From NCBI GenBank assembly GCA_016788885.1, contig JAEURX010000014.1, positions 1 to 64,000 on the forward strand: DNA of 64,000 nucleotides, given 5' to 3'. The position numbers and the translations under genes are program-made. Position 1 is the stretch's first letter. The number at the start of each line of letters is the position of its first letter. The notes under the pieces are model-generated. The model searched no databases, was not told where the DNA came from, and saw only the letters and a list, made by a program, of their open reading frames with translations. Positions 1 through 64,000 of this stretch are shown here, piece by piece. Origin of the DNA: Nitrospira sp. (GTDB taxonomy: Bacteria; Nitrospirota; Nitrospiria; Nitrospirales; Nitrospiraceae).

Positions 1-112
1 CGGGGCGCAAGCCCCCTAAAGGACACTTGTAGACTACGAGTTTGATAGGCTGGGTGTGGAAGGCTCGTAAGGGCTGTAGCTAACCAGTACTAATCGTCCG
101 TGCGGCTTAACA
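1..112 (+). rRNA. rrl: 23S ribosomal RNA, 3' end (partial)
   Basis: The first ~112 bases match the conserved 3' end of bacterial 23S rRNA, including the GATAGGCTGGGTGTGGAAG stretch and the closing CCAGTACTAATCGTCCGTG block followed by GCTTAAC. The gene starts outside the window. The exact 3' end is accurate to a few bases. The 5S gene follows after a ~128-base spacer with no tRNA in it, as expected for the distal part of an rRNA operon. Confidence 0.93.
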
Positions 113-240
113 TCCTTTGCTCCTGATAGACGTGGTCTTAATAAGAACAAATGAATGACGAACTATGTCTTCGTCGATCAGGGACGAGTCCCATATGATC
201 GCCTAGAATAGGAACTCACTGGTTTGATTCTTCAGAAGTT

Positions 241-357
241 CCCGGTGGCCTTGCCGGAGGGGTCACACCCGTTCCCATACCGAACACGGAAGTTAAGCCC
301 TCCAAGGCCGATGATACTGCTGCCGTGAGGCAGTGGGACAGTAGGACGCTGCCGGGT
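241..357 (+). rRNA. rrf: 5S ribosomal RNA
   Basis: A ~117-base segment with the 5S hallmarks: a 5' end that pairs with the 3' end (CCCGGTGGC with GCTGCCGGG, allowing G-U), and the conserved internal CCCGTTCCCATACCGAACACG loop region followed by GAAGTTAAGCCC. It lies directly downstream of the 23S end and upstream of a strong terminator, so it closes the rRNA operon. Ends are inferred from helix I pairing. Confidence 0.93.
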
Positions 358-366
358 TACAAAAGA

Positions 367-396
367 GCCTGCTCGAGAAATCGAGCAGGCTTTTTT
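367..396 (+). terminator. Rho-independent terminator of the rRNA operon
   Basis: A perfect 10-bp stem (GCCTGCTCGA / TCGAGCAGGC) with a GAAA tetraloop is followed immediately by six T residues. It lies ten bases after the 5S gene and is a textbook intrinsic terminator. Confidence 0.93.
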
Positions 397-464
397 ATTT
401 TCAATTAGATAGCTTGGTGCATCCAGAGGGATGAATCCACATCGCTTTACTGATTCATGGGAAA

Positions 465-1211
465 ATGGGCGGGCTCGATCTTCTCATGCGTGATAAAAGA
501 GATAAAGGCACTCCTCACACGGTACCTTCTCGAATGCTTCCAGCTTTACCACTAGGATGGAAGTCCGCCTTGGACGACGTGTGTCGTGCCGATTCCTATC
601 GAATCTTAGAGAATTTCCTGGGCCAAGAGGCGGAGGAAGGAGAATCCATCCTGCCGTCTCTGAATGACGTGTTTAAGGCGTTTGACCTCACCACCTACCA
701 ATCCCTTAAAGTTCTCTTACTCGGCCAGGATCCCTATCACACGCCTGGCATGGCCCATGGCCTCTGCTTTTCTGTTCCACCTCACATTCGCCCTGTGCCA
801 CCTTCACTCAAGAATATTTTCCTTGAACTGCGGAATGACCTTGGGTGTCGCATACCAAATAACGGATGCCTTGAGCCTTGGGCTCGCCAGGGGTTGCTCA
901 TGCTCAATACTGCGCTGACCGTACGGGCCCATCGTCCCAATTCCCATAGAATTCCATGGCAATTTTTCACGGATGCTGTGATTCGGGTTGCCAATGCAAA
1001 AACGAGTCGAATCGTTTTTGTATTTTGGGGTGCAGAAGCGAAGAAGAAGCACGTTTTTGTGACGAATCCACGACATGTCGTAGTTTCCTGCGCCCATCCG
1101 TCGCCGCTCTCCGCGAGAAAGTTTTTTGGCTCCCGCTGTTTCTCAATGATCAATCAGGCGTTAGTCGAAGCTGGGGAGACGCCGATAGACTGGCAGATCC
1201 CCGATCGATAA
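465..1211 (+). CDS. ung: Uracil-DNA glycosylase, family 1
   Basis: It removes uracil from DNA in base-excision repair. The water-activating motif GQDPYH is at residues 87-92 (catalytic Asp89), followed by AHGLCFSV. The DNA-intercalation loop HPSPLSA is at 211-217, and the C-terminus GETPIDW matches the family. At 248 aa it is slightly longer than E. coli Ung (229). The extra ~23 N-terminal residues and the lack of a clear SD before 465 leave Met24 (position 534) as an alternative start. It stands alone on its strand between the rRNA operon and minus-strand genes. A family 4 enzyme with the same activity is encoded at 42953-43621. The identification is secure; only the start is uncertain. Confidence 0.93.
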   Translation: MGGLDLLMRDKRDKGTPHTVPSRMLPALPLGWKSALDDVCRADSYRILENFLGQEAEEGESILPSLNDVFKAFDLTTYQSLKVLLLGQDPYHTPGMAHGLCFSVPPHIRPVPPSLKNIFLELRNDLGCRIPNNGCLEPWARQGLLMLNTALTVRAHRPNSHRIPWQFFTDAVIRVANAKTSRIVFVFWGAEAKKKHVFVTNPRHVVVSCAHPSPLSARKFFGSRCFSMINQALVEAGETPIDWQIPDR

Positions 1212-1715
1212 ATTTCTCCCGACCGAACAATCCCAAAAGAATTGGCGTTGGACTGAGGCCTGTGGGTCCTCGACCTTGAGGTGGCATGCTTAGAATTGCG
1301 TTGCCAGCATTGTGTTCGTACGCCTAGATCAGCAGCGTCGTGAATACATTCTTGCTGTAGGCATAGACGGTGATGTTCGAATGGTTGAGAAGGGTTGCTC
1401 TTAAAGCGAAATGGTGAGGTTATAAAACGAAGCCTTGGTGATCCGAAGAAAGCTGTCACGCTCCGTATCTCGGCGTGTGGATAGTTTCCCGGCATTGCCC
1501 AGAAAGATGCTTGGGTATTATTGTAGGACCGCCAGTGCACTTCATAGTCGAGTCAAAGGCTAGGAGCATGCAGGAAGTGGGCAATTTGGGACCGGCTCAG
1601 TCCTGGGGATTGAACAGCCGAGGTGTCTTCACGTAATTGCTGAAAGCCCTGGGCAAGCGCACGCGGGGATCTGGAAACAAATGCGTGTGGTGAAGCGATT
1701 TGTCAGGCTCTGGAT
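1212..1715. other. Intergenic region without a recognisable gene
   Basis: About 500 bases lie between ung and a convergent lipoprotein gene. No convincing gene, tRNA or terminator was seen. A 128-codon minus-strand frame (1154-1540) overlaps ung and has no protein-like character. A short plus-strand stretch around 1290-1400 reads somewhat protein-like, ending before a TAA near 1402, but has no good start and may be a decayed gene remnant. Confidence 0.5.
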
Positions 1716-2120
1716 CTAGAAAGATCGGCAGGCTTGCGAACGAATGCGCATGACGGCTTTCTGGTGAAACCGTGTTTTGTAGGTTTGGATGAGGCGTTGA
1801 AGGCCGCGTTCTCGAGCCTCCCCTCCGTCGTGTGCGAGTTGCAGGAGATACGATGTTTCTGGTGCAACCGAGCCGCCCGAGTTTCTCCAGCGTCCATGCC
1901 CCGTCCAGGAGGTGAGTCCCTCAGGAAATTCCGCCCCCACTGTGTCGGTCAGGAAAGCCTGCCATTCCTGTTCCGTCACGACCCCATCTGGCGTCGTTGT
2001 GCCGAAATATAGCGAGTCGAGGACGATCGGATGTGTCCCAGGCAAACAGGTGGGTGGCGTGGATGCGCAGCCAATGCAGATCAGAAGCATGAGCAGAGTG
2101 AAAGACAGCCGAGCATGTCG
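1716..2120 (-). CDS. DUF3574-type lipoprotein
   Basis: A 134-aa putative lipoprotein. A hydrophobic signal peptide ends in a lipobox (ICIGC), so the mature protein would be acylated and anchored in the envelope. The mature part matches my memory of the DUF3574 family: LYFG near the start, then WQAFL, FPEGLT, GRWR, a central segment ending LLQLAHD, and YKTRF near the C-terminus. The family has no known function. The start at 2120 (Met-Arg-His) is chosen because it begins the signal peptide directly; an in-frame ATG 24 bases upstream is possible, and neither has a strong SD. It follows the small secreted protein at 2174-2368 by 53 bases and is probably cotranscribed with it. Confidence 0.75.
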   Translation of the reverse strand, partial: RHARLSFTLLMLLICIGCASTPPTCLPGTHPIVLDSLYFGTTTPDGVVTEQEWQAFLTDTVGAEFPEGLTSWTGHGRWRNSGGSVAPETSYLLQLAHDGGEARERGLQRLIQTYKTRFHQKAVMRIRSQACRSF

Positions 2121-2173
2121 CATGGAGGGGTAAGGTCCGAGCATACGGTAGTCATCTCCGCCGTTGCGTGGTG

Positions 2174-2368
2174 TTATGGCTTCGCGGAGTGCTGCGGCGC
2201 TTCTTTCGAATTATCGGTTTCTTTGTCACTGCCGATCATCTCGTCCAGGGTGAGGCCTTGACTGGTGTCGGTTTTGCCGCGGGTGGTTGAGTCGGATGCC
2301 GCCGCAACCGGTAGTGCGACTGCGCAGGTAAGCAGATGTATTGAGAGAAAACAAGGCGTCTGCTTCAT
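2174..2368 (-). CDS. Small secreted hypothetical protein
   Basis: A 64-aa protein with a clear N-terminal signal peptide (charged start, hydrophobic core, AAA-type cleavage region near residue 24) and a short polar, probably disordered mature part of ~40 residues rich in Lys, Asp, Glu and Ser. An SD-like AGGAAC lies 6-7 bases before the ATG, and a promoter-like pair is present further upstream. It heads a likely two-gene unit with the DUF3574 lipoprotein. No family was recognised. It would be periplasmic if real. Confidence 0.6.
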   Translation of the reverse strand: MKQTPCFLSIHLLTCAVALPVAAASDSTTRGKTDTSQGLTLDEMIGSDKETDNSKEAPQHSAKP

Positions 2369-2393
2369 GCGGTGTTCCTGTGTGCTTCGGCAA

Positions 2394-2422
2394 AGTATAG
2401 GAGAATGTCAATGTTGAACCAA
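2394..2422 (-). promoter_or_regulatory. Candidate sigma-70-type promoter for the small secreted protein unit
   Basis: On the minus strand, TTGGTT (2417-2422) and TATACT (2394-2399) are separated by 17 bases. The -10 box matches consensus at five of six positions and the -35 at three. Transcription would start about 20 bases before the gene ending at 2368. This is inference from sequence only. Confidence 0.4.
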
Positions 2423-2476
2423 TCTGCTCCGATCTATTGTAGTGCCTACTCAGCGCTGCGGGAAACTGCGGACCTG

Positions 2477-2506
2477 TTGACCAGTCGAGGCACCATGGAG
2501 TAGAGT
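2477..2506 (+). promoter_or_regulatory. Candidate promoter for the RhlE-type helicase gene
   Basis: TTGACC (2477-2482) and TAGAGT (2501-2506) are separated by 18 bases in the ~300-base gap upstream of the helicase. This would give a 5' untranslated leader of ~160 bases, which is common for cold-inducible DEAD-box helicase genes. Nothing else was recognised in 2369-2674. Confidence 0.3.
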
Positions 2507-2674
2507 GATCGTATTATAGCAGTGCATCGGTCCACCATTGCTGTACCTCCTCTACCGTGGACCGCGCGATCGCATCGCGACCAGGTCCAGTTTGGAGCTG
2601 ACTCCGTTCGGATTCACCCTCCCCTCGGTTCTCTGATCCCGTCTTAATGCGATCCACAACGAAAGGATACCTGC

Positions 2675-3967
2675 GTGCAGACGACTCCGTGTACGGGTTT
2701 TGAGTCTATTGGTGTGTCTCCGATCCTGTTGCGAAACTTGACCAAGGCAGGCTTTACTGAACCAACGGCCATCCAGGCTCAGGCCATTCCCCAGGCCTTG
2801 GCGGGTCGGGATGTGTTGGGCTGTGCGCAGACCGGGACGGGAAAGACCGCGGCTTTTGTGATTCCCATGCTGGAGCGATTGATCGGAACTCCCAAAGGGC
2901 AGCCGCGCGCACTCATTTTGGCACCCACTCGTGAATTGGCCATCCAGATTCAGGCGACGATCGATACGTTGGGCCGTGACCTGCAGCTGTTTGCCACGAC
3001 GGTTGTCGGTGGGGCCGATATGCAAGCCCAGGTGCGAGGATTACGGCAACGCCCGGATATTATCGTGGCCACTCCAGGGCGCTTGCTTGATCATATGTGG
3101 AACGGCACGATCAGCTTGCTCGCCATGACCATCCTGGTACTTGACGAAGCCGATCGGATGTTGGATATGGGGTTTGCGCCGCAAATCAATCAAATCCTGG
3201 ACGCCATGCCTGAAGAGCGACAGACGTTGCTGTTTTCCGCGACCATGCCGACGGATCTTGCGCGGTTGGCACAGGCCAGCGTGAAAGACCCGGTGCGGGT
3301 TATGGTGACCAAGTCAGCCACGACGGCCGACGGCGTCTCCCAAGCCGTGCATCACACCACGCACGACCGTAAAAATTCGTTGCTCATGTCACTTCTACAA
3401 TCGGAAGACGACACCGTGCTGGTCTTCACGAGAACCAAGCATCGAGCGGATCGACTCGGCAACCTCCTGGGCTCCGCCGGTCATCGTGTTGCGGTGCTGC
3501 ATGGAGGACGTACGCTCCCGCAACGCCGGGCGGCACTCGAGGGATTCCGGCGGGGAACCTTTCGCGTGTTGGTGGCGACGGATATTGCCGCACGAGGTAT
3601 CGATGTGGCAAATATTGGACATGTGATCAATTACGATGTGCCGAATTGCCCGGAAGACTATGTGCATCGGATCGGGCGTACGGCCAGGATGAGAACGACA
3701 GGCCGTGCCACGACGTTTGTCACGGTGGAAGATCAAGACCAACTGCGGGCCATCGAACGCTTGCTCGGGCAGGCGGTGCCCCGCGCAGAAGGAAGCTCAC
3801 CAACGCAGAGTGCATCGCGACCAGAGGGACATTCACCCCGAAGTGATGTGGCGCAGCGCCGCCGGCGCGGGCATTCTGCTCGAGGGTGGCGCCAGACCTC
3901 GGATAGCGGCTCCAGGGAAGGCGATGGGGAGATCAGGAACGGAAGTGACATCGAACCGGTGTCTTAA
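2675..3967 (+). CDS. rhlE: DEAD-box ATP-dependent RNA helicase, RhlE type
   Basis: This unwinds RNA duplexes during ribosome assembly and mRNA decay. The Q motif begins at Phe9, and motif I AQTGTGKT is at 51-58. PTREL (84-88), DEAD (157-160), SAT (188-190), ARGID (306-310) and HRIGRTAR (331-338) complete a full set of DExD-box helicase motifs. After residue ~365 comes a basic, low-complexity tail typical of RhlE-like enzymes, probably for RNA binding. The start is GTG, with AAAGGA seven bases upstream. It is 430 aa. A small unknown gene follows 33 bases after the stop and may be cotranscribed. Family certain; RhlE subgroup likely. Confidence 0.92.
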   Translation: MQTTPCTGFESIGVSPILLRNLTKAGFTEPTAIQAQAIPQALAGRDVLGCAQTGTGKTAAFVIPMLERLIGTPKGQPRALILAPTRELAIQIQATIDTLGRDLQLFATTVVGGADMQAQVRGLRQRPDIIVATPGRLLDHMWNGTISLLAMTILVLDEADRMLDMGFAPQINQILDAMPEERQTLLFSATMPTDLARLAQASVKDPVRVMVTKSATTADGVSQAVHHTTHDRKNSLLMSLLQSEDDTVLVFTRTKHRADRLGNLLGSAGHRVAVLHGGRTLPQRRAALEGFRRGTFRVLVATDIAARGIDVANIGHVINYDVPNCPEDYVHRIGRTARMRTTGRATTFVTVEDQDQLRAIERLLGQAVPRAEGSSPTQSASRPEGHSPRSDVAQRRRRGHSARGWRQTSDSGSREGDGEIRNGSDIEPVS

Positions 3968-4000
3968 CAGCACAAGCCTACGTTGCAAGGGAGGAACGAA

Positions 4001-4342
4001 GTGAGTGACCAGAACCAGGATGGGGCGCGGGCGGCAAGTCAGTGGGTGCGAATTCCGGACGGCACGATGGTACAGCACCGTCTCGATGGGCAGAAGGGGC
4101 ACATTGATGGTTTGACGGAAATCGTCAACGGCCCGAGCCGAAACCCCGATGGGCGGACGCAATATCGGATCAATGTCGGGAAAGGGGATCGAGTTCTGAT
4201 CGCAGAAGAAGATCTCCTGATCTTGACCGATTCTGAGGGGCTGGTGCGGATGGCAAAAGAGAAGGGCGAATATCGCTCCCTCGTCAGCAAGCAGTTACGT
4301 GGAGTGTTCGGAGAAGATCGTTTTATCGTGAAGTCGTCATAG
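4001..4342 (+). CDS. Hypothetical protein (113 aa)
   Basis: A soluble, charged protein without signal peptide or membrane segment. I do not recognise a family. The GTG at 4001 is preferred over an upstream TTG (3983), because AAGGGAGG lies five bases before the GTG and would be inside the gene otherwise. The central segment, with alternating hydrophobic residues (WVRIPDGT, YRINVG), suggests a small beta-rich fold. It lies 33 bases after the RhlE-type helicase, so the two may share a transcript, but this gives no firm functional clue. Confidence 0.65.
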   Translation: MSDQNQDGARAASQWVRIPDGTMVQHRLDGQKGHIDGLTEIVNGPSRNPDGRTQYRINVGKGDRVLIAEEDLLILTDSEGLVRMAKEKGEYRSLVSKQLRGVFGEDRFIVKSS

Positions 4343-4380
4343 TCCGGGCCGAGAGTCGTGGTTTGCCCAGGAGCCGCTGT

Positions 4381-4623
4381 TTAATACAGGGGCTCCTGCG
4401 GTCCCCACCGCAATCCTTCCAGATCAGGATCTTCCCCAGTCGATGTCGCCGGCCGCTCGGGTTTTTCGGCCTTCCGTTGGACGCGGCGAGCCTCTTTCTC
4501 ACGCTGTTTGGCCTGTTTGGCTTTTTCTCGATCGCGTTTCGCGATGGTGGTCTTGCCTGCTCGTGCGATGGCGTCCTCCTTCTGTTTGCGCTCCGATGAG
4601 ACAGCGAACTGACTTGCCTGATT
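4381..4623 (-). pseudogene. Displaced C-terminal half of the gene at 4622-4906 (frameshift)
   Basis: This reading frame encodes a strongly protein-like tail: a ~45-residue Lys/Arg/Glu-rich helical stretch (KQAKQREKEARR) and then a Pro-rich end finishing GPQEPLY. It has no ATG, GTG or TTG start of its own near the junction; the open frame extends upstream only by overlapping the preceding gene. It sits in the +1 frame relative to the ORF ending at 4622, and reading continues naturally if one base is skipped at that TAA. It is best read as the second half of one ~175-aa basic protein interrupted by a frameshift (mutation, sequencing error or recoding). Confidence 0.5.
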
Positions 4624-4906
4624 ACGACTGAGATGGTCGACGAGGCGTGCCGCTAGTCTTGGTTCGCGGACGAGAGCGAGCGGGACGCTCCGGCGGCTGC
4701 TCCGAACGAGCGCGGGTTTCCTCGCCGAATCCAGTACTCGCCAAGGCAGTGACCTCGCGCCGAATCTGCTCCATCGACCGCTCCTGGGAGACGGCGGATG
4801 GATCGATGAGGCCGAGCTCGGTCCAGGGAATCCTAAGCTTCGGGACGGACCGTTTCTGCTTACGATGCGATTTATTGCCACGCCAGACAGACGTCATTTT
4901 CATCAT
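4622..4906 (-). CDS. Small basic hypothetical protein, N-terminal part of a frameshifted gene
   Basis: A 94-aa basic protein of unrecognised family. A strong SD (AAAGGAG) precedes a run of three in-frame ATGs (4909, 4906, 4900); 4906 has the best spacing. The N-terminal half (WRGNKSHRKQKRSVPKLRIP) is very basic, as in nucleic-acid-binding proteins. The last 25 residues are Arg/Pro/Ser-rich and look disordered. The TAA stop is followed in the +1 frame by a Lys/Glu-rich helical segment without its own start, suggesting that the annotated stop is premature. Confidence 0.5.
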   Translation of the reverse strand: MMKMTSVWRGNKSHRKQKRSVPKLRIPWTELGLIDPSAVSQERSMEQIRREVTALASTGFGEETRARSEQPPERPARSRPRTKTSGTPRRPSQS

Positions 4907-5246
4907 GCACTCCTTTCGACGAACGATAGAATGGCGATGTCCAGGCCATTCAACTGGTGCAGGAGGCAAGCATGCCGTGGCCCGCGATGGTGCCGATGTC
5001 CGGATCCGGAGTAAAGACACGTGTCCGTAGGAGGAGCGTACAGTAAAGACACGCTCGCAAGGCGAGCACTCGGAAACGCGAAATGTGGGGAATTCGCTCG
5101 TAGCTCGTACGGTTGATCACTTTATCATGCTTTCGACAACCGGGTCAAACGAGCGTCCTCTGTGCGGGGAGAAATCCCGAGAACGCGCGTTTCCCATGCC
5201 GACGTGACACAGTGATTCAGTTCACCACCTGTGAACGATGTGCAAG
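4907..5246. other. Intergenic region with short direct and inverted repeats
   Basis: About 340 bases between two minus-strand genes. AGTAAAGACACG occurs twice (5010-5021 and 5042-5053), and a perfect 6-bp inverted repeat GTTCAC-CACCT-GTGAAC is at 5220-5236, just past the stop of the sigma-54 activator. Neither has a T-run that would make a classical terminator. No gene was seen. Confidence 0.45.
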
Positions 5247-6806
5247 TTATCGATCGGGCATGGATTGTGATTCAGGCGAACTGGTTGCGGGCCGCCGGAT
5301 GCCAAGTTTTCTCAACCGGCTCCGAAGCGTTTCCGGGTTGAGTCCCAACAGATGTGCGGCCCCCTGTTCACCATAAATTCGCCACTTTGTCCGCTGGAGG
5401 ACCTCCGTAATGTGGTGTCGCTCCAGATCGCCAAGATTCACGGGCGTGACGCCATGTTGCTTGGGAGGGGTGTTGACGAGTGGAAGCAACATTTCCTCTA
5501 CGGTCACTCGGGAGGAATGGGAGAGAATGATGGCTCGTTCGATGACGTTTTGCAATTCGCGCACGTTCCCCGGCCAGTTGTAGGTCAACAAGCGGGCCAT
5601 CGATTGCGTGTCGAAGGTGAGATGGGGCCGTTTGAGCTTGGTGCCGATCTGCGCGAGAAAATGCTGCGCGAGGAGCGGAATGTCTTCGCGACGTTCTCGA
5701 AGCGGGGGGACCGAAATCGGGAAAATGTGAAGGCGGTAGTACAGATCTGCCCGGAAGGTACCTTGCCGGATGGCGGCCGACAGGTCGGCATTCGTGGCGG
5801 CAATGACGCGAACATCGACGGCGAGGGGGTGGGTGCTGCCGATGCGATCCACCATGCCATCCTGGAGCACGCGTAGCAGTTTGGCTTGAGTTTCCATCGG
5901 CATTTCGCCGATTTCGTCCAGGAACAAGGTGCCGGTGTGGGCCAATTCAAAGCGTCCCGGTTTCCGCAGTTGCGCCCCGGTAAATGCGCCTCGCTCATGA
6001 CCAAAGAGCTCGCTTTCGATCAGACCAGAGGGAAGCGCGGCGCAGTTCACCCGAATAAACGGCTTGTCGCAGCGAGTGCTGAGGTCGTGCAGGGCTTGGG
6101 CCAACACCTCTTTCCCGGTGCCCGTTTCCCCGAGGAGGAGGACGGTCGTATCGGTAGGCGCCACGGCCTTGAGCAGGTCCACCACCTTTGTGAACGACGG
6201 GGATGTCCCCACGACGAGGCGAAGGTCGCGGCTCGCCTTCACCTCTGCGGCGAGGTACTCGTTCTCCCGTCGTAGTTGTTCGCTGAGTTGTTTGATTTGC
6301 TGATAAGCCAGCACATGGTCGATGGCATAGGCAATCTGCGTGGCCACCTGCTGGAGGAATTTGCAGTCGTCCGGGTCGGGCGTCCCCGGTTGGACGCCAC
6401 CGATGTTGAGTGTGCCAAGACAATGTTCCCGAACCAGTAGCGGCAGGTTGATCATCCGTCCCAAGCCTTCACGGACGTAATAGCCATCCTCCAGAAACAC
6501 CTGTTGCTGTTGTAGATCCTCTCTGATGTGCGGGCGTCGATGGTCGTACACCCACCCGACGGCGCTGCCCTTCCGTGGAATGACGCTATCGTGCGCAAGC
6601 GCCGGTGTGGCCATGTTGGTAATGACGGCGTAAAACCGGAAGGAATCGGTACTCGGTTCGTATAAGGTAATGCCGGCTCGGTCCCAGGGAATGACCTTTT
6701 GAATCTGATCGGCAATCACCCGCCACAGGCTTTCGATGTCCCGTTGCGAGTTCAGGGCATTCGTCACTTCCAGCAGCGTCTCGAAGTTGAGGGTGGCGCG
6801 TTGCAT
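5247..6806 (-). CDS. Sigma-54-dependent transcriptional activator with GAF sensor
   Basis: A 519-aa enhancer-binding protein that would activate RNA polymerase carrying RpoN. The N-terminal GAF domain (about 10-165) probably senses a small ligand or redox signal. The AAA+ domain (about 195-425) has Walker A GETGTGKE (226-233), the sigma-54 contact loop GAFTGA (273-278) and Walker B FLDEIG (295-300). A Fis-type helix-turn-helix lies near 465-500. The architecture is FhlA-like. It starts 6 bases after the porin gene stop, without its own SD, so it is probably translated by coupling. A candidate sigma-54 promoter lies upstream of the first gene of this group. The signal sensed cannot be told from sequence. 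Confidence 0.9.
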
Positions 6807-6812
6807 GGGTGC

Positions 6813-8513
6813 TTAGAAATTGGTCCAGAGTTGCACGATGCCCCAGTCCTGGTCTGTGGCTTTGCCCAGCTGTTCCCGGATGTAGGGCCCGGAAAAGAAA
6901 TGGCCGTAGATGACCGCCAGTGAAATCTTCCCGTCGGCGAACATATGACTCCATGCGACATCGAGCTCGTCGCCGATGTGGGTGGTGGTATTGTCGGAGC
7001 GGGAGAAGATCAGCGGCCCTTGCGAACCACGGTACCAATTATCGCGCGCGCTTGCCAAGTACTTGCGCAACGCCCAGACTTCGAGGTGATCCCGGGCGGT
7101 CGGACGGGCTTGGAAGTTGACCTGTGGTTGGACGCTGTTGCGCCAGGCCCCGTTCAACATGTAGCCGACGTGGAGAAAGTTGGTCGGAAAAAAATTCTCA
7201 AAGGTGTTGGCATTGCCGCCGCAGCTTCGCGCGAGAGTCCCGCCTGGCGTGACGCAATTGCTGTCGCCGTCTCCTGAGGCATAGTCGAACCCCATCGCCA
7301 CGCGAGGTTTCCAGGGATGTTGATACCATGTGTGGCCTAATGAGGTACCGGAGGCCCAGGCATTGATCCTGAGGTTTCGTTGGTTGTCTCCACTGAATCC
7401 GTCGCCAACGTGACCGAATTGGTACGCGGTCTCATGGAGGATGTCCCAGTTGCCGTGACGAACTTCGAAGCGAAGGCCGACCATATGTCGGAGTTGTGAC
7501 GCGGATTTCGCGAGATATTGCCCGGGATTGGCCTGCTCAGGGAGTCGATTGGAATAGAGCACGTAGTAGGGTTCCACGACCATGTTCGGGAGGCTGCGGA
7601 GCTGGTTGTAGAACACCACCATGTCCACATCACTGCCCGCGTCAGTGGCATGTTGTGCCAATGTAGAATTGCAGGACTGGGTGGACGGGGCCGAAGTACA
7701 CGTCAGGAGATTCGGTGTGAGACTTCCGCCTGGGTCGGCTTGGCCCAGATCCGTTTCCGAGTGTCGAAACCAACCGAGCTTCGTATCAAAGGCCGGTGTC
7801 GCATAACTGAGCATGATGCCGTCGTGAGAGTAGCCGGTATTGGCCCAATCAAAATGGCCGAACAGCCGTTGGTTGCCGAACACGAGGTATTGGCGTCCTA
7901 CCTTCACGCCCAGCCCGTCGATGCCGCCGAGGTTGCGAATCAATCCGTACGCTGCGCGTAAGCCAAGCCGGCACTGTCCGGGACGTAGCACGGCGCAGTG
8001 ATGATTGGAGGCATCCCCACCCTGGAGTGCATTGGTCGGATTGCCGCTGCCTCCCCAGGTCGCCGAATCTTGCAGCTCCACATAAAAGTTGACGTCTGGG
8101 GAGGGGTCGTAGCCGAGCCCCACGCGTGCCCATTGCTGGATGAAGAAGTCGTTTGCCTTGCTCCCGCTGAACGCGGACGTGCCGGACCCGGTCGTATTGA
8201 GGCTATTGCAGGTGCCGGCGATCGGGGGGCCGCCTCCGAAGCAGACACCGTTTCGCCATTCGGGTCTGACTCGAAGGTCTGCACGCATCCAGAAGTGCTG
8301 AAGTGCGAACAGCGATCTACCCGGCCCGGTGTGAGGGCTACTGGCCTCGTTGCCGTAGGTCTCGTACGACGAGGTAAACACCGGTGAAGGGGGCCCATAG
8401 CCGATCTGTCCGGCCTCGGCATAGACCAACGGGGCGTCGAGAACGGCCCAGAATTGGTGCATCAGGGCGAGGCACAGCAGAAACAGATTCTGCATGACGA
8501 CATGAGGGCGCAT
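6813..8513 (-). CDS. Alginate-export-family outer-membrane porin
   Basis: A 566-aa protein with an N-terminal signal peptide and a long body of short alternating segments rich in aromatic, Gly and Asn residues, ending in Phe (VQLWTNF), as in outer-membrane beta-barrels. The patterns RADLRVRPEWRNG, WARVGLGYDPSPDVNFYVELQD, LKVGRQYLVFGNQRLFGHFDWANTGYSHDG (given here only as family landmarks) are typical of the alginate export (AlgE-like) family. Such porins are common in Nitrospira, where the substrate is unknown. It is immediately followed by the sigma-54 activator. The start could also be Met7 (8495), which begins the signal peptide more tightly. Confidence 0.82.
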   Translation of the reverse strand: MRPHVVMQNLFLLCLALMHQFWAVLDAPLVYAEAGQIGYGPPSPVFTSSYETYGNEASSPHTGPGRSLFALQHFWMRADLRVRPEWRNGVCFGGGPPIAGTCNSLNTTGSGTSAFSGSKANDFFIQQWARVGLGYDPSPDVNFYVELQDSATWGGSGNPTNALQGGDASNHHCAVLRPGQCRLGLRAAYGLIRNLGGIDGLGVKVGRQYLVFGNQRLFGHFDWANTGYSHDGIMLSYATPAFDTKLGWFRHSETDLGQADPGGSLTPNLLTCTSAPSTQSCNSTLAQHATDAGSDVDMVVFYNQLRSLPNMVVEPYYVLYSNRLPEQANPGQYLAKSASQLRHMVGLRFEVRHGNWDILHETAYQFGHVGDGFSGDNQRNLRINAWASGTSLGHTWYQHPWKPRVAMGFDYASGDGDSNCVTPGGTLARSCGGNANTFENFFPTNFLHVGYMLNGAWRNSVQPQVNFQARPTARDHLEVWALRKYLASARDNWYRGSQGPLIFSRSDNTTTHIGDELDVAWSHMFADGKISLAVIYGHFFSGPYIREQLGKATDQDWGIVQLWTNF

Positions 8514-8633
8514 CGGTAGTCACAGAACATGGAATCCTTCATCTCTCCCTGGAGGACGACGTGCGGGCCGGCGATCCACTCAGTTAGTCCCCGGCCCGTC
8601 AAGAGATTCGCTGTTCGACGCAGCGAACGATGG

Positions 8634-9125
8634 TTAGAAACTCATGCCGGCTCGTTCTTCCATGTTGCGCATGAATTCTTCATGCTCCTTCACGGAGTCG
8701 GCGCCTTTTGCGCGAATGTGCCGATCGCGGGCGTGAAATTCATCGGGCGTCACGCGGTAGCAGTAGTCCCACAGGGCCTCGGCGCTGTGTTCGTCGATGC
8801 CGCCCACTCGTGCCTCTAACATGACCATCAGCGCATTGACGCCATCATAGGTGGCGCGACGATTTCCGGATCGATGCAATTCGCGGATCTTGCTGGTTTG
8901 AGCAACATAGGCTTGAAAATCACCGGGAATCAGGCTTTTTTCAGCCATGGTTTGGTAGGTGACGACCTGACCGAGCAACTCTTCGGCCCAGGCAGCGGAT
9001 TTCTGTTGGCTATTCCATACGACTGGTTCAATGCTGCTGGAAAATCCGTGGGCCGATGGAAGGCTCAATAGGGCAGAGGCTCCGAGCAGCAACGCCGTGG
9101 AATAGATGGTGAGATGTCGGGTCAT
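8634..9125 (-). CDS. Periplasmic hypothetical protein
   Basis: A 163-aa protein with a clear signal peptide (cleavage probably after SAHG, about residue 27 of this start). The mature part is mostly helical and charged, with no cysteines in pairs and no family that I recognise. The start at 9125 is preferred to 9158 because GGGAGGAG lies about five bases before it. It is the first gene of a minus-strand group continuing, after a 120-base gap, with the porin and the sigma-54 activator. A sigma-54-like promoter sits ~96 bases upstream, so it may be under that activator's control. Confidence 0.7.
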   Translation of the reverse strand: MTRHLTIYSTALLLGASALLSLPSAHGFSSSIEPVVWNSQQKSAAWAEELLGQVVTYQTMAEKSLIPGDFQAYVAQTSKIRELHRSGNRRATYDGVNALMVMLEARVGGIDEHSAEALWDYCYRVTPDEFHARDRHIRAKGADSVKEHEEFMRNMEERAGMSF

Positions 9126-9625
9126 AGTCTCCTCCCTGAGATGTATCCGGGGCGTCATGCCGCCGGGTGAAGGTGTGCTCGCGTACTATTCAGCGTCAAC
9201 GTCCATGATTCACAGAGTTAGCAATGCCCATGCCGTGAGCGATAGACGAGATGCGCCTGCTAACGCATTGATTTATCGCGAGGACTTTCCGTCAACACGA
9301 GTAGGGCCCGCCGAGACCGTTTAGAGGCACGGTGGCAACGTGAAATGAAACGGTCTCCTTCGGCAGGGCAGGGCACTCCCATGCGGTCGATGGCCATCGA
9401 AGCATGAGGGGGTGACGCGGGGGACCGGCGCGCGGGGATGTCGGGATCAGTGCGTGAAAAAGTGTGAAAATGATTCGCAAGTCCGGGTGTCTTCTGTAGG
9501 GTAAGGGGAGCCTCTCTCTGCGAATGAGCAGGACACGGCGCTGAAGCGAGATCAAGAAAAGAAAAGGCTCATGGGCATAGCCCACATGGGGTGGCGGTTC
9601 AGGAACGGCGAGCGTTCGGCAGGGT
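9126..9625. other. Divergent intergenic region
   Basis: A 500-base gap between divergent genes. It holds the candidate sigma-54 promoter on the minus strand (9221-9235) and presumably the promoter of the hydroxylase at 9626. No small gene was convincing; the 97-codon minus frame at 9292-9585 lacks protein-like composition. Confidence 0.5.
9221..9235 (-). promoter_or_regulatory. Candidate sigma-54 (-24/-12) promoter
   Basis: Read on the minus strand the site is CGGCATG-GGCA-TTGC, followed by T. The GG and GC dinucleotides are exactly 12 bases apart, as required for RpoN binding, and 9 of the 11 informative positions match TGGCACG-N4-TTGC. It lies ~96 bases before the periplasmic protein gene that heads the group ending in a sigma-54 activator, which makes functional use plausible but unproven. 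Confidence 0.45.
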
Positions 9626-10354
9626 ATGATGAATAACAGTGTGTATCCCTATCTGTTGTTCTGGGGGATCGGTCTCCTCTGTTTTGCGGCGGAGTGGCTG
9701 TATCCTGCGCGTCCCATTCTCTATCGATCGGTCCTTTGGAGAGATCTCCTGGCGTTGGGGCTCTACAATCTGTCGTTTCTGGTGGTCGTGCAGGTGACCG
9801 ACCGGATACCGATTCCGCAATACCTCCCGGTGGCTTTGTACAATCTGCCTTCGGTGGCGAAACTGGTCCTGTTTTACGTTGTCGAAGATTTCGCTCTCTA
9901 CTGGGTGCATCGATTGATGCATACCCGGCTGATCTGGCCTGTGCATCGATGGCACCATTCACCGACGTCCCTCTATTGGCTGGCGGGGATTCGCGCGACG
10001 ATCCCACATATCGCGCTGTTCAATCTGACCTATATTGTGGCACTGCCCCTGCTCCACGAGGCTTCAGGGTGGGTGTTTCAGGTCATCATGGTCGAGCACA
10101 TTGTGCGGAACAATTGGATGCATTTGAACGTGACGTGGAATTCGGCGTGGCTGGAACGGGTCTTCGTCACGCCGCGCTATCATCACATCCATCACAGCAG
10201 CGATCCAGCCCATCAGATGAAAAACATGGGCGCGCTGCTGACGATCTGGGATCGACTCTTCGGTACTTACTACGATCCCGATCAGATCCAGAGACCGCTC
10301 TCCTTTGGGTTGAACGAACAAGTCGCCCCTGTCAGGCTGATGATAGGCGTGTAG
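9626..10354 (+). CDS. Sterol desaturase / fatty acid hydroxylase superfamily membrane protein
   Basis: A 242-aa integral membrane di-iron oxygenase-type protein that would hydroxylate or desaturate a lipid. Several hydrophobic helices precede the histidine clusters that bind the iron pair: HRLMH and HRWHH in the middle, and HHIHH near the C-terminus, in the family order HxxxH, HxxHH, HxxHH. The substrate is unknown; hopanoids, carotenoids or fatty acids are all possible in this organism. Two adjacent ATGs (9626, 9629) follow a weak purine-rich site. It is alone on its strand, convergent with the next gene. Confidence 0.85.
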   Translation: MMNNSVYPYLLFWGIGLLCFAAEWLYPARPILYRSVLWRDLLALGLYNLSFLVVVQVTDRIPIPQYLPVALYNLPSVAKLVLFYVVEDFALYWVHRLMHTRLIWPVHRWHHSPTSLYWLAGIRATIPHIALFNLTYIVALPLLHEASGWVFQVIMVEHIVRNNWMHLNVTWNSAWLERVFVTPRYHHIHHSSDPAHQMKNMGALLTIWDRLFGTYYDPDQIQRPLSFGLNEQVAPVRLMIGV

Positions 10355-10463
10355 AAGGTGCTCCCTTCAAGGCTCTTCATAGAGCCCGTTACCCTGAGAA
10401 TTTCTGAATACAGACGAGGTATCGCCGCCCCCCCATGCCGGACCCGGAACGCTCGAGCCTCGG

Positions 10464-11996
10464 TCACGGTTGCTGTTGGGGAATTTGGTACAGCGCAAAC
10501 TCTTCCGCCTGCACGACGGGAATGAAGTCTGAGGGCACCGGGGGACGCAGTGTTTGGGTGCGACGCACGATTACATAGTCGTATTGGGTGCGAAACCGGT
10601 CCCACGGAATGGGGACGGCTTGCGCGAGAAACTCTTCGACCGTCAGCAGGGGGCGCATCGCCGGGGTCAGTTGCACCGGCTGTTGTCCTGGGGTTGTGAA
10701 CAAATTGGACACAAAAGCGGATCGACGGATGATGCCCCAACAGGACAGGTTGACCAGTGGTCTCGTCTCGGGGATCCTCGAAGCACGTGGCGAGTTGGCG
10801 TCGTACGAAGCAAGTTTAATCGCCGACAGCAACCGGGTTCCTTCCGGGAGTTGATCGAGCGCCGCGATGAATTGACGATAGTGGCGATCCGTCTCCACCC
10901 ATCCCTCCGTCACCACACCCATGCGTACCACAAAGAGCAGGCTCAGCGCGCAGGCCAGGGGAACAAACCAGCGCCGACGCCAGTCCGGCCAGTCTGAACT
11001 CGCGATCGCTAGTAGAACCACGACCACAGGCATGCGGACATCAACGACCGCTGTCGTTCCGATCGATGCCGGCATTGCCAATGCGGCTCCCAGCGTCGCG
11101 GCCAATGGAAGGAACATGGAGCGGTGGAGAAACCACCGTCTCCGCCAAAGGCCCACCCCAATGAGGCCCACCAGTGACATCCCAGTCATCCGATCCAACC
11201 CCTGGTGTTCCGTGCGAAGCACTCCCTTGAAGGCTTCGATCTTGGTGTTCAGGGGGAGAAACGTCACTGCCGGCGGGGGGGGCAGTCCGCGAAGCCAGAA
11301 TGGATAGTCGGCGGGAACGGTTCTGAACGTGGGTGCGAGGGCTAAGAAGATCAGCGGCAGGACGATCGTCGGCAGCGCCTTCATGAGCGAAGCTTCGCGC
11401 AAGCTCTCGCCCGCACGCCGTTGATTCCACCAAGACGCACTTTCATATGACAACACCACAAGTGCGAATACGCCGAAGGCGAATAGATGGGCGAAGAAGA
11501 GCAGCACCGCAATTACGGAAAAGAGTGGAACCAGCAGGTGCGGGGAACGATCGCGTAACGCGATCCAGAGGGCGCAAGCAAACAGGGCCAAGCCGAGACC
11601 GAACAAGTAATTCAGGAATCCCCACAGGAACACACTGTTATAGAGAAAGAAGAACGCCAAGAGTGGCCACGGCGACCACCGTCGATGAACGGCCAGATGC
11701 AAGGCCATCGTGCCGCCTGCCAGGAATGTAAGAATCACACCGAGAAACAACTTCCCGGCTGTTTCGATAGACACGACGGTCAACAAGGGCGGCAGGAGCA
11801 GATCGATGGCCAGATTGGGCATGAGGCCCCAGTGGATCTCGTAGTACTGCCGGAGAAAGGGGTGCTGTCCACCATCGGCCAGAATGTGGACACGAGCCAT
11901 GTGGTTGGGATAGTCCACCAGCGGCGGTATCTGCACCAGCATGAGAGGGATCAGGGCGACGAGCAGCAAGGCGCCGGCCGCGCTGAGAATGCTCAA
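10464..11996 (-). CDS. Polytopic membrane protein, GT-C glycosyltransferase-like
   Basis: A 510-aa protein with about ten hydrophobic helices in the first ~380 residues, followed by a soluble C-terminal domain of ~130 residues. The first luminal loop contains DYPNH (Asp28 region), positioned like the catalytic/metal-site aspartate of GT-C enzymes that use polyprenyl-phosphate sugars. That assignment is inference; no family was recognised with certainty. The start is TTG at 11996, with no good SD, and the frame stays open upstream, so the N-terminus is uncertain. No partner glycan genes are adjacent. Confidence 0.65.
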   Translation of the reverse strand: MSILSAAGALLLVALIPLMLVQIPPLVDYPNHMARVHILADGGQHPFLRQYYEIHWGLMPNLAIDLLLPPLLTVVSIETAGKLFLGVILTFLAGGTMALHLAVHRRWSPWPLLAFFFLYNSVFLWGFLNYLFGLGLALFACALWIALRDRSPHLLVPLFSVIAVLLFFAHLFAFGVFALVVLSYESASWWNQRRAGESLREASLMKALPTIVLPLIFLALAPTFRTVPADYPFWLRGLPPPPAVTFLPLNTKIEAFKGVLRTEHQGLDRMTGMSLVGLIGVGLWRRRWFLHRSMFLPLAATLGAALAMPASIGTTAVVDVRMPVVVVLLAIASSDWPDWRRRWFVPLACALSLLFVVRMGVVTEGWVETDRHYRQFIAALDQLPEGTRLLSAIKLASYDANSPRASRIPETRPLVNLSCWGIIRRSAFVSNLFTTPGQQPVQLTPAMRPLLTVEEFLAQAVPIPWDRFRTQYDYVIVRRTQTLRPPVPSDFIPVVQAEEFALYQIPQQQP

Positions 11997-12107
11997 GCGG
12001 AGGTGTCTGTCGGAGGAACTGTCTATCGTGGCCCTCCCCTTTCTGGTCGATGGCTCGATTGGTGTGGCAAAGAGCGGTTTTTCACAGAACGGACAGGGCG
12101 AGAGGGT

Positions 12108-13358
12108 CTAGCGGAGCCCATTCTCGCCGCGACTCACGAACTGTTTACGAAACCCCACGACTTTAGCCAAGTAGTCCCGCGTTTCCTGGTAGGGGAGTCC
12201 ACTGCGAAGGCGTTCGTAGAGTGCCGCGGGCTGGAGGCCGTTGATCTGTTGCAATGCGGTCCGTTGATCTTTGGAGAAGGTCTTGAAGACGTTACCGGCT
12301 CCTGTGTTGTAGGCAGAGATGACACAGTATTCACGTGAAACAAGATCCGCGACGTCGTCGAGCTGCGAATAGGTCAAGACGTTGAGGTAGGCGGTGCCCA
12401 ACTCGATGTTGTTGTCAGGGTCGAACAGGTAGTCGCGGGTCGGAGCTTTATCTTCCCCCTTGGCTTTGCGATACGCATCTCGTCCCCCGCTGGTCGGTAC
12501 CAGCTGCATTAATCCATAGGCCGGCGCAGAACTTACCGCAAAGGGGTTGAAATTGCTCTCCGTCCGGATGATGGCAAAGACAAGGCTGGGACTGATCTGA
12601 TACCGCTCGGCAAACTGCCCGACGACAGCACGGTACTTCTCGGCCTGCTTATGCGAGAAATTAGCCACCATGGGAATAGTGACCGTGTGTGCGGTTTTCT
12701 CCCCATTCTCCTGATCGACTTTTCGCGTGGTCGTGCTTTTGGTGAGGAGCGAGTCCGCGAATTGTTCCGCCTCGGTCGGCGTGCGAACCGGTTTTCCTGC
12801 CTGATCTACCACCAGTCCAAGCAGGTAGGGCTCCTTATCTCCGGTCAGGGTGACTTCTTTGTCTGAAAACAGGTCGACGCTACGAGGATCATTCGGGGTA
12901 AGCAGGGTGGTGACCACGGCATTTTTCAGGCTGGCGCGTGGGTCGCGTTCGTCGAGTGTTTCGATCAGGATAGTTCCCGCATCGAAGTCGACAATCGCCC
13001 GGCTTCGATAATTTTGCGTGTATTTCACATATTTTTTCTGCTCCGGAAGTTTGACTTCTTTGGTGCCCCACTTCTTCCCGACCTCTCCGGTCAACGCCGC
13101 CATCAACGCCTGGAAGTCTCGCTGAACGGCTCGGAGGTCACGGAGCAGCGCTTGAGGGTCTCGGCCGTACTGCTCGACCCGTTGCCGTGCGATATCGGCA
13201 GGATCCTTCCCGTGAACGATATCCAGCACGGTTCTGCCGGTCGTGCTGCCGACAGCCCGCTCCGCGGCCCCGAGCATCTTGTCGGTCGTTTCGCAGCCGA
13301 CGAACAGGAGTGGAATGGCAAGACTGAGGAGGAATGACGGCAATCTGCGAGCTGGCAT
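12108..13358 (-). CDS. mltC: Membrane-bound lytic murein transglycosylase, MltC-like lipoprotein
   Basis: A 416-aa peptidoglycan-cleaving enzyme. The signal peptide ends in lipobox FVGC, giving an outer-membrane-anchored lipoprotein. The N-terminal ~200 residues resemble the MltC-specific domain (dimensions and the YVKYTQNYRSRAIVDFD strand). The C-terminal SLT domain begins near 250, with catalytic Glu in IIRTESNFNP, then the AYGLMQLVP motif and the late SAYNTG motif. A TATACT hexamer lies only six bases upstream of the ATG, so the mRNA may have almost no leader. It is divergent from the MlaC-like gene. Family assignment is strong; the MltC subgroup is likely. Confidence 0.88.
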   Translation of the reverse strand: MPARRLPSFLLSLAIPLLFVGCETTDKMLGAAERAVGSTTGRTVLDIVHGKDPADIARQRVEQYGRDPQALLRDLRAVQRDFQALMAALTGEVGKKWGTKEVKLPEQKKYVKYTQNYRSRAIVDFDAGTILIETLDERDPRASLKNAVVTTLLTPNDPRSVDLFSDKEVTLTGDKEPYLLGLVVDQAGKPVRTPTEAEQFADSLLTKSTTTRKVDQENGEKTAHTVTIPMVANFSHKQAEKYRAVVGQFAERYQISPSLVFAIIRTESNFNPFAVSSAPAYGLMQLVPTSGGRDAYRKAKGEDKAPTRDYLFDPDNNIELGTAYLNVLTYSQLDDVADLVSREYCVISAYNTGAGNVFKTFSKDQRTALQQINGLQPAALYERLRSGLPYQETRDYLAKVVGFRKQFVSRGENGLR

Positions 13359-13502
13359 GGCGGGAGTATACCGAAGCTGGGTCGGGGAGGAAAAGACATT
13401 TTGACCATGCTATAGGATTTTGCGTGAGAAGCATCCGAGGAGGGCCGCTTGCGGTCTACTTGGCGATCTAATGGTGCGATGCAGGCAGGTAGATCCACGT
13501 GC

Positions 13503-13532
13503 TTGACGGCGAATTTTCGTGGCCGGTAGGAT
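13503..13532 (+). promoter_or_regulatory. Candidate promoter of the MlaC-like gene
   Basis: TTGACG (13503-13508) and TAGGAT (13527-13532) are separated by 18 bases. Transcription would begin near 13539, almost on top of the ATG at 13542. This supports the downstream start at 13602, which has its own SD. Confidence 0.4.
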
Positions 13533-13601
13533 AACCGATCAATGAACATTGCGTTGAGAATGGTGGGGGACATGGCGGGCGGGGCTGTTGAGAGGGGGCG
13601 A

Positions 13602-14207
13602 ATGAGATTTGGGGGAACGATCCTGTTCGCTGCCATGTTGTGCCTGCTGATCGTGCTCTGTTTGCCGTTGCCGGGATCGACAGCGCAAACGCCGACCGAG
13701 ACCGTCCAAGGGACTGTCAATGAGGTGCTGTATCTCCTGACAGAATTGAAAGAGACCAGCAGGGCCGGACAACGGCAGTGGGAAATCGAACAAATCGTGA
13801 GGCGCGCATTCAACTATCAAGAGATGGCGGAACGTGCTTTGGGCGAAGTAGGGGCGCAAGCGACTGCCGTCGACCGCCGGCAGTTCATTCGGCTGTTTGT
13901 GCAGGTGTTGCGCGATGATGTGGTCGACAGGCTCCGTGACTATACGGCCGCCCAGGTGGCGTATCTGGCCGAGCAGCCTGAGGAACCAGGCAGAGTACGG
14001 GTGTTGATCGCTCCGGCGGGCCTAGCGATCGATACCAGAATGGCCTTTCACCTGATCCATCGAGATGGGGGGTGGTTGGTCGACGATGTGAGCATCGATG
14101 GTGCCAGCATCGTGGCCACCTATCGTGCGCAATTCTCCCGTATTCTTCGCGAAGGCTCCTTCTTGGACTTGATGGAATACCTCAAGCTGAAAGCGCCGGT
14201 CGCGTAA
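13602..14207 (+). CDS. MlaC-family phospholipid-transport periplasmic protein
   Basis: A 201-aa periplasmic protein of the MlaC/Ttg2D family, which shuttles phospholipids between outer- and inner-membrane Mla complexes. A signal peptide (MRFGG then a long hydrophobic core, cleavage near STAQ) is followed by the typical helical start, the FNYQEMAERALG element, the FIRLFVQVLRDDVVDRL helix and the C-terminal strands ending in WLVDDVSIDGASIVATYR. The start at 13602 is chosen because GAGAGGGGG sits three bases upstream and the signal peptide begins there; the ATG at 13542 is possible. The other Mla genes are ~13 kb away (27260-30760), so the system is split. Confidence 0.82.
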   Translation: MRFGGTILFAAMLCLLIVLCLPLPGSTAQTPTETVQGTVNEVLYLLTELKETSRAGQRQWEIEQIVRRAFNYQEMAERALGEVGAQATAVDRRQFIRLFVQVLRDDVVDRLRDYTAAQVAYLAEQPEEPGRVRVLIAPAGLAIDTRMAFHLIHRDGGWLVDDVSIDGASIVATYRAQFSRILREGSFLDLMEYLKLKAPVA

Positions 14208-14253
14208 TCCGGTCCGGACCGCGGGTCATAGATCTCCTCCTCAATCCTTCCGT

Positions 14254-14985
14254 TCAACGTGTGTTCAGTCTAGCGTAGGCCTGGTGTCCGCATCCATTGA
14301 GTTGCAGGAGCCCATGTTGCTGGGCTCGCAGGAGCAGCTGTTGTCGGCTGCTCACATCAAATTTGTTGAACATGTGGCTCAGGTGATGGCGAACCGTTGT
14401 GGGGCATATCAAGAGCCGGCGGGCAATATCTTTGTTGGTTAGCCCCTCACCGAGTAGCGCCAGGACATGGGACTCACGCGTGGTGAGGAGCTCGGCTGCA
14501 TGAGGCGGAACTGAACGCTCGCCGGAGTGTCTGCTCGGTCTCCCTTCACGTCGGGATGGGAGTGGCTCCTTGTCGTGATTCCACATCTCCGGTCGGTGAA
14601 GTGGCAGCAGTGTTTCGATGGCGATAAACAGGGCTGCCAGCGGCTGAGTCGTCAGCACAACTCCGTCGAGTACCGATGCATGGTTGGCTGCCGTGACGTC
14701 CCTGTCCCGCACACCACAGAGCGCGATGATTTTGATGGTTGGAAGCATCGCACGCAACGCGCGTGCGCACTCCACGGTCTCACATCCAGTATCCAGATCG
14801 AGGAGCACCATGTGCGGCTCGTGTCGCGCAACCAACGCCTCTGCTTCGCGCCTGCGGTCAGCCTGCCCGGTGAGCTGCAGCCGTCGGTGGAGGGCGACGA
14901 AGGTCTGTAAGCCAAGACGGTTGAGCGGACTCGTGCTGACGATTATCACGGTAGCGCAGGCCGGTTCTTTCTCCTGTGTGTGCAT
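14254..14985 (-). CDS. LuxR-type regulator with degenerate receiver domain
   Basis: A 243-aa protein with a receiver-like N-terminal domain (about 10-130) and a LuxR/FixJ helix-turn-helix (about 168-232, LTTRESHVLALLGEGLTNKD region). The usual acidic pair at the start of a receiver is replaced (IIVSTSPL instead of VDDH), although an Asp remains in LLDLD (63, 65). Normal Mg-dependent phosphorylation is therefore doubtful. It is the last of a run of minus-strand signalling genes and starts 21 bases after the zinc-ribbon gene, so the two are probably cotranscribed. The target genes are unknown. Confidence 0.82.
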   Translation of the reverse strand: MHTQEKEPACATVIIVSTSPLNRLGLQTFVALHRRLQLTGQADRRREAEALVARHEPHMVLLDLDTGCETVECARALRAMLPTIKIIALCGVRDRDVTAANHASVLDGVVLTTQPLAALFIAIETLLPLHRPEMWNHDKEPLPSRREGRPSRHSGERSVPPHAAELLTTRESHVLALLGEGLTNKDIARRLLICPTTVRHHLSHMFNKFDVSSRQQLLLRAQQHGLLQLNGCGHQAYARLNTR

Positions 14986-15006
14986 TGGTCGGTTCTCCGT
15001 GATCGA

Positions 15007-15417
15007 TTACACTGGCGAGACGCCGGAGTGGTGAAGCGTCTGCTGTCGGCAATACTCGTAACAGCTGGAGAGGACGAGATCTCCCGAGAACCGTACCGTA
15101 CCGCAGACCTGTCCGGTGAGCAGCGCCCAATCGGCAACATGGCCGGCCAGTTGAGTCGGAGCGATGCCCTGAACCCGAAAGAGGTTGATCGCCACTGTCG
15201 AGAGGACGACTTTGAGGTGCGAGAGCGACGGCCCATAGCTGAAGAGATATTCATGTTGGCCGGTGAACAGCAGTTGTACGCCGTCTCGCGCCTTCATGCC
15301 GCGATGTCGACAACGCGGACAATAGAGGTATTCGAGCCCGCTGACCGCATCATACCCGGCACGACTGTCCGGCTCCATCGTTTGACCGCAGTCCGTCGTT
15401 GGGCAGCGCATCGTCAT
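15007..15417 (-). CDS. Zinc-ribbon-like hypothetical protein
   Basis: A 136-aa protein. Near the N-terminus four cysteines (CPTTDC and, ~25 residues later, CPRC) form a likely zinc ribbon. The rest is a mixed domain ending in a Cys-containing segment (SSCYEYCRQQ). A GGGAG site lies five bases before the ATG. It is sandwiched between the degenerate-receiver LuxR gene and a stand-alone degenerate receiver, on the same strand, which suggests a role in this signalling set. No family was recognised beyond the zinc-ribbon pattern. Confidence 0.65.
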   Translation of the reverse strand: MTMRCPTTDCGQTMEPDSRAGYDAVSGLEYLYCPRCRHRGMKARDGVQLLFTGQHEYLFSYGPSLSHLKVVLSTVAINLFRVQGIAPTQLAGHVADWALLTGQVCGTVRFSGDLVLSSCYEYCRQQTLHHSGVSPV

Positions 15418-15565
15418 GGTCTCCCTAGAAGGTGATCAATAGATCGTTCGAGTATCGCCGTCGCTCCGTCGGTGCCGTTTGGGCTACATGTGGACATGTT
15501 CGTCGGGGTGCCATTGCGACACCGCTCCTCACGGCCTCGTGGACAGTGAGGACTGTGATGCGGAG

Positions 15566-15982
15566 TTACTGTACTCGCATGCAGGGGATGCCGAGTTGTG
15601 TGCGAAGCACGTCTTCAACGAGGCGTCCGTGTAACACCGGGGGAATGGGGGAGGATGGCTGCGAGGGACCGGGCGGGTTCTCTGGGGTGGCTCGATTCAG
15701 TGTGAGAACCGGCGCCTGAGGGCAGAGCCTGTTGACGGCCCGAAGTGTGTCGCGGCCGGCGGCCGGCGTCTGCTCATCGGATGAATCCTGGCTCAATAGA
15801 ATGAGCTCCGGTTGGATTTCGCCAAGCTCCGTGAGTGTGGAGTCGAGATCTCGTACCAGCACGGCCTGATAGCCGCTCGTCGCGAGACAATCAGCCAGCC
15901 TAAGACCCAGCCGCAGCTCAGGATCGACGATCACGATTCGAACCCGTCCTGCTGGTTTTGTGTGCGTGCTGGTTGCGTTCAT
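15566..15982 (-). CDS. Stand-alone degenerate receiver-like protein
   Basis: A 138-aa single-domain protein with the fold pattern of a response-regulator receiver: VRIVIVDPE at the first strand, then a helix, and LILLSQD at the strand that should carry the phospho-accepting Asp. A Ser occupies that position, and only one acidic residue of the first pocket is kept. The C-terminal third is Pro-rich and unlike a receiver. It probably works by protein contact rather than phosphorylation. It lies 13 bases after the small winged-helix gene. Confidence 0.6.
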   Translation of the reverse strand: MNATSTHTKPAGRVRIVIVDPELRLGLRLADCLATSGYQAVLVRDLDSTLTELGEIQPELILLSQDSSDEQTPAAGRDTLRAVNRLCPQAPVLTLNRATPENPPGPSQPSSPIPPVLHGRLVEDVLRTQLGIPCMRVQ

Positions 15983-15995
15983 GAGCGCGTCTCCT

Positions 15996-16319
15996 TCATG
16001 CCCCTGGGTGAGGTGCAGCCGTTTCTATGCTGTGGGCCGAGATAACAGGGCGATACGTATCCGTCCGTGGCCCTGCGAGGGAAACGACGTATTGGGATCG
16101 AGCGTGCAGCTGAAGGCGTAGCGCTCCCTCCCGTGACAGGGTATCGACCGCCATGAACACCTGGTTCCACGAGCAGGAGGGGAGTATGGCGGTCAGCGCC
16201 TCAATGGTGCAGGCGCCGTGTTGTTCCAATTCGTGAAGAATGCGCGTTCCTACGGTGGTGGGATCAGCGCCTCGCTGTCTTGCCAACTGCGTGGCGTTTC
16301 CGACTTCGCTGATCGGCAT
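15996..16319 (-). CDS. Small winged-helix-like hypothetical protein
   Basis: A 107-aa protein. Its middle (GTRILHELEQHGACTIEALTAI area, then a WNQVFMAVDTLSREGALRL-type recognition helix and a basic wing) fits a MarR/ArsR-like winged helix, so it may bind DNA. The start at 16319 is tentative: a GGAGG lies 13 bases upstream, and the open frame extends another 22 codons that look non-coding. It is one of several small genes between the NarL-type regulator and the degenerate receivers. Its function is unknown. Confidence 0.55.
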   Translation of the reverse strand: MPISEVGNATQLARQRGADPTTVGTRILHELEQHGACTIEALTAILPSCSWNQVFMAVDTLSREGALRLQLHARSQYVVSLAGPRTDTYRPVISAHSIETAAPHPGA

Positions 16320-16520
16320 CGTTGTGTCGCCGCCTCCTCTATGATGCGGATGGTGGGAGTGACTGCTGCACCAGCACGCGTCCATGCTGCTATCATTACC
16401 GGAGGTGAGCTCTGGCCAGCATCGCTCTTTACGGAAATTCCGCGTCGCCGCTCGTGTGATTGAGGCTGTCGCCGTTTGTGCTACGAATTGTGACGGGATG
16501 GAGGGAGGGGAACACGCGGG

Positions 16521-17165
16521 TCAGGAGACGAGCCGGTTCACAAGACGGTTTTCGATCGCATAGTGAGTCAACTCGGTGTTGTTGCGCATCTGCATTTTTT
16601 CCAAAATGCGTGCCCGATAGGTGTTGATCGTACTGATGCCGACGCACAAGTCGTCCGCGATCTCTTTCAGGCTCCTCCCGACGGCGATCAGACACATCAC
16701 TTGGTATTCGCGGTCGGACAACTGCTCGTGAAGCGGCTTCTCGAAATGGTCGTCCAAATTTGACGCCAGCAATTCCGCGACTGCGGCGCTGACGAATTTC
16801 CCGCCGCCCAGGATCTTTCGCAGCGCACGGACCAGTTCGTTTGGGGCGCTGTCTTTGTTGAGGTAACCGGCGGCACCGGCTTTCAGCATGCGTCGTGCCA
16901 ACTGATCCTCCGGGTAGGCGCTCAGCACGAGGACGGGAAGCTTGGGCGAGGCTTGCTTGAGCTCCTTGAGGGCATCGAGCCCGCTTTTCCCCGGCATGCC
17001 TACGTCGAGCACGACGACGTCCCAGTTGTGCAACCGCAACTGTTCCATCATCTCCTGCGCGCTGGCCGCTTCGCCGATCGTCGCGTCCCGGAATTGTTCG
17101 CTGAGGATTTGCCGGACGCCCTGCCGAACGACGGCATGATCGTCGACCACCAAAATATGTGTCAC
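16521..17165 (-). CDS. NarL/FixJ-family response regulator
   Basis: A 214-aa two-component regulator. The receiver has the full site set: the VDDH acidic pair near residue 7-9, phospho-acceptor Asp54 in VVVLDVGMPG, and Lys in GYLNKDS. The C-terminal LuxR-type helix-turn-helix begins with LSDREYQVMCLIAVGRS. The GTG at 17165 is the start because AAAGGA lies six bases before it; the open frame extends further but overlaps the kinase gene. The next gene upstream is a hybrid HisKA_3 kinase, the kinase class that normally pairs with NarL regulators, so this is its probable partner. Confidence 0.9.
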   Translation of the reverse strand: MTHILVVDDHAVVRQGVRQILSEQFRDATIGEAASAQEMMEQLRLHNWDVVVLDVGMPGKSGLDALKELKQASPKLPVLVLSAYPEDQLARRMLKAGAAGYLNKDSAPNELVRALRKILGGGKFVSAAVAELLASNLDDHFEKPLHEQLSDREYQVMCLIAVGRSLKEIADDLCVGISTINTYRARILEKMQMRNNTELTHYAIENRLVNRLVS

Positions 17166-17215
17166 AAGCGTTCCTTTCCGTAGGTTCGATTCTATCAAGA
17201 ACGTCACCCGTGGCG

Positions 17216-19459
17216 TCATGCCGACTGTGGCCGACTGAGGGGAATCCTAACCGTGACCGTGGTTCCGCCGTTGGGGATGCCCGCTAGGATGGTTTCCCCG
17301 CCCAGGAGCAGGGCCCGTTCTCGCATCCCGACCAATCCTAACGAGTGGGGATCCGACAACTCGGATTCGGTTACCCCCCGACCGTTATCCCGCACCTCCA
17401 GCACAAGGTTGCCGGTCTGTTCCTGCAGCGTGATGGCGACGGCCGTTGCTTGTGAGTGTCTGGCCACGTTGGTCAGAATTTCCTGAAAGACTCTGAACAT
17501 CGCGTTGGAGCCGGCGTGGGACAACGCGACGGACCGCAGATAGATATCAAGCGTGCATTGAATGCCCGTCCGCGTCTGAAATTCATGCGTTTGCCATTCG
17601 ATCGCGGGGATGAGCCCAAGTTGATCCAGCACCACAGGGCGCAATTCGGTGGCAATTCGTTGCACCGATTGGATGGCGGTGTCGACGAGCAGGGAGATGG
17701 ACTGCAGTTTTTTTCGTTGTGTCGGATCGGCCGCTTGCATCTGGTCGCTGAGTGACGACAGTTCGAGTTTCATGCCGGTCAGTTCCTGTCCGAGTTCATC
17801 GTGGATCTCGCGCGCAATCCGGATGCGTTCCTCCTCGCGCACAAGTTCCAGGCGGGCGGACAGATTTCTGAGTTGGTCATGCGAGAGCGTCAATTGCTGC
17901 TCCGCCCGTTTGCGTTCGGTGATGTCGACGAAGACCACCACCGCTCCGGTGATCTGCCCTTGCTCGATGACCGGAAACGAGGAGTATTCCACCGCAAAGG
18001 CGGTCCCGTCTTTGCGCCAGTAGACTTCGTGGTCGATCTTGCATCCGGTGCCGCTGTTGAGTGTGTCATGGATGTGGCAGCATTCACGCGGATAGGCGGT
18101 CCCATCCGGGTAGAGATGATGAATGCATTCATGCATGTCCTGCCCGAGGAGCTCATCCGACAGATACCCGAGCATGCGCGCCGCTGCCGAATTCATAAAC
18201 GTACAACGGCCTGCCGTATCGATGCCATAGATGCCTTCTCCTGTCGATTCTAGCAGGAGGAGCTTGTCCTTGGTGAGTCGTTGCCGTGTCTCCTCCGCCT
18301 GCTTCCGATCGGTGATATCGGTGGCGATGCCACATAATGCGTAGCGATGGCCCTGCGCATTGCGCAGGGGAAACTTGACGACAATGCTGGTATGCAGCCC
18401 ATCATCATGGAGCGCCGATTCCTCGAACCATATCGGCGCGTTGGCATCCAGAACCTGGCGATCATTCTCACGATATGTCTGAGCCTGGTCGGCGGGAAAG
18501 ATTTGATCGTCCGTTTTTCCGATCAGATCCTGTTGTGACAAATGGGTGAGCGTTTCGAATTGGCGGTTGACCTGCAGGTACCGGCCCTCGAGATCCTTGA
18601 TGAAAATCAACGCCGGGCTGTTGTCCATGATGGCTCGAAAGCGGTCTTCACTGTCCATCAAGGCTTCGTCGGTGCGTTTGGTGGCGGTGATGTCTCGAAA
18701 GACGACGACCCCGCCCTTCGGCTGTCCGCTCTCATCTCGCATCGGCCTCGCGGACACGTCGAGCCAGAGTCCATCCGTGTGCGCCGAAGGCCGAAGAAAG
18801 AGCAGGGCATTGGTCACCGATTCGCCGCGCAGCGCCTTTGCTAGCGGAACCTGCTCCGGAGGGTAGGGGCTGACCTTGTCCGGTAGAAAGAGGGCGTAGT
18901 GCTCGGACCACTGGCCGATTTTCCGGCCGGCCGGCCCGCTTCCGAGAATGCGTTCAGCGGCGGGGTTCCAGACTCGAAAGGTCCCTGTGTCATCCGCCAT
19001 CACCACACCGTCGGCCATGCTGTTCAGGACGGACTGGAGAAACCGGGTTTGTTCCCGCAACTCTTCTTCCAGCCGCTTGCGGCCGACGGCATATTTCAAC
19101 GTGCGGGCCAGCAGGGAGGCGGTCGTCTGGCCCTTGACGAGATAGTCTTGGGCTCCGGCCTGGATGAGTCTGAGTCCCAATTCTTCGTCATCTACCCCGG
19201 TCATGACGACAATGGGAATGCCGTGCGCCGCCGCATGTGTCTTGATCAGCGTTTCGGTCCCTTGGCTGTCTGGAAGGGAAAGATCAAGGAGAATGACGTC
19301 GATGGCGCGCGCATCGAGGTGCTCCATGCCGGCGGCCAGACGATCTACCTGGGCGACGACGAATGCGCCGGCTCCGGTATTGTCGAGCAATTCGCGCAAG
19401 AGGCGAACGTCGCCTGGATTGTCCTCAATCAATAGCACATGAATCGGTTTGCTGTTCAT
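17216..19459 (-). CDS. Receiver-PAS-PAS-PAS histidine kinase (HisKA_3 type)
   Basis: A 747-aa cytoplasmic sensor kinase with no membrane helix. The domains in order are: receiver (about 6-125, phospho-acceptor Asp59 in LLDLSLPD); three PAS domains (about 135-260, 268-385, 395-515), the last two linked by typical PAC endings such as [13 protein letters not shown]; a HisKA_3 dimerisation segment with phospho-His in REIHDELGQ; and a HATPase domain (about 640-740, NVARHSQA and DNGRG). The N-terminal receiver suggests that it is itself fed by an upstream phosphorelay. Its start overlaps the stop of the Rcp1-type receiver gene by four bases (ATGA), so the two are coupled. Output is probably the NarL regulator at 16521. 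Confidence 0.92.
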
Positions 19460-19917
19460 GCGGCTCCATGGTTCGACGCCGGCAGTACGACGATGCCTAG
19501 CCAGAAGTCTTCGATCGATCGCACCACCCGTACAAATTGATCCAGGTCCACGGGCTTTGAAATATAGCAGTTGGCGTGAAGGTTGTAGCTCTTGAGCACG
19601 TCCTGTTCGTCCTGCGAGGTCGTCAGGACGACCACCGGGATGTGTTTCACACTGTCGTCGGCCTTAATGGCGGCGAGGACTTCACGCCCGTCCATTCTGG
19701 GAAGGTTCAAGTCGAGCAGAATGAGGTGGGGGCGTGGCGCCGAGGAGTAAGGCTCCCGGCGGCGGAGAAACGCGAGCGCTTCGACACCATCCTTGAGTAC
19801 GGTTAGATGATTGATGACCTTCGCCTCCTTCAGTGCTTCGATGGTCAAACGTACGTCCCCCGGGTTGTCCTCCACCAGGAGAATTTCGATCGGTTTCACC
19901 AGACTAGGAATGGCCAT
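19456..19917 (-). CDS. Single-domain response regulator, Rcp1 type
   Basis: A 153-aa stand-alone receiver. It has EDNPGD at the first strand (Glu/Asp pocket), phospho-acceptor Asp69 in [13 protein letters not shown], Thr in VVLTTS and Lys in YISKPVD. The ~15-residue insertion before the Asp and the NPGD pattern are typical of Rcp1-type regulators that accept phosphate from phytochrome-like kinases. It starts 13 bases after the kinase gene at 19931 and overlaps the next kinase gene by four bases. This suggests a relay from the membrane kinase through this protein to the hybrid kinase. Confidence 0.92.
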
Positions 19918-19930
19918 AGCCGTAACTCCT

Positions 19931-21739
19931 TCAATGGCGGCCGGTCAGTGAGTCGGACCGTGCTGCCTCGCGTGGATGATGCGTGACAGGCGGCGCCTGT
20001 GCGGGATCGGGAATGCTGAACCAGAAGGTCGCGCCCTTGCCGAGTTCTGATTCAACCCAGATGCATCCGCCGTGCCGTTCGATGATCTTTTTGCAGATAG
20101 CCAGGCCGATCCCGGTGCCCGGATACTCTGCTCTGGTGTGAAGCCTCTGGAAAATGACGAAGATGCGGCCAGCATATTGGGGATCGATGCCAATCCCGTG
20201 GTCATGCACCGAAAACCGCCACTCATTCTCTTCGCGCCGGGCGGAGATATGAATGCGCGGCGGCGATTCTCCACTGAACTTAATGGCATTGCTGAGGAGA
20301 TTCTGAAACACGAGTGCTAACTGTGGTGCGTCGCCTCGTACGGTCGGCAACCGGTCGTGTGTGATCACCGCCTGACTTTCCTTGACCGCATTCACGATAT
20401 TGTCCAGGGTACAGTTCAGCACTGCTCCCATCGGAGCCGGTTCAAACTCCCGCGCACTTGTGCTGAGACGGGAGTAGGCCAGGAGGTCTTGAATCAATGT
20501 TTGCATCCGGGTGGCCCCGTCTACGGCATACTCGATAAATTCATCCGCATCGGAATCCAGTTTCCCCCGGTACCGCTTCGCGATGAGTTGCGTGTAGCTG
20601 CTGACCATGCGTAACGGCTCCTGAAGATCGTGCGATGCCACGTACGCAAATTGTTGGAGATCGGCATTCGATCGCCCCAGTTCCGCCACAGACTGCTCCA
20701 GGGTGTGCCGGGTGTGGATCAACTCGTTCCGTTCTCGGCCCAATTGCCACGAGACCCAGATACCGAATCCCGTCAGCGGCAGAATGACCAAGAGACCGAT
20801 TCCGCCGACCGTCCATAAGAGTCGGTCGACGGGCGCATAGACCTGCTCGTGAGTTTGGCGGAAGAGTACGATCCAATCGAGCCCGGGAAAATTGAGGTAT
20901 CCCCTAGTCGAGGCGTAGCCGGTCACGACGGAGTCTCCACGGCGGTGATGCGTCTCTTCGACAAAACCCGATTGATCGCGGTTGGTTGCGGTTCTGGTGA
21001 GTGAAGGGATCTCCAATTGCACCGGTTCGCGTTCGGAGCCTTCGGGGAAGTGCTTCTCGCTGAGGATGACGCCCTCCCTGGTGAGTAGCAGCCAGTCATA
21101 GATATCCTGTCCGTATCGTAGCCGGCCTTCCTGTTCGAAGATCGTGCGGAGATTCTCCACTGGTACGCGCGTCGCCACGGCTCCTCGAAACACGCCTCCC
21201 GGTCCATAGATTGGGGCCATGAATCCGACCGCCTTTCCCTGTTCCAGCCCCGGGTTTGCAGACACCTTCTCCACGAAGACGGTTCCGGTCCCGCGCACGA
21301 ATTCAAATGCGTCAACAGGGAACATGCGGGGGGTAGATGAGGGCGAGGAGTCAGTTGAGGCAATCACGCGCCCCTCGGCGTCGGCTATACCTAACCAGGA
21401 GTAATACCAGTAGAGCTGTTTGTAGTGCAGGAGCCTGGTCTGCTTTTCATTGGAAGTGCCGTCACGGAGGGTGCCGTCGTTTGCGAACAATTGGATATCA
21501 CCGAATCGTTCGAAGAGGACGCGATCGAGTGTATCTGCAACTGCGGCCGCATTTCTGGCCAGCTCGTTCCCTCGTTCCGTTACCAGCATGGATCGAAGGA
21601 AGGACAAGGCATACAGTCCCAAGGCTGTGGCGATCAGGAAGCAGAGCAGTAGCAGCAGCGGGAGGATGCCACTGGTCCACCTGGGGCTGTATGCGAGCGC
21701 GCCTGTCGCTGAGGTTTTGTGGGCCACGATGCCTTTCAT
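19931..21739 (-). CDS. Membrane sensor histidine kinase with extracytoplasmic domain
   Basis: A 602-aa sensor. It has a membrane helix near residues 20-45, a ~240-residue periplasmic domain (dCACHE-like by size and pattern), a second helix, a coiled linker, HisKA with phospho-His in [12 protein letters not shown], and a C-terminal HATPase ([35 protein letters not shown]). The kinase core resembles bacteriophytochrome-type kinases, which pair with Rcp1 receivers such as the one that follows. The start at 21739 is chosen because upstream codons would overlap the divergent arfB gene; no SD is clear. Confidence 0.88.
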
Positions 21740-21929
21740 GGAGATGGACGGCCAGTTCACCTGCGGGTAACACCCTAATAGTACTCGGTTCCTATACTGA
21801 GATCCATCCGGGGGCGGCAGGTCTTGATCGTTCAATGAATGGTCTGTCTGATGCACCCGCTTGTTCGCGTGAGTGGTTGACTCGTCTGGGCTCGCCCGAG
21901 TACGTTCCTGCCACCGAGGGGGCAGGGAT

Positions 21930-22346
21930 ATGTTCATCATTTCGGCGCACGTGACGATTCCGGATGAAGACATCGAGTTGACGGCTGTGCGTGCGCAAGG
22001 CGCAGGCGGGCAGCATGTTAATAAGGTGTCGTCCGCGATCCATCTTCGTTTCGATGTCCGGGCGTCCTCTCTTCCCGATGCCTACAAGACACGGTTGCTG
22101 GCCGTACGTGACCATCGGGTCTCGCGCGAGGGCGTCATCATCATCAAAGCGCAGGACTCGCGGAGCCAGGAGCGCAATCGGGAGTTGGCGTTGGATCGTC
22201 TCCGGGAGTTGATTCTGCAAGCGACAGTGTCACGCCCGCCTCGGCGTCAGACAAAACCGACACGAGGGGCTAAGACGCGACGTCTGGAGGAAAAAGCAAA
22301 ACGAGGGCGGCTGAAGGTGTTGCGAGGCAAACTCGACAAGGAATGA
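21930..22346 (+). CDS. arfB: Peptidyl-tRNA hydrolase ArfB (ribosome rescue)
   Basis: A 138-aa release-factor-like protein. It hydrolyses peptidyl-tRNA on ribosomes stalled at the end of broken mRNAs. The catalytic GGQ is in [18 protein letters not shown], followed by the RF-1-like core and a long Lys/Arg-rich C-terminal tail, which in this family enters the empty mRNA channel. The start at 21930 is placed by GAGGGGG seven bases upstream; earlier codons in the open frame are non-coding in character. It is divergent from the histidine kinase gene. Confidence 0.9.
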
Positions 22347-22360
22347 CACGGCGGTGTCAG

Positions 22361-22395
22361 AAAAAGGAAGGGGCGCGTCGGATGACGCGCCCCTT
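22361..22395 (-). terminator. Intrinsic terminator of the RRM protein gene
   Basis: A perfect 12-bp stem (AAGGGGCGCGTC / GACGCGCCCCTT) around a four-base loop. On the minus strand it is followed by CC and five T residues. It lies 28 bases after the stop of the minus-strand RNA-binding protein gene. On the plus strand there is no T-run, so it serves arfB poorly if at all. Confidence 0.8.
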
Positions 22396-22422
22396 CAGAG
22401 CCCAGGCGATGTCGCTCCTCGC

Positions 22423-22740
22423 TTAGAAGCGATTTCGTCCGCCGCGGTCGCCGCCGCCGAAGCGTCCGCCCCCGCCGCCGCCAGAACGCGACTCTTGCGG
22501 TTTCGCTTCGTTGACGGTGAGTTGACGTCCACCCATATCCGAGCCGTTCAAGGCGGTGATGGCTGCCTTTGCTTCCTCTTCCGTCGACATTTCCACGAAG
22601 CCGAAGCCGCGTGATTGTCCGGTGAACTTGTCCGTGATCACGCGCGCCGATTCGACGGTGCCGTGAGCCGAGAACAGGTCGTTCAGTTGCGATTCAGTGG
22701 CAGCATACGGCAGTCCGCCGACATACAATTTGTTACCCAT
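22423..22740 (-). CDS. RRM-type glycine-rich RNA-binding protein
   Basis: A 105-aa protein. One RNA recognition motif spans residues 3-80, with RNP2 LYVGGL (5-10) and RNP1 RGFGFVEM (44-51), followed by a Gly/Arg-rich tail. Such proteins in cyanobacteria and Nitrospira-like bacteria are RNA chaperones, often cold-induced. A strong SD (AAAGGAGAGG) precedes the ATG. The gene stands alone, with its own terminator and a long upstream region. Confidence 0.93.
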   Translation of the reverse strand: MGNKLYVGGLPYAATESQLNDLFSAHGTVESARVITDKFTGQSRGFGFVEMSTEEEAKAAITALNGSDMGGRQLTVNEAKPQESRSGGGGGGRFGGGDRGGRNRF

Positions 22741-23054
22741 GGGGGCCTCTCCTTTTGAAAAATGACATTGTCGGCGACACGAGAACAGAGGGATGAGGGG
22801 AATGAGCGGGCCGAAGACGCGATGATTGAGGCGACTTGGGTCGGACTTCCGATCAACTGCTCGCTGACAAACAATATCGGTGATGGGCCGTTTAGTCGTC
22901 TAAAGCTCATGCGGCCCGTCATGAACTTCCTCGGCATCGTATCAGATGTCATGCGCGATTGCTAGAGCTGTCACGGAGCCGGAAGTTTTGCCTATTCGAG
23001 GCGGATCTGGGAGCAAACGGAGGAATGGGGTCGGGAAAACCGGGTGCGGTCTGA
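22741..23054. other. Intergenic region upstream of the RRM protein gene
   Basis: A 314-base gap between two minus-strand genes. It probably contains the promoter and a long 5' leader of the RRM gene, which would fit cold-shock-type regulation, but no convincing -35/-10 pair or structured RNA element was identified. Confidence 0.4.
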
Positions 23055-23924
23055 TCAGCTGCCTGAGGAGGCCGTGCGAAGTGATGAGGCCAGCCCTAGT
23101 TTGGAGAGGGTGTAGATCAGCCACTTCGAGGGATCGAAATTGTACCAGAGCGGGCCGTTGCGATAGTCGCTTGGGAAGGTGTGGTGATAGTTGTGGTAGC
23201 CCTCGCCGAAGGTGAGCAGGGAGACAAGCCAGGAGTTGCGGCTTGAATCCGCAGTCCCATACGGTTGATCGCCCCAGATATGACAGACGGAATTAATGCA
23301 GAACGTCGAATTCAGCACGGCGAAGGTGCGTCCAACTCCGGCCAGCATGAACCCTCCAATACCACCCTGCCATCCGTCGTAGAGGAAGCCCACAACAAAG
23401 GGAAGGGCAAGGCCGACGAGCACGATTGCGGCATAGTTGCGGTGTTGCCACATCGCCACCGGGTCCTGCATGACCCGGGAGCCGAATCGTTCATCGTTGC
23501 ACGGCACCGGATTGAGTAGCCAGCCGCAATGGCTGTACCAGAACCCCCGTTTGGCGTTGTACGGATCAGCCGGGTCATCACAATGCGCGTGATGGCGCAG
23601 GTGATCAGCGGTCCACTTCGCGCCGGAATTTTGAAGCGCCCACCCTCCGGCGACCAAGAGACAGGCCTTGACCCAGTCGGGGCATTCAAAACTGCGATGG
23701 GTCAATAATCGGTGGTACCCGACGGTGATTCCCAGTCCGGTGACGACATAGAGAACGGCGAACATGGTCCAATCCAACCATGAGTATCCGAACAGCAGCC
23801 CATAACCGGGAACCGCAATGACGGAGCCGGCCACGACCGACCAAAAGAGCAGGTAGGTCCAGAACTTATGATGCACCCGGTGGACAATGTGGGCTGGAAC
23901 TGCGTTCGGGGACGTCTGTTGCAT
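23055..23924 (-). CDS. Acyl-CoA / fatty acid delta-9 desaturase
   Basis: A 289-aa membrane di-iron desaturase that introduces a double bond into a saturated acyl chain. It has two pairs of hydrophobic helices and the three histidine boxes HRLLTH, HLRHH and HNYHH in the canonical order of stearoyl-CoA desaturases, plus GWALQNSGAKW between helices. Its length is normal for bacterial members. The gene is alone. It likely tunes membrane fluidity; the acyl donor (CoA, ACP or lipid) is not deducible. Confidence 0.92.
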   Translation of the reverse strand: MQQTSPNAVPAHIVHRVHHKFWTYLLFWSVVAGSVIAVPGYGLLFGYSWLDWTMFAVLYVVTGLGITVGYHRLLTHRSFECPDWVKACLLVAGGWALQNSGAKWTADHLRHHAHCDDPADPYNAKRGFWYSHCGWLLNPVPCNDERFGSRVMQDPVAMWQHRNYAAIVLVGLALPFVVGFLYDGWQGGIGGFMLAGVGRTFAVLNSTFCINSVCHIWGDQPYGTADSSRNSWLVSLLTFGEGYHNYHHTFPSDYRNGPLWYNFDPSKWLIYTLSKLGLASSLRTASSGS

Positions 23925-24100
23925 CCCGCTACAATAGATAAGCAGGCGCCATTTCGCAAGAGCCTGTTACCGGCGTCGGGTTTCGTCAACCGCGAGAGCG
24001 GAGCGGCGTTGAATCAAGCACGATCGATCATCAACCAGTGTCCGCATGGGACATCTCGAGTCGAGGGCAGGCGGGTCATCAGGCATCGAAAGGAGTGAGT

Positions 24101-24460
24101 ATGCGCAGGACATGGAGAGATCAGCGGGTAAACAGGAAAATCGTGCTCGTGGGTGGATTCGTGGCCGCGATGGTGGGGGCGCATGGCTTCGCCTGGTCGG
24201 CGGGTGATCCGCACGCTGCCCCTACTCAGGATGCGCCGGCGGCATCCTCCGTGCCATCCAACGCCGATGGGGCAGGGGCTGAGGACCGGGGGCGAGGAGG
24301 GCGCCAGGGGAGGAAGGCCTGTGCCGAGGATGTGAAAAAGCTGTGTGCGGGTATCAAGCCAGGAGAGGGGCGAATTGTTCAGTGCCTGAAAGAGCATACG
24401 CAAGACTTGTCGCCCGCCTGTGCGGACACCATGCAGCAACGGGGTAAACGCCGATCATAA
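24101..24460 (+). CDS. Secreted small protein with FGFR1-type cysteine-rich repeat
   Basis: A 119-aa protein with an N-terminal hydrophobic signal segment, then an Ala/Gly-rich linker, and a C-terminal ~40-residue module with four spaced cysteines (CAEDVKKLC, then VQCLKEH, then PAC). This matches the cysteine-rich FGFR1/Golgi repeat. A related module occurs at the end of the protein at 50384-50989. The start at 24101 has AAGGAG five bases upstream. It is probably periplasmic with disulphide bonds. Its function is unknown. Confidence 0.72.
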   Translation: MRRTWRDQRVNRKIVLVGGFVAAMVGAHGFAWSAGDPHAAPTQDAPAASSVPSNADGAGAEDRGRGGRQGRKACAEDVKKLCAGIKPGEGRIVQCLKEHTQDLSPACADTMQQRGKRRS

Positions 24461-24626
24461 CCTCCAGCAGGGGGCGTGGCAGCGATTTCTGAGGTGTGTG
24501 AGCAACTGACGCTTGATCTGAAGACACGGTTCGGCGTCGCGCTTGTCCGCCGCGGATTTCGTCAATTTATTTTTCGAAGCGCATCTCGTGCGATACAGTG
24601 ACCACTAGACATACGGGAGGGTACGT

Positions 24627-25007
24627 ATGAGTGGCACTACGGGGCAGGAACAGTTTTCGGTCGATTTGCGTCAGCATCCCAGGTTACGGGTTTCGGCACC
24701 ATTCGTCTGCTCGTTGTCGCGCTTAGGTTTGGCCAAATGGCTCAGTCGCGGAGGAGATGGAATTGGCGTGGTCTTTGACGTATCGATGCGAGGCGCCAAG
24801 GTCATGAGCGAAGCGGGGATTCAGCGCGGCGACAGACTGTCGGTCAGCCTGTCGTTGCCGAATCAGGTTTCGCCGATGACCGTCGAGGAGGCCACGGTCC
24901 GCTGGGAGCGGGAGCAGGTGTATGGCCTGGAATTTGTGAATCTTTCGTCTGTGGCGGAAATGAGGCTGCGGAAGTTCATCGCACTGGCGACAAAGCCCGC
25001 GTCCTAG
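24627..25007 (+). CDS. PilZ-domain protein (first of three)
   Basis: A 126-aa single-domain protein. The N-terminal RQHPRLRV segment fits the RxxxR c-di-GMP-binding motif, and VFDVSMRGAKV fits the second motif (D/NxSxxG). The final strand pair ends at WEREQVYGLEFVNLS, typical of PilZ. GGGAGG lies six bases before the ATG. Two more PilZ proteins follow within 2 kb (26298 and 26713), with an acyltransferase between. It likely binds c-di-GMP and controls a surface process by protein contact. Confidence 0.85.
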   Translation: MSGTTGQEQFSVDLRQHPRLRVSAPFVCSLSRLGLAKWLSRGGDGIGVVFDVSMRGAKVMSEAGIQRGDRLSVSLSLPNQVSPMTVEEATVRWEREQVYGLEFVNLSSVAEMRLRKFIALATKPAS

Positions 25008-25213
25008 CGCCAGACTTCGCGCGGCCAGACAGCAGGCACCAGACCTGGCCGATTTCACGGCCCGTTGGCACTGTTTCGACGGTGGCTGCTCCGCCGCGGT
25101 GAGGCGGCGGGCTGTTCATTACTGTGAGTGCGGGCTTCTGCAACGAATGTTCCGTCTGCCTTCGAGATTGCGCTCGCCGCTCCGTTTCCATACAATGGCC
25201 TCCCCATTCGGCC

Positions 25214-26152
25214 ATGTCCAGGACACAGACCCACCATACGCGGCGGCACCCACACAGCCCCTATCATCCCATGTATTGGCCTACCTGGGTTGGCATCGCG
25301 CTGTTTCGTCTGCTGTCGTGGCTCCCGTATCACTCGCAACTGGCATTCGGGCGGCAGTGCGGGCGACTGCTGCATAGCCTCCTGAGTAAGCGGCGAGAGA
25401 TCGTGCGCGTCAACTTGCAGCTCTGCTTCCCTGATCAGAGTCCGGAAGAGCGCAATGCGGTCGCGCTGCATTGTTTTGAGTCCATGGGGATGGGCGTCCT
25501 AGAAATCGCGATGGCCTGGTGGGCTCAGGATCCCCGCGAGCATTGCGAATGTACGATCAAGGGGCTGGACCATCTTCGTGACGCCCTTCGTGCAGGGCGC
25601 GGGGTGTTGCTCTGTGGCGCACATTTGCATTCGGCGGAGCTGGCCGGGCGGTTCATGGCTCTCGAGCAACCCGTGGCGATCGTCTATCGGCCGCAGAACG
25701 ATATCGTGGCGGACATGGTCGCAAACCGTTGCCGGAGCCGCTACTATTCCGATTTGATTCAACACCGGGATATGCGGGGGATCTTGCGCGCGTTGGCAAG
25801 AAATCAGGTGGTTTGGTACGCCCCCGACATCGATGCGGGCACCAAACGCAGTGTCTTCGCCCCGTTCTTCGGGGTGCCGGCTGCGTCATTGACCGCGACC
25901 TCCAGATTAGCCAAGGTCAGTGGAGCTGCGGTGGTGCCCTGCTTCTACTACCGGCGCTCTGATGGATCCGGCTATGACATCGAAGTGGGGCAGTCGCTCG
26001 ACCAGTTTCCGTCCGGAGAAATGGTCGAGGATGCGACACGCATCAATCGCTTGATCGAAAACGCCGTACGCCGGGTGCCGGAGCAATATTTCTGGCAGCA
26101 CCGTCGCTTCAAGAGTCGCCCGCCCGGTGAGCCGCCGCTCTACAAGCGCTAG
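25214..26152 (+). CDS. LpxL/HtrB-family lysophospholipid or lipid A acyltransferase
   Basis: A 312-aa inner-membrane-associated acyltransferase. After a short polar N-terminus comes the YWPTWVGIALFRLLSWLP helix, then the catalytic HxxxxE-type motif in AHLHSAEL, the FFGVPA and SRLAKVSGAAVVPCF strands, and an R-rich C-terminus (WQHRRFKSRP), all typical of LpxL. It would add a secondary acyl chain to lipid A or a related lipid. The start is uncertain: the open frame begins at 25124, but 25214 gives a family-like length. It sits between PilZ genes, which may indicate c-di-GMP-linked envelope remodelling, though this is inference. Confidence 0.85.
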   Translation: MSRTQTHHTRRHPHSPYHPMYWPTWVGIALFRLLSWLPYHSQLAFGRQCGRLLHSLLSKRREIVRVNLQLCFPDQSPEERNAVALHCFESMGMGVLEIAMAWWAQDPREHCECTIKGLDHLRDALRAGRGVLLCGAHLHSAELAGRFMALEQPVAIVYRPQNDIVADMVANRCRSRYYSDLIQHRDMRGILRALARNQVVWYAPDIDAGTKRSVFAPFFGVPAASLTATSRLAKVSGAAVVPCFYYRRSDGSGYDIEVGQSLDQFPSGEMVEDATRINRLIENAVRRVPEQYFWQHRRFKSRPPGEPPLYKR

Positions 26153-26297
26153 GCGGCACCCCATCACCGGAGTGATCGTCCGGCGGGTCTCATCGACGAG
26201 GTCCTGGTAACTTCTGCGGAAGTATTCGGCGTCTGTTCCCTGCTACGGTATACTGACCCTGCTGATTCACACAGACGATCGCATCATCCGCTTGGCC

Positions 26298-26675
26298 ATG
26301 GATCAATCCAAGAAGCTCTCTCCTGCACAGAAAGAGTTGCGTCAGCACCAGCGGCGTGTGGCGCCGCCCGGGTGCCTGTTGTCCTTTGCCCCGTTTGCTC
26401 CGACTCTCAGTTTTAACGGCGATGCAGAGGGTGAGGGCGTCATTCTCAACCTCTCGCCCGGTGGCTGCAAAATCAACAGCGATGTGGGTGTGAAGGTGGG
26501 GGATGCGATGTCGCTGATCATGCTGCTCCCTGGGGAATCATCTCCCACAGCGGTGGATCTGGCCCTGGTGCGATGGGGACAGGATGCGTGTTTCGGTGTC
26601 GAGTTCGTGTCGATGGGTACGGTCGAACAGGATCGCTTGCGTCAGTTCGTGGTCGCCTCCGCGGTGGGGGGCTAG
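26298..26675 (+). CDS. PilZ-domain protein (second of three)
   Basis: A 125-aa protein. RQHQRRVAPPG carries the RxxxR-type motif, and ILNLSPGGCKI the D/NxSxxG motif. The domain ends with VRWGQDACFGVEFVSM. The start is uncertain between ATG 26298 and an upstream TTG (26292); no strong SD is visible. A TATACT box at 26249-26254 could be a -10 element. It lies 145 bases after the acyltransferase and 37 bases before the third PilZ gene. Confidence 0.82.
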   Translation: MDQSKKLSPAQKELRQHQRRVAPPGCLLSFAPFAPTLSFNGDAEGEGVILNLSPGGCKINSDVGVKVGDAMSLIMLLPGESSPTAVDLALVRWGQDACFGVEFVSMGTVEQDRLRQFVVASAVGG

Positions 26676-26712
26676 CACCACGCAGGCATGGGCGATAGGA
26701 GGGAAGGGGCAC

Positions 26713-27045
26713 GTGGAACACACAAAGACATTGCGCAAGTCCCGTCGGGTCGCCACCGAGTGTCGCCTGGAGTTCGTCGGGGAGGACGACTTCGACGGTG
26801 AGGCCGAAATGTTGGATGTGTCCTCAACCGGCTGCATGGCTCGATCTGAGCGTACGATGTCGCCCGGGCTTCGCATGAAGGTCTCGCTGTTCCTGTCGGA
26901 TGGGCTGGAGTGGCCGGTCCGGGTAGAAGAGGCGGTCGTTCGATGGGCGCGGGGAGGAGAGTTCGGGATCGAGTTTGTGGTCATGCGTCCTCCCCAGCTA
27001 CAACGCATTCAGCAGTACGTCATCAAGCATCGTCCGCTGTCGTAA
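26713..27045 (+). CDS. PilZ-domain protein (third of three)
   Basis: A 110-aa protein. The RxxxR-like motif is KSRRVAT and the second motif is MLDVSSTGCMA. VRWARGGEFGIEFVVM forms the final strands, as in the two related proteins upstream. The start is GTG at 26713, with GGAGG nine bases upstream; the longer open frame overlaps the preceding gene. The 37-base gap suggests cotranscription with the second PilZ gene. Confidence 0.82.
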   Translation: MEHTKTLRKSRRVATECRLEFVGEDDFDGEAEMLDVSSTGCMARSERTMSPGLRMKVSLFLSDGLEWPVRVEEAVVRWARGGEFGIEFVVMRPPQLQRIQQYVIKHRPLS

Positions 27046-27259
27046 CCCGTCTTCGATTCGTTGCCCCCTGCAGTTCCCTTTCCAGTCGGATCCCGATCTG
27101 GTCTCACGTCGTTGGTCTTCTCCATCTGCAGCGTGATGTCGGCCGGGAGCCTCGTTGCTTTACCTGCGATGCTCGCCTACAATTTCGACGGAATGCGGGG
27201 CGCATGTGCAGCGGGCCCGGCCCATGCTGCGGCTTCGTGAAGGAGGCGGCTCTCACCTG

Positions 27260-28039
27260 ATGATCGAGTGGGTAGGACGGAAGACCATTGCCGGCTATGC
27301 ATACCTGGCGGCCTTGGCCACGCTCTTCACGCAAGCGATGGTGGATGTGCTGTCCCCAGCGCGGCAGGGACGTGGGGAGACGCTGCGAGTTCTGATCCGC
27401 CAGATCCTCTTTACGGGGGTCGATGCATTGCCTGTCACCAGCGTCATCGCGCTTCTGCTCGGCATCATCATTGTGACGCAGGCCGGCACCCAGCTTCCCA
27501 GGCTCGGGGCAGGCGGGCTGGTGGGGAGCATCATCGTGGTCACGGTGATTCGAGAGCTCGGCCCCTTGATCACCGCATTCATTGTCGTCGGCCGGTCGGG
27601 AACGGCGATTGCCACGGAATTGGGCAACATGTCCGTGACGCGAGAGGTGGTCGCACTCCGACTCATGGGGATTCCCATCAGCCAATTCGTCATCATGCCG
27701 CGCATAGTCGGCATGGTGCTCTCGATGCTGTGCCTGACGTTCTACTTCGATGTCGTGGCGGTGTTCGGTGGATATCTGGTCGCAGATGCACAATTGACCA
27801 TTCCCTTCTCCGCATTTGTCGAGAGTGTCACCCAGGCGCTGTCGACGACGGATGTGTTGATGACCGCAATCAAGGGGCTGGGGTTTGGATCGGCCGTTGC
27901 CGCCGTCTGTTGCTACCATGGCCTGGCGGTGCAATCCTCCTATACCGAAGTGCCGCAACAAACCACCAGGGCGATGATCAATTCCTTCGTCTTGTGTCTG
28001 CTGGTGGATGTCGTCGTGACGGTGCCGCTCTATCTATGA
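27260..28039 (+). CDS. mlaE: MlaE-family ABC transporter permease
   Basis: A 259-aa inner-membrane permease of the phospholipid-trafficking Mla/MCE system. It has five to six hydrophobic helices and the conserved stretch GPLITAFIVVGRSGTAIATELG with TREVVALRLMGI, diagnostic of MlaE. The start is uncertain: ATG 27260 follows a GAAGGAGG site at a long spacing (13 bases), and other in-frame starts exist upstream. Its stop overlaps the ATPase start by four bases. The conserved permease suggests a working transporter, despite the degenerate ATPase downstream. Confidence 0.87.
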   Translation: MIEWVGRKTIAGYAYLAALATLFTQAMVDVLSPARQGRGETLRVLIRQILFTGVDALPVTSVIALLLGIIIVTQAGTQLPRLGAGGLVGSIIVVTVIRELGPLITAFIVVGRSGTAIATELGNMSVTREVVALRLMGIPISQFVIMPRIVGMVLSMLCLTFYFDVVAVFGGYLVADAQLTIPFSAFVESVTQALSTTDVLMTAIKGLGFGSAVAAVCCYHGLAVQSSYTEVPQQTTRAMINSFVLCLLVDVVVTVPLYL

Positions 28040-28767
28040 GCGAGGCAGCGATCAGCTTTTCGCAGATTCGGACGCCCCTGGAGGGCGGCTTGTCCTCCCT
28101 GGAGCTGGATGTGCACATCGCGGCAGGTCAGTTCGTGGCGCTGGTGGGGCCGAGCCGCTCGGGGAAAAGCCTGGTCATCGAGTTGGCAGCGGGGCTGGTG
28201 CTACCGGAATCCGGGAGAGTCACGGTTTTGGGGCAGGACTGGAGCACTGTCCAGGATGGAGCGGTCAGCCCGGTTCGACTGCGTGTGGGGACCGTGCTGC
28301 AGCAGCCGGGGCTCTTGAGCAATATGACCCTGTTCAACAACGTGCTCTTACCGCTACGGTATCATCGCGGGTTGCTGCCGGCTCGTCAACGGGAGCAGCT
28401 GGTGATGGTGCAGCTGGAACGGTTAGGGGTGATGGCATTGCGGGATCGATTTCCCGCTGAGCTCAATCAGGGAGAGATACGGAGGGGAGCCATTGCCCGC
28501 GCGTTGATGCTGGAGCCGGAGGTCCTGCTGTTGGACGATCCTGTGGCAGGATTGGATGCAGACACGGTGCTGGTTCTGAAGCAGTATATCGAAGAGCACC
28601 GACGTCGCCACCCATTGACCGTCGTGGCGGCGTTACGCGCCTGGTCACCTTTCATGGAAGGTGCGGATCGACTGGTGGTGTTGCAGGATGGACGGGTGGC
28701 GGCCGATGGCACTCCTGAAGCAGTGGCCGGGACGGTTCCTCCATCGCTGAGACGATATGTCGGGTAA
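28036..28767 (+). CDS. mlaF: MlaF-like ABC ATPase with degenerate catalytic motifs
   Basis: A 243-aa ABC ATPase in the MlaF position. Walker A is intact (GPSRSGKS, 38-45) and a Gln-loop is present (VLQQPG). However, the signature motif reads LNQGE (143-147) instead of LSGGM/Q. The catalytic Glu after Walker B is Asp (LLLDD, 164-168). The H-loop His is replaced (VVAAL, about 196-200, where MlaF has VVSHD). These three changes together predict weak or no ATP hydrolysis. The rest aligns well along the whole length, so this is not a random pseudogene. ATGA overlap with the permease shows coupling. Confidence 0.85.
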   Translation: MSEAAISFSQIRTPLEGGLSSLELDVHIAAGQFVALVGPSRSGKSLVIELAAGLVLPESGRVTVLGQDWSTVQDGAVSPVRLRVGTVLQQPGLLSNMTLFNNVLLPLRYHRGLLPARQREQLVMVQLERLGVMALRDRFPAELNQGEIRRGAIARALMLEPEVLLLDDPVAGLDADTVLVLKQYIEEHRRRHPLTVVAALRAWSPFMEGADRLVVLQDGRVAADGTPEAVAGTVPPSLRRYVG

Positions 28768-28814
28768 TCGGCTCGAGAGCACGGCGCAGTCTTCGGAGTG
28801 AGAGAGGATCGATC

Positions 28815-29804
28815 ATGCATTATTCACATCGACTGTCGAGCGGCAGATTGGCGCAGATTGTCGGGACCTTCGTGGTGATTCCGGTGCTGATTTTGGTCGG
28901 TGCCGGTTTTTGGATGTCGCGGGCCGAACATCTGTTTGAACCCAAATATTCGCTCATGGCCAGCCTCAGCAAATCATATGGCCTGGAGCCGGGAGCTCCA
29001 GTGGTGGTCTCGGGCATTTCGATCGGCCGGGTCAAGCAGGTGGATTTGAATGATCGTGGAACCGTCGACCTGACCCTGCAGCTCTTGACCCGATACCAGA
29101 ATATGGTGAAGGACAACTCCGAATTACGAATTACGAAGAGCGGTGTGGTGGTCGGTCAGACCCAAGTCGATATCGGGATGGGCACATCCAACAGTTCGGT
29201 CTTGGGCGATGGCGCGACGATCCGTGCCGTGGAACCGAAAGACATCGCCGATCTGCTCAGCGAGGTCGAGCCGGTGTTGATGGCGGTGAAGCACACGTTA
29301 CTTCGAGTGGAAACGATCACGCAGGATCTGCAAGGTGGTCTCAAAGCAGGCGGAAAGGCATTGGAGCAGGTGGCCGTGGCGACGCAGGATCTGCCGTCGG
29401 TGGTGGCATCGGTTCAGCGAACGATTGCCTCGGTGGAGCAAACGGCGACGGCACTCCCGGCGATGACCGGTTCTATCAAGCGGACTCTGAGCGTGGTGGA
29501 CCGTGTGACCGCGGACGTGCAGCAGGCCACCGGCCGCCTGCCGGCTATTCTGGACAGCGCCGAGTCCACGTTGACCAGCGTGAAGCGCCTTTCGGATTCC
29601 GTGGACGAGGTCAGCCAGGAATTGATGCCGGTGATTCGGACGGCCGAAGGCACATTGACCGATGTCTCGATTCTGGTGCGCGGCGCGAAGCAGACGTTTC
29701 CCTTCAATCGGTTTGCGCAGAACGCCGGGCCGACACCGAAGGAATCGCCTGTGCCATCCCAGCCGGGCACGCAGAGCTTGAGGGGAGATCAACTGCGTCG
29801 ATGA
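28815..29804 (+). CDS. mlaD: MlaD-family MCE-domain protein
   Basis: A 329-aa substrate-binding protein of the MCE transporter. One N-terminal membrane helix (about 13-33) is followed by a single MCE domain (about 42-120; LEPGAPVVVSGISIGRV and the ITKSGVVVGQTQVDI strand), then a long helical coiled region (about 140-290) rich in repeated Val/Thr/Ser heptad-like segments, and a Pro-rich tail. The long helical extension resembles tube-forming MCE proteins such as PqiB/LetB-like or Mce, more than the short E. coli MlaD (183 aa). The stop overlaps the next gene by four bases. Confidence 0.87.
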   Translation: MHYSHRLSSGRLAQIVGTFVVIPVLILVGAGFWMSRAEHLFEPKYSLMASLSKSYGLEPGAPVVVSGISIGRVKQVDLNDRGTVDLTLQLLTRYQNMVKDNSELRITKSGVVVGQTQVDIGMGTSNSSVLGDGATIRAVEPKDIADLLSEVEPVLMAVKHTLLRVETITQDLQGGLKAGGKALEQVAVATQDLPSVVASVQRTIASVEQTATALPAMTGSIKRTLSVVDRVTADVQQATGRLPAILDSAESTLTSVKRLSDSVDEVSQELMPVIRTAEGTLTDVSILVRGAKQTFPFNRFAQNAGPTPKESPVPSQPGTQSLRGDQLRR

Positions 29805-30760
29805 GACCGCGATTGGATGGGTGCCACGCAGTCTTGGGCGTCATGGCGCTGTGCACGTTCCTGGGATGCGCAAGTCCTCCGCCACCTGCGTCTCCCGAAC
29901 CACAGCTTGGGCCAGGGGCGGCACAGATTGCGTCTCTTCGGCGGCAGGGCGAGCATTGGCAGATGCGGGGGGATCGCGCCCGTTCAGCGGAGGCCTACGA
30001 TGCGGCACGTCGCTTGGCGGAAAGTCTGGACGACAGGAGGAGCCTCATTGCGACGCTCAATGATATCGGTCGCTTGTCTCTGAGCCGAGGGGATTCGGCT
30101 CAGGCCATCATCTTGCACGAGCGGGCGGTCGCCATGGCTCGGGAACTTGGCGGTGCGGACCTCCTGCTCGAAAGTGTGATCGCACTGGGCGCTGCGCAGC
30201 ATCAGGCCGGGCAAATCCATGAGGCCGAACAGCGTTATCAGGAGGCGCTGGAGTGGGCTCAACAGCAGGGAGATCAGTCGGCGGAGGCGACCCTTCGAAA
30301 CAATCTCGGCTTACTGCGACAGGCGAAGGGAGACCTTGAGGAGGCCGCACAACTGTTTCGGCAGGCCATGGTCTTCAATCAGGCAGTCGGCAATCTCGCC
30401 TCCGAAGCCAGCAATCATGTGAACCTGGGGATGGTGGCCGAGGCCCGCCAGGCCTACGATACGGCTGAACAGGAGTTTGCACGAGCCCTGGAATTAGACA
30501 AAGCGGCGGAGCATCGGGACGAGATTGCGGCTGATCTCTTACGGTTGGGACGGGTTGCCGACCGCCGTGGATTTCCTGATCGCGGCTTGGTCTTCTTCGA
30601 GCGCGCCTACCACAGCTATCTGGCGCAAGGCGATCAGGCCCGAGCCGGGGCTGCACTGACGCAGGCCGTGGTCTGTGCGAAAAAGTTGGGACGGGATGCG
30701 GAGGTGACGCGTTTGGAACGCGCGCTGACGCGGTTGGCAATGCCCTCTCCCGCGAAGTAG
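29801..30760 (+). CDS. TPR-repeat lipoprotein of the MCE operon
   Basis: A 319-aa lipoprotein: signal peptide with lipobox FLGC, a Pro-rich linker, then about six tetratricopeptide repeats (e.g. ALGAAQHQAGQIHEAEQRYQEAL and NLGLLRQAKGDLEEAAQLFRQAM as individual units). It would sit at the outer-membrane face and could dock the MCE complex to an outer-membrane partner, the role that MlaA plays in E. coli; this is inference from operon position. It overlaps mlaD by four bases (ATGA). Confidence 0.85.
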   Translation: MRPRLDGCHAVLGVMALCTFLGCASPPPPASPEPQLGPGAAQIASLRRQGEHWQMRGDRARSAEAYDAARRLAESLDDRRSLIATLNDIGRLSLSRGDSAQAIILHERAVAMARELGGADLLLESVIALGAAQHQAGQIHEAEQRYQEALEWAQQQGDQSAEATLRNNLGLLRQAKGDLEEAAQLFRQAMVFNQAVGNLASEASNHVNLGMVAEARQAYDTAEQEFARALELDKAAEHRDEIAADLLRLGRVADRRGFPDRGLVFFERAYHSYLAQGDQARAGAALTQAVVCAKKLGRDAEVTRLERALTRLAMPSPAK

Positions 30761-30787
30761 CGGGTGTGACGATTGGCGGAGCGCCGG

Positions 30788-33100
30788 TTACTTGATGGCG
30801 ACAGCCTTAACCTCTTTGTAGGTCGTGTGCCCCTGCAACACCTTTTGAATGCCGTCCTGCACCAGGGTCGTCATGCCGTCGTCCATGGCGGCCTTGAGCA
30901 TTTCATCCGTTTTGGCTTTGTTTTGGATCAACTTCTTCATGTGATCCGTCCCCAGCAGCAACTCGTGCAACGCCACGCGGCCCTTTAACCCGGTGCGGTT
31001 GCAGGTATCGCAGCCTTTCCCTCGATAGAGTCGGAAATTGGCGTCGAAGGGAACGTTCAGCGATTCCCAGTACGCCGGGCCATACCCCAGCCGCAATTCT
31101 TCATATTCTTCCTTGGAGGGCTGATAGGCCTCTTTACAGTCTTTGCAGATGCGCCGTGCTAACCGCTGAGCCAGCACCCCCAACATGGCATCGGCGAAAC
31201 TGAAGGAGTCGCAGCCCATGTCCAATAGACGCGTGATGGTTTCCACGGCGCTGTTGGTGTGCAAGGTGCTCAGCACCAGGTGACCCGTCAGCGAGGCTTC
31301 GATCCCGGTATCCGCCGTTTCCTTATCGCGCATTTCTCCGACCATGATGACGTCCGGGTCGGCGCGGAGAAAGGCGCGCATGGCGGCCGCGAAGGTGAAT
31401 CCGATTTTCGCATGAACCTGCACCTGGCGGAGACCGTATTGCGTGATTTCGACCGGGTCCTCTGCCGTCCAGATTTTGATGTCCGGGGTGTTGATGTACC
31501 CGAGGACGGAGTGCAGCGTGGTGGTTTTCCCGGACCCGGTGGGGCCGACGCAGAGGATGATGCCGTAGGGCTTTTGAGCGATATTCTTGATCTCGCGCAA
31601 GTTCCGGTCTGAGAACCCCATCTTATCAACGGGGAGCGGTTCGCTTGCGGCGAGAATACGCATGACGACGTCTTCGTTATAGCCGGCGGTCGGGATGGTG
31701 GCGACACGCAGCTCAATTTCCTTGTTCTCGCCGATCTTGAATTTGATCTTGCCGTCCTGAGGCTTGCGGCGTTCCGCGATGTCGAGGCTGGCCATGATCT
31801 TGAGCCGGGACACGATGGCGCGGCGATAACTTGGCGGGATCTTCATGTATTCGAAGCAGTCGCCGTCGACCCGGAACCGAACGAGCGTGTCGCGTTTTTC
31901 GCCGTAGGGTTCGATATGAATGTCTGAGGTGCCTTGGCGGAACGCGTCCGCAATGATTTGGTTCGCGAGACGCACGATGGCATTGTCGTTTTCATCGAGT
32001 CCGGCACTGGACGCTTCTTCCTGAGCCTCCAGCTGGGACTCGCTGACCAACTCGCCGAGAATGTCCGAGACATTCTCGTTCATCTTGGTGACGGTTTCTG
32101 GAGTGCCGGTGGTACTCGTCAGAAACAGGGCGATGTCGCGGCGGAGACTGACGGCGAAGCGGATATTCAGGCCAGGAAAGGTGCGTTTAATGTCCTGGAC
32201 GCGGTCCAAATCACCGGGGTCGTCGGTCAGGATCTCGATCGCGGCGCGATCCCGCTTCAGGGGCATCCAGTGGTTTTTTTTCAGATAGTCGACATTGAGA
32301 TTTTTCAGTAGCTCGATGTCGACGATGGTGCGTTCGTTGTACTCGATGTAGGGGCACTTGTGGAAGTTGGCCAATGACTTGCCCAGTTCGGCCTTCGGAA
32401 TTTTGTATTTCTCAATGAGAAGCGATTCGATGTCCGTCGTGCCCTTCTTCGCTTCGGTCAAGGCGACATCGAGATCCTGTTGTGAGATTTTGCCGTTGTT
32501 CAGTAGATAGTCGAATTTCGACGGTGGCTTTTTGGAGGTTTTTCGCAGCGTGTGAAATGCCGTCCCCAGCGCTTTGGCGATTTCCGCGACGCATTCCTCG
32601 TCTTTGCGCGTGAATCGCCCACCGCTCTTCTTGTTGAGAAGCTGGATGACGCCCATGAGATATTTGTTTTCGGCAACGACGGGATAGGTGAGGACCTGCT
32701 TGGTCTTGAACCCCGTGTTCTTGTCGTAGGTGGCGTCATGGGTCAGCGCGGGATGAATCGTGCCCAGCTCGGCCAGGCTATAGGCATCTCCCACATTGAC
32801 CGGGCGGAGGTACTTGGCGCAGAACCCCGGAAGACTCTGTTCTGTGATCGGGGTGCGCACTTCCTGAACCGTATCGAGATGGGGGATCTTGGAAAAGATT
32901 TCCTTCTTTTCCGAGTCGACGACGAACAGCGTGAGATCTTCTGCGTCGAAACAGCTGAGAATGTCGTGGCGTAGGTCGAGGAGAATTTGATCGATGTCTG
33001 CCGCGGCGAGGATCTGTGCGCTGATCCGTTTGACGTTTTCGGCGTTCCCGGCCTTGAGTGCGGGGTCACTGACACCAGGCAGCGGAGCTTTGGGCTGCAT
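30788..33100 (-). CDS. GspE/PilB-type assembly ATPase with N-terminal GAF domain
   Basis: A 770-aa secretion/pilus-type hexameric ATPase. An N-terminal GAF domain (about 20-185) is followed by a T2SSE_N/MshEN-like domain (about 200-340) and a C-terminal ATPase (about 385-770) with Walker A GPTGSGKTT, Asp-box-like RADPDVIMVGEMRD, His-box TGHLVLSTLHTN, and a CxxC...CxxC zinc motif (CKDCKEAY and CDTCNRTG). The start at 33100 has GGAG eight bases upstream. The GAF domain is unusual for this family and suggests that a small ligand controls assembly. No GspF/PilC or pilin gene is adjacent. Confidence 0.9.
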   Translation of the reverse strand: MQPKAPLPGVSDPALKAGNAENVKRISAQILAAADIDQILLDLRHDILSCFDAEDLTLFVVDSEKKEIFSKIPHLDTVQEVRTPITEQSLPGFCAKYLRPVNVGDAYSLAELGTIHPALTHDATYDKNTGFKTKQVLTYPVVAENKYLMGVIQLLNKKSGGRFTRKDEECVAEIAKALGTAFHTLRKTSKKPPSKFDYLLNNGKISQQDLDVALTEAKKGTTDIESLLIEKYKIPKAELGKSLANFHKCPYIEYNERTIVDIELLKNLNVDYLKKNHWMPLKRDRAAIEILTDDPGDLDRVQDIKRTFPGLNIRFAVSLRRDIALFLTSTTGTPETVTKMNENVSDILGELVSESQLEAQEEASSAGLDENDNAIVRLANQIIADAFRQGTSDIHIEPYGEKRDTLVRFRVDGDCFEYMKIPPSYRRAIVSRLKIMASLDIAERRKPQDGKIKFKIGENKEIELRVATIPTAGYNEDVVMRILAASEPLPVDKMGFSDRNLREIKNIAQKPYGIILCVGPTGSGKTTTLHSVLGYINTPDIKIWTAEDPVEITQYGLRQVQVHAKIGFTFAAAMRAFLRADPDVIMVGEMRDKETADTGIEASLTGHLVLSTLHTNSAVETITRLLDMGCDSFSFADAMLGVLAQRLARRICKDCKEAYQPSKEEYEELRLGYGPAYWESLNVPFDANFRLYRGKGCDTCNRTGLKGRVALHELLLGTDHMKKLIQNKAKTDEMLKAAMDDGMTTLVQDGIQKVLQGHTTYKEVKAVAIK

Positions 33101-33339
33101 CACGTTGTCTCCAACAGGCTGAACGGGGAGCTGAGTGTGGTGTCGGGATGCAATATCGGACTGGGAACCTGCGTCAGGCACAGGTTCCTGGCCGGGCTTC
33201 TTCCGTGTGTGTCAGTGTATCGCAACGGCGGGTCAAGGCAAGCAAAAGGCATTTTCTCAAACCCGGAGTTGCGGTCGGGTGGGGGCCTGGTGACGCAACG
33301 TGGAATGAGCGTGGTGACGGTGGAGAAGCGGAGGAAGGG

Positions 33340-35046
33340 TCAGGATGCAGACTGCATCAATGTCGTCAGTGTCTGGAGGACTTGGTCGGGGGCGATTTTT
33401 TTCGTTTCGCCGGTCTGACGTATTTTGAGTTCAACCTGCCCCTGTGCCAAGCCCTTTTCCCCGATGACCAGGTGGAAGGGGGCACCGATCAGGTCGGCAT
33501 CGTTAAATTTGACCCCGGCGCGTTCGTCACGGTCGTCCCAGAGGACTTCGATGCCGGACTCTTGTAGTGATCGGTACAAAGAGCCTGCGAGCTGGCTGAC
33601 CGGCTCGGACTGACTGAGCGGCAACAGGGTGACGTGAAACGGCGCGATGGGAATCGGCCACTTGATGCCCTTGGCATCGTGATTCTGCTCAACCGATGCG
33701 GCGGCCACGCGGCTTACGCCGATGCCATAACAGCCCATGACGGCCAACTGTTCCTGTCCTTGCGCGTCGAGGAACGTCGCCTTCATGGCCTGGCTGTATT
33801 TCGTGCCCAACATAAAGACATGGCCGACCTCAATGCCTTTGGCCGTCTTTAGCGTGCCATCGTTCCGCGGAGAGGGATCACCGGCCTGTGCATTCCGTAA
33901 ATCCGTGAATTGATCCACGGTGAAGTCACGGTTCCAGTTGGCGTCGACGTAATGGGTATCGGGTTGGTTGCCTCCCACGGCGAAGTTGGCCATGGCTTTC
34001 ACGGCCCAGTCGGCCAGGATCCGGATCTTTTTCAGACCGACAGGCCCAACGTATCCGACGGGAGCGCCGGTCAATTGCGGAACGAGTTCCGGGGCGACGA
34101 GTTCAATGTCGGTGGCACCTAAGAGGCGTTTGACCTTAATCTCGTTGACCGCATGATCGCCGCGAACCAGCACGGCCACGGTTTCTTTCCCTGTGCTGTA
34201 CAGAAGGGTCTTGACCAGTTGGGCCGGAGTGATGTTCAGGAACGATGTGACCTCTTCGACTGTTCGCCGTCCAGGAGTCGATACGGCGGTGAGCGGGCGA
34301 AGTGCAGGCAACTCGGCTGGCTCAGGCGCCAACACCTCGGCCCGCTCGACGTTGGCGGCATACGTGCCTTCCCCGCTATAGACGATGGTTTCTTCGCCGG
34401 TCTCGGCCAGCACCATGAATTCGTGTGAGGATGTTCCGCCGATCAGGCCAGTGTCCGCCTCTACCGGTCTGAAGGTGAGTCCGCAGCGGGCGAAGATGCG
34501 GTTGTAGGCCTCGTACATCTTTTGATAACTCAGCCTGGCCCCGGCTTCGTCTCGGTCGAAGCTGTACGCATCCTTCATGATGAACTCGCGTCCCCGCATC
34601 AACCCGAAACGGGGTCGGATTTCATCCCGGAACTTCGTCTGGATCTGATAGAAGTTGAGCGGCATCTGCCGATAGGAGCGGACTTCGCGGCGGAAGAGGT
34701 CGGTGATCACCTCTTCATGCGTCGGACCGAGGCAGAAGTCACGCTCGTGGCGATCCTTGAATCTCAGGAGTTCCTTGCCGTAGAAATCCCACCGCCCCGT
34801 TTCCCGCCACAGTTCGGCCGGGGAGGCGACGGGCATGAGGACTTCCTGTGCGCCGGCGCGGTTCATTTCCTCACGGACAATCTTCTCGATTTTTCGAAGA
34901 ACACGTAATCCAAGCGGGAGATAGGTATAGATGCCGGCCGCAACCTTGCGAATCATGCCGGCGCGCAGCATGAATCGATGGCTGACCGTTTCAGCTTCGC
35001 CTGGATCTTCTCGCAGCGTGGGGATGAGTGTTTCGGAAACGCGCAT
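33340..35046 (-). CDS. proS: Prolyl-tRNA synthetase
   Basis: A 568-aa class II aminoacyl-tRNA synthetase charging tRNA-Pro. It begins with the typical MRVSETLIPTLREDP segment, has motif 2-like FRDEIRPRFGLMRGREFIMKD, the bacterial-type YbaK editing insertion (about 225-385) and the C-terminal anticodon domain (about 470-565). The length is normal for the bacterial type. It follows rseP by 6 bases at the end of the envelope operon uppS-cdsA-dxr-rseP-proS, a widespread bacterial order. Confidence 0.97.
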   Translation of the reverse strand: MRVSETLIPTLREDPGEAETVSHRFMLRAGMIRKVAAGIYTYLPLGLRVLRKIEKIVREEMNRAGAQEVLMPVASPAELWRETGRWDFYGKELLRFKDRHERDFCLGPTHEEVITDLFRREVRSYRQMPLNFYQIQTKFRDEIRPRFGLMRGREFIMKDAYSFDRDEAGARLSYQKMYEAYNRIFARCGLTFRPVEADTGLIGGTSSHEFMVLAETGEETIVYSGEGTYAANVERAEVLAPEPAELPALRPLTAVSTPGRRTVEEVTSFLNITPAQLVKTLLYSTGKETVAVLVRGDHAVNEIKVKRLLGATDIELVAPELVPQLTGAPVGYVGPVGLKKIRILADWAVKAMANFAVGGNQPDTHYVDANWNRDFTVDQFTDLRNAQAGDPSPRNDGTLKTAKGIEVGHVFMLGTKYSQAMKATFLDAQGQEQLAVMGCYGIGVSRVAAASVEQNHDAKGIKWPIPIAPFHVTLLPLSQSEPVSQLAGSLYRSLQESGIEVLWDDRDERAGVKFNDADLIGAPFHLVIGEKGLAQGQVELKIRQTGETKKIAPDQVLQTLTTLMQSAS

Positions 35047-35052
35047 GTGGGG

Positions 35053-36444
35053 TTATGGGGAAATCAGTCGCTCAATGTCGTTCCAGAAGGCAAAAATCAT
35101 GATGCCGACTAATAGCACCAATCCCACCTGTTGTGCCAGTTCTCGCTGCCGATCTTCAAGAGGTTTTCGTCGAATCGCCTCAATAAAGAAAAACAATAAG
35201 TGTCCCCCGTCCAAAATGGGAATGGGCAGCAGGTTGAGCACGCCCAGGTTGATGCTCAGCATCGCCATGAGAAAGACCAGGCTTGAGGTGCCCTGTTCGG
35301 CGGCATCCCCCGCCGTTTTGGCGATTGTGAGCGGCCCGCCGATGTTTTTCCGCGAGATATCTCCCGTGATGATCTTGTAAATGCCCACCACCGTCAGCTC
35401 GGTCCATCCCCAGGTGGCCTGGGCTCCGAGCCAGGGCGCCTTCAGCGGTTCGTTGGTTTGGAGAATCGTCTGGTTCTGAGCCGAAATGCCGATTTTTCCT
35501 ATTTCAGCCGGTTTCCCGTCCACGGTCGCCTTTTCGCCCATGGGTGTCACGGCGACCGTTTGGGCGGATCCGTTCCGTTGAATCTCAAACTGCAGCGCGT
35601 GGTTCGGGTTCTCCCGCACCAGCGCAGTCATTTGGGACCAGGTGAAGATGTCGTGTCCATCGATGCGTACGACGCGGTCTCCGGCAGTGAGTCCTGCAGC
35701 CTGCGCGCGGGAGCCGGGGATGACGGCTGTGATGACCGGAGCCCGCTCCTCAATGCCAAGTTGATAGATCGTGGTGGGCTTGCCGTTGTCCTGCACGGTG
35801 GTTTTACCCGGAGTTACGAGCACCGTCTTGATCTGTTCCCCGCGAGTGAGGTCCAACGTCAGCTGCTTGCCGTTGCTTTGGGAGATGAATTTCAGCAACT
35901 CCGCATTAGTCGAGATCTCTTTCTCATTGACCCGGATGATCCGGTCGCCGGGCTTTAATCCGGCCTGATCGGCCGGCGAGCCAGGAAGGACGGCTTCGAT
36001 TTCCGGAATGATGTCCTTGAAGCTGGGCACCGGCAGCGTGTAGCCGAGCCCGATATAGGCCGTATAAATCAAATAGGCGAGGATGAAGTTGAAAATCGGA
36101 CCGGCTGCGACGATGAGGGTCTTCCCCCACAGCGATTGATGGACGAAGGCTCGCTTCTTGTCTTCGGGGGTCAGAGGCTCGTGTTCGTCCTCGCCGAAGA
36201 GCTTGACGTAGCCACCGAGCGGAACAACCGAAAGGAGGTATTCGGTTTCACCAATTTGCCGGCCGAAGATCTTGGGTCCGAAGCCGAGGGAAAACTTCAG
36301 CACCTTGACGCCGACCCAGCGTGCGGCCAGGAAATGTCCCGCTTCATGGAAGGCGACGAGGACGCCCAATACCACCAGGAACGGAAGGGCCCAGTGGGTC
36401 AGCATCGACACCACGTCAGGGGACCAGACAAAGGTTGTTCCCAC
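35053..36444 (-). CDS. rseP: RIP site-2 metalloprotease RseP
   Basis: A 463-aa membrane zinc protease that cleaves transmembrane anti-sigma factors and signal-peptide remnants. HEAGH at residues 33-37 lies in the first helix, LDG near residue 408 (LPIPILDGGHLL) supplies the third zinc ligand, and two PDZ domains (about 125-205 and 215-290) lie between. The start is GTG with AAGGAG seven bases upstream. It sits between dxr and proS, with gaps of 25 and 6 bases. No anti-sigma gene is nearby. Confidence 0.96.
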   Translation of the reverse strand: MGTTFVWSPDVVSMLTHWALPFLVVLGVLVAFHEAGHFLAARWVGVKVLKFSLGFGPKIFGRQIGETEYLLSVVPLGGYVKLFGEDEHEPLTPEDKKRAFVHQSLWGKTLIVAAGPIFNFILAYLIYTAYIGLGYTLPVPSFKDIIPEIEAVLPGSPADQAGLKPGDRIIRVNEKEISTNAELLKFISQSNGKQLTLDLTRGEQIKTVLVTPGKTTVQDNGKPTTIYQLGIEERAPVITAVIPGSRAQAAGLTAGDRVVRIDGHDIFTWSQMTALVRENPNHALQFEIQRNGSAQTVAVTPMGEKATVDGKPAEIGKIGISAQNQTILQTNEPLKAPWLGAQATWGWTELTVVGIYKIITGDISRKNIGGPLTIAKTAGDAAEQGTSSLVFLMAMLSINLGVLNLLPIPILDGGHLLFFFIEAIRRKPLEDRQRELAQQVGLVLLVGIMIFAFWNDIERLISP

Positions 36445-36469
36445 AACAGCACTCCTTGGGTTCAGGGTA

Positions 36470-37630
36470 TTACCGCGTCAAGGCGTGGACCAGGGACTCG
36501 GCCTTTTCACGAGCCCAACGATCAGCTTCGAGAGCATCATCCAAGCCCGCGATGGGTCGCGGCGTGTGAGCGTCCATTGTACTCCGAATAATGTCCGGAA
36601 TATCCAGAAAACGGATTCCGCTCTGGAGGAAGGCCTCGACGGCCACCTCGTTGGCGGCATTCATCGTGGCCGGCATGGTGCCACCGATTCGTAAGGCGTC
36701 ATAGCCGAGCTGTAAACAGGGAAATCGATCATGATCCGGCTTGAAAAACGTCAACGTGGCGATCTCGGTCAGGTCCAGGGATGGAAGGTCCAGCGGCATC
36801 CGCTCGGGATACCGCATGGCATAGGAGATCGGTGTCCTCATGTCCGGGAGCCCCAGCTGGGCGATCACCGACCGGTCTCTGTATTCTACCAGAGAATGGA
36901 TGATGCTCTCGCGGTGGACCAGCACTTCGATCTGCGTCTCCGGAATATCGAAGAGCCACCGGGCTTCGATGACCTCCAACCCCTTGTTCATCAAGGTGGC
37001 CGAGTCGATGGTGATCTTGGCGCCCATTTTCCAGTTCGGATGTTGCAAGGCGCGCTCGGGTCCCACATCCTGGAGTTGCTCGCGAGAGAAGTTCCAGAGC
37101 GGCCCGCCCGAGGCGGTCAGGATCACGCGTTTCACGTCTTCCCGGCGATGGCCTTCAAGCGATTGAAAGATGGCGCTGTGCTCACTGTCGATGGGGAAGA
37201 TGCGGACGTGGTGTTTCTTGGCCTCCGCTTGCATCAGGGCTCCGGCCATGACCATCGGTTCTTTATTGGCGAGTGCGATCTGTTTGCCGGCTCTGATCGC
37301 CGCCAACGTGGGGACAAGGCCTGCTCCGCCGACGATGGCGGAAATCACCAGTTCAGCGTCCGGCGATTGCGCCACCTGTGCCACCCCTTCCTGGCCGGCG
37401 AAGATCTTGACGGGGAGGTCGGCGCAGCGCTGTCGCAGTTTTTCTGCGGCGGCTTCGTTGGCTAGGGCGGCGAAGGCCGGGCGGAACCGGCGAATTTGTG
37501 CTTCGAGTTTGTCGTCGTTCGAGCCGGCGGTGAGGCCGATGACGCGAAACTCCTGCGGAAACCGATCCACAATATCGAGGGTGTTCGTGCCGATTGAGCC
37601 GGTCGAACCCAGAATGACAATGTTCTTCAT
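36470..37630 (-). CDS. dxr: 1-deoxy-D-xylulose 5-phosphate reductoisomerase
   Basis: A 386-aa NADPH-dependent enzyme forming MEP in the non-mevalonate isoprenoid pathway. It starts with the dinucleotide-binding pattern GSTGSIGTNTLDIV and has ALANKEPMVMAG, the catalytic-loop SGGPL, and MGAKITIDSATLMNKGLEVIEARWLF, which is diagnostic. The length is normal. It supplies isoprenoids for UppS in the same operon and for the hopanoid genes at 43.7-45.9 kb. Confidence 0.97.
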   Translation of the reverse strand: MKNIVILGSTGSIGTNTLDIVDRFPQEFRVIGLTAGSNDDKLEAQIRRFRPAFAALANEAAAEKLRQRCADLPVKIFAGQEGVAQVAQSPDAELVISAIVGGAGLVPTLAAIRAGKQIALANKEPMVMAGALMQAEAKKHHVRIFPIDSEHSAIFQSLEGHRREDVKRVILTASGGPLWNFSREQLQDVGPERALQHPNWKMGAKITIDSATLMNKGLEVIEARWLFDIPETQIEVLVHRESIIHSLVEYRDRSVIAQLGLPDMRTPISYAMRYPERMPLDLPSLDLTEIATLTFFKPDHDRFPCLQLGYDALRIGGTMPATMNAANEVAVEAFLQSGIRFLDIPDIIRSTMDAHTPRPIAGLDDALEADRWAREKAESLVHALTR

Positions 37631-37662
37631 GGCATGCTCCAGAGCAGGCGGACAATCATGCG

Positions 37663-38511
37663 TTACACGTTGGCGACGATCGCGACATAGTAGTAGAACG
37701 CCGGTCCCGTGAACAAGAGGCTATCGAGTCGATCCAGCATCCCGCCATGGCCGGGAATGAGCGCCCCGGAGTCTTTAAACCCCGCATGGCGTTTCATGGC
37801 CGATTCTGCGAGGTCGCCGATGAGGCCGGCAATCGTGAGGAGCAGACCGAGTGCGAGGCAGTCGACGAGTGAGAAGCGCGGAAGAAACCAGGCTCGTGCG
37901 ACGACGGCTGCCAGGCAGGCGAGGACAATCCCTCCGGCCAATCCTTCATACGTTTTCTTGGGACTCACGATCGGTGCGAGCGCATGTCGCCCCAGCGACT
38001 TTCCCGCGATGTAGGCCCCGGTGTCTCCGGCCCAGGTGACCAGCACCACAAAAAAGATCAACATGGTTCCATCAGGCTGGGCTCTCGTCAGAAGGAGATA
38101 ACCGAGCGACAGGCCGACGTATAAGACGCCCATGATCAGCACCATGCCGTCAAGAAGCGAATCTTTCAAAGGCTTGCCGGAGAACAGCGGCATACACAAG
38201 GCGGATGACAATGTCCCCGCTAGGACGGTGCGTTCGCTGAGCAGGCCCGGCCACTGCGTGCTGCCGAGGAACAGGCCGGTGAAGGCGACGCCGGCCCATC
38301 CCCACCAGGGCCAGGACGCGGGGCCGACATGCAGGCGATAAAATTCGCCTACTGCGAACATCCCCGAGATGACGACCAGCACGAAAAAAGCTACCGGTCC
38401 CAGGTCGCGCACGAGAAAAAAGAAAATCGGAACAAACACGACGGCCGCGAGGACGCGGCGAATCGTTTCCGACGAGGAACGGGGGCGAGCATGGTCCAGG
38501 GGGGGCGGCAT
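37663..38511 (-). CDS. cdsA: Phosphatidate cytidylyltransferase
   Basis: A 282-aa inner-membrane enzyme making CDP-diacylglycerol from phosphatidic acid and CTP, the branch point of phospholipid synthesis. It has about eight hydrophobic helices and the C-terminal CdsA signature around SPKKTYEGLAGG and LIGDLAESAMKRHAGFKDSG. The start at 38511 has GAGGAG two to three bases upstream; 34 extra in-frame codons upstream overlap uppS closely and are unlikely. It lies 43 bases after uppS and 32 before dxr. Confidence 0.95.
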   Translation of the reverse strand: MPPPLDHARPRSSSETIRRVLAAVVFVPIFFFLVRDLGPVAFFVLVVISGMFAVGEFYRLHVGPASWPWWGWAGVAFTGLFLGSTQWPGLLSERTVLAGTLSSALCMPLFSGKPLKDSLLDGMVLIMGVLYVGLSLGYLLLTRAQPDGTMLIFFVVLVTWAGDTGAYIAGKSLGRHALAPIVSPKKTYEGLAGGIVLACLAAVVARAWFLPRFSLVDCLALGLLLTIAGLIGDLAESAMKRHAGFKDSGALIPGHGGMLDRLDSLLFTGPAFYYYVAIVANV

Positions 38512-38554
38512 CGTCTCCTCGCACTGGCATGCTCCCGGTTTCACCACGAAGAGA

Positions 38555-39340
38555 CTAGGAGGAAACGCTGCTGAACACTCGACCGAAACGGCGCTCGCGC
38601 CGCTGGTATTCAATCAGCGCGACCAACGTTTCGCGTCGACGGAAATCCGGCCAGAGAGTCGGGGTGAAGTAGAGTTCCGTATAGGCCAGTTGCCATAACA
38701 GAAAGTTGCTGATTCGAGTTTCGCCGCTGGTGCGAATCAAGAGGTCTGGGTCTGGAAGATCGTGTGTATAGAGCGCCTGTTGTAGGACCCCTTCGTCGAT
38801 CTGATCGATCGTGAGCCGACCTGCGTGCACGGCCTGCGCAAGATCCTTGGCTGCATCAACGAGTTCCGCACGGCCGCCGTAACTGAGGGCCACGTTGAGG
38901 ATGAGTTTGTCGAGATGGGCGGTTTCCTGTTCGGTGGTGCGGACCCACTGCAGCGCCGACGCGGGAAGTGCCGTCACACGGCCGATCGTCTGGAAGCGTA
39001 CGCCCTTCTCGACCAGGCTCGATCGCTCGGTCGAAAGATAATGTTCCAGCAATCCCATGAGCGCCGTGATTTCCTGGGCCGGCCGGTTCCAGTTTTCCTG
39101 TGAAAACGCATAGATCGTCAGGACTTTGATGCCCAATTCCAGGGAGAGTGAAATGAGCTCCCGAACGGACTTGATCCCTTCCTGATGACCGGCGATGCGT
39201 GGAAGCCCTCGCAGCTCCGCCCATCGGCCGTTGCCATCCATGATCACGGCAAGATGTTTGGGCAGCAAGTCAGGGTCGAGTTGCGAGAGCAGGTCGGCGT
39301 CTGGTGGTGGCTCAATTTCGCGGGATCGAGGGTCAGTCAT
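38555..39340 (-). CDS. uppS: Undecaprenyl (polyprenyl) diphosphate synthase
   Basis: A 261-aa cis-prenyltransferase producing the C55 lipid carrier for peptidoglycan and surface glycans. The active-site MDGNGRWAELRGLPRIAGH block is near residue 35, TIYAFSQENWNRP follows, and the C-terminal PDLLIRTSGETRISNFLLWQ block is diagnostic. Start 39340 (Met-Thr-Asp) is chosen over 39376; neither has a clear SD. It is the first gene of the operon and is divergent from tldD. Confidence 0.95.
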   Translation of the reverse strand: MTDPRSREIEPPPDADLLSQLDPDLLPKHLAVIMDGNGRWAELRGLPRIAGHQEGIKSVRELISLSLELGIKVLTIYAFSQENWNRPAQEITALMGLLEHYLSTERSSLVEKGVRFQTIGRVTALPASALQWVRTTEQETAHLDKLILNVALSYGGRAELVDAAKDLAQAVHAGRLTIDQIDEGVLQQALYTHDLPDPDLLIRTSGETRISNFLLWQLAYTELYFTPTLWPDFRRRETLVALIEYQRRERRFGRVFSSVSS

Positions 39341-39476
39341 GGAGCGGCGTGGGCACCTGTTTCGTATGTGATGCAAGCCCTGGAGTCAGTAATTCGAGTC
39401 TAGCGGTGGGGTCCTGGAAAGTCAAACGGAATTTCCCAATTTCGCTGTATTTGCAGATGGTTCGAACGTGCTCGCA

Positions 39477-39506
39477 TTGCACCGCCGGAAATGAGTGCGT
39501 TATACT
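39477..39506 (+). promoter_or_regulatory. Candidate promoter of tldD-tldE
   Basis: TATACT (39501-39506) matches the -10 consensus at five of six positions, with a weak TTGCAC (39477-39482) 18 bases upstream. Transcription would start near 39513. The ATG at 39495 would then be untranscribed, which supports the start at 39534. Confidence 0.4.
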
Positions 39507-39533
39507 CACGCACCGCACGAGAGGAGAATGTTC

Positions 39534-40966
<1,433 letters not shown>

Positions 40967-40970
<4 letters not shown>

Positions 40971-42331
40971 CCATGACACGTGAGATCGGAGCGCAAGACT
41001 ATACGAACGTCGCCCAGGATCTGTTGGCACGAGCGGCGAAGCATGGGGCGACGGCAGCGGACGTGATGGTCGCCGACGGGGAGACCCTCTCGGTGCAAGT
41101 CCGCATGGGGGCGGTCGATCGCCTCACAAAAGCCCGAGAGAAGCGGTTGGGGTTACGGGTCTTCTTCGGCCACCGTTCCGCGAGTGCCTCGACCTCCGAT
41201 TTTTCTCACGATTCGCTGGATCGGTTCGTGGGAGAAACCTGTGCCCTGGCCCAGGCTGTGGTCGAGGACCCGGTGTCAGGATTGCCCGAGCCGGGGCACT
41301 ATGCCACCGAATTGCCGGACCTGAACATCTACGACGCCACGAAACTGCAGACCGATCAGCAAATCGATCTCGCACTCCGCGCCGAACGCGCGGCGTTTGC
41401 GGCCGATTCCCGTATTACCAACTCGGAAGGAGGCGATTGCGATTCCTCATCCGGGCGGATCATCCTTGCGAATAGTCATGGGTTTCTCGGGCAGTATGCC
41501 AACAGTAGCTTTTCGTTGTCGGTGTCGCCCATTGCGTCCGATGCGGCGGGTATGCAGCGCGACTATTGGTACGGCGTCAATCGCACCTTCTCGAAGTTGG
41601 AGAGCCCGGAAGCCATCGGACAGGAAGCGACGAGGCGGACGGTCCGCAAGCTGGGAGCGCGTAAGGTCCCGACGGGCCGGGTGCCGGTGATCTTCGATCC
41701 CGAGGTTGCGGGGAGCCTGCTCAGTCATCTCTGTAGCGCCCTGTCGGGCTATGCGTTGTATAAAGGCGCCTCTTTTCTCATCGGACAACGTGGCCAGCAG
41801 ATCGCTCCCGAGTTTGTGACGATCTATGATGATGGCCGGATGCCGGGAGGGCTTGGGACACGCCCCTTCGACGGTGAAGGACTGCCGACGCGGAAACAAG
41901 CGATCGTGGAACGCGGACGCTTGGCCAGTTATCTGCTGGATACCTACTCGGGGAAGAAGTTGGGGTTGCCTTCCACGGGAAACGCGTCACGAAGCATCGG
42001 CGAAAGTCCCTCCGCCGGGCCGACCAATTTCTATATGGTGCCGGGGACCACTGCTCCGGCGGAGATCCTGGCCTCAGTCAAGCAGGGACTCTATGTCACG
42101 GATCTGATCGGGTTCGGTATCAATATGGTGACCGGAGACTACTCCCGTGGCGCGAGCGGGTTTTGGATTGAGAATGGGGAGTTGGCCTATCCGGTTGAAG
42201 AGATCACGATCGCCGGCAATCTGAAGCAGATGTATGCGACGATCGAGACCATCGGATCGGATCTGGTGTTTCGTGGACGGATCGCCAGCCCGACGGTGAA
42301 GATTGCAGAAATGATGGTCGCGGGAAACTAA
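40967..42331 (+). CDS. tldE: Metalloprotease-related protein TldE/PmbA
   Basis: A 454-aa partner of TldD. It shares the TldD fold but lacks the HExxxH zinc motif, as expected for the non-catalytic subunit. The GLPTRKQAIVERGRLASYLLDTY and NFYMVPG segments are family landmarks. The ATG at 40967 overlaps the tldD stop (ATGA); another in-frame ATG lies two codons on. Equal expression through coupling fits the heterodimer. Confidence 0.95.
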
Positions 42332-42429
42332 CGTGGTTGGAAGGCCGGTGATGCGGTGGTCGGGGCAGTGCCCATCGGCCTCCATATCCGGAACATGGCA
42401 AGCATCACAAGAGAGTAAGGAAACACATT

Positions 42430-42885
42430 ATGGCGCTGGATGCCGAATTCGGAAAAATCATGTTGCAGTTGATCACTTCCCGCTACGAGGATCGGCATTG
42501 GCGAAAGAGAATCGAGAAGACGCTTAGTTTGCCGCAGAGCGGCGTCGGCGATGAACGGCAGCAGCAGATGTTTCTGTATTTGAAGTTGAATTTGAAGGCC
42601 TACAAGTCCAGGCGTGCGGATCCCGACTCCTGGATTCTTGGTGGGTACGCCACGAAGGAAGTCATCGATCGCGCCAAGTTTCAGCCGCATCTCGTCGGCC
42701 AAGGGATCACGGCCGAGGAGGTGGCGTTTCTCGGGACCGATCCAGGTCCGGAGATCGACGAAGCCTGGTGGGAAGAGATGCTGGTGCAGTGGTTCGGCGC
42801 TCCAGAGGACGACGAGCCAGTGGAGCCGGCCGCCGAAGCTCCTGCGTCCGAGGCCGGTGCGGAGAGCAGCCCTGCCCGCAGCTAG
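42430..42885 (+). CDS. Hypothetical protein (151 aa)
   Basis: A soluble acidic protein. The first ~110 residues are helical with many charged and aromatic positions; the last ~35 are Glu/Ala/Pro-rich and probably disordered. No signal peptide, membrane helix or known motif was seen. AAGGA lies eight bases before the ATG. It follows tldE by 98 bases on the same strand, so it could be cotranscribed. I do not recognise its family. Confidence 0.65.
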   Translation: MALDAEFGKIMLQLITSRYEDRHWRKRIEKTLSLPQSGVGDERQQQMFLYLKLNLKAYKSRRADPDSWILGGYATKEVIDRAKFQPHLVGQGITAEEVAFLGTDPGPEIDEAWWEEMLVQWFGAPEDDEPVEPAAEAPASEAGAESSPARS

Positions 42886-42952
42886 CCGAGTCTCACATCT
42901 GCCATCCGCTGTCGCGGCTCAGCCACAGCGGGCGGCATCGGCCTCCCGGCTG

Positions 42953-43621
42953 TCATCCGAACAACTCCATCTGTTGGGCCTCGACGGCCGGTCGCTCGAT
43001 CTCAATCGTGCGGGTTGGGCCTGTTGACGCCTGCGCTTCCGGCTCAGCCGCCTTGCTGTGCCGATCCAAAAACTCCTTCAACTTTTGGAAATCCTCACGC
43101 AAGGGCGGCAGCATGGCTGCCTGGTGCAAGGCTGCGGCCGGATGGAGGAGCGGGAAGAGCGCGAATTCTTTGAGGTAGAACACTTGCCCCCGCACTCGGG
43201 TAATGCCGACTTTGCGTTCCAAGAGCGTCTGTGTGGCCCAGTTGCCGAGGGAGCAGACAATTTTCGGGCGGATCAGGGCAATCTGTTTCAGGAGAAATGG
43301 CTTGCAGGTGTCGACTTCTTGAGGTTCGGGATCACGATTGTTGGGTGGGCGACACTTGATCACATTGGCGATGTAGATGTCCCCCCGAGACAAGCCCGCC
43401 GATTGGAGCAACTCATTGAGTAATTGGCCGGCCGCACCGACAAACGGCTCTCCTTTCTGGTCTTCGTGATATCCCGGCGCTTCTCCGACAAACATCACCG
43501 ACGCTTGTGGGTTGCCCACGCCGAAGACGACCTGGCGCCGTCCGAGTTTGGCGAGAGGGCACCGCTGGCAATCGTGCAGTGATTCCGCAAGTTCTTTGAG
43601 TGCGATCTGAGGTGAGGACAT
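42953..43621 (-). CDS. Uracil-DNA glycosylase, family 4 (iron-sulphur type)
   Basis: A 222-aa uracil-removing repair enzyme. Four cysteines at 18, 21, 90 and 106 match the 4Fe-4S ligands of family 4. The active-site motif GEAPGYHED is at 46-54, and the late HPAAALH motif is present. It is distinct from the family 1 Ung at 465-1211, so the window encodes two independent uracil glycosylases. The last ~35 residues are an extra polar tail. Confidence 0.93.
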   Translation of the reverse strand: MSSPQIALKELAESLHDCQRCPLAKLGRRQVVFGVGNPQASVMFVGEAPGYHEDQKGEPFVGAAGQLLNELLQSAGLSRGDIYIANVIKCRPPNNRDPEPQEVDTCKPFLLKQIALIRPKIVCSLGNWATQTLLERKVGITRVRGQVFYLKEFALFPLLHPAAALHQAAMLPPLREDFQKLKEFLDRHSKAAEPEAQASTGPTRTIEIERPAVEAQQMELFG

Positions 43622-43704
43622 GTATGACGGGTCCGAGTGGAGAGCCGAATCTTAGTCGCGGTCACCGACCTTGTCAATCTGGAGATCGAAGGAACAGGCG
43701 ACGC

Positions 43705-45030
43705 TTAGGGCTGTGCACGTTGTTGCAGGGCAGTCAATGACGTGGCGCAACGCCGGCCGCTGAGAATGGCGGACTCAAGATTGGCCGGCCATCCCGTATC
43801 GGTCCATGCGCCGGCGACGAACAAATTGGTGAATGGGCTCGTGGAGAGCGGCCGAAAGTGTTGTGCGCCCGGCCTGGCCGCCAGCATGGCCGACGGCAGT
43901 CGGAGGATCTCGGCATCCAGGACATGAGGAGCCGATGTCTGTGTCGGGAAGGTTGCCGCCACATCGTCCAGGGCGAGCCGGATCAGATCGTCTTGGGCGT
44001 GGGGGAGGAGACCAGGCTCTCCCACGGCCGTGGCCCAGATCACCGAGGCGTGATTGTGTCGGGACTCGTCGGCATGCCGGATCATCCAATGGAAGGTCTT
44101 CCCTTCCAGCAGGATCAACTGTGTCTGATCGGCCGGCCGGTCGAGATGGAGCCGAACGACGAGCATCGATGAATCGCAGAGACGGCTCAATTGCTGGAAA
44201 TAGGCGAAGTGGGTCACCACCCGTTCCGGCAGGAGCGAGGTCAGCCGGTGGTGTGGAAGTGCGGCGATATACCAGTCGGCAGTGAGCCTGCTGCGGTCCG
44301 TTAATTCGACGCTGGTCATACGATGTTGTGCAAAATGCAGTTGGCTGACGGTCGCAGGCTTCCGGAATTGCACCCCCAGTTGGTCGAGGCGCGCCTTCAG
44401 CGGTGCGAGTAGGAAGGTGTCGACCCCATGCGGCGGGATAATCAACTTGGTCGCGCGGGCGCCGGTCAGGAAACACCGCCGCAGGGTGCGCATGAACAGG
44501 CCTGCAGACACCAGCGGCAGGGCGGCTCCCAACAGCAGTCTGGCCAGGCTGTTCCAGACGCCGTGGCGCGCGTGTTCCGATTGGCCGATGCTGGTGAGCC
44601 ATTCGTCGGCGGCTCGTGTATCGAGGTCATTCGGCAAGGGAGGATCCTGTTCCCAGGTCCGTTCGAGAAACGAGAGCAGATGCCAACGATCACGCATGGA
44701 GAGACCTTGGAACAGCGTCGTGCCGAGCAGGGTATTGAGGGGGGAGGGAAGAGGAAGGTGGAGGAACTGGACGCGGGCGCCGTCGGCCTGGAGAAACTCG
44801 AGCCGAGTGTGTCGACGTTGTCGCGTGGCAGATTCATGTCCCAGGTCGCTCAGCAGCGACCAGGTGGCGCTGTGGGCTTCGAGGAGTATCGGCGGCGGCC
44901 CATGACGGAGAAGGCCTCCGACCTGGTCGGCCTGTTCAAGTACGGTGACGGAGTAGCCGTCGGTCGCAAGGTGCAGGGCTGCGGTGAGGCCGGCAAGTCC
45001 CCCGCCGAGAATGAGCACCTGACCGGTCAT
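43705..45030 (-). CDS. hpnE: Hydroxysqualene dehydroxylase HpnE
   Basis: A 441-aa FAD-dependent amine-oxidase-fold enzyme. In the HpnCDE route it converts hydroxysqualene to squalene, the precursor of hopanoids. The N-terminal FAD-binding pattern LGGGLAGLTAALHLATDGYSV is followed by the family's substrate domain, and the C-terminal FVAGAWTDTGWPANLESAILSGR motif closes the FAD site. It overlaps hpnD by four bases. A squalene-hopene cyclase is not in the window. Confidence 0.93.
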   Translation of the reverse strand: MTGQVLILGGGLAGLTAALHLATDGYSVTVLEQADQVGGLLRHGPPPILLEAHSATWSLLSDLGHESATRQRRHTRLEFLQADGARVQFLHLPLPSPLNTLLGTTLFQGLSMRDRWHLLSFLERTWEQDPPLPNDLDTRAADEWLTSIGQSEHARHGVWNSLARLLLGAALPLVSAGLFMRTLRRCFLTGARATKLIIPPHGVDTFLLAPLKARLDQLGVQFRKPATVSQLHFAQHRMTSVELTDRSRLTADWYIAALPHHRLTSLLPERVVTHFAYFQQLSRLCDSSMLVVRLHLDRPADQTQLILLEGKTFHWMIRHADESRHNHASVIWATAVGEPGLLPHAQDDLIRLALDDVAATFPTQTSAPHVLDAEILRLPSAMLAARPGAQHFRPLSTSPFTNLFVAGAWTDTGWPANLESAILSGRRCATSLTALQQRAQP

Positions 45031-45905
45031 GGAGCGGACGCAGGCAAGCGTGAGCGTAACCAGACGCCGGCCGCCACCGCCAATCGGTGGCTGGAAGACA
45101 GGCTGACGCGATCTCCCAGGACACGAAATCCGGACTCCTCGATGCGCTGCAGAATTCGGCTATACACGCCGCGCATGATCTCGGCGACGGTGAGGGCTCG
45201 ACGTTCCTCTCGCGGCAGTGAGTCGAGGGCCCGGGCGGCCTTGGCATAGAAATCCTTCGCCCGCTCGACTTCGAATTTCATGAGCTCCGTGAATTCAGGT
45301 TGGTATCGCCGGTGAAGCAGGTCTTCTTCACGATAACCGAAACGCGCAAGGTCTTCTTGGGGGAGGTACACACGGCCGCATTCGGCGTCGTTGCCCAGGT
45401 CGCGCAGAATGTTCGTCAATTGAAATGCCATGCCGAGATTGACTGCATAGTCCTGCGCCCTGGGCGAGGTCGTGCCGAAGACATGAAGGCAGATCAATCC
45501 CACCACGGAGGCGACGCGGTAACAATAGAGTGACAGCTGGTCGAAGGTGGCGTAGCGCTTGGTGGTGAGATCCATCTCGACGCCTTTGATGAGTTCCTCA
45601 AAGTACGCCTGGGGAATGGAGAGTGCACGGACGTGTTGCGCCAGGCTGATGGTGACGGGAAAAGTCGGCGTGCCGCTATAGGTTGCGGCCAGTTCTTGCC
45701 GCCAACGCGCCAATTCCTCCTGGGGATGGCTGCCGGGCGGCGGTTCATCGACGGCGTTATCCACCTCCTTGCAGAAGGCGTAGACGGTGTACATGGCGTC
45801 GCGCCGGGCCTTCGGGAGAAACAGAAAGGAATAATAGAAGTTGCTCCCGCTTTTCTTTGTGAGTGTCGTGCAGTAGGTCTGAGCTTGAGTCGGTGTCATC
45901 ATCAT
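45027..45905 (-). CDS. hpnD: Presqualene diphosphate synthase HpnD
   Basis: A 292-aa trans-isoprenyl head-to-head synthase of the squalene/phytoene synthase family, using two farnesyl diphosphates. The two Asp-rich Mg sites are visible: FCKEVDNAVDE near residue 45-55, and NILRDLGNDAECGRVYLP near 165-185. SNFYYSFLFLPKARRDAMY at the N-terminus is typical of HpnD. It is immediately downstream of the cobalamin-binding gene (1-base gap) and overlaps hpnE. HpnC, the third enzyme of the pathway, is not seen here. Confidence 0.92.
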   Translation of the reverse strand: MMMTPTQAQTYCTTLTKKSGSNFYYSFLFLPKARRDAMYTVYAFCKEVDNAVDEPPPGSHPQEELARWRQELAATYSGTPTFPVTISLAQHVRALSIPQAYFEELIKGVEMDLTTKRYATFDQLSLYCYRVASVVGLICLHVFGTTSPRAQDYAVNLGMAFQLTNILRDLGNDAECGRVYLPQEDLARFGYREEDLLHRRYQPEFTELMKFEVERAKDFYAKAARALDSLPREERRALTVAEIMRGVYSRILQRIEESGFRVLGDRVSLSSSHRLAVAAGVWLRSRLPASAP

Positions 45906-45906
45906 G

Positions 45907-46839
45907 TCATCGGGTGGAAGTCTGAGTCATCGCAAGTCGTTCGACGGTGGCCGGAAGCTGATGGCCATAGCAATCCGGGTGAAGGATGGCAGCCAGCTGC
46001 TCGACGCCCTCAACCAGCCTTGGGCCGGGGCGACTGAAGTAGGACAACGCATCGACCAGATAGACCTCGCCTCGTTGCACGGCCGGAAGACTCTTCCAGC
46101 GGGGATGGTTGGTCAACAGGGCCAGTTCGGTCTTGGTGCGTGCGATGGTGAAGCCGCAGGGCATGAGGATGATTACATCCGGCCTACTCGCCGCGAGTGC
46201 GTCCCAATCAATTTTTTGAGAAGGAGTTCCTGCCGCAGCCAGCGCGTCGATCCCCCCCGCGGCTTCCACCATGTCGGGAACCCAATGGCCGGCACAATAG
46301 AGCGGGGAGAGCCATTCGAGGCAAGCCACTCTCACGCGTGGTGATGATGTCGAAACCGTGCTTCGCACCGCATCGAGCCTGCGACGGAGGCCGGCGGCGA
46401 ATTGTTTGCCGGCCTCTTCCCGGTCCATCGCCGCACCCAACGTTTCAATGTCGCGCAGCACATCATTGAGCCGATGAGGACTGAGGGTGACCATGCGCGG
46501 CGGCGGCGTGAGCGCACGCAGCACTCGAGCGACCTGCGTGGGTGTGATGGCGCAGACATCGCAGAGGTCCTGGGTAATGAGCAGATCAGGCTTGGCGGCC
46601 AGGAGGCGTGCTTCGTCCAACTCATAGAGGCCCGTGCCGGCTGACAGCAGCGTCCCGACTTGGGCATCGATCTGAGCGCTTGAATGCGTGTCGGCCGCGA
46701 TTCGACCACGGACCATCACCGGAACGTGCGCGAGGTGTCGGGGGAAATCACATTCGTGGCTGATGCCGACGAGGTGGTGTTCGAGCCCCAGCGCGGCCAC
46801 GACTTCGGTGGCTCCCGGTACGAGCGAACAGATGTTCAT
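45907..46839 (-). CDS. Cobalamin-binding periplasmic-type protein, BtuF-like
   Basis: A 310-aa protein of the BtuF/FhuD substrate-binding fold. It starts MNICSLVPGATEVVAALGL, continues GISHECDFP, and has the domain-joining long helix and a C-terminal lobe ending VEGVEQLAAILHPD. No signal peptide is visible, so it may be cytoplasmic or exported by another route. The start at 46839 overlaps the HAD stop (ATGA). Coupling to hopanoid genes could make sense because hopanoid methylases HpnP and HpnR are B12-dependent radical SAM enzymes, but this link is inference. Confidence 0.82.
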   Translation of the reverse strand: MNICSLVPGATEVVAALGLEHHLVGISHECDFPRHLAHVPVMVRGRIAADTHSSAQIDAQVGTLLSAGTGLYELDEARLLAAKPDLLITQDLCDVCAITPTQVARVLRALTPPPRMVTLSPHRLNDVLRDIETLGAAMDREEAGKQFAAGLRRRLDAVRSTVSTSSPRVRVACLEWLSPLYCAGHWVPDMVEAAGGIDALAAAGTPSQKIDWDALAASRPDVIILMPCGFTIARTKTELALLTNHPRWKSLPAVQRGEVYLVDALSYFSRPGPRLVEGVEQLAAILHPDCYGHQLPATVERLAMTQTSTR

Positions 46840-47543
46840 GAGGAGCCTTGGCCCGGTCCCCAGAGTCGTGTCCTGAGGTCCGAGAGCCGGGTGTCGGCGA
46901 GGGAATGGGTAATGGCATCGGCCTCGCCCAAGTCTTGCACCGTATGGGTATTGGCGACGGCCAGCACCTTCATGCCCGCTGCCCGTGCAGCCCTGATGCC
47001 AGGCAACGAATCTTCGATCACCAGGCAATCCTTCGGGGTTAAGGCCGGCTGCGCCGGCTGCCGATTCAACCCGGCCATGGCATGGAGAAACGGATCAGGC
47101 GCCGGTTTGCCTCGCGTGACGTCTTCGGCGCTGGTGATATGGCAAAACGCCTTGCGCAGCCCGGCTTCCTCCAAAATCATGTCGATTTCGTTCCGTAACG
47201 CTCCGGACGCAATGGCGAGCGGAACGCGCGCGGCTGCGTCATGGATGAGTTCGCGCACGCCGGGAAAGATGGCGAGGTGGTGTTTGATGGCGGCGAGGTA
47301 GGCCTGTGCCTTGCGGTCCATCAACTCGCCCAGGAGTGCGGGGGAGGCCTCACGTCGATGGAATTGCAAGGCGGCCAGGAAACACCCGCGATCATCAAAG
47401 CCGAGATAGTCGGCGTAATACTCCGCTTCGGTCAGGGGGATATCAATGTCGGCCAAGACCCTCTGAAGGGCGGCCAAATGCAGTGGTTCGGTGTCGGCAA
47501 TCACGCCGTCGAAGTCAAAAATAATCGCGCGTAAGTCGTTCAT
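46836..47543 (-). CDS. HAD-superfamily phosphatase/phosphomutase
   Basis: A 235-aa HAD hydrolase of the beta-phosphoglucomutase/CbbY-like group. Motif I FDFDGVIADTEP (nucleophile Asp near residue 9, acid/base Asp two further) lies at the N-terminus. The helical cap, motif II IASGA, and motifs III/IV (KPAPDPFL, then CLVIEDSLPGIRAARAAGM) follow. The start at 47543 is supported by a candidate -10 box upstream that would place the earlier ATG (47633) outside the transcript. It is the first gene of the operon leading to btuF-like, hpnD and hpnE. The substrate is unknown. Confidence 0.87.
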   Translation of the reverse strand: MNDLRAIIFDFDGVIADTEPLHLAALQRVLADIDIPLTEAEYYADYLGFDDRGCFLAALQFHRREASPALLGELMDRKAQAYLAAIKHHLAIFPGVRELIHDAAARVPLAIASGALRNEIDMILEEAGLRKAFCHITSAEDVTRGKPAPDPFLHAMAGLNRQPAQPALTPKDCLVIEDSLPGIRAARAAGMKVLAVANTHTVQDLGEADAITHSLADTRLSDLRTRLWGPGQGSS

Positions 47544-47609
47544 AGGCGGTGCAGATGCATCCTGTTGTGGAGAGCCCCGCAGCTGGAGTGCCGGTGGAGC
47601 GGGCGCGGC

Positions 47610-47615
47610 ATTATA
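47610..47615 (-). promoter_or_regulatory. Candidate -10 element for the HAD-btuF-hpnD-hpnE operon
   Basis: On the minus strand this is a perfect TATAAT preceded by TTG, ~67 bases before the HAD start codon. No good -35 is visible at the right spacing, so it would need an activator or an extended -10. It lies just past the terminator of the preceding SH3 gene, which is a logical position. Confidence 0.4.
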
Positions 47616-47630
47616 ACAAGGGTCGACCGG

Positions 47631-47673
47631 CAAAAAAAGACAACGGCCCGTTCCACGGAGGAACGAGCCGTTG
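47631..47673 (-). terminator. Intrinsic terminator after the SH3-domain gene
   Basis: A 14-base inverted repeat (CAACGGCCCGTTCC / GGAACGAGCCGTTG, one mismatch) at 47641-47673 with a short loop. On the minus strand it is followed by TCTTTTTTT. It lies 28 bases after the stop of the minus-strand gene at 47701-48459. Confidence 0.85.
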
Positions 47674-47700
47674 CGGAGAAGCCGGAAGCCTGAATGGGCG

Positions 47701-48459
47701 TCAGCGTTTCAGCTTCAAATGGCGTTCGGCGATCCACCCCTTTTTGCCATCCTGGGTGCGGACTGCATACATCCACCCGCGTTTCTGATAATCGCCGTCC
47801 AGGATCGTCAGCGTGGCACCGGCCGGGACCGTCGTGCTGGTCTTGCTGCCGATGGAATCGACGAACAACGGCATGGGGGCCTTGGGTCGAGTGGGATCGG
47901 CCACCACCGTCACCCGTTGGCTCTCCGCGAACACCGGACCGGCGATGCGCACCGCCGCCGGGGCCGGCTTGACGACCGGTGCAGGAACAGGGGCAGCGGC
48001 GGCAGGGATGGGTTTCTGGGCCGGCGTTTCCACCGGGGCCACGGGTGCGCTGTCAACGACGGTAGGTGGGGCCATGGCTGGTGCCGGGGCCGGAGATGGA
48101 GCTGCTGAGGGCGCCGGCGTCGGTGCGGCGGCCGGTTTGGGTATGGGGAGCGCAGGACGTTGGGCGACCGGCGGGGTTGTCTCCGCGCCTCCGTCGAGAT
48201 ACGGTTGAATCAGTTGCAGCGCTGCGTCGGGATCCATGGCCACGTAGCCAATGCCGCCGACGAGTAGGAGGAGCAGGATCCACAGCAGCGGTCTTTTCTT
48301 CGACTGCTTGGGAGCATTCATGGGTGGGGCCGGAGGCGGGGCCGCCTCGTCCAAGTCTTCTTCGGTGAATTCCAGATCAGGCTCGGGCTGACTCGCGAAC
48401 AGGAGACGCCAGTTTGTCCACTCACGACCGATCGCGGGAATGCCCATAGATGACACCAT
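47701..48459 (-). CDS. Single-pass membrane protein with Pro/Ala linker and bacterial SH3 domain
   Basis: A 252-aa protein: a ~55-residue acidic cytoplasmic segment, one membrane helix (about 57-75), a ~90-residue Pro/Ala-rich spacer and a C-terminal SH3b-like domain (about 180-250). The SH3b domain ends WMYAVRTQDGKKGWIAERHLKLKR, listed here only as a landmark. The spacer length fits reaching peptidoglycan across the periplasm. GAGGAGG precedes the ATG by seven bases. It is a monocistronic gene with its own terminator, divergent from yjbQ. Its role is probably cell-wall binding, but this is unproven. Confidence 0.75.
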   Translation of the reverse strand: MVSSMGIPAIGREWTNWRLLFASQPEPDLEFTEEDLDEAAPPPAPPMNAPKQSKKRPLLWILLLLLVGGIGYVAMDPDAALQLIQPYLDGGAETTPPVAQRPALPIPKPAAAPTPAPSAAPSPAPAPAMAPPTVVDSAPVAPVETPAQKPIPAAAAPVPAPVVKPAPAAVRIAGPVFAESQRVTVVADPTRPKAPMPLFVDSIGSKTSTTVPAGATLTILDGDYQKRGWMYAVRTQDGKKGWIAERHLKLKR

Positions 48460-48738
48460 CGGAGGACCTCCTCATTCGGAACCATCGCTGTCTACTCGTA
48501 GGTACTTATCACCGGTTCCGGGGCCTGTCAATTTTGTTCGACAAAACGACAGTATGCGTTTGTCGGACCGATCGGATGTGCAGAACACGCACGCGCCTCG
48601 ATGGCGAGAACCGGGCTCCGTTGCCTCGGCCTCGGCATCCGGAACTATAGCGGACACACGGCTGTCTCCACCGCGCAAGGGCTTGCAACTTTGAACATCG
48701 CCGTTGCAGAATCGCGCACGACCTGTGCGCGGAGGATC

Positions 48739-49152
48739 ATGAAATCGTATCGCGAGGAACTCTGGTTCGAAACGAAAACCAGACGCGCCTATCTGAATAT
48801 CACCGCGCACGTCGACGCCGCCGTGCGAAAGAGCGGGGTGCGCGAGGGGCTGGTGCTGGTCAATGCCATGCATATCACCGCCAGCGTCTATATCAACGAT
48901 GATGAGGGTGGGCTTCTGCAAGATTACGATGCGTTTCTCGAACGGCTTGCGCCGCACGAGGCCACCTATCGCCACAACGAGACCGGCGAGGACAACGGCG
49001 ATGCGCACATTAAACGACAACTGATGGGCCGGGAAGTGGTGGTGGCGATCACGGATGGAAAGCTGGATTTCGGGCCTTGGGAACAAATTTTTTACGGCGA
49101 GTTTGACGGACGACGGCGCAAGCGCGTGCTGGTGAAAATCATCGGCGAGTAA
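48739..49152 (+). CDS. yjbQ: YjbQ/UPF0047 family protein
   Basis: A 137-aa protein of the YjbQ family, members of which have weak thiamine-phosphate synthase activity in vitro; the true role is unclear. The family landmarks are [15 protein letters not shown] (with the conserved His), [21 protein letters not shown], and [19 protein letters not shown] three bases before the ATG at 48739 supports this start over the open frame beginning at 48601. It lies divergent from the SH3 gene across a ~280-base region. Confidence 0.9.
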
Positions 49153-49301
49153 GTTGCGGGAATTGTTGGGATCGACCATCGAGGCCGGTCCCGCGAGGAA
49201 CCGGCTTCAGGCTTGCCACGTTTCGGAAAGTTTGGCAACATGGACAACAGGATGACTGCATATTGTACCGTGCGACGTCGCATCGACCTGGGAGGCCAGC
49301 C

Positions 49302-50315
49302 ATGTTGAGTTGGTCACGACCGGATCCGCTGACGCGAGATTTGATTCACCTCATCAATGCCCGTCGTCACGACCATGGGGATACGGATGCGGCGATCGAT
49401 ACGCTGCAAGCCTTCATCGAGCAAGGGCGGGAGCAGGACCTGCTGACGGTCCTGGCCGCACTCGACGAAGAGATGGCGGAATGGATGTTCGACCTGGTGG
49501 CGGAAGCTTCGTGTGCCGTCATCATGGATGGTCCGGACGAAGACAAGGGCGCCTATGCGGTGATGGCGGCGTTGGAGTTGCCGTTGCAGGCGAATCTGGG
49601 GCAGCCGCTCGGCTTAAAAATCGATCCGGTGGCGACGGCAGATCTGCTGCACCGACATCTACAGATTCCGTCCGGCGTGGTCGTGCGCGTCGAACCTCGC
49701 CTCTTGACGGATGCCACGCTCGAAGGGTTGACCCTGCAGACCTTGAACGAGCACCTTGTCAGCATCGCCGATTCTCAGCGTACACAGGCCATTGCTTCCC
49801 GACTCTATCCCCCGGTGGAAAATACCGCATTTCTCTTTTTCCAACTGATCGGGTTGCCGGATCCGGGGTTGCCGGATGTATTGGAAGAATCGGAGCGCCG
49901 CGCATTGCTCGATGGACTCGTGGCGCAATGTGCCGAGTTGGCCCTGGCGCCTGATACGCTTGAAGTGCCGGTCTATGCGTCCTATGCGTTGTTCGATGCG
50001 CAAAATGCCGTGCGGCTTCATCGGTTGGCCGACGAAACGGCCGCGGTCTGGCGCGACCTCGATCCGATGGTGCGGGCCCGCACCATCGTGCACCTGCATA
50101 CGCAATGCGGCAACGGGGTGTATATGCCGGTCTGGACCGATCTCTTCGATCCGGAACTGCCGGAGGACCACGGGCCGGTTTGGACCTCGCCCGACGTGTG
50201 GGTCTTTACGGCCGACCTGCCGATCGAGTGGCCCGGCGAGATGTTGACCAATCGTCTGTTGGCAGAAGGTTGCACCCGGTTCGAAAATCACATCGTGGAA
50301 GCGCCGGAAAACTAA
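49302..50315 (+). CDS. Hypothetical protein (337 aa)
   Basis: A soluble, acidic, helix-rich protein with no signal peptide, membrane segment or recognised motif. The first 80 residues suggest a helical repeat; the C-terminal third contains short Trp/Pro-rich stretches (FTADLPIEWPGEM). GGGAGG lies six bases before the ATG at 49302, which is why the open frame from 49263 is not used. It precedes a Cys-rich membrane protein by 68 bases. I do not recognise the family. Confidence 0.7.
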   Translation: MLSWSRPDPLTRDLIHLINARRHDHGDTDAAIDTLQAFIEQGREQDLLTVLAALDEEMAEWMFDLVAEASCAVIMDGPDEDKGAYAVMAALELPLQANLGQPLGLKIDPVATADLLHRHLQIPSGVVVRVEPRLLTDATLEGLTLQTLNEHLVSIADSQRTQAIASRLYPPVENTAFLFFQLIGLPDPGLPDVLEESERRALLDGLVAQCAELALAPDTLEVPVYASYALFDAQNAVRLHRLADETAAVWRDLDPMVRARTIVHLHTQCGNGVYMPVWTDLFDPELPEDHGPVWTSPDVWVFTADLPIEWPGEMLTNRLLAEGCTRFENHIVEAPEN

Positions 50316-50383
50316 CCGGCGCTCCAGTGTGTCACGCATTTCGTTGATCCATCGGCACCGAACATCTGTCACCGAGGGGTTCC

Positions 50384-50989
50384 TTGGCTGGCTCATCCCG
50401 CATCGGCGCCGTCATCTTGGTCACATTGCTGAGTTGTCTGGTCCTCGGCGGAGTCTGGGGACTGGTCATCCTTCTCCTTCCCCAAAGCGAGGTCGTGCCG
50501 GAAAGCGAGCCGATTTCTTCGCCGCCCAAGCCGGTTCTCCCTCCTTCGACCGCTCTGCCTTCCGGCAAGGCTGTGCCGGGCAATTCGCCGCCGCCAGTCG
50601 TCGCGCAGCCAGAAGTGCCGCTCGCTGCACAGGAGCCGCCACGTTCTTCCGCGACTGAGCCTGCAGGACTTCCGCCGGGGAAGGAGGTCAAATGTGGTCT
50701 GGAAATTGCCGCGCTCTGTCCGGAAGAGGAGGGAGAACGGCATGCCTGCCTACAGCGCAAGGCCGCACAACTGTCGATGCCCTGCCGACCGATGCTGCGG
50801 GAGAAACTTGCACGGATGAAAGAATCCATGCAGCAACTACGTACCGCGTGTGAGGCAGATCGGCGGCAATTTTGTCGGGAAGTCGCTCCTGGTGGTGGCG
50901 GGTTGGTCCAGTGCTTGGAGTCCCACGCCCAGTCCGTGTCGGACCAGTGCTTTCAACTCTTGCCAAAGCGTGGGCGTCTGCTCAATTGA
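50384..50989 (+). CDS. Membrane-anchored protein with FGFR1-type cysteine-rich repeats
   Basis: A 201-aa protein: an N-terminal membrane helix (about 8-32), a ~70-residue Pro-rich spacer and a C-terminal region with two cysteine-rich modules (CGLEIAALC...CLQRK...PC and CEADRRQFC...QCLESH...QC). The second is clearly similar to the module in the 24101-24460 protein. The start is TTG with GAGGGG four bases upstream. The cysteines would face the periplasm and form disulphides. Its function is unknown. Confidence 0.7.
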   Translation: MAGSSRIGAVILVTLLSCLVLGGVWGLVILLLPQSEVVPESEPISSPPKPVLPPSTALPSGKAVPGNSPPPVVAQPEVPLAAQEPPRSSATEPAGLPPGKEVKCGLEIAALCPEEEGERHACLQRKAAQLSMPCRPMLREKLARMKESMQQLRTACEADRRQFCREVAPGGGGLVQCLESHAQSVSDQCFQLLPKRGRLLN

Positions 50990-51077
50990 ATCGGGCTCGT
51001 GCCGCTTCCGTTCACCGGGTCCGGCCGACGGGCATGGAACACAGGCCCGCTGCTGGAGCTGGTCGATGGTGCAGGCG

Positions 51078-51800
51078 TCAGGCCGCGCTGCTCGTGTGGT
51101 CTCGCAGGAGAAACCGCATCGTAATGCCAGCCACCTCGACGACATCTCCATGGCGGAGTGGCTGTTCTCCTTGCGCCAGTCGGCCGTTGATGAGAATAGG
51201 CTTCCGGCTCTCCGTCTGGCTTACGACGTAGCCCTCGCTGTGGCGGCTGATCATCGCAGCCGTCTTCGGAGCAAACCAGCCCGTGAGGGTAATGAACGCG
51301 TCATCCTGCGCGCCGACCAGGGAGACCTGTCTGGTCAGTCGGTACTGTGCCTGACCGGTTTGCCCCGAGAGGATCTCGACGATGCCGATGTGGCGATCGG
51401 GCGAGAGTGTCTTGGCTTCCCGCCGGTGGGACACGACCGCGGGTGTGTCTTCCAGGCGTGGTTCCTGGGCGTGGGACGATCCGGCCACTCCCTCCTGTTG
51501 ATCTTGAAACATCAGGCGGTATGTCCCGAGGCGAATGCTGTCCGCATCACAGAGCCGACGACGGTCGATGGTCTGTTCGTTGACGAAGGTGCCGCTGCGG
51601 CTCCCCAGGTCCTCAATGAACCACAGGTTCTGCACGTTGACGATGCGAGCATGGCGGGCGGAGACCGCACGGTCTTCCAGGCAGAGATCGTTCTCCGGTG
51701 CTCGGCCGATGGTGAAGGGCGTGCGAGAAAGTGCGCAGACTCGGGTGCCGCCTTGGGGCGATCTCACGAGGAGTGTGGGTGGTGAATCGGGCTGCGACAT
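51078..51800 (-). CDS. Protein with two FHA domains
   Basis: A 240-aa protein. The first FHA domain (about 22-98) has the phospho-Thr-binding pattern GRAPEND, SARHARI, and GSRSGTFVN. The second (about 130-232) is more divergent (VGAQDDAFI, SRHSEGYVV, ILINGRL). FHA domains read phosphothreonine, and the two genes just upstream encode a PP2C phosphatase and a Ser/Thr kinase, so this is the probable reader of that kinase. It lies 9 bases after the phosphatase gene. Confidence 0.88.
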   Translation of the reverse strand: MSQPDSPPTLLVRSPQGGTRVCALSRTPFTIGRAPENDLCLEDRAVSARHARIVNVQNLWFIEDLGSRSGTFVNEQTIDRRRLCDADSIRLGTYRLMFQDQQEGVAGSSHAQEPRLEDTPAVVSHRREAKTLSPDRHIGIVEILSGQTGQAQYRLTRQVSLVGAQDDAFITLTGWFAPKTAAMISRHSEGYVVSQTESRKPILINGRLAQGEQPLRHGDVVEVAGITMRFLLRDHTSSAA

Positions 51801-51809
51801 CGGTGTTCC

Positions 51810-52646
51810 TTATTGCGGGTCCATTGCGGAGGACGAAAACAGGCGGCCGTAGAGGCGACCCCAAAGGCCGGATGCCCGTTGCGTGACCTTCACCACGACG
51901 ACGGTCGTATTGTCCGACCCCCCGGCGTCATTCGCCACGGCGATGAGTTGGTGCGAGACTGTCTGAAGATCGGATGATTCGAGGACGACGCGCAGGATGG
52001 TGTCGTCGGAGACGCCGGTGGTCAATCCGTCGGAGCAGAGCAGCAGAAGATCCTCGTTCAGGACGGGCCGCTCCCGCAGTTCCACATCCACCAGGGCCTG
52101 GACCCCGACCGCGCGGGTCAGCACATGTTTGTGCGCCGCGCGCAGGGCTTCGGCATCGGTCAGCAGTCCGGAGCGGACCTGTTCCTGCACCAGGGAATGG
52201 TCCCTGGTCAGCAACTGAATCGTCTTGTTGCGGATGAGGTAGAGGCGGCTGTCTCCGACATGCGCGATCGAGAGGATCGACCCCACGAGCCACGCCGCGA
52301 CCACTGTCGTTCCCATTCCGGCATAGGCCTGGTCGTGTGTCGCTTCCTGATAGACCTGGTGATTGGCCACTCGCACGGCACTCGCCAATCGATTCGTGGC
52401 GACCGAACAGTCATGGCGAGCGCGGCCGACGAGGGGCAGCGTCGGGTCGGCAGTGGCGGCGGCGATATGTTGTGGAATCAGGGCAATGGTGCGGCTGCTG
52501 GCCACTTCTCCGGCACGGTGCCCTCCCATGCCGTCGCAGACAATGAACAAGCCGGCTGCGGGATCGGCATGAAAACGGTCTTCGTTGTGATGGCGGCTGA
52601 GTCCGATATCCGAGGCGGCTCCATGGGTGACGTGCCAGGTATACAT
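51810..52646 (-). CDS. PP2C-type Ser/Thr protein phosphatase
   Basis: A 278-aa metal-dependent phosphatase that would reverse phosphorylation by the adjacent kinase. The PP2C metal-site motifs are present: RHHNEDRF, VCDGMGGHRAG, HVGDSRLYLI, CSDGLT and GGSDNTTVVVV, in order. It is purely cytoplasmic. It lies 8 bases after the kinase gene and 9 before the FHA gene, so all three form one operon. Confidence 0.93.
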   Translation of the reverse strand: MYTWHVTHGAASDIGLSRHHNEDRFHADPAAGLFIVCDGMGGHRAGEVASSRTIALIPQHIAAATADPTLPLVGRARHDCSVATNRLASAVRVANHQVYQEATHDQAYAGMGTTVVAAWLVGSILSIAHVGDSRLYLIRNKTIQLLTRDHSLVQEQVRSGLLTDAEALRAAHKHVLTRAVGVQALVDVELRERPVLNEDLLLLCSDGLTTGVSDDTILRVVLESSDLQTVSHQLIAVANDAGGSDNTTVVVVKVTQRASGLWGRLYGRLFSSSAMDPQ

Positions 52647-52654
52647 GGGCGGGG

Positions 52655-54064
52655 CTATCTCGGCATGACCTGGAAGACGTCGCGCAGGTCCTGCGCCATG
52701 TCGCTGGCATGACGGTATCGATTCGGAATGTCCTTCTGCAGGGCACGATCAAGGATGCTTTGGACGCGGGTCGGCAGATCCTGACGGTACTTCATCAAGG
52801 GCGCATGCGGGGCTTTGGTGATGCGCGTCACGAGGGCGGGCATGTTATCGGCGTCGAACGGGCGTTCCCCGGTCAACAACTCGAAGAGCACGACTCCCAA
52901 CGAAAACACATCGGATCGGCCGTCGACATCTTTCCCGGTCGCCTGTTCGGGCGACATGTAGCGCGGCGTGCCGACGATCAGGCTGGGCTGGGTTTTCGAT
53001 GCCGTCGCCATTTTGGCGATGCCGAAGTCCATCACTTTTACCACGCGCTGTTTCAGGAGCATGATGTTGGGGGGCTTCACATCCCGATGGATGACGCCCT
53101 GGCCATGCGCATAGTCGAGCGCGTCTGCGACGGCCGCCACGATGTGCAGCACGTGCTTGGAGGGTAACAACGTCGATTTCTGACAGTAGCAGCTGAGCAG
53201 CGTCCCTTCCAAGTATTCCATGGCAATGTAGGCCAAACCGTCCTGCTCGCCCGCGTCGTACACGGTGACGATGTTGGGATGTGACAGACGTCCGGTCGAC
53301 TCCGCCTCGCGAAAGAACCGGTCGCGAAAGTCTTTGAGTTCCTCCGCGCTGTCGATATCGTCCAAGCGCATGGTTTTGATCGCGACGAAGCGTTGGATCG
53401 TGGGGTCCTTGCCTAAGTACACCAGGCCCATGGCTCCGCGTCCCAATTCCTTCACGACGTGATATCGCCCCAATTGGGCAGGCGGACTCCCCCCGTTGCG
53501 GCCGGCCGCGGTCCCGGCCGGCCGAGTTGGTGCGGAAGCGGCCGGCTCGACGGCGGCCACACTGTCGGTGGCCTGATTGGCAGGCACGGCCTCCTGTTTT
53601 GGCTGGCGGCGGCGGGGGCGTCGGGTGAAGGCTTGGGTGAGGGCATCGACGTGGCGGACCCAGGCAAATGTCAGCCAGCTGGCTGAGCCGATAAGCCCAC
53701 CGGTGACCAGCCAGGTGTAGAGCGGTTGCCTCGGCGGTCCCAGGACCGGAATCCCGTGTGCTTCATAGGCTCGTGACGCCATCAGGACGATCAGGAGCAG
53801 TGCGGCGGGGAAGAGAATGGCCCGGAGGAACGTTTGCCCTCTGCCGTTGTCGTGCAGGTCATATCTGGCTCTGGCCGCTCCCATCCAGACCATGAGCAGG
53901 CAAATGCCGTCGGCGATGAACAGGACGACTTGCGAGGCGTTCATGCCTAATGGCCGGAGGAAGGTGTGGTGAAACAGCGGAAGCGAGGCCAAGAACGGCC
54001 CCACGAGAATAGCCAGCACGATGACGATGAAATACGGGCCGATCCAGCCCCAGGCTGTGGTCAT
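52655..54064 (-). CDS. Ser/Thr protein kinase with N-terminal membrane domain
   Basis: A 469-aa Hanks-type kinase. Unusually, the membrane part comes first: about four hydrophobic helices in residues 8-140, then a ~55-residue Ala/Pro-rich linker, then the kinase domain (about 198-462). It has a complete site set: GRGAMGLVY loop, VAIK Lys, HRDVKPPNIM catalytic loop, DFGIA, and GTPRYMSPEQ. Most bacterial kinases (PknB type) place the membrane helix after the kinase, so this one may be regulated differently. It is first in the kinase-phosphatase-FHA operon. Confidence 0.93.
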   Translation of the reverse strand: MTTAWGWIGPYFIVIVLAILVGPFLASLPLFHHTFLRPLGMNASQVVLFIADGICLLMVWMGAARARYDLHDNGRGQTFLRAILFPAALLLIVLMASRAYEAHGIPVLGPPRQPLYTWLVTGGLIGSASWLTFAWVRHVDALTQAFTRRPRRRQPKQEAVPANQATDSVAAVEPAASAPTRPAGTAAGRNGGSPPAQLGRYHVVKELGRGAMGLVYLGKDPTIQRFVAIKTMRLDDIDSAEELKDFRDRFFREAESTGRLSHPNIVTVYDAGEQDGLAYIAMEYLEGTLLSCYCQKSTLLPSKHVLHIVAAVADALDYAHGQGVIHRDVKPPNIMLLKQRVVKVMDFGIAKMATASKTQPSLIVGTPRYMSPEQATGKDVDGRSDVFSLGVVLFELLTGERPFDADNMPALVTRITKAPHAPLMKYRQDLPTRVQSILDRALQKDIPNRYRHASDMAQDLRDVFQVMPR

Positions 54065-54206
54065 GAGTTGGAGTGATGCGTCGTTGTGTCCCAGTGTAAC
54101 GGAAGGTCAGGGGGTGTCAACGAAACGAGGGAATCATGCACGGCCGGAGGCCGGGTGGGGGCATACCGGGGACGAGGAGGAGCGGGTTGCTGGGCAGCGG
54201 GATGAG

Positions 54207-55055
54207 CTAGGCGGCGGTTGCGGCCTTCTTCAGCGGATCGAGCAGTTTGTGCGAGACCTTCAGCTGGCCGCGTCCGATGCCGACTTCGATATCCGGTTTG
54301 GTGATGCCATGAAAATCGCTTCCGCCGGTCACCTGCAGGTCACATTGCTTGGCCAAGTCGAGATATTCGGTCGTCTGGCTTGGTGTATGGGTGCTGTAGT
54401 GGACTTCGATGCCTCCCAACCCGACAGCCTTGAGGTCGCGAACCAGCGTGCGTAAGCCGTCGGCCGAGGTGCGAACCCAGGTGGGATGGGCAAGGACCGG
54501 GACGCCGCCTGCTTCGCGGATCCACCGGACCGCCGTGGCCGGTTCCGGTAATTCCCGATCGACGAAGGCCGGACGGCCGTTGGCTAGATATCGATCGAAC
54601 GCCTCTTTCGCCGAGGTCACAAATTTCTTCTCCATCAGGAGGCGGGCGATGTGAGGACGGCCCACGGACTCCGTGCCAGCCAGCGCCCGCACTTCGTCGT
54701 AAGTGATGGGGATGCCCAGTTCATTGAGACGTTGCACGATCCGGGGATTGCGCAGGTGACGACTGTCGCGCAACGTCTTTAACCGCTCCGCCAGCACAGG
54801 GTCGGTCCAATCCAGAAAATAGCCGAGGATGTGGAGTTCGCTTTCACCGAGCCGAGAACTGATTTCGACGCCGGGCACCACCTCGATCCCGAGTTCGTTC
54901 CCGATCGCCGTCGCTTCCGGAATGCCCTCGACGATGTCGTGGTCGGTGATCGCCAACGCGGCGAGCCCGGCCTGCTTCGCGAAGCCCATGACCTCGCGCG
55001 TGGAAAAGCTGCCGTCCGAATGGGTGGTGTGCAGATGAAGATCAATGCGGCTCAT
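54207..55055 (-). CDS. PHP-domain phosphatase (RnmA/TrpH-like)
   Basis: A 282-aa PHP metallophosphoesterase, related to YciV/RnmA nucleoside 3',5'-bisphosphate phosphatases and 5'-3' RNases. The metal ligands are in HLHTTHSDG (near residue 7-15), ITDHD (about 35-40), and GGSDFHG near the C-terminus. The start at 55055 (Met-Ser-Arg-Ile-Asp) overlaps the stop of the FolB fusion gene by four bases; the longer frame is not used. Coupling with the fusion gene suggests shared regulation. Confidence 0.9.
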   Translation of the reverse strand: MSRIDLHLHTTHSDGSFSTREVMGFAKQAGLAALAITDHDIVEGIPEATAIGNELGIEVVPGVEISSRLGESELHILGYFLDWTDPVLAERLKTLRDSRHLRNPRIVQRLNELGIPITYDEVRALAGTESVGRPHIARLLMEKKFVTSAKEAFDRYLANGRPAFVDRELPEPATAVRWIREAGGVPVLAHPTWVRTSADGLRTLVRDLKAVGLGGIEVHYSTHTPSQTTEYLDLAKQCDLQVTGGSDFHGITKPDIEVGIGRGQLKVSHKLLDPLKKAATAA

Positions 55056-55981
55056 GGTGTTTCTGGCCCTGCTTTCTGCGCGACGAGGCGCGCGGTATAA
55101 CTCGCTCCGCTGCCGTGGCCGCCGTCGTGTTCGCCTTCGTCGTAGTGCAGCACGCGCAGGGGAGACGTCAGGCGAAGGAGTTCGTTCGGGGCCAGGCAGA
55201 ATTCCCATCGGCGCGGATGCCGATGGCGGAAATAATTGTCGATGGTGAACGTTTCGTATAGGAGGATGCCGTTCGGTTTCAACGCGTCGATGAGCGACGG
55301 AAACAGGGGGCGGTGCAGATAGTACGACACGATGACTGCATCATAGGCCGACTGGCCGAGGCTCGGCGGCCGGTCCGGATGTTCTTCCAAGTCCAACACC
55401 CTGGTTGTCAACCCAGTCAGGTGCCGAGCCTTGGCCGACTCGCCCAATTCGGTAAGCGCCTCCACATCCCGGTCGATGGCGTCTACCTGTGATCCCTGGG
55501 ACAACAGGTACAGGGCATTGCGGCCTCGGCCTGCGGCGACATCCAGAATGAGACCTTTGGGGATTCGGCCCTGTTGTTCGACGAGGAACGGCAAGGGGGT
55601 CGGCTGTGCCGGCTGCTGTGCCGCGCGTGTGCGCTCGTAGCGGACACCCACCGATCCGGCCACCATGGCCAACGGGGCGTGGAGTTTGCGAATCCAGAGC
55701 TGTACCCGTTCGACAGGGAATTCGGCGAACAACAGGTCGAGCAGCCGTTCGGCTAGGGTCTCTAGGAGTTGGCAGGTGAGGCCGGTGCTCAGCGCAACCA
55801 CGCGTTCGGCGACGCGTGCATAGTCGACGGTGTCGTCGAGGCGATCGGAGAGTCCGGCGGGCTCCAGCGCCGTGTCCAGTTCGAGATCGACGGCGATTAA
55901 CTGGGGTTTGCGGCGTTCTTCTTCAGTCACGCCGCAGCGGCCATAAAACTCCAGACGTTCGATAATGATGCGCCCCGCCAT
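55052..55981 (-). CDS. FolB (dihydroneopterin aldolase) - methyltransferase fusion
   Basis: A 309-aa two-domain protein. Residues 1-118 are a complete FolB: FYGRCGVTEEERRKPQ with the conserved Glu, DYARVAERV, LETLAERL, and the C-terminal IRKLHAPLAM. FolB makes 6-hydroxymethyl-dihydropterin in folate synthesis. Residues ~140-305 are a class I SAM-dependent methyltransferase (motif I LDVAAGRGRNALYL, then AIDRD and VIVSYYLHRPLFPSLIDAL), similar to TehB-like enzymes. The fusion is one uninterrupted frame. The methyl acceptor is unknown; a modified pterin is one possibility. It overlaps the PHP gene. Confidence 0.82.
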   Translation of the reverse strand: MAGRIIIERLEFYGRCGVTEEERRKPQLIAVDLELDTALEPAGLSDRLDDTVDYARVAERVVALSTGLTCQLLETLAERLLDLLFAEFPVERVQLWIRKLHAPLAMVAGSVGVRYERTRAAQQPAQPTPLPFLVEQQGRIPKGLILDVAAGRGRNALYLLSQGSQVDAIDRDVEALTELGESAKARHLTGLTTRVLDLEEHPDRPPSLGQSAYDAVIVSYYLHRPLFPSLIDALKPNGILLYETFTIDNYFRHRHPRRWEFCLAPNELLRLTSPLRVLHYDEGEHDGGHGSGASYTARLVAQKAGPETP

Positions 55982-56017
55982 GACGGCATTCTCATGGATG
56001 GGGTTTCAGACTGTCAA

Positions 56018-56072
56018 GCAAGGCGGGAGACGTGAAAGGGAAAACGTGAAAGGGGAAACGTCAAACGTCACG
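56018..56072. repeat. Short tandem repeat block (ACGTGAAAGGG units)
   Basis: Three ~14-base units follow one another: ACGTGAAAGGGAAA (56030), ACGTGAAAGGGGAA (56044) and the decayed ACGTCAAACGTCACG (56058). They are preceded by GCAAGGCGGGAGACG, which recurs with one mismatch at 58552-58566. The block lies in a 106-base gap. It may be a remnant of a dispersed intergenic repeat family. Confidence 0.45.
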
Positions 56073-56087
56073 CGCACCTCGCGGGGT

Positions 56088-56573
56088 CTAGCCCGGGTTA
56101 TTCATGAATGCCGTGGCGAGGCGTTTGGCGAGGCCGTTAGCCGGGGACAGTATTCGACGCAGAGCGGCGGCCACGGTTGCGGGTGCGAGTCTCGCCGTCA
56201 GTTCCTGCAAGAGGCGAATGCCCGTGCTCTGCAGCAGGGCCACGATTTGGCTTGCGGTCGGTTGCGCGGGATGCGCGAGGCGAAGTTGCTGCAACTCCGA
56301 TCGGTAGCGTTTCCGGCGACGCCAGGTGGCGTGAATGGCCACGGCCGCGATAAAGGTGAGCAGCAGGGGATTCGGGGCCATGGAGAACAACCACCGCCAC
56401 CATTCGTACAGCGCGAGGAGGGCAAGGCAAAACGGAAGCGACAACGCATCGCCCCAGGCACCGTGCAGAGCGCGGATCTGGTCGTCGACGGACTGGTTGG
56501 TCGAACGGCGGGGAGTCCACTGCAGCGGCGCGCGGCGGTTTTTCGAACTGAACAAGCGGGCGGGGCGGAACAT
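56088..56573 (-). CDS. Hypothetical membrane protein
   Basis: A 161-aa protein with a basic N-terminus (~30 residues), one or two hydrophobic helices (about 48-85; WWRWLFSMAPNPLLLTFIA area) and a helical, Ala/Leu-rich C-terminal half. No family was recognised. AGGAGG eight bases before the ATG at 56573 sets the start. It lies between the FolB fusion and the secreted protein gene, on the same strand. Confidence 0.65.
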   Translation of the reverse strand: MFRPARLFSSKNRRAPLQWTPRRSTNQSVDDQIRALHGAWGDALSLPFCLALLALYEWWRWLFSMAPNPLLLTFIAAVAIHATWRRRKRYRSELQQLRLAHPAQPTASQIVALLQSTGIRLLQELTARLAPATVAAALRRILSPANGLAKRLATAFMNNPG

Positions 56574-56732
56574 TCCGGGTACCTCCTGTCGTGAACAGCC
56601 TTCTCCTGAGAAGGCATTGTAGGACAGGTCGGTGGAACGGGATAGCAAAGACAGAATTTCTGCAGCGGCGCGCTCGGTAGTTTTACCCGGGTGATGGAGG
56701 CGAAATTCTCATCGATGTCGGGGACCGTCGAC

Positions 56733-57254
56733 TCAGCGCAGTCGTTGTAAGATGCCCTCGGCCACGACGGAATTCGGATCGCCGCCGACCATGAGATCCT
56801 TGTCTCCGAAATGGCTGGCCGTGCGCGTGGTGATCCGCATCTTCAGTCCTTCGGGCACGAGCGTGTATTCAAAGAGGGCCGCTTCCTGACGTTGGTCCAT
56901 ATACCCCTGCCTCGCGCGTTCGAACGACCCGACGATACCGACCGACAATCGGCCGGGCCCTTGTGCGAAACTCTTCACCGTCATCCGTTGCACGCCACCT
57001 CCCGGCGGGACGTATTCGATGTGTTGGCCGACCTGCGATAACTCCAGCTGTCGCGTGAGGCCTTGATTGTTCGTGTATGAGTACAAGGGGAATCCCTTGG
57101 CGCTGAAATCGATTTGCACGTCGGCCTGGCTACCGTCGGCGCTGGCGAGTCGGCCTTTCCACGCGCCGGACATGTCCGCCGCGTACAGCATCGCGGAGAC
57201 TGCCATCACGCAAAGCAGAGTGGTGGCGAGTGCGAGCCAATGTTTGCCGGTCAT
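56733..57254 (-). CDS. Secreted hypothetical protein paired with a caspase-like protease
   Basis: A 173-aa protein with a signal peptide (cleavage near LYAAD, about residue 27) and a beta-rich mature domain of ~145 residues (alternating hydrophobic residues, DMSGAWKGRLAS and IEYVPPGGGVQRM). No family was recognised. AGGAGG eight bases before the ATG sets the start. It follows the caspase-like gene by 49 bases on the same strand and is probably cotranscribed with it, which hints that it could be a partner, substrate or inhibitor acting outside the cytoplasm. Confidence 0.68.
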   Translation of the reverse strand: MTGKHWLALATTLLCVMAVSAMLYAADMSGAWKGRLASADGSQADVQIDFSAKGFPLYSYTNNQGLTRQLELSQVGQHIEYVPPGGGVQRMTVKSFAQGPGRLSVGIVGSFERARQGYMDQRQEAALFEYTLVPEGLKMRITTRTASHFGDKDLMVGGDPNSVVAEGILQRLR

Positions 57255-57303
57255 GGGGCCGACCTCCTGAACGAGCAGTGGACGCGGACCTTCGTCCCCA
57301 GCG

Positions 57304-58215
57304 TCAGACGCTGAATGGTTGCTGTCGCAAGAACTTTGCGACCGTCCCGAGCGTAAAGAGATTGGGCGTTTGGCTGGAAGGCAGCCCAGCTGTGACGGCC
57401 GCATGAAACTTGGCATAGTTCCCGCGATAGGCCGCGTGATTCCAAACCTTCAGCACCTGTTCGGTGAATGCGCCGTTGTGGTCGCCGTCCATGGAGGTCT
57501 GGTTGTCCTGACAGCCTGAAATCAGAATCACGGAGGCGTTGAAGTCTTTCGCGATTGCGGTCAGGCGCGGGCTGACGGCGAGTTGCGCCAAGACGCTGTC
57601 CGGATCCACGGCGGCAGCCTTGCCGGCGGCTTTGGCGACGTCGTGTTGGAGCTTGTTGTAGAACCGTTGGTGTTCCCGATAGGTCCGGATGGCGACCGCA
57701 GGAGGCATCATCTTCGAGCGGCCGGCCGTAGTGGCACCATCGGTGGGCCGTGGGATTGCACGGGTGACGGTGCCGCTATGGCAACTGTCGGACAGCACGA
57801 GAATGCGCACGCCTGCCGCAAAGCGGCTGAGTTCACAGTACAACTCATCGTCGATCAATTGCCCATCGTACAGACACCAAGTCTCATCCTGTTTGTCTGT
57901 CTCTTCCCCCGTGACATCGGGCACCTGTCCGCCATGACCTGAATAGGTGAGAAAAAACAGATCGCCCTTCTTCAACTGCTTGGCGGCCTTGCGAATGGCG
58001 GCCAGCGTCTGCGCACGTGTGCCCTTCTTGGTCAGCAACACCGTGGGCTTCATGCCCTGCGATTTGGCGATGGCGGCCATGTCCTTGGCGTCGAATTCAC
58101 ACGCCGTCAGGTCGCCGCTCCAGCCACCATAGGCAGCGGGGCTGACTGCGTTGAGGCCGATGTGCAGGGAGAGGGCTTTGGGCTTGCCGGACGTGGATGT
58201 GGGAGTGTTGGCCAT
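57304..58215 (-). CDS. Caspase-like (C14) cysteine protease
   Basis: A 303-aa metacaspase-type protease. The catalytic dyad is visible: His94 in TYSGHGGQ and Cys145 in SDSCHSGT, at the normal spacing of ~50 residues. The S1-pocket-like DDELY segment (about 122-126) lies between. There is no signal peptide or extra adhesion domain, so the protein would be a bare cytoplasmic caspase domain with a ~60-residue C-terminal extension. A strong SD (AAGGAGG) precedes the ATG at 58215. Function in bacteria ranges from cell death to defence; here it is unknown. Confidence 0.88.
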
Positions 58216-58672
58216 ATGGACCTCCTTGGCGGACGGGAATGGATGAGGATAAGAAGTGTGATGATCGAAAATATGCCGGTACGGTAGTCCTTGAGAAGAC
58301 ATCTGTCAACGGAAAGAAGGGGAGAAATGCTGGTATTTCAAGCGGGTCGGAGGGGGATGCTGTGACGTAAAAAAAGCGACTCGGCCTGAAACTGTGACCC
58401 CGGATGTCACACCGCAGTGATAGGGTCGGGAGCCACGATGAAGAGTGGATTGCGAAGGGCTGATGGCTGGAGGGGGAGACTGTGGCGTGTCGTTCGGGTA
58501 TCTCGGGAATGTTCAGCGCTCAATTCTCAATGTTCAATCGAATCTCGGCTAGCAAGACGGGAGACGCGTCACCAGGCAGAGGCCCTAGGTGCAATCCTAG
58601 GGTCCATTTGTCGGTGTTCTCCGATGACGGCTATCCCCATCCTTGCTACAGTGCGGCGCATTGCGAGGGGGC
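58216..58672. other. Intergenic region with short repeats
   Basis: A 457-base gap between the caspase-like gene and a small Cys-rich gene. It contains GCAAGACGGGAGACG (58552-58566), shared with 56018-56032, and a short inverted repeat CCCTAGG-TGCAAT-CCTAGGG (58583-58602) without a T-run. No gene was convincing. Confidence 0.45.
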
Positions 58673-58960
58673 ATGAACTGGAACGAAGAAGCCCGAATCG
58701 ATTGCCACTTCTTGTTCAAATGTCCGCAGCGATGGGACCGCCTGCAGCCGACGGCAGAGGAAAGAGTCCGGCACTGCACTGAATGTGATCGGGATGTCCA
58801 CCTGGCGTTGACGGAAGAAGAGTTCATCCGGCATCGCGAAGCAGACCATTGCATCGCCGTACCGGTACTGTGGCCAGAAAGGCAGGTCGATCCTGACGGT
58901 TCGCAGTATGTCGTTGGCAGGGCAGATCCGCCATATGGGCCAGAGTCTGAGCCACGGTAG
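58673..58960 (+). CDS. Small cysteine-rich, probably metal-binding protein
   Basis: A 95-aa protein. Cysteines occur in DCHFLFKCPQRWDRL and HCTECDRDVH, and one more near DHC, spaced as in a zinc-binding domain. It is otherwise acidic and soluble. GAGGGGG lies two bases before the ATG at 58673. The pattern CPxxWDxLxxT...HCxxC is one I have seen in uncharacterised bacterial proteins, sometimes next to caspase or defence genes, but I cannot name a function. It is divergent from the caspase-like gene and is the last gene before the CRISPR-Cas region. Confidence 0.65.
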   Translation: MNWNEEARIDCHFLFKCPQRWDRLQPTAEERVRHCTECDRDVHLALTEEEFIRHREADHCIAVPVLWPERQVDPDGSQYVVGRADPPYGPESEPR

Positions 58961-59011
58961 TAACGGGGAAAAGCGGCACGCTACGCAACTGAGAAAAGGA
59001 GGTGCACGTTC

Positions 59012-59245
59012 ATGTCAGCACGAGAACTGAACCGACGAACTCTCGGCAAGACGATTGTGGCGCTAGGTATGCTGGCGGCCATACAGCCGTTTAGGCCATT
59101 GGTTGCGGCGGAAGAAACGAAGGTCCAGAGGTGCGCTAAGTCAGCTGATGCCGCGTCTAGCCAGAAGCTCCCGTTCGTCTGCTTCTCTAGGCGCACGGCC
59201 GAGGGGGACCTTGTGACGTTTTTGAAGAAGTGGCCGACGGCATAG
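59012..59245 (+). pseudogene. Possible truncated Tat-signal gene at the CRISPR-island border
   Basis: The 77-codon frame has a strong SD (AAGGAGG) and begins with a convincing twin-arginine signal peptide: NRRTLGK near residue 7, a hydrophobic core, and a cleavage-like VAAEE around residue 34. The remaining ~42 residues do not resemble a folded exported domain, and Tat substrates are usually large. The simplest reading is that the body was lost when the adjacent CRISPR-Cas segment was acquired or rearranged, leaving a 5' stump. A genuine tiny Tat protein cannot be excluded. Confidence 0.45.
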
Positions 59246-59412
59246 AGCGATGTGATCGCTGCACTACCTAAGAGCTGAAAGAAGGAGATGAATTTATAGT
59301 CTCCCAATTGTTGGTGCCACCAAGATAGCAGTCAGCGAACACGTTGAATTCAGCAGCCGGCATGCTTGCGAATAGCACTCGAAAAGAACCAAAGATGTAA
59401 ATCGATATATCA

Positions 59413-61737
59413 ATGATGCCTAATTATCATAATGACGCTGAGGCTCAGCCGTGCCAGTACTTCGCACACAGCTCAAATGAGCATGGCGATTGGCATCGGT
59501 TAGCGGAGCATCTCACTAGCGTCTCAAAGATCGCAAGAGAATTTCTGCAAGGACGGAACGGCGCTGAAGAAGCGGCGCTCGCTGGTTTGTTGCACGATCT
59601 CGGGAAATATGGCGACCGCTTTCAGGCACGGCTGCACGGCAAAGATAAGGGGTTGGACCATTGGTCGCAAGGGGCGTGGGTAGCTTTGGCCGAACATGGT
59701 GCCATTGCGGCTGCGTTGGCGATTCAGGGGCATCATGTCGGCCTACAACGGGCCAATGTGGATGCCTTGCGTCGGATGAATCCCCAAAGTCTCATTCAAA
59801 ACCACCCATTTCGTCTTGCCCTGAGCGATTCAGACCACATTCGTCTCAAGCAACGCGCTGAGGCAGAGGGGATATCGCTCAAGACTCCCGCACAAACAAT
59901 CGTGGCACACCAAAATGGCATGGCACAGGCCGTGTCCGCCATGCTGGATGTGAGGTTGCTCTTTTCGTGTCTGGTGGATGCTGACTTTCTGGACACCGAG
60001 TCGCACTTCGATGGTGACGCATACGGGAAGCGTCCACGCCCTGAAGGACCGAAGCTGGATGTCAGTGCGGCACTCGCTGTGCTTGATGCATATATGGAGG
60101 CGGTGCGCGCCTCCACTAGTGCGCAGGTGGCGGTGCGGCAGGCACGGGAGGCACTGTGGAATGCAGCAGTAAGTGCAGGCCAGGCAGAGCCTGGCTCCTT
60201 TACGCTGACTGCGCCGACCGGTTCCGGCAAGACGCTAGTGATGCTCAAATTCGCCTTGGAGCATGCGAAGAAACACGGATTGAAACGAATCGTTTTGGCA
60301 GTCCCTTTCTTGACAGTCATTGAGCAGACGGCGTGTATTTACCGAACGGTGTTCAAGGCATTTCCGAATAATTTTGTGCTGGAACATCACAGTCTGGCTG
60401 GGCTTGGGGCTGAAGCTGAACAACGAGATGCGGAAGGAGTAAACGAACGTCAACGCCGTTTGCTTGCAGAAAACTGGGACGCGCCAATCGTGTTGACCAC
60501 CAACGTCCAGTTGCTGGAATCGCTCTTTTCTAACCGGCCGTCCAGTTGTCGCAAGCTGCACAATCTCATGGAATCGGTTATCCTGTTTGATGAAGCGCAG
60601 AGCTTGCCGCAGCACTTGGCTGTACCTACCTTGGCTGCGCTATCTCACCTGTCGGCGGCCTATCGCTCTACCATAGTTTTTGCCACCGCGACTCAACCCG
60701 CATTCGATACTCTCAACGAAGCAGTAAAAAAACACGCCGTGCAAGGCTGGCACCCGATCGAAGCCATACCGGAACACCCGGCACTATTTGCGGCACTGAA
60801 ACGAGTCGAAGTGAGTTGGCCAAAAGGTGGCGAAAAACGAACGTGGACTCAACTCGCTGATGAATTGGAAAAGGTGGATCAGGCCTTGGTAGTGGTTAAC
60901 CTTAAACGCCATGCCATTGCTCTGCTCCATGAACTGACTGAGGCGAAAAGCGTGTTCCATCTCTCAACCAACTTGTGTGCCGAACACCGGCGGGCCGTGA
61001 TGGATAAGGTCAGGGATCAACTTGCGGCCGGACGTCCCTGCCGCCTCATTTCAACCCAATGCGTTGAGGCAGGGGTGGATGTGGATTTCCCCATTGTCTT
61101 CCGTGCCGTAGCGCCGCTGGACTCAATCGCACAAGCTGCAGGACGCTGCAACCGAGAGGGCAGGCTCAATGAACAAGGCCGGCTTGGTAAAGTTGTGGTT
61201 TTTGACCCTGATGAGCAAGACGGATGGAGGAAGCGGTTTCCCACACATAGCTACTATCAGGCGACTCAAGTCACACAAACCATGCTCAATCTCCACGACA
61301 GCAATCTGGACATTAACGATCCCGAGGTATTCCAGGCCTATTATCGCCGGCTCTATGATCTGAACGATCCTGCCAGCCAGAACGTCGATCTTACAAGAGC
61401 GATTCAGGAGCTCGATTTTGTGGAGATTGCCAAAGCCTACCGTCTCATTGTTCAGGATGCCATTCAAGTGCTGGTGCCATGGGTGGGCAGATACGACGAG
61501 TTTTTGGAATTACGAACAGAAGCTGATCAACGAGGCATAAGCGCCAATTGGATGCGCCGCGCCCAAGGGCTTGCTGTCAGTGTCTATCGCACCAACGACG
61601 GCCCCCCTGCCTGGGCAATTCCGGCAAATCTTCGGCGCGGTGGTGTTTCTGACGAGTGGTTCATCCTTGAGGGAGAGTTTTACGACGATACGCTTGGGCT
61701 GAATCCGCCCAAGAGCGAACAGGTCTTCATCGCATAG
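59413..61737 (+). CDS. cas3: CRISPR-associated nuclease/helicase Cas3 (type I-C)
   Basis: A 774-aa effector that degrades target DNA after Cascade binding. The N-terminal HD nuclease has His33, His61-Asp62, His83 and His107-His108 as metal ligands. The C-terminal SF2 helicase has Walker A APTGSGKT (267-274), DEAQ box (392-395) and the motif VI-like QAAGRCNREG. A second in-frame ATG follows the first. It is the first gene of a cas3-cas5c-cas8c operon, the standard type I-C order; 8 bases separate it from cas5c. Base composition is visibly less GC-rich than in the genes before 58 kb, which suggests acquisition. Confidence 0.96.
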   Translation: MMPNYHNDAEAQPCQYFAHSSNEHGDWHRLAEHLTSVSKIAREFLQGRNGAEEAALAGLLHDLGKYGDRFQARLHGKDKGLDHWSQGAWVALAEHGAIAAALAIQGHHVGLQRANVDALRRMNPQSLIQNHPFRLALSDSDHIRLKQRAEAEGISLKTPAQTIVAHQNGMAQAVSAMLDVRLLFSCLVDADFLDTESHFDGDAYGKRPRPEGPKLDVSAALAVLDAYMEAVRASTSAQVAVRQAREALWNAAVSAGQAEPGSFTLTAPTGSGKTLVMLKFALEHAKKHGLKRIVLAVPFLTVIEQTACIYRTVFKAFPNNFVLEHHSLAGLGAEAEQRDAEGVNERQRRLLAENWDAPIVLTTNVQLLESLFSNRPSSCRKLHNLMESVILFDEAQSLPQHLAVPTLAALSHLSAAYRSTIVFATATQPAFDTLNEAVKKHAVQGWHPIEAIPEHPALFAALKRVEVSWPKGGEKRTWTQLADELEKVDQALVVVNLKRHAIALLHELTEAKSVFHLSTNLCAEHRRAVMDKVRDQLAAGRPCRLISTQCVEAGVDVDFPIVFRAVAPLDSIAQAAGRCNREGRLNEQGRLGKVVVFDPDEQDGWRKRFPTHSYYQATQVTQTMLNLHDSNLDINDPEVFQAYYRRLYDLNDPASQNVDLTRAIQELDFVEIAKAYRLIVQDAIQVLVPWVGRYDEFLELRTEADQRGISANWMRRAQGLAVSVYRTNDGPPAWAIPANLRRGGVSDEWFILEGEFYDDTLGLNPPKSEQVFIA

Positions 61738-61745
61738 GGGGAGTT

Positions 61746-62501
61746 ATGGCTAACGGCACACATACATTGGAAGTCTGGGGCGATTTCGCATGCTTCACCC
61801 GCCCGGAAATGAAGGTCGAGCGTTTCTCCTATCCGATCATCACGCCTTCTGCGGCACGTGGCATCTTTGACGCTATCTACTGGGATGGCCTACGCGAACG
61901 GCAAGGCACGGGAAACATTATGCGTCCCTATTTCCACTGGCAGGTTATACGCATTCAGATATTGGAACTGCCGCATTTCATTGCTCTGCGGCGCAATGAA
62001 GTGAAAGGACGAGTGCCTGGTACAACGACGCTAAACAAGTGGATGGCTGGGAAGAAGTCACCAGAAGCTTTGTGGGCAGATGGAGACGATGAAAGTACTG
62101 GCCGCACACAGCGTCAAACTATGGCGCTCAAGAATGTGCGCTATCGGCTCACTGCGCAAATCGTTCCCAAGTCCGGTTTCGCCTCCGACTACGGCAAGTT
62201 CAACGCCTGTTTCGAGCGTCGGGCTAAGCAGGGAAAATGTTTTCAGCAACCTTATTTCGGCTGTCGGGAATTCCCCGCGTTCTTTGAGTATGTCGAGTCG
62301 TCGGATTCCAAAGTCCCGCCACCCGCTGCCCTGGATCAGCATCTTGGCCTCATGCTCTATGACGTGTACGACCTGCACAAGGATGCCGTGAAAGATAATG
62401 ACAAACCATTCATCACGCTGTTTGACGCTCACATACGCAACGGTGTGCTGGAAGTTCCGCCGTTCGGTAGCTCGGCAGTAAAGAAACCGGAAAGGACATA
62501 G
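61746..62501 (+). CDS. cas5c: Cas5c (Cas5d) crRNA-processing subunit
   Basis: A 251-aa RAMP protein. In type I-C systems Cas5c replaces Cas6 as the pre-crRNA endonuclease and then stays on the 5' handle in Cascade. The N-terminus (VWGDFACFTRPEMKVERFSYP) and YPIITPSAARGIFDAIYW are family landmarks, as is CREFPAFFEY. GGGGGAG lies two to three bases before the ATG. The stop is two bases before the cas8c start. Active-site residues could not be assigned safely by eye. Confidence 0.95.
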   Translation: MANGTHTLEVWGDFACFTRPEMKVERFSYPIITPSAARGIFDAIYWDGLRERQGTGNIMRPYFHWQVIRIQILELPHFIALRRNEVKGRVPGTTTLNKWMAGKKSPEALWADGDDESTGRTQRQTMALKNVRYRLTAQIVPKSGFASDYGKFNACFERRAKQGKCFQQPYFGCREFPAFFEYVESSDSKVPPPAALDQHLGLMLYDVYDLHKDAVKDNDKPFITLFDAHIRNGVLEVPPFGSSAVKKPERT

Positions 62502-62503
62502 CC

Positions 62504-64000
62504 ATGCTGCAAGCATTGATGAGCTATGGAGAGGGCCTCGACTCTGAGCCTGGGTTTAAGACCCGCGAAGTGCGTTGGTGTGTTGAGCTGGGCGCTGATG
62601 GACGTTTTCTGAATGTGTTGCCGCTGGGTGATGGCAAGCGCGGCGCATCGTATCTCCGTTGCCCTGATATGCACAATATGAATGCTGGCGGCAAATCACA
62701 TTTTTTGGTGGAGATGGCCCAGACAGTCGTGCTTCTGTTCAAGGGTAGTGAAGGGCAGGACAAGATTGAAGGAGCGCACGCTAAACACCAATTTTTTGTT
62801 GAAATGCTGCGCTCGGCATCGAAGGTATCTTCGCATCTTACTGCCATCGCGAATGCACTGGAAGATGAATCCAGTCTGGGCGAAATACGAAAGTCCCTGT
62901 CAGAAAACAAAGCCAAGCCTGCTGACTGGCTTGGCTGGCGGGTAGACGGTATTGATCCGCGCGAGGATAAAACCATTCAGGCTTGGTGGCGAGAATGGCG
63001 AAAGAAGGATATGCAGAGAGGCCGACCTGGTTCAACGCCTTCTGGCGCGAGCGATATGGTTTGCTTCCTCACGGGTAATACCACACAACCCTTGCCGACT
63101 CACCCTAAGATTACAGGGTTATCTGGTGTCGGTGGCTTGAGCATGGGCGATGTGATGGTGGGCTTCGATAAAGCCGCGTTCGGTTCTTTCGGCCTGGATC
63201 AGTCGGCCAATGCTGCTATGAGCACCGAAGCAGCTCAGAAGTATGTGGATGGCCTCAACGACTTGATTCGCCACCATTCCCGCAAGCTCGCCAATGCTTT
63301 GGTTATTCACTGGTTCAAGGTGCAGGTTGCCCCACAAGACGATCCATTGGAATGGTTGAACGGCTTCGAGTCGCAAGAACAAACGGAAGCGGCTGCACTG
63401 GGGGCTGCGCGTCGTCTGCTTGAATCCATCCGCAAAGGCGAACGCGTTGATTTGGGCAACAACCGGTATTACGCACTGGCGCTTTCAGGCGCATCAGGGC
63501 GAGTGATGGTGCGCGACTGGATGGAGGGGCGTTTCGAGGATTTGGTGTGCAATATCGAGGCGTGGTTTGCCGATCTCGCCATTGTCGCTCGTGACGGCAG
63601 AGGGCAAGCTCATGATCCTAAGTTCATGGCGGTGTGCGGGGCATTAGTGCGCGAACTGAAGGACTTGCCCGCCCCTACCAGCGCTACATTATGGAAAGTT
63701 GCAGTGCAGCGGCTGCCCATCCCGCAACCGTTAATGGCGCAGGCACTGGCGCGATTCCGAACAGATCTGGTCGATAAAGACCAGCCCCCGTTCAACCACG
63801 CTCGCATGGGGTTTATAAAAGCCTATTTTGTTCGACTTCAACCTGGAGGTGCCCACGCCATGACCGCATATCTCAACTCCGATCATCCAGAGCCCGCCTA
63901 TCACTGTGGACGGTTGTTGGCAGTGTTTTCTAACTTACAACGCGCCGCGCTTGGTGATGTAGGGGCAGGTGTCGTGCAACGTTATTATGCTGCTGCGAGC
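62504..64000 (+). CDS. cas8c: Cas8c large subunit of type I-C Cascade (partial, runs off the window)
   Basis: An open frame of 499 codons without a stop to the window end. It starts MLQALMSYGEGL behind AAAGGA, two bases after cas5c. Landmarks of the Cas8c/Csd1 family include CFLTGN, LPTHPKI and the central MVGFDKAAFGSFGLDQ segment, then the YYALALSGASGRVMVRDWMEG block. It recognises the PAM and holds the target in Cascade. A typical length is 560-620 aa, so the last ~60-120 codons are missing. An internal translation start for Cas11c lies at 63860. cas7c, cas4, cas1, cas2 and the array are expected downstream but not visible. Confidence 0.95.
   Translation, partial: MLQALMSYGEGLDSEPGFKTREVRWCVELGADGRFLNVLPLGDGKRGASYLRCPDMHNMNAGGKSHFLVEMAQTVVLLFKGSEGQDKIEGAHAKHQFFVEMLRSASKVSSHLTAIANALEDESSLGEIRKSLSENKAKPADWLGWRVDGIDPREDKTIQAWWREWRKKDMQRGRPGSTPSGASDMVCFLTGNTTQPLPTHPKITGLSGVGGLSMGDVMVGFDKAAFGSFGLDQSANAAMSTEAAQKYVDGLNDLIRHHSRKLANALVIHWFKVQVAPQDDPLEWLNGFESQEQTEAAALGAARRLLESIRKGERVDLGNNRYYALALSGASGRVMVRDWMEGRFEDLVCNIEAWFADLAIVARDGRGQAHDPKFMAVCGALVRELKDLPAPTSATLWKVAVQRLPIPQPLMAQALARFRTDLVDKDQPPFNHARMGFIKAYFVRLQPGGAHAMTAYLNSDHPEPAYHCGRLLAVFSNLQRAALGDVGAGVVQRYYAAAS
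63844..63850 (+). promoter_or_regulatory. Internal Shine-Dalgarno site for Cas11c inside cas8c
   Basis: TGGAGGT lies inside the cas8c coding sequence, with the last G of GGAGG ten bases before an in-frame ATG at 63860. This is one of the strongest SD matches in the cas region. In type I-C systems the small subunit is known to be translated from an internal start near the 3' end of cas8c, which gives this site a clear purpose. Confidence 0.7.
63860..64000 (+). CDS. cas11c: Cas11c small subunit translated from within cas8c (partial)
   Basis: The in-frame ATG at cas8c codon 453 begins MTAYLNSDHPEPAYHCGRLL and continues to the window end. Cas11c forms the belly of type I-C Cascade; independent translation from the cas8c gene is established for this subtype. 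The GGAGGT upstream and the position close to the C-terminal helical domain fit. The 3' end lies beyond the window, so the full size (usually ~120-130 aa) cannot be read. Confidence 0.65.
   Translation, partial: MTAYLNSDHPEPAYHCGRLLAVFSNLQRAALGDVGAGVVQRYYAAAS

Follow-up and report, generated by a model that had tools for sequence, protein, structure and literature searches.

A long-retained MlaF-like subunit stripped of most catalytic residues in nitrite-oxidising Nitrospira and relatives suggests a lipid conduit that works without ATP hydrolysis

In the window, a 64,000-nucleotide stretch of a Nitrospira sp. contig, a lipid-transport operon encodes a degenerate MlaF-like nucleotide-binding domain (NBD), here called MlaF*; its gene lies between those of an MlaE-type permease and an MCE protein. 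We estimate at roughly 60% the probability that MlaF* is a pseudo-ATPase that braces MlaE in an MCE conduit independent of ATP hydrolysis, a reading drawn from comparisons of genes and operons. The odds seem slightly better than even that this operon represents a distinct, ancient class of Nitrospirota MCE transporters, whose ABC motor now serves as a non-catalytic scaffold and whose permease works as a hydrolysis-independent trans-envelope lipid conduit. Word-matching searches of the open-access literature on degenerate MlaF, on pseudo-ATPase MCE systems, and on MlaE together with Nitrospira returned no description of such a system.

The features of the locus are listed in the table. PF02405 and PF02470 both scored over their cut-offs, identifying an MlaE-type lipid transporter operon. 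The ATG of mlaF* (28036-28038) overlaps the mlaE stop codon TGA (28037-28039), and the intact frame and ATGA-type translational coupling to an intact MlaE that the first-pass annotation of this DNA had described were confirmed. The start of the TPR gene overlaps the stop codon of the MCE gene, and the TPR gene is a conserved neighbour of the operon. The operon contains one NBD gene only, and no MlaB or STAS gene was found in mlaE-mlaF*-MCE. Canonical NBDs are present elsewhere in the genome (3.92 Mb, 75 contigs): a second, canonical MlaF paralogue, a possibility raised in the same annotation, was found beside each of two other mlaE loci, designated C25 and C38.

Table. Features of the degenerate operon and its surroundings, in window coordinates
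Feature	Coordinates	Strand	Remarks
Lipid A acyltransferase-like gene	25124..26152	+	Pfam Lip_A_acyltrans E 1.2e-69; synteny with the operon kept within the genus
Two PilZ-domain genes (26292-26675 and 26584-27045)	26292..27045	+	Pfam PilZ; just upstream of mlaE
mlaE permease, 259 aa from ATG 27260	27260..28039	+	Pfam MlaE E 3.2e-63
MlaE coupling-helix R128, column of E. coli MlaE E127	27641..27643	+	Glu in 48/48 canonical, 0/54 degenerate-operon MlaEs
mlaF*, degenerate MlaF-like NBD, 243 aa	28036..28767	+	Pfam ABC_tran E 2.4e-23
P-loop GPSRSGKS, residues 38-45	28147..28170	+	Third Gly replaced by Arg; genus-wide pattern GP[SG]R[SA]GKS
Region following the Q-loop, PGLLSNMTLFNNVLLPLRYH, residues 91-110	28306..28365	+	Conservation peak of the subfamily; putative surface for docking to MlaE
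Degenerate ABC signature LNQGE, residues 143-147	28462..28476	+	LSGGM column; intact in 0/55 orthologues
Walker B Asp167 (retained) and Asp168 in place of the catalytic Glu	28534..28539	+	E. coli D169/E170 columns
H-loop column, His replaced by Arg201	28636..28638	+	27/27 genus NBDs carry Arg
MCE (MlaD-like) protein, 329 aa	28815..29804	+	Pfam MlaD E 1.7e-13
TPR protein, probable lipoprotein	29801..30760	+	Pfam TPR_12 E 5.9e-21; lipobox-like FLGC near the N-terminus

Motif columns were assigned by alignment to E. coli MlaF (LSGGM 145-149, D169, E170 and H203) and to 45 canonical Nitrospirota MlaFs. Like a canonical MlaF, MlaF* has the NBD fold and an operon with MlaE and MCE genes, but it lacks LSGGM, the catalytic Glu and the H-loop His (LNQGE, D168 and R201, respectively). 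The first two of these losses had been reported from the sequence earlier, and the alignment bore them out. The third was correct in that no His is present, but it had been placed on the Ala of VVAAL; the gap-free alignment put the H-loop column on Arg201 of VVAALR (SH to LR), and the Ala assignment, misplaced by a residue or two, was discarded. Walker A, described as kept, does match the consensus GxxxxGK[ST], but its third Gly, which is 100% conserved in the canonical set, is replaced by Arg. MlaF* scored 106.7 bits against the NCBIfam MlaF equivalog NF008809 (cut-off 441), a miss that is weak evidence by itself because the model was built on proteobacterial-type MlaF.

A census of 55 NBDs from degenerate operons found the P-loop consensus in 45, the Q-loop Gln in 39, the Walker B Asp in 49, the catalytic Glu in 5, the H-loop His in 3 and the signature in none; these are not counts of independent events because the sampling was uneven, with 27 of the 55 NBDs from one genus. 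Not one of the 55 kept the P-loop, signature, D169, E170 and H203 together, whereas 45/45 MlaFs encoded at canonical loci in these genomes kept every motif. Because the signature is preserved in 0/55 orthologous NBDs versus all of these canonical paralogues, the motif pattern of MlaF* is not due to chance. Sequencing error was rejected because dozens of independent genomes agree.

The AlphaFold2 model of MlaF* showed a confident NBD fold (pLDDT 93.1, pTM 0.91) that aligned from end to end with MlaF and with other NBDs. Comparison with MlaF chains gave Z scores of 26.9-29.6, with E. coli MlaF (6xgz_C) at Z 29.6 and 27% identity. The MCE protein was predicted to have a TM helix (residues 9-37), an MCE domain (about 44-139) and long helices (144-294), the model being confident up to about residue 140 and the helices beyond it of low confidence.

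Orthologues of mlaF* with 60-78% identity, intact frames and like substitutions were present in 27 of the 29 genus genomes; the other two (G008 and G014), whose assemblies are fragmented (380 and 230 contigs), yielded no degenerate mlaF. All 26 other genus orthologues examined were degenerate, so that the substitutions first noticed in a single genome proved to be conserved in its genus. The P-loop consensus and the Walker B Asp were invariant across the genus, the Q-loop Gln and the D-loop were largely kept, and the MlaEs of the degenerate operon were 81-96% identical. At the family level, the operon recurs in ten other genera, which had matches at 40-54% identity (E at or below 4.5e-51) among the matches listed, in which the next level, about 33% identity (E about 1e-33), was that of the canonical paralogues. 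No degenerate mlaF stood out among the matches listed for the large genera g14, g15 and g17. Patchy loss or absence of the mlaF* operon within the family is suggested by these comparisons.

A search of 396 Nitrospirota genomes with the MCE protein as query recovered the mlaE-NBD-MCE operon in four more families, namely a sister family (L088 and L089), f19, f22 and f17, and their NBDs were degenerate too. The TPR gene followed the MCE gene in nearly all operons and was undetected in a few f22 loci. A contig scan with query-specific peptide patterns, uninformative on other phyla, returned only Nitrospira orthologues and unrelated Firmicutes NBDs. In the MlaE tree, 30 degenerate-operon permeases formed one clade (support 100/99), and in the NBD tree, from which the motif columns had been removed, so did the degenerate MlaFs (support 97/97); its long branches (f17, f19 and f22) call for caution, and the tree program flagged long-branch joins in both trees. 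Close relatives with canonical motifs, which would mean recent decay, were not found, and orthologues in other genera and families were also degenerate. Judged by these alignments and trees, MlaF* is a phylum-wide, ancient subfamily, neither recently decayed nor unique to one genome.

Genus-mean identity to the window proteins was 90.0% for MlaE, 70.6% for MlaF* and 85.5% for the MCE protein; the corresponding values for MlaE and MlaF were 95.9% and 93.3% at the C38 locus, and 78.7% and 84.5% at the C25 locus. By the Nei-Gojobori method, with pairs limited to a dS below 1.5, the median pairwise dN/dS in the degenerate operon was 0.068 for MlaE, 0.198 for MlaF* and about 0.08 for the MCE protein. 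It was 0.024 for the permease and 0.045 for the NBD at C38, and 0.139 and 0.108, respectively, at C25. The NBD-to-permease ratio was thus 2.9 in the degenerate operon versus 1.9 (C38) and 0.8 (C25), and these ratios are rough because many pairs have dS near 1. Purifying selection on MlaF* is clear but looser than that on its partners; at the two canonical loci, the ATPase is looser than the permease by a factor of about two at most. The faster evolution of MlaF* than of its neighbours, and the two genus genomes without an orthologue (both fragmented assemblies), could be taken as signs of recent decay, with mlaF* a pseudogene in progress. We rejected this prospect as negligible, given the intact frames in 27 genus genomes, a dN/dS of about 0.2 and not near 1, the same changes in close relatives across the genus, and the grouping of the degenerate operons in one ancient clade. 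The dN/dS value and the lack of canonical close relatives support the view, put forward in the first-pass annotation, that selection for a non-hydrolytic role is more likely than decay.

The invariant P-loop consensus and Walker B Asp of the genus, with the largely kept Q-loop Gln and D-loop, would also suit a slow or regulatory ATPase, in which MlaF* would bind ATP, Asp168 would act as a weak base, and binding with occasional hydrolysis would gate the conduit. Slow turnover is possible with Asp in the role of catalytic base, a point against a pseudo-ATPase, as is the retention of E170 and a His in one homologue (L063). E. coli MlaF E170Q, for its part, still has about 20% ATPase activity, with a growth defect (PMC7784689). 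In MlaF*, however, the conservative change at E170 is accompanied by loss of the signature Ser/Gly, the third P-loop Gly and the His. Neither K47A nor E170Q MlaF complements in E. coli (PMC7367683), and no activity was detected for K47R (PMC5016091).

Outside the genus, the motifs that a slow ATPase would use fail in several lineages. At two loci (L057 and L059), the Walker A Lys is replaced by Arg (GPSRSGRG and GPNRSGRG) and the Walker B Asp by Glu, yet the operon persists; mlaE and mlaF* lie farther apart there (about 240-560 bp), and no convincing ORF for an extra gene was found in the gap, part of which is a run of N in L057. In family f17 (L097, L099 and L102), the P-loop is gone (TETEFEKN, AETDFEKN) and the NBD gene still lies between mlaE and the MCE gene; the L097 and L099 proteins still match ABC_tran. 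Because such failures of the P-loop, Walker B Asp and Q-loop coexist with a persisting operon, nucleotide turnover would seem unneeded for the shared function, and the simplest account is that the function common to the degenerate operons does not require hydrolysis. For Nitrospira itself, since its P-loop and Walker B Asp are invariant, a slow ATPase is a minority possibility that deserves some weight.

The lowest-entropy 15-mer lay at residues 93-107 in the degenerate set, within PGLLSNMTLFNNVLLPLRYH, versus 142-156, in the signature helix, in canonical MlaFs; the position of this peak is more telling than the absolute entropies because diversity is higher in the degenerate set. The permease coupling helix of ABC proteins contacts the region that follows the Q-loop. 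By this general ABC anatomy, residues 91-110 of MlaF* are a putative docking surface for MlaE. The MlaE coupling helix sits between TM2 and TM3 (PMC7790496). In degenerate-operon MlaEs, the E127 column of this helix holds R, Q, G or N, invariably followed by Glu; in the docking segment of their NBDs, the E112 column is Tyr in 51 of 55. Because the Glu of the E127 column is lost in 54/54 of these MlaEs and the E112 column has changed alongside, the pattern fits a private MlaE*-MlaF* pairing. In every operon that was read, mlaF* is retained next to its mlaE.

These findings weigh on the proposal that a canonical MlaF from another locus powers MlaE*, alone or as a heterodimer with MlaF*. Candidate donors are at hand in the canonical MlaFs of the two other mlaE loci, and an NBD shared between MCE systems has a precedent in mycobacterial MceG. 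The title of PMC9947336 names MceG together with Mce1 and Mce4. MlaF*, however, carries defects in its own half-site (E to D, H to R) as well as in the signature that it would lend, which would impair each of the two composite sites of a heterodimer. To our knowledge, heterodimeric ABC proteins concentrate their defects in one site. The exporters TM287/288 and TAP resemble the present case in that the catalytic Glu and H-loop His are replaced in one NBD, but they keep one working site, whereas an MlaF* homodimer would have two defective sites because the operon has a single NBD gene. With the coupling-helix Glu of 48/48 canonical MlaEs gone, the E112 column changed, and mlaF* retained next to its own mlaE, a borrowed motor appears improbable, and the earlier suggestion that the transporter is energised by another subunit has become less likely.

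If MlaF* is a pseudo-ATPase, as we favour, it would keep the MlaF fold and docking to MlaE while losing the site for efficient hydrolysis, and would brace an MlaE dimer carrying an MCE tube on top, in a structural or, at most, nucleotide-sensing role. The MCE protein, with its TM helix, MCE ring and about 150 predicted-helix residues, is probably a periplasm-spanning conduit, and the TPR lipoprotein its probable outer-membrane partner. The driving force would be the lipid's own gradient or some source apart from MlaF* hydrolysis, as in PqiAB/LetAB; the passive flow proposed here is by analogy. An ATP-independent MCE conduit has precedent, since ATPase-less PqiAB and LetAB have been described (PMC12436622). 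The role of ATP in Mla-type systems is debated, as is the direction of lipid movement, inward and outward transport both being discussed in PMC10212509 and PMC7790496.

MlaF* shares with the MlaF of E. coli, Pseudomonas and Acinetobacter MlaFEDB the NBD fold, the MlaE and MCE operon partners and the docking segment adjacent to the Q-loop. It differs in the missing LSGGM, catalytic Glu and H-loop His, a shorter C-terminus and a clade apart from canonical MlaFs, and no MlaB/STAS gene was found in its operon. The E/F/D core, an operon lacking MlaA, MlaB and MlaC, and an elongated MlaD with long helices recall Veillonella parvula, in which MlaD is transenvelope in a minimal MlaEFD (PMC10665443); the MlaF of that species is described as resembling those of model diderms, in contrast to the degenerate NBD and the downstream TPR lipoprotein gene of the present operon. 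PqiABC and LetAB resemble the proposed Nitrospira system as MCE conduits without a working ATPase, but they use PqiA or LetA and have several MCE domains per protein, unlike the MlaE and NBD-like subunit found here. Strong selection on MlaE and the MCE ring after loss of the hydrolysis machinery would make the conduit function separable from energy input. The canonical Mla loci of the same genomes serve as built-in controls, and the graded series from P-loop-intact Nitrospira to complete loss in f17 may reveal what the NBD does besides hydrolysis.

At the canonical C25 locus (L002), MlaE has a long N-terminal extension (456-aa ORF), which is possibly an MlaB/STAS-like fusion of the kind reported for Brucella MpcE (PMC12436622). 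Upstream of the degenerate operon, synteny of the PilZ pair with mlaE is kept in the genus and at L050. A third PilZ-like gene (24627-25007) was assigned by sequence similarity to the other two only; the lipid A acyltransferase-like gene is thus surrounded by three PilZ-domain-like genes, an arrangement conserved across the genus and partly present at L050. The PilZ genes beside a lipid system hint at c-di-GMP control.
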